Of a DNA stretch of 12,286 bases, positions 1 through 12,286 are shown piece after piece. The DNA is from Candidatus Helarchaeota archaeon (GTDB lineage: Archaea > Asgardarchaeota > Lokiarchaeia > Helarchaeales > HEL-GB-A). The translations under genes were made by a program, and so were the position numbers. Within the stretch, counting starts at the first letter, position 1. Each line of letters opens with the position of its first letter. The notes beneath the pieces are model-generated. The model ran no database searches. It saw only the letters and a program-made list of their open reading frames with translations, and was not told where the DNA came from. The stretch lies in assembly GCA_013375455.1 (NCBI GenBank), contig JABXJT010000113.1, positions 1 to 12,286 on the forward strand, read 5' to 3'.

Positions 1-1451
1 GCCCTAAGGTTATCAGGCGGTACGCCCGTCGCCGGGTTCAAGCCATCCAGCACGGTGTCGAGGGCTACCAAGAGATTTCTCTTGAGGTTGGTCGTAGGGT
101 CTGGAGACCTGAAGGGAGTTACCCCGTAGTGCTTGAAGAGGTCATAGAGTTGTGCCCACTGATAGTAGGGACTGCTCGGGTTCAAACGGGGTTTTAAAAC
201 GCCCCCGACTTGTGCGAGCAACCGCTTATAGCAGGCTGGAAGGGGTTCCGCGAACCCTAAGCCTCTCCGAGCTATCACATAACTTGCCAAGACGTGATCC
301 GAGAAGTTAAATGACCAGGAATACTTCAATGCCCCGATGATCGTGGTGTAGGCTGGATGCACCTTGCGCACCGCGATCCCGTGCCGGGCGCATTTGCGCT
401 CCAGCAAGGGGAGCATCGAGGTTTTGAATTGATTGAGTTTGCGATTTCGTTTCTTGTTATAGGAGAAGGATTGGGCGAAGGATAAGTCTTCTATAATCAA
501 CCCTTTTCCTTTATTGATACAATAATTGATGACTTTATCGAGCTTGAAGCTCGCGTAATCGTCCCGTCGGCCCTTGCGGTAGGAGTGCAGGTTCCGAAAC
601 GGGATCTGCTGATAACTTAAAAACTGCCCCGCTTTATCAATATTGACGAGGGTGACGAAATTGTAATTGAAATCCATCCCAATCGCGCCATGCCGGAATC
701 TATGAAGTAGGTCGGGTTCGGGCGTGTCATAGGACACGTGGGCGTAGTAACGCACCTCCCCTTTGACCAATTTCCTTTTGACGACCACGGTGTATTTGTC
801 CAGTTGGAGAAGGGCTTGGAAGGTCGCTCTTTGGGCGGGATTGACCGCGAGCGGCACGCGGATTCGTTTCGGAATCCGCCCTTGCGTCTTATGGAACGTA
901 GAAATCCGCAACTCCTTGCTGGGCAAGATCTTCAAATTGTTATTCTGTACTCCATCCTGTACCTTCCCATCACAGCGAAACGACGCATCCCGGCGCAAGA
1001 GAAATTCCTCGCGGGCAATTCGCCCCCGAATGCGTTGCCGAAACAACTGTTTCGTCCCAAAGACGACGGGCTTAAGTGCCAAGGCCGCCAGTCGATTTTG
1101 GAGCGATGACCGTTTGGAATATAACCCTGGCAAGCTCCGATCGTTAGGACTCTTCGCAATATTTTTGGCAATCTGCTGCTCCACGACTTCGAGTTTCTGC
1201 GTGAGATTGGTCGCGCGTTTCTTCAACCACGTTTTCTGCTGTTCGAGTTTGGTCTTATTCTCGGTCAAAATAGTATTGACGTACGGGTTGTTCTGGCATA
1301 CTTGCATCAATGTCTGCTGAATTCTTGATGCGCCGTGGAAGACGAGCTGGTACCCCTTCCGTTTCATCCGATTATACACGGTAAAAATTTCATTCAGCTG
1401 GGGTATTTGGGATTCTGACGGATGTAAGCGAAAAATCGTTGTAGTCAGCAT
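1..1451 (-). CDS. tnpB: TnpB-like RuvC nuclease of the IS607/IS605 type, C-terminus off the left edge
   Basis: The minus strand is open from an ATG at 1451 to the window edge (483 codons plus two bases, no stop). The protein belongs to the TnpB-related transposon proteins, known as RNA-guided DNA nucleases. The RuvC parts are visible: GMDFN (D260), GLIIEDLSF (E321) and SDHVLASYVIARR (D385). The paired-cysteine zinc finger that normally sits between the second and third parts is absent; instead there is HPAYTTIIGALKYSW (about 365-379), as I recall from a zinc-finger-less TnpB-related branch. The first 150 residues are basic and helical. About 80 residues follow the last catalytic Asp before the edge. 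An in-frame ATG at 1469 is possible, but GGAG just before 1451 favours the shorter start. Catalytic residues appear intact, so it may still be active although its transposase partner is dead. Confidence 0.85.
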   Translation of the reverse strand, partial: MLTTTIFRLHPSESQIPQLNEIFTVYNRMKRKGYQLVFHGASRIQQTLMQVCQNNPYVNTILTENKTKLEQQKTWLKKRATNLTQKLEVVEQQIAKNIAKSPNDRSLPGLYSKRSSLQNRLAALALKPVVFGTKQLFRQRIRGRIAREEFLLRRDASFRCDGKVQDGVQNNNLKILPSKELRISTFHKTQGRIPKRIRVPLAVNPAQRATFQALLQLDKYTVVVKRKLVKGEVRYYAHVSYDTPEPDLLHRFRHGAIGMDFNYNFVTLVNIDKAGQFLSYQQIPFRNLHSYRKGRRDDYASFKLDKVINYCINKGKGLIIEDLSFAQSFSYNKKRNRKLNQFKTSMLPLLERKCARHGIAVRKVHPAYTTIIGALKYSWSFNFSDHVLASYVIARRGLGFAEPLPACYKRLLAQVGGVLKPRLNPSSPYYQWAQLYDLFKHYGVTPFRSPDPTTNLKRNLLVALDTVLDGLNPATGVPPDNLR

Positions 1452-1530
1452 TGCTCCATTCCCATTCATTTAAGATGAACTGCTTCACAGAATTCAGTCA
1501 ATGGTGCGTTATAAAGGTTTGCCCGCAAAA

Positions 1531-1553
1531 TGCGCAAATGATCCATTTGCGCA
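1531..1553. repeat. Perfect 9-bp inverted repeat upstream of tnpB
   Basis: TGCGCAAAT and ATTTGCGCA flank a 5-base loop (GATCC). The element lies between the end of the broken tnpA (1569) and the tnpB start (1451). It could be a transcript hairpin or a recombinase or regulator binding site. A further GCAAA motif just to the left hints at more than one half-site. The role is inferred only from position. Confidence 0.5.
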
Positions 1554-1568
1554 AATCCAGTTAAGTGA

Positions 1569-1953
1569 TCAATTTTCAGTGTCCTCGAGAATATGCTTAA
1601 TTTGGGTCGTCTTTTTCCCCCCTCGGCGTTTTCCATGCAAACGACTACTGAAATGGACAATGATCGCAATCATATCATCAATGATTTCTTGTTTATAATC
1701 CGACTCGACACGAAATACAATAACCAACTCAGTACCAAACAAGGTGAGCAGTAAATTAGACAAATTTTCGCGTTGGATTGGGGATCTCCGAGGAGAATTA
1801 ACTGTTTGACTTCACTCATTTGAAACGATGATGTCCCTTTTTTCCCATAATCGCATCAATATAGCCTCCATTACTCCAATTTCGGAGGGTCTGTGGCTTG
1901 ACACCCAGAAGGATTGCGGCTTCCTTCATTCGCAAGAGTTTGTCAGTAATCAT
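1569..1953 (-). pseudogene. tnpA: IS607-type serine recombinase (TnpA), frameshifted and internally deleted
   Basis: From the ATG at 1953, 45 codons read as a MerR-like helix-turn-helix (MKEAAILLGVKPQTLRNW, then GKKGHHRFK) and stop at 1816-1818. This matches the DNA-binding N-terminus of IS607 recombinases. Shifting frame continues the sense (MSEVKQLILLG). The third frame, to 1569, gives the typical C-terminal segment: LLLTLFGTELVIVF, then EIIDDMIAIIVHFSSRLHGKRRG. The catalytic domain with the active-site serine and arginines, normally roughly 100 residues between these parts, is missing. So the gene carries at least one frameshift and a large internal deletion and cannot make an active recombinase. 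The upstream TnpB gene start is 117 nt beyond its end. Confidence 0.85.
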
Positions 1954-2061
1954 TGATCAATTTCTTTTCAAAATATGCATTGTTGTCCAATTATAATTTT
2001 TTGATAATAATTGTGGGAAAATAAAAATATAAGAACGCCTAATAACTGAATGAGGTTTAAA

Positions 2062-2169
2062 TTGAATAAGCAATTAATCATTGGACTAAGTGTTATCGCA
2101 ACCCTCGCCATAGTGATCACCATTATCGCGATACGTTTCGCTGGCGATGGCGGGTCTAGTGACGGATGA
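2062..2169 (+). CDS. Possible 35-39 aa single-pass membrane peptide or truncated signal/anchor
   Basis: A TTG at 2062 preceded by TGAGG gives a 35-residue peptide; an ATG at 2050 in the same frame gives 39 residues. It has a short basic N-terminus (NKQ), about 20 hydrophobic residues (LIIGLSVIATLAIVITIIAI), then RFAGDGGSSDG and a stop. This is the layout of the N-terminal anchor and Gly/Ser linker of an archaeal extracellular binding protein. It could therefore be the remnant of a larger exported protein truncated near the insertion sequence, or a true small membrane protein. I see no continuation in other frames after the stop. Nothing else that looks coding is seen in 1954-2371. Confidence 0.35.
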   Translation: MNKQLIIGLSVIATLAIVITIIAIRFAGDGGSSDG

Positions 2170-2233
2170 CTTTGTCTCATACCATTTATACCCTTGCTCC
2201 TAAAATGACGATATTTCAAAAGTTGAGGAAATG

Positions 2234-2291
2234 TCGGATTACGGTTCTAAGCAAACTGTAGCAAGCAAGGGGCATCGGATTATAGTTCTAA
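2234..2291. repeat. 17-nt imperfect direct repeat in the gene-poor spacer
   Basis: TCGGATTACGGTTCTAA (2234-2250) recurs as TCGGATTATAGTTCTAA (2275-2291), with two differences, 41 nt apart. It lies 80-140 nt beyond the stop of the minus-strand methyltransferase gene. No function is apparent. It may be a binding-site pair or a leftover of local duplication. Confidence 0.35.
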
Positions 2292-2371
2292 TTAGATTAA
2301 AAATCACATTTCTTTAGCTGATCTTGTTCTTTACTGTTATATCCTTTGCTATTGGGAAAAAAATGAAATCT

Positions 2372-3526
2372 TTATACATTGATTGGATATTGCCCAAATT
2401 CGTGGGCAGCCTCAATCATCCATTTGAGGCGGGTAGGGTCTATATGACCATGCGAGTGGCAGGGGGCTAAGATATAACCTCCGCCTCGTGCAGCCTTTCT
2501 TATACAATTCTTAACTTCATCTTCAATTTCTTTTTTGCTTCCTCTCACCAGTAAATAGCTCACATCGAGATTTCCAACCAAAACTAAATCATGGCCAACT
2601 TGTTCTCTGACTTTTCCGAGGTCCATTCCCGCAGTGGGCTCTAAAGTTATAGCCCCATCAAATCCCCACTTGATGAAGTAGTCTAGAAGCTTGTAAATCC
2701 GCCCACACGAGTGCCAAAGAATTTTTTTATTCTGTGAATGGACCATCTCGGAAACTTGCCGATAACAATCACCGTACAACTCATCAATTAATTTGGGTCG
2801 TAACAACAGACCTGTTTTATGCCCTAAATCGTCACACCCGGCGATGAGTTCAGCTCCTGCCCTTAGCACTGCTTCCACCATTTTAAGATAGTAATCGGTT
2901 TGGAAATCGACAACCTCCTTTAAGAAAGCCTTATCCTGATAGATGTATTTCGTAAATCTTTCAAAACCGATTGGTTGCCAACAATTTTCCCAGGGGCCGG
3001 GTGCAATATGAGTGATAGGGAAAATTTTATCCTTATATCGCTCAAAGAGGGTTTTATGAAAATTCTCAAGATATTTTAAGTTTCTTTGGAACCAATTCTC
3101 GTTTTCCTCGATCCAATCCCGCCAATCTCTTTTTGTTTTCAAGCGCCCATTAATATAATTCGAAGTTAAGACCCCATCTGCGTATCTAGTAATGTCCCAA
3201 ATCCTCCCATTAATATCATACCAATAATCTTTACCCATCTTCATACTTTGATACATTATCCAATTCGCGTCAAATCCTAGTTTTATCGCGGCTTGCAAGC
3301 AATTCCCAAAGTTTTTAGCGAGCTGTTTATTCATGAAGCCCTCCCTATTCACTAAAAATTTTATGATATGTTTTATTATTGGCTTCTTGAGTAATTTAAC
3401 AAAATTCAGGGTTTCTCTATTTAGGATCTTATCAACCAATGAAGGATTAACCATGAGCCCCATCACGGGAACCCGATCCGGCTCTTGATGGTTCATTGTC
3501 GTTAACAGTCGTTCTTTAAAGTCCAA
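2372..3526 (-). CDS. UroD-fold corrinoid-type methyltransferase (MtaA/CmuA-like, zinc ligands present)
   Basis: The 384 aa protein belongs to the uroporphyrinogen decarboxylase superfamily (PF01208), which includes cytoplasmic methyltransferases acting on methyl-cobamide proteins. The N-terminus (FKERLLTTMNHQEPDRVPV) is the usual opening. CDDLGHKTGLLLRP lies near residue 231. The zinc ligands of the MtaA group are all recognisable: H272 and C274 in WHSCGR, and C356 in ILAPCHSHGH. True UroD decarboxylases lack this His-x-Cys...Cys set, so a methyltransferase role is more likely than heme synthesis. The start is a TTG at 3526, chosen because the family N-terminus begins right there and GGTGAG lies about 10 nt before it. 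It follows the EFR1 gene by 25 nt, suggesting one transcript. Substrate unknown. It could be the substrate-side or the acceptor-side methyltransferase for the corrinoid protein at 9024. Confidence 0.85.
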   Translation of the reverse strand: MDFKERLLTTMNHQEPDRVPVMGLMVNPSLVDKILNRETLNFVKLLKKPIIKHIIKFLVNREGFMNKQLAKNFGNCLQAAIKLGFDANWIMYQSMKMGKDYWYDINGRIWDITRYADGVLTSNYINGRLKTKRDWRDWIEENENWFQRNLKYLENFHKTLFERYKDKIFPITHIAPGPWENCWQPIGFERFTKYIYQDKAFLKEVVDFQTDYYLKMVEAVLRAGAELIAGCDDLGHKTGLLLRPKLIDELYGDCYRQVSEMVHSQNKKILWHSCGRIYKLLDYFIKWGFDGAITLEPTAGMDLGKVREQVGHDLVLVGNLDVSYLLVRGSKKEIEDEVKNCIRKAARGGGYILAPCHSHGHIDPTRLKWMIEAAHEFGQYPINV

Positions 3527-3551
3527 ATTTGCTCAGCTCACCAACACCAGC

Positions 3552-4355
3552 TTAAAGATAGATTTGAGGTTCACGCCGTTTCTTTTGTGCCTTTTTAAAA
3601 AAAGGTGGAATCCACTTAAATTTTATTTGTCTGGCGTTATTCGGACAACTTTTAACGCAGGCAAAACATCGAATACAGTCGCTCTCGTTTATCAAGAACG
3701 TATCAGACTCAATCGCATCTGTCGGACAACTTTCTACGCAGTTCTGACACTTCATACACGATTCAGGATTCAGGACTGGTTGCTCCACAATAAACTTAGC
3801 CATTCCTTTATGGGGCGAGGGTGTGATAGCAGTTGATTCGGGAAAAGGAGGTTTGGGAATATCAAGAATTCTATCGAAATTTACGAGTTTCTTGATGATT
3901 TGCTGTCCAATTGAATGGGCTATCTTTAGGTCTTGGGCATCAGGGCGTCCATGAGCAATTGGGAACTCCTCGTGAGAAAATGAATGCTCTGCAATGAAAG
4001 AAGCGCCACCAATTACATAAAAATTTTTAGTTTCAAGGAGATTTTTTAATTGATTTATAGTATTTCCTTCAGTGACGTTTCCATAGACAGCAACTATAAA
4101 GACTGGTTTTTTATTTCCAGTAAGTCTCTTGAAAAATGGGAGAACGACTTCTGGTATTTCCCGATAATAAACCGGTATTCCTATTAGAACCAAATCTTCT
4201 AAGACATTATAACCTTGATTACGGTTTGCAGATTTAGTTAGGTCAATTTCAGTAACGTCCTGAAGTTCGGTCCCAACTAATATTTCATTCAAAATCTTCT
4301 TAGTACCACCCGTTGGTGAAAAATAGACCGATAGAACGCGCGAAATATTTTTCAT
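3552..4355 (-). CDS. EFR1-type ferredoxin: flavodoxin-like domain plus two [4Fe-4S] clusters
   Basis: This 267 aa soluble protein has an N-terminal flavodoxin-like domain. It opens with the FMN phosphate-binding loop SPTGGTKK (residues 13-20) and carries LVLIGIPVYYREIP and VFIVAVYGN further on. At the C-terminus are two CxxCxxCxxxC motifs (C200, C203, C206, C210 and C227, C230, C233, C237), each ending in CP, as in bacterial-type 2[4Fe-4S] ferredoxins. This is the EFR1 family layout, a presumed low-potential electron carrier. It is the first gene of a minus-strand pair with the UroD-fold methyltransferase. One idea is that it helps re-reduce the cobalt of the corrinoid protein when it oxidises to Co(II). 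The usual activator of that kind (RamA/RACo) is not in this window, so the role is inference. Confidence 0.88.
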   Translation of the reverse strand: MKNISRVLSVYFSPTGGTKKILNEILVGTELQDVTEIDLTKSANRNQGYNVLEDLVLIGIPVYYREIPEVVLPFFKRLTGNKKPVFIVAVYGNVTEGNTINQLKNLLETKNFYVIGGASFIAEHSFSHEEFPIAHGRPDAQDLKIAHSIGQQIIKKLVNFDRILDIPKPPFPESTAITPSPHKGMAKFIVEQPVLNPESCMKCQNCVESCPTDAIESDTFLINESDCIRCFACVKSCPNNARQIKFKWIPPFFKKAQKKRREPQIYL

Positions 4356-4398
4356 TAATTTATTATATAAAAATATTTTTCATTAATTTATTCGTTTA
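4343..4398. repeat. 28-bp tandem duplication over the start codon of the EFR1 gene
   Basis: Bases 4343-4364 recur exactly at 4371-4392 (22 of 22), with a period of 28. On the minus strand each copy contains ATGAAAAATATT. The inner copy is the real start of the EFR1 gene (ATG at 4355). The outer copy would start a tiny peptide that meets TAA after six codons. The duplication therefore copied a start region and lengthened the divergent promoter spacer. Confidence 0.7.
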
Positions 4399-4420
4399 TT
4401 AATAGTTGAAGTGAAATATA
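4361..4420. promoter_or_regulatory. Divergent promoter region between the EFR1 gene and the isomerase gene
   Basis: The 65-nt spacer between the two divergent starts is almost pure A/T. TATATAA at 4364-4370 is a plausible archaeal TATA box for the plus-strand isomerase gene: about 25 nt further would place the transcript start near 4395, with a leader of roughly 25 nt. The same AT tract, read on the minus strand, could serve the EFR1 gene, probably leaderless or short-leadered. The GAAGTGA before the ATG at 4421 is a weak ribosome binding site. Confidence 0.4.
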
Positions 4421-5539
4421 ATGAAAGTTGATGAAAATACGCTTAAAAAGTTGGAGAATTTCAGAGGATATTTAGATAATGATCGCGTTACCGAATTGTT
4501 TGAAGTATTTGCAATAAAATTTGCAGCGGGTCATTGGTGCGCTGGTGATTTTGTAGACAGATTCGCCACTGATGGATATAACGAAACCGTTTCGTCCGAT
4601 ATTCTTGATCAAATTCCACGAGTGGCAGCAGCTAAAATTCAGGGGATTGAATTCCATAACGATATTTTCTTGTTAGAAAATGGAAAAATCGATCACGATA
4701 AAATTACACAAGTACAGGGTGCATTAGAGAAAAATAATGTAGTTGCAACGAACATGAATGTCAACCTTTGGGGAACTCCCAAATGGAAATTAGGGGCAGC
4801 AGCTAATATGAATAAAGGGGTAAGAGAGGATGCCAAAGCACTTCTTTTTCAAGCTATCGATATTGCAAAAGAGATAGGCTGCGCTTCAATGAATTATTGG
4901 CCAGGAAGTGACGGCTGGGACTATAACTTTCAAGTGAACTACAGAACCATTTTAGACTACTTCATCGACGCATGTGCTGAGGTCAATAAAGAAGCAAAGC
5001 AAAGGGGAATTAAATATGGTATAGAACCCAAATTACACGAACCGCGTGAAGGGAATATTATCGTCGGAACCAGTGAAAAAGCTGCTTTGGTGTGCAAGGA
5101 AGTTAATGATATTTGTGGCGGTAGTAATATGGGGATCTGCCTTGATTACGGGCATATTCAGATGTATGCAGGGGAACCCGCGGACAATCTATATACATTA
5201 CAGCGATTTGGTGTTCCAATCCTGAACTTCCACGTTAATAACGCGAAATTACATTCCAATGATGAAGATCGCATTACTGGGACAGGGGATATCTGGCGGT
5301 TTATTGACTTCTGTTATGCATCTATCTCAACAAATTATGGCGGATGGTTCGGTGAAGATCAATTTGAGTATAGAACTGACCCCATCCAAGCAATGGCGCT
5401 CTCCCGAGAGTTATTTGGCAATTGTATGAAGAAAGCTTTACTTATTTACGTTAAGAGAGATGAGCTTCAAGAAGCCCAGGCTACAGGTGATGCTATAAAA
5501 ACTCTTAATATTGTAAAAAAGATTATATACAATGGGTAA
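4421..5539 (+). CDS. Xylose-isomerase-like TIM-barrel protein (sugar isomerase/epimerase)
   Basis: This 372 aa cytoplasmic protein resembles the AP-endonuclease-2/xylose isomerase superfamily (PF01261). MNYWPGSDGWDYNF (about 157-170) corresponds to the xylose isomerase segment with a WGGREGYD-like motif. YGIEPKLHEPR carries the metal-binding Glu (E202) in an IEPK context typical of xylose isomerase. CLDYGHIQMYAGEP (D242, H245), NFHVNNA (H271) and GEDQFEYRTDP (E312, D313, E316) supply the remaining likely metal or catalytic residues. True xylose and rhamnose isomerases are longer and differ in detail, so the sugar is not known. The divergent neighbour genes encode the EFR1 ferredoxin and a methyltransferase, which suggests action on a sugar or polyol freed by demethylation. 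Its last 22 codons are duplicated at 7382-7450. Only 14 nt separate its stop from that of the convergent nuclease gene. Confidence 0.82.
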   Translation: MKVDENTLKKLENFRGYLDNDRVTELFEVFAIKFAAGHWCAGDFVDRFATDGYNETVSSDILDQIPRVAAAKIQGIEFHNDIFLLENGKIDHDKITQVQGALEKNNVVATNMNVNLWGTPKWKLGAAANMNKGVREDAKALLFQAIDIAKEIGCASMNYWPGSDGWDYNFQVNYRTILDYFIDACAEVNKEAKQRGIKYGIEPKLHEPREGNIIVGTSEKAALVCKEVNDICGGSNMGICLDYGHIQMYAGEPADNLYTLQRFGVPILNFHVNNAKLHSNDEDRITGTGDIWRFIDFCYASISTNYGGWFGEDQFEYRTDPIQAMALSRELFGNCMKKALLIYVKRDELQEAQATGDAIKTLNIVKKIIYNG

Positions 5540-5553
5540 AGCTATCTATTAAA

Positions 5554-7182
5554 TTAACCATCAAAAAAATAATCATCTATTCTACTTTGAAGGTCACTCC
5601 AACTTTCAGGATTTCCTTCCACTAAATATGATTTATTAATCAACTGGTCTAAATCTATTTGCGCGCTATTTTTTGGTATATTGAGATATTTCTCTTTACA
5701 CATCTTGATGATATAGTCTAGCATTTCCCGACTTCTTATGGTATAGGGGATTATGATTAAAGTAACACCATTTTTTTCACAGAGATATAATTTCTTTTTG
5801 TCATTGGCTTTCATTCGCTCGAGTTCCTCAATGGATTTATGAAAGTATGGAACCAACTCATAATGTTGTCGTCCCTGATATTCAAAGGCTAGTTTTAATT
5901 CTTGATTATAGCCATCCAGCTCCATTTGATTCTCCCAATCATTAAGTAGCCATGTAGGTCGACTCTTCTGAAACTGCTTATCAAAAATTGATTCAAAGAT
6001 TAAACGACATAATCGTTCATGTCTCCCTAAATTACACTCAGGACACCAAGTACCTCTTTTTATACTATCTGGAATGGCTTCCCAAATATGTCCTTCTTTA
6101 CATTCCACCTCTACCTTTGTGCGTGCATTAACGTATTCGGTCGAACGCAGTTTTCCACCTCTCTCACGTATTAGCTCCTGTAACTCTTCAATAGTTCCCT
6201 TTTCTACATGTGCACATTTTGCACACCAATTTCCTTTTTTAATATTGTTTGGAGTGACTTTCCAAATATGCCCTTCCTTGCACTCTACCTCTAATTTTGT
6301 ATGCGCATCAACAATTTCAGTCGAATGTAATTTACCGCCTCGCAACATTATAATAATTTGTGCTTCCTTATTCATCTTTAACCTTCTTTTGAATCTCCCT
6401 TCCCTATCCCCACATTTGGGACACCACGAGCCGCTTTTAAGATTAGAAGGGGTTGCTTTCCAGACATGCCCTTTTTTGCACACTACTTCCACTTTGGCGT
6501 CCGAATTGACCTTTTCAGCTGATAAATAACTCGTGAAAGTCCGAATTCTTCCCCCTCGTTGTTCTGCCATTTTCTTAATTTCTTTAATTAGCTTCAATCT
6601 CCTCCTGAGATTATTTTTTTTGTTCGCACATTTCTTGCACCACTTACCTCTTTTTATATTATTTGGTGAGGTTTCCCAAATATGCCCCTCCTTACATTCC
6701 ACCTCTACTTTCGTATGAGCATTAACATATATTTTCGAACGCAACTTGCCACCATGGTTCTTCACAAGTTCATATAAATCCTCAATTGATCCTTTTTCTT
6801 TCTTCGCACATTTAGGACACCATCTACCATTTTTTATGTTATTGGGAGTGACTTTCCAAATGTGTCCCTTCTTACACTCTACCTCAACTTTCGTGCGTGC
6901 ATTGACATATTCAGTCGAATGCAATTTGCCACCTTGATACTCCACAATTTCTTGTAATTCTTTCAACCTTATTTCAGGAATTTGATTTTCAATAGCATCC
7001 CAATTTTCAAGCAGCTTGCGTTTTAAATCTTCATTAATAAAGGAATTATCATTAATCCATTGCCTAAAAAACTGTGTAAATTTAAAACCACAAATGGCTT
7101 TTCTCCTAAACAGTGCTTCATATTTCTTCATTAATTGCTGGCAACTGTGAAGCTCTTTTGGATTTATTTTTATTGTGGCCAT
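5554..7182 (-). CDS. Five zinc-ribbon repeats fused to a Vsr/PD-(D/E)XK-like nuclease domain
   Basis: In this 542 aa protein, residues 1-72 are a helical region without recognised domain. Residues 73-388 contain five repeats of about 60 residues, each with GGKLHST-like, KVEVECKKGHIW and NNIKxGxWCPKC-like segments. The CxxxH and CxxC pairs (C103/H107 with C122/C125 in the first) look like zinc ligands of treble-clef or ribbon fingers. Residues 389-500 resemble the Vsr-like fold of some homing endonucleases: RPTWL, then MELDGYN (D423), then LAFEYQGRQHY (E434, Q436, H440), then LIIIPYTI. The likely role is sequence-specific DNA cutting, with the finger array reading DNA; homing-type mobility is inference. 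It lies alone, convergent with the isomerase gene. The start ATG at 7182 lacks a clear ribosome site, as in leaderless transcripts. Confidence 0.72.
   Translation of the reverse strand: MATIKINPKELHSCQQLMKKYEALFRRKAICGFKFTQFFRQWINDNSFINEDLKRKLLENWDAIENQIPEIRLKELQEIVEYQGGKLHSTEYVNARTKVEVECKKGHIWKVTPNNIKNGRWCPKCAKKEKGSIEDLYELVKNHGGKLRSKIYVNAHTKVEVECKEGHIWETSPNNIKRGKWCKKCANKKNNLRRRLKLIKEIKKMAEQRGGRIRTFTSYLSAEKVNSDAKVEVVCKKGHVWKATPSNLKSGSWCPKCGDREGRFKRRLKMNKEAQIIIMLRGGKLHSTEIVDAHTKLEVECKEGHIWKVTPNNIKKGNWCAKCAHVEKGTIEELQELIRERGGKLRSTEYVNARTKVEVECKEGHIWEAIPDSIKRGTWCPECNLGRHERLCRLIFESIFDKQFQKSRPTWLLNDWENQMELDGYNQELKLAFEYQGRQHYELVPYFHKSIEELERMKANDKKKLYLCEKNGVTLIIIPYTIRSREMLDYIIKMCKEKYLNIPKNSAQIDLDQLINKSYLVEGNPESWSDLQSRIDDYFFDG
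6019..6966 (-). repeat. Five in-frame coding repeats (zinc-ribbon units)
   Basis: The DNA encodes five related units of about 171-210 bases (residues 73-133, 134-199, 200-269, 270-331 and 332-388 of the nuclease). Units 1, 4 and 5 share nearly the same peptide core (STEYVNARTKVEVEC or close variants). Unit 3 is the most diverged, with a short insertion (SAEKVNSDAKVEVVC). Unit 2 has WCKKC where the others have WCPKC, WCAKC or WCPEC. The pattern suggests repeated internal duplication followed by unequal divergence. Confidence 0.85.
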
Positions 7183-7210
7183 ATTTGCAACCGTAATTTT
7201 TTTAGGTCAA

Positions 7211-7227
7211 GAGATTAAGAAAATCTC
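7211..7227. promoter_or_regulatory. Small 6-bp inverted repeat upstream of the nuclease gene
   Basis: GAGATT and AATCTC flank a 5-base loop about 30 nt before the nuclease start. TTTATTA at about 7228-7237 on the minus strand could be its TATA box, so the inverted repeat would lie close to the transcript start, where an operator would act. The rest of 7183-7381 is AT-rich and shows nothing coding. Confidence 0.25.
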
Positions 7228-7381
7228 ATAATAAACTAGCAGTTCGCTAATTTTTAAAATAAGAGGGAGTGGAAGATAAGTGATATAAGTAAATCGCACT
7301 AAATTATTTTTTGCAAAAGCATAGTATTTTTCTAATTTTGTAGCTACGACATTTTTTGTACTAACTTAATTGAAATTTTGG

Positions 7382-7450
7382 GAAGCCCAAGCCACCGGCG
7401 ATGCTGTTAAAACTATAAACGTCGTGAAAAAGATAATCTTTAATGAATAA
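7382..7450 (+). pseudogene. Orphan copy of the last 22 codons of the isomerase gene
   Basis: Reading GAAGCCCAAGCC onward gives EAQATGDAVKTINVV and then KKIIFNE with a TAA stop. The end of the isomerase at 5471-5539 reads EAQATGDAIKTLNIV and then KKIIYNG. I count 17 of 22 identical residues, and four of the five changes are conservative, with many silent base changes. Upstream, identity stops abruptly: the frame has a TAA four codons earlier and no isomerase-like sequence before it. The fragment is either the last remains of a tandem paralogue, or the original gene end displaced when the intervening 1.9 kb arrived carrying a substitute end. Confidence 0.8.
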
Positions 7451-7455
7451 ACGAA

Positions 7456-7563
7456 GATGGAAGTGCAGTGGAGCACTCGGGTATTTGATCGCGGAGGGGT
7501 GGACCAAATAGCTTCGGAAAAGTAATCGAAGAAACCCGAGAGTGCATCAATCACCCTTCCATC
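7456..7563 (-). ncRNA. Candidate structured RNA: three-way junction, 108 nt
   Basis: Four stems nest without conflict. P1 pairs 7456-7463 with 7556-7563 (8 bp). P2 pairs 7473-7482 with 7534-7545 (10 bp with a 2-nt bulge). P3 pairs 7483-7490 with 7502-7509 (8 positions). P4 pairs 7512-7516 with 7527-7531 (5 bp). P2, P3 and P4 meet in a tight junction. The only mismatch, A7488 against C7504 in P3, becomes a U-G pair on the minus strand, so minus is the likelier orientation. There it begins 74 nt after the stop of the 7638-8849 methyltransferase gene, as a 3' untranslated element or separate RNA. No known class was recognised; cobalamin riboswitch and hammerhead core motifs were looked for and not found. 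A DNA-level role (transposon-like inverted repeat) remains possible. Confidence 0.5.
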
Positions 7564-7637
7564 CTTCTACCTGCTCTACTAAGTATCTAATATCATAACA
7601 AAAAAAGATTGTTGCAATATTTGCCCAACTCTTGACA

Positions 7638-8849
7638 TTATTTCTTCGCTTCTTTAGCGACTTCCACCAAGGCTCGAACGTTCTCCAATCTTGAATCCTG
7701 TGGTAATCCAATGCCAGGCGAAATTATCAATCCACCTTCCGGAAAATAATCGATTACCTTCCTACAATAGTTTTTTACTTTATCAGGTGAAGATATCACC
7801 AACAATTGATGGGGCACGTTTCCCATTATGCACGAATGCCCTGCAAGCACGTCGTGCGCCATAAAAATGTCGGTTGGACCATCTAAATTAAAAATAATCT
7901 TACCTTTTGGGAGTTCCGCTTTGAAGAGCTCAAAATGCTCCTTAGTCCAATAACCCTCAAAGGATGGCATGGGGACGTAATCCAAATCAATTAAATCTAA
8001 CAACAATTTTTTAAAAGATGGCCAATAAATCTCCTCAAACTGCCGAAAACTCAGAAAGTTTGCGTCCCCACGGTGTAAAGGCATGAAAATATTTTTCACC
8101 CCACTCACATCCGCCATGAGCTGTGCCGTAAGTACCATATAGGGCTCGATTTTATTCGCAAGCAATTGCACCTTTTCCGGAATCTTATGAATGTCACGTG
8201 AGATCCCCCGCAGTCCTCTAAAAAAATCAGCAATGTAGTCATAGGGTGCGCCACTGAATCCAGCGATGGCACCACAGAAGATGACCGTACCTTCCGCCTC
8301 CGTTTTATTGAGGCAATCCATAAGATTATTACTAAAGGAGAGGAGCTTAAAGAGGATTTTTAATAAATTATAGACGAACTTCGGCCAACGTTTTTGAAAT
8401 AACCCTACCATTTGGGGGAGCAGTATTTTCCCAAAATATTTACTTCCATCCGTTAAAAAATCGTCATATTCACTTATATTCATGTAAGTTCTTTCGACAA
8501 ATTGGTACATTTGATCATCAGAGAGACCCTCAGTCCCAGGAAATTTCAATAATTTTAAATCAGCAATTTCAGCAAGGGCTCCAACCCCTGCAAAAGGAAA
8601 GAATACTCCATCAAAATCGAAATGTCTATTCGCTTCCCTATACTTCTCATTCCCCAACTTTTGATCAAAAAAATACTCCCTTGCGGTAATTCCAGCAAAG
8701 CGCGCCGGCAGAATATCATATTCAAGGGCTACGGGCGGACGATCCACTGGTCTTAATTGAATTGCATTTTGGATGCGGTCAAATTTTTCCCTATACATAG
8801 CATTGTTGTCATACTGTTCTTGGATGTGCTTCAATCGTTTTTTCTTCAT
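7638..8849 (-). CDS. UroD-fold protein lacking the MtaA-type zinc ligands
   Basis: The protein is 403 aa from an ATG at 8849. The frame stays open to an ATG at 8930, but those 27 extra residues look non-family, while family-like sequence (YREKFDRIQNAIQLRPVDRPPVALEY) starts soon after 8849. It belongs to the uroporphyrinogen decarboxylase superfamily: AGFSGAPYDYIADFFRG near 196, MPSFEGYWTKEHFELF at 293-308, FNLDGPTDI near 320 and CIMGNVPHQLL at 340-350. Where MtaA has His-x-Cys it has PSFEG, and the C-terminal SPGIGLPQDSRLEN carries no cysteine, so zinc-thiolate chemistry is unlikely. A substrate-side role, passing a methyl group from an unknown donor to the corrinoid protein, fits its position divergent from that gene. 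No clear ribosome site precedes 8849. Confidence 0.75.
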   Translation of the reverse strand: MKKKRLKHIQEQYDNNAMYREKFDRIQNAIQLRPVDRPPVALEYDILPARFAGITAREYFFDQKLGNEKYREANRHFDFDGVFFPFAGVGALAEIADLKLLKFPGTEGLSDDQMYQFVERTYMNISEYDDFLTDGSKYFGKILLPQMVGLFQKRWPKFVYNLLKILFKLLSFSNNLMDCLNKTEAEGTVIFCGAIAGFSGAPYDYIADFFRGLRGISRDIHKIPEKVQLLANKIEPYMVLTAQLMADVSGVKNIFMPLHRGDANFLSFRQFEEIYWPSFKKLLLDLIDLDYVPMPSFEGYWTKEHFELFKAELPKGKIIFNLDGPTDIFMAHDVLAGHSCIMGNVPHQLLVISSPDKVKNYCRKVIDYFPEGGLIISPGIGLPQDSRLENVRALVEVAKEAKK

Positions 8850-8930
8850 TCTGTTAATTATGAAGAATAGTAATCGCTTGGTCAATCCTCCGTGTCGTAG
8901 ACTCCGTAAAACGTGATACGTATGCCACAT

Positions 8931-9023
8931 GGGTCATCTCATCCAGGTTTGGTACAAAAATAGTTTTATTAATAATCGTTTCGGAAAAGGAAGAAGAAAA
9001 AGAAGAAAAGGACATGTTTTCAA
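8931..9023. promoter_or_regulatory. Divergent promoter region of the methyl-transfer locus
   Basis: The spacer between the UroD-fold gene and the corrinoid protein gene holds an AT box (TTTTATTAATAAT, about 8963-8975) that could act as TATA element for the plus-strand genes. It is followed by a purine tract rich in GAAGAAG from about 8985 to 9012. The tract ends in AAAAGGAC, the nearest thing to a ribosome site before the ATG at 9024. No cobalamin riboswitch-like motif is seen. Confidence 0.4.
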
Positions 9024-9662
9024 ATGAATGTATTAGATGATATCTCGGAAGCTGTCATCAAAGGTGATGCAGAGGCGACGAGTGCTTTAGCAAAACAGAT
9101 AGTTGCAGATAAAAAGATCGATCTAAACGATGCAATCATTCACGGTTTAAATAAGGGCATGAAGGTTGTTGGAGAATTATATGACAAGCGCGAATATTTT
9201 CTGCCAGAAATAATTGTAGCCGCAGACGCCCTTTATGAAGCGCTTGAAATATTCAAACCTCATTTGAAAACAACACAGAAATACAAAGCAACGGTGATTT
9301 GTGGCGTTGTTCGTGGGGACATCCACGATATCGGTAAAAACGTCGTGAAGCTCTTCTTAGAAGCGTCCGGATACAAAGTCATTGATTTAGGACGAAATGT
9401 TCCGGCTGAAAAATTCGTTGATGCCGTTAAAGAATATCAAGCAGAAGTTCTAGCGCTTTCGACCCTAATGAGTCCAACCTTGGAAAGCATGTCTGAAGTC
9501 GTCGATCTTTTAAAATCTCAAGGGCTCCACGAAAAAGTGAACGTCATCATTGGTGGTGCAGCCACGGATGAAAAATTTGCAGAAGAAATTGGGGCAACTT
9601 ATCTAGAAGATGCGAATTCCGCGATAAAATTTTTGAATGCTCATTTTTCAGGAGGGAAATAG
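9024..9662 (+). CDS. Corrinoid (cobalamin-binding) methyl-carrier protein, MtbC/MttC/MtaC type
   Basis: This 212 aa cytoplasmic protein carries a methyl group on the cobalt of a bound corrinoid between two methyltransferases. Residues 1-85 form the helical cap domain (ISEAVIKGDAEATSALA, then MKVVGELYDKREYFLPEI). Residues 87-210 form the Rossmann-like B12 domain. The lower axial ligand motif GDIHDIGKN is present, with H101 as the cobalt ligand, followed by the SxL-type segment ALSTLMSPT and the GG loop (VIIGGAA, about 174-180). Length and order are standard for the MtaC/MtbC/MttC/MtmC group; the substrate cannot be read from the sequence. It starts a plus-strand operon and ends 2 nt before the MtaA-like gene, so the two are likely translationally coupled. 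Confidence 0.93.
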   Translation: MNVLDDISEAVIKGDAEATSALAKQIVADKKIDLNDAIIHGLNKGMKVVGELYDKREYFLPEIIVAADALYEALEIFKPHLKTTQKYKATVICGVVRGDIHDIGKNVVKLFLEASGYKVIDLGRNVPAEKFVDAVKEYQAEVLALSTLMSPTLESMSEVVDLLKSQGLHEKVNVIIGGAATDEKFAEEIGATYLEDANSAIKFLNAHFSGGK

Positions 9663-9667
9663 GGTTG
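9651..9667 (+). promoter_or_regulatory. Ribosome binding site that fixes a TTG start
   Basis: GGAGG at 9651-9655, inside the last codons of the corrinoid gene, lies 9 nt before TTG at 9665. The next in-frame ATG (9707) would be too far from it. The site supports the TTG as start and indicates coupled translation. Confidence 0.7.
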
Positions 9668-10705
9668 GAATTACTCGAAAAGGTACCCGATATTTTAGAA
9701 GGTCTCATGGCAAAACCCGGATCAACGGTTCCAACATTTCCAATTATTTTAGGATATTCCATTAATGAATATCACAACCATACTGGAATTCCTGCTCCGG
9801 ATATCATGCGCGACGGGGATAAAATAGCTGAGGCTCAAATATATATTGCACGCCGTTTCAATATTCCTTTTGTCATTACCATCATTGATCTAAATGTTAT
9901 TGGGGAAGCTTTTGGTGCCACGCTGACCTATATGCCCGACGTCATCCCAGTTCATGAACATCCTGCAATTGAAGGTCTTGAAGGAATTGATGATATAGAA
10001 CCAAAAGATCCCCGACGTGATGGGCGAATGCCCCAAGTAATTAAAGCCGCGGAACGCTTTGGGCAAAATTTTAGCGCACAGGGGGAATTAAATTTTGGTG
10101 GGTGCGAAGGACCTATTACTGCAGCGGGATCCGTTTGGGGAGTGGAAAATTTAATGCGAAACATGATAAAGAATCCAAATCTCGTACACAAAGTCCTCGC
10201 TGCTTGCACTGACACGATAATAGATTTTTGTAATGCCCAAATCGATGCGGGTGTCCAAGCGATTGGTCTTGCAGAACCTACCGCTTCCTCGACCTGCATT
10301 TCTCCTCAATTTTTTCAAGAATTTGCCGTGCCCTACTTGAAAAAAATCACCCGGAAAGTAAATTCGCCCGCATTTCTGCTTCACGTATGCGGTGAATCCC
10401 AAAAACTCGTTAAATTGGTAAGTAAGATTACTAATATCTTGATTTTTAGCGTAGATCAAATTGATTTACGGGCTGCGAAAGAGGAACTTGGTAAAAAATT
10501 TCTCATTTTATTGGGAAATGTTTCCACGGGCATCATGCGCCGTGGTACTATTGCAGAAGTTGAGGCGGCGACAAAGGCTTGTATTGGAGAAGCAATGCTT
10601 GGTGGAAAGTTCATTCTTTCAACTGGTTGCGACATTGCACCCGGAACCCCTCCTGAAAACATTGAAACGCTCATACGCATCGGGAGAACCTTCGGAAAAT
10701 TCTAA
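9665..10705 (+). CDS. Methylcobamide methyltransferase, MtaA/MtbA-like (zinc-dependent)
   Basis: The 346 aa UroD-superfamily protein resembles the methylcobamide:coenzyme M methyltransferases MtaA and MtbA, which take the methyl group from a corrinoid protein. Zinc ligands are in place: H240 and C242 in LLHVCGE, and C322 in LSTGCDIAPGTPPEN, a hallmark ending of that family. VDQIDLRAAKEELG (263-276) and LLGNVSTG (282-289) also match. It directly follows its presumed corrinoid partner. No methanogenesis genes are visible, so the acceptor could be coenzyme M or another thiol, or a pterin carrier feeding the Wood-Ljungdahl methyl branch; the choice is inference. The start is TTG. Confidence 0.88.
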   Translation: MELLEKVPDILEGLMAKPGSTVPTFPIILGYSINEYHNHTGIPAPDIMRDGDKIAEAQIYIARRFNIPFVITIIDLNVIGEAFGATLTYMPDVIPVHEHPAIEGLEGIDDIEPKDPRRDGRMPQVIKAAERFGQNFSAQGELNFGGCEGPITAAGSVWGVENLMRNMIKNPNLVHKVLAACTDTIIDFCNAQIDAGVQAIGLAEPTASSTCISPQFFQEFAVPYLKKITRKVNSPAFLLHVCGESQKLVKLVSKITNILIFSVDQIDLRAAKEELGKKFLILLGNVSTGIMRRGTIAEVEAATKACIGEAMLGGKFILSTGCDIAPGTPPENIETLIRIGRTFGKF

Positions 10706-10710
10706 AAAGT

Positions 10711-10765
10711 CTATTATCTTTTTTAAAATAGTAAAGACAAAACTATTAATAGGATTTTTTCTCTT
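10711..10765 (+). terminator. Weak terminator-like AT region after the MtaA-like gene
   Basis: CTATT and AATAG flank a T-rich loop just after the stop, then comes a palindromic CTATTAATAG (10743-10752) followed by a T6 run (10755-10760). T runs after weak hairpins can end archaeal transcription. The same AT stretch could instead hold a promoter for the next gene. Confidence 0.3.
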
Positions 10766-10798
10766 ATCACTCAAGTACTTCTAGGAGGCTAATCTAAA

Positions 10799-11176
10799 AT
10801 GCAAGAGGAAAATTTGAGAAAATTTATAATTCAGATAGGGATGGGTGTTGATCAACACGGACAGGACGTTACAAAGGCTGCGCAGAAGGCAATTAAAAAT
10901 GCGATTTCCAATAATTGCTTAGTAGGATTGACTGAAATTTGTAATCTTACGGATTTAAGGAATTTTTACGTGCACGTTCGGATTGCTGTCCCTTATCCTG
11001 AACAAATTAATGAGAAACGCCTTTTAAAAGCAGTCCCATTTGGGAATAAAGAGTTGGTCGTGGAGAAGGGAGGGATGGTCGTGCCGGGCATTCAGATTCC
11101 CGAATTAGGTGATTCATCGAATGAAATGATTATTGCAACGGCCGCCGTGACTGTACTGGTCAAAACGGACAGTTAG
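10799..11176 (+). CDS. Lin0512 family protein (TIGR02058-type), function unknown
   Basis: This 125 aa soluble protein matches the Lin0512 family pattern throughout: IGMGVDQHGQDVTKAAQKAI near the N-terminus, VHVRIAVPYPEQIN (about 54-67), PFGNKELVVEKGGMVVPGI in the third quarter and IIATAAVTVLV at the end. It has no signal peptide or membrane segment. The family is a small conserved group without known biochemical role. A strong ribosome site, AGGAGG at 10783-10788, sits ideally before the ATG. It lies between the methyltransferase and the transporter, 14 nt before the latter, so it is probably cotranscribed with it and may assist substrate binding or uptake (inference). Confidence 0.85.
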   Translation: MQEENLRKFIIQIGMGVDQHGQDVTKAAQKAIKNAISNNCLVGLTEICNLTDLRNFYVHVRIAVPYPEQINEKRLLKAVPFGNKELVVEKGGMVVPGIQIPELGDSSNEMIIATAAVTVLVKTDS

Positions 11177-11190
11177 TCGAAGGATGAAAA

Positions 11191-11997
11191 ATGGAAATTT
11201 GGTTTATTTTATTCTGGTTAGCAATTGGTCTTTTTTTTGGGATTGGATCTGGCATGACCGGGCTGTCAGCTGTAAATCTAATACTTCCCATTCTTTATAC
11301 AGTGTTTTCATTTGGTATTTTAATGGCGATAGGAACAAGTCTTTTTATTGATATGATTAATTCAGCAATCGTGGCGCTTTTTTATGCGAGATATGCAAAT
11401 GTTGATTTTAAAATAGGGCTTATGATGGGAATTATATCATTCATGTTCGCAATTCTTGGGGCTCATGTTGCTTTTATTATTGCATCTGCTTCTGAGGATT
11501 TCTTAGCTGGTTCATTTGGTATCCTCCAACTTTTTATCGGAGTTGCATTTATTTATCGTGGATTAAAGAAATCTGAGAGTACGGAATCTGGAGAGATGAC
11601 AAAAACGAGGGTAGCTATTTGGTTTGATAAAATACCAGATAATTATAAGAAATTTATTATTATTATTGCCTCTGTGATTCTCGGTTTTATAGGTGGTTTG
11701 TTAGGGGCAGGGGGCGGATTTGTTATAACTTTTATTCTAATATTCCTTTTATCATTAGAGAGCCACAAAGCTGTTGGTACTGCTTGTTTTGTAATGCTTT
11801 TTACCACGGCGGGAGCGGTTCTATACTATTCAACGCAGTTCTCCATTGATTTCGGTTTTGGTGGCCTAATTGGAGTATTTAGTATTATTGGCGCCTTCAT
11901 AGGTACGCAAGCTGCCCACAAACTCTCTGAAAAGCATCTCACTTTCGCTTTAGGCTTGATAATTATGGTATTTGGCATCGTCATGATTTTCTATTAA
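11191..11997 (+). CDS. TSUP (TauE/SafE) family membrane transporter
   Basis: The 268 aa integral membrane protein has about eight hydrophobic segments in two halves (roughly 3-127 and 154-268) joined by a charged linker (KKSESTESGEMTKTR). Each half opens with a glycine-rich motif, GIGSGMTGLSAVNLILP (17-33) and GFIGGLLGAGGGFVIT (165-180). The second motif, followed by SHKAVGTACFVML, is typical of the TauE/SafE family (PF01925). Members move sulfite, sulfoacetate and other organic anions. Here it probably imports or exports a substrate or product of the methyl-transfer pathway. An AGGATG site precedes the ATG. It ends the operon, 19 nt before the end of the convergent MoaD-like gene. Confidence 0.87.
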   Translation: MEIWFILFWLAIGLFFGIGSGMTGLSAVNLILPILYTVFSFGILMAIGTSLFIDMINSAIVALFYARYANVDFKIGLMMGIISFMFAILGAHVAFIIASASEDFLAGSFGILQLFIGVAFIYRGLKKSESTESGEMTKTRVAIWFDKIPDNYKKFIIIIASVILGFIGGLLGAGGGFVITFILIFLLSLESHKAVGTACFVMLFTTAGAVLYYSTQFSIDFGFGGLIGVFSIIGAFIGTQAAHKLSEKHLTFALGLIIMVFGIVMIFY

Positions 11998-12016
11998 AAA
12001 ATCATAAGATTAAAAA

Positions 12017-12286
12017 TTAACCTCCACCAACGGGCGGAATCACGTGCAGTGAATCACCATCAGCGAGAGGACGTTCTACATCTTTCTCTGGATGAATGTC
12101 TCGCAGGTTAAGCATTAAAAGCAGCATTTTATACTGACCATTAGCATAGAACATTTCTGGCAATTTCTTTCCAAATCGTTCATCGATTCTTTTTAACAAA
12201 TCTCTTAATTTACTACCTTCAGGAAGTTCAATCGTGGCTTCCTTTTCGCCCGTGAAATCGGCTAAAGGTCCCATGAAGTGTACCTT
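12017..12286 (-). CDS. MoaD/ThiS-like beta-grasp sulfur carrier, start off the right edge
   Basis: The C-terminal 89 or so residues of a small ubiquitin-fold protein are present. An ATG at 12274 exists, but the frame continues upstream to the edge as KVHF, and KVHFMGPLADFTGEKEATI is the first beta strand of a MoaD-like protein, so the true start probably lies just outside. IELPEGSKLRDLLKRI, then LADGDSLHVIPPVGGG at the end, are characteristic. The terminal Gly-Gly is the site that is adenylated and thiocarboxylated by an E1-like enzyme; here it is extended to three glycines. Roles in this family include molybdopterin or tungstopterin synthesis and archaeal protein modification. It is convergent with the transporter and may belong to a different operon. 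Confidence 0.8.
   Translation of the reverse strand, partial: KVHFMGPLADFTGEKEATIELPEGSKLRDLLKRIDERFGKKLPEMFYANGQYKMLLLMLNLRDIHPEKDVERPLADGDSLHVIPPVGGG

Follow-up and report, generated by a model that had tools for sequence, protein, structure and literature searches.

The locus raises the question of why the 3' end of an isomerase gene should occur twice, once on either side of a nuclease gene, and which of the two copies is native to the gene. In the window (the whole stretch of 12,286 nucleotides that was analysed, from a Candidatus Helarchaeota archaeon), the last 69 bp of the isomerase gene at positions 5471-5539 (encoding EAQATGDAIKTLNIVKKIIYNG and the stop) and a second stretch on the same + strand at 7382-7450 (EAQATGDAVKTINVVKKIIFNE and the stop) agree, when compared without gaps, at 51/69 bases and 17/22 residues. 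Elsewhere in the window the 69-bp end matches at no more than 35/69 bases on the + strand and 33/69 on the − strand, and the pair was recovered with an E value of 1.7e-6 when the window was compared with itself by blastn. The similarity has an abrupt 5' limit at 7382 and a 3' limit just past the stop codon. Since frame and stop are kept in both copies, with a dN of 0.10, a saturated (not computable) dS and differences that are mostly silent, both ends appear to have been under protein-level conservation until recently. Between the copies lie only the nuclease gene (5554-7182, − strand) and the 199 bp upstream of its start (7183-7381), and the sharp similarity limit at 7382 suggests that the right-hand end of the insert is at 7381/7382. 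The preliminary description of this DNA had reported the recurrence of the last 22 codons, the many silent changes, the sharp 5' stop and the confinement of the intervening DNA to the nuclease gene and its upstream region, and each of these observations was confirmed.

The isomerase gene body (4421-5470, + strand), which is probably native, encodes a TIM-barrel protein of the AP_endonuc_2 type (Pfam PF01261). Among its 22 closest homologues, the window's own included, the named ones belong to Helarchaeota or Promethearchaeota, with identities of 72-82%. In two Helarchaeota genomes the gene, 78% and 72% identical, is present as a single copy with no nuclease alongside. In 9 loci the 22-residue peptide had additional matches, which were weak (E 1.3 or worse) and were judged to be due to chance, and the isomerase alignment gave no match to viral contigs.

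The nuclease gene encodes 542 amino acids in a separate reading frame on the strand opposite to the isomerase, inside neither an intron nor an intein, and its 3' end is located 14 bp past the isomerase stop. It matches CapR/DUF4379 and the endonuclease families PHROG 559 and 681, and its phage relatives are annotated as homing endonucleases. The C-terminal domain (5637-6033, − strand) has the Vsr/I-Bth0305I (EDxHD) fold with conserved acidic, His and Lys positions, and is preceded by an array of treble-clef (CapR/DUF4379-like) repeats (6025-6975, − strand), recognized by Pfam, by self-blastn repeats and by alignment, which is presumably the DNA-reading part. I-Bth0305I and Vsr share this nuclease-domain fold, but were matched without the treble-clef array, and the structure 3r3p comprises the catalytic domain only. 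A fold search with the full-length protein returned only noise, and a sequence search against the PDB gave no match. Judged from its sequence, the protein looks like a free-standing homing endonuclease combining a treble-clef array with a Vsr/I-Bth0305I-fold domain. At an E value of 1e-20 it has matches in 29 of 227 Asgard genomes, with up to 8 per genome, and PHROG 559 has matches in 28 of the 227 at the same threshold; in two other phyla, searched at the stricter threshold of 1e-25, matches occurred in 0/291 and 1/392 genomes.

Relatives of this nuclease in other Asgard genomes provide loci in which native and imported gene ends can be told apart. In G112 (L170), the nuclease has a MoxR-type gene and then a 71-bp gene start on one side, and a complete VWA_CoxE gene (assigned by Pfam on the G115 orthologue) on the other. 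Compared with its relative G116, the complete VWA gene shows 19.9% mismatch over its first 141 bp and 3.8% between bp 141 and 1000 (log-likelihood gain 19.5). The displaced start past the nuclease is 70/71 identical to G116, after which the similarity stops. The divergent first ~141 bp, together with a displaced start like that of G116, indicate that the start of the VWA gene was replaced and the old start displaced. At the same VWA gene G115 (L153) has a nuclease that shares 77% identity with the G112 one, and the imported VWA ends of the two genomes agree at 60/63 positions, with gene bodies agreeing mostly at 42-53/63 per compared interval. Nearly the same VWA start (57-58/63) is present in G128, with no nuclease in the 4.2 kb examined. 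These comparisons show, at the level of sequence, mobility with co-conversion of the flanks for the G112 relative of the nuclease.

The reciprocal case was found in G116 (L254), where a reading frame that had served as a control and carried a tight repeat turned out to be a LAGLIDADG_3 protein (E 1.4e-13) adjoining a MoxR-type AAA gene. Relative to G112, the last ~103 bp of this gene differ by 26% and its body by 8.8% (log-likelihood gain 11.2), and the displaced MoxR end matches G112 at 46/48 positions, against 39/48 for the gene's own end. G112 and G116 thus serve as each other's control, and their alignment demonstrates imported and displaced ends in both. A third locus, L152 in G108, supports a gene end borne by the cassette through its operon context. 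Here the first ~24 codons of a RibD_C-type gene are duplicated, and the upstream amidohydrolase gene, which overlaps the RibD_C-type start in 22 of the 29 relatives checked (30 loci from among 49 matching genomes, minus G108 itself), overlaps the displaced copy, while the functional gene lacks the overlap. The suggestion in the preliminary description that a cassette had brought its own gene end is therefore borne out at the VWA gene of G112 and the MoxR gene of G116, with additional support from the operon context in L152; for the window it would follow from the shared geometry.

Proteins related to the LAGLIDADG one of L254 were found in 25 of 227 Asgard genomes. The flanks were long enough in 25 of the 28 loci examined; of these 25, 4 carry a direct repeat of at least 45 bits and 21 have none detectable. 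In L306 the 3' end of a gene for an FAD-dependent oxidoreductase is arranged exactly as in the window, and in L317 the 3' end of an MBL-fold gene is duplicated, with the left copy out of frame. The 110-bp duplicated stretch in L310 resembles a tRNA by eye; ARAGORN found no tRNA in it, and Rfam nothing above the gathering score. In G104 (L145), which carries a duplication of the last ~120 codons of radA (Rad51 by Pfam), the insertion looks like an old, decaying one, because the reading frame of the nuclease is broken.

For the array-nuclease family, 62 Asgard loci and the window yielded 64 array/nuclease segments, 54 of them with at least 250 bp on both sides. A duplicate was counted as a direct repeat of at least 45 bits spanning the segment, and the other reading frames of the same loci served as control. 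Direct repeats were found across 5/54 segments and inverted repeats across none, with 6/248 direct and 0 inverted among the control frames at the same cutoff; 49 segments have no detectable duplicate. Nuclease homologues that are never flanked by duplicated gene ends, which the preliminary description had held would speak against its proposal, are thus not what was observed: they are flanked sometimes. The five array-family cases all have one layout, with a copy at a distance of 0-84 bp from the 3' end of the nuclease gene and the second copy 103-206 bp away from the 5' end. Both copies fall within 250 bp in 5/54 array segments versus 4/310 controls (p 0.0048; 0.018 without the window, 0.064 if L153 and L170 are counted once). 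The four controls, inspected afterwards, were the LAGLIDADG endonuclease of L254, a nuclease-array copy pair in L133, a repeat touching an array fragment in L144 and an AT-rich repeat in L114; dropping the first three gives a post hoc p of 0.0019. With both endonuclease families pooled and the window and L254 left out, the comparison is 7/77 versus 6/248 (p 0.016). The enrichment statistics alone are modest and sensitive to pooling, and it is the individual cases that carry conviction. Repeats left out of the count were a 91-bp one in L114, 2.2 kb away, AT-rich ones of 24-36 bp in L121, and one of 24 aa in L140, 1.3 kb away. Besides L170 and L254, seven loci, the window included, have a duplicate across an endonuclease, six involving protein-gene ends and one the tRNA-like stretch; the duplicates in the other loci are between 37 bp and about 390 bp long and are located at gene 5' or 3' ends. 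The putative target genes encode the isomerase, a RibD-like reductase, a VWA protein, RadA, a MoxR-type ATPase, an FAD oxidoreductase and an MBL-fold protein.

The order of functional gene end, endonuclease reading frame and second gene end is present in the window. Because its geometry is that of L254 and L306, in which the functional 3' end abuts a convergent nuclease and the remnant lies past the nuclease 5' side, the functional end at 5471-5539 would, by analogy, be imported and the copy at 7382-7450 native. The role of displaced native end proposed for the right copy is also consistent with L170 and L152, with the duplication itself and with the dN and dS values. The right copy is the same as the end of P0010, a homologue, and is closer to the family consensus than the isomerase gene's own end, in agreement with its being native. 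GC3 is 0.23 in the left end, 0.41 in the right end and 0.36 in the isomerase body, values that with 22 codons per end are not decisive. Identity to L001 (55/69 for the right copy, 53/69 for the left) does not discriminate native from imported, and identity along the isomerase locus against L001 and L002, neither of which is a close relative, reveals no clear tract. The left limit of the imported end is uncertain, and the true junction may be upstream of 5471, because the replaced tracts in two other cases reach ~70-100 bp into the gene. Downstream of the right copy, positions 7451-7640 gave no informative match to relatives, and Rfam returned nothing at the gathering score in the window. A hairpin at 7450-7600 is weak (z −1.9).

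Overall, we consider it quite probable that a homing endonuclease brought a replacement isomerase end into the window and displaced the native one. From the compared loci we infer cleavage at the gene end, the position of the break, repair on one side by homology, resistance to recutting and the imported nature of the window's left end. In the scheme that we propose, the endonuclease would have cut an endonuclease-free isomerase allele ~69 bp before the stop, and homologous recombination would have mended the gene-body side of the break from a donor already carrying the endonuclease beside a diverged isomerase end. This repair would have copied the donor gene end, the endonuclease and its upstream region into the locus, and the far side would have been fused, independently of homology, to the broken native end. 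The predicted product is a native body with an imported end, followed by the endonuclease and the displaced native end, so that the gene remains whole, and the imported end, which differs at many silent sites, should resist recutting. The imported tract would extend past the break, as in G112, where the putative break is at bp 71 and the tract reaches bp 141 (~70 bp), which is as expected of co-conversion from the available portion of the phage T4 work (PMC2988022).

The duplication could also descend from two adjacent isomerase genes, the nuclease having inserted into the second, most of which was then lost, leaving 22 codons. Such erased paralogues are conceivable since tandem VWA paralogues are present in the Asgard genomes G106, G107 and G108, and the saturated dS between the isomerase ends is that of an old paralogue. 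A tandem origin, however, needs a loss of ~1 kb that stops sharply just at the insert, and the same anatomy in G112 and G116 consists of a displaced native end with no paralogue. Besides, a full second isomerase gene in relatives, which according to the preliminary description would have argued against an imported end, was looked for in the stretches retrieved around 80 related isomerase loci and found in none, and the genomes G001, G002 and G003 have one isomerase match each (G004 has none). We therefore regard this origin as unlikely.

Some elements restore the gene end on integrating at tRNA genes or, in E. coli, at icd, and the intact isomerase end would suit a larger site-specific element that recombined there and left att-like direct repeats. 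Yet only a nuclease, and no integrase or recombinase, lies between the copies, which have 74% identity and lack an identical att core, and the duplicates elsewhere vary in length and in the gene end affected. An integrative element is hence scarcely credible here, and the likeness to elements at tRNA genes drawn in the preliminary description is an analogy only, the gene in question being that of a homing endonuclease. Slightly less remote, though still very improbable, is a partial duplication unrelated to the nuclease, which arose, for instance, by ectopic recombination or replication slippage and adjoins the nuclease by chance. In its favour, most nuclease loci have no duplicate; against it, the positions of the copies in the five array cases are stereotyped, and the divergence between the two copies resembles that of alleles from separate species.

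Replacement of a gene end by an endonuclease has a close parallel in the mORFs of fungal mitochondria, described for atp6, atp9, cox2 and nad3 of Glomus sp. and atp6 of Allomyces macrogynus (PMC3630166). As set out in the accessible part of that paper, an endonuclease reading frame separates the displaced native end from a gene whose present C-terminal end is inserted and divergent; the native end matches a close relative and the inserted end does not, and silent differences dominate. The window has the same succession of functional gene end, endonuclease reading frame and second gene end, and the mORF trait of a far copy matching the native end of relatives is found in G112 and G116. Whereas the mORFs in that account (PMC3630166) involve organelle DNA, LAGLIDADG or GIY-YIG nucleases and C-terminal ends, the Asgard cases involve archaeal chromosomes, a Vsr/EDxHD domain with treble-clef array besides LAGLIDADG, and both 5' and 3' ends. 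The window works like a mitochondrial-type mORF but is not a member of that group, being archaeal with its closest named homologues in Helarchaeota and Promethearchaeota. To call end restoration at a protein gene unprecedented would be too strong given the accessible mitochondrial account (PMC3630166): the anatomy is already known from fungal mitochondria, and what appears new is its occurrence in cellular (Asgard) chromosomes and with a different nuclease class. Our literature search, which for the most part did not extend to subscription papers, turned up this anatomy in fungal mitochondria only; for chromosomes of archaea or bacteria, it yielded no description of gene ends replaced in association with homing endonucleases. 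A homing-endonuclease-like gene is mentioned for an Asgard mobile element in the portion of PMC8813620 available to us.

Free-standing homing endonucleases with CapR-type zinc-finger arrays are described in phages as T5orf172 HEGs in the available text of PMC10448857. With these and the free-standing endonucleases of phage T4 (PMC2988022), as far as the accessible parts of both papers go, the Asgard array nucleases have in common that they adjoin conserved genes, presumably use repeat arrays for DNA binding and, judging by G112, co-convert their flanks. The phage enzymes have T5orf172, GIY-YIG or HNH nuclease domains, and displaced gene ends are not described in those parts (PMC10448857, PMC2988022). 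The linkage of a cutter to a rescue copy of its target gene also recalls HomeR home-and-rescue drives, which in the accessible part of PMC7968924 rely on engineered Cas9 in an insect and on designed recoding, whereas the Asgard counterpart would draw on natural divergence of the donor allele. A cut-resistant replacement end as shared logic is our own comparison.

More broadly, the evidence leaves us evenly divided on whether Asgard chromosomes host a natural counterpart of home-and-rescue systems, in which at least two unrelated homing endonuclease families spread between species, cut the 5' or 3' ends of conserved genes and supply a diverged, cut-resistant end. The treble-clef array would allow retargeting, and gene ends would be exchanged between species, with chimeric genes outlasting the nuclease, as the VWA end of G128 may illustrate. 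The Asgard loci show that the movement of selfish nucleases without intron or intein, described in fungal mitochondria, operates also in cellular chromosomes, and they offer an explanation of how gene ends in Asgard archaea could acquire short imported tracts and so become parts of mosaic genes. Each displaced end would predict the cut site of its nuclease, the loci would provide a natural model of a cutter carrying its own rescue allele, and gene trees would need to allow for Asgard genes with foreign ends.

Among 14 endonuclease segments of 6 phages, no coding gene-end duplicate was detected. The repeats seen there are one of 34 bp at an endonuclease of a Campylobacter phage and a distant one of 56 bp in a Salmonella phage.

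In the window, the isomerase gene is surrounded by a methyl-transfer cluster: three genes for URO-D/MtaA-type methyltransferases and one for a corrinoid protein (2372-3526, 7638-8930, 9024-9662 and 9665-10705). Immediately 3' of the displaced isomerase end an imperfect hairpin (7450-7600; z -1.9) was observed, for which an Rfam search matched no family. The left edge carries a TnpB-like gene on the reverse strand (3-1469, running beyond the window edge), with a weak match to NF040570 under the cut-off of that model and a GC3 of 0.63, versus 0.30-0.42 in the other full-length genes of the window.

Among the other Asgard loci, L127 of genome G127 contains, in reverse orientation, a MoxR-type gene broken into two frames and an array-nuclease gene directly after it (4005-7772), and this nuclease site is a hot spot common to G112, G115 and G116. 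In the Helarchaeota locus L144 (genome G003), the copies of a 50-bp direct repeat (88%; 4425-4474 and 5153-5202) flank a flavodoxin-like gene. One copy overlaps the end of a fragment that carries the array but no nuclease domain, and the repeat is possibly an eroded case of nuclease-linked duplication.

Locus L114 encodes an 892-aa frame (5274-7952) in which an N-terminal part, by eye resembling the reverse transcriptase of group II introns, is fused to a treble-clef/Vsr-like nuclease; L123 shares this nuclease domain and a 91-bp neighbour.

Several Asgard genomes also carry a frame-breaking sequence of ~31 nt inside radA at an identical codon position (L145 3716-3746; L151 4147-4177; the same place in L273, L277, L278 and L285). 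It has a hairpin whose stem varies on both sides (AGCGA/TCGCT, AGTGA/TCACT, AATGA/TCATT), and is a candidate minimal archaeal (BHB-type) intron.
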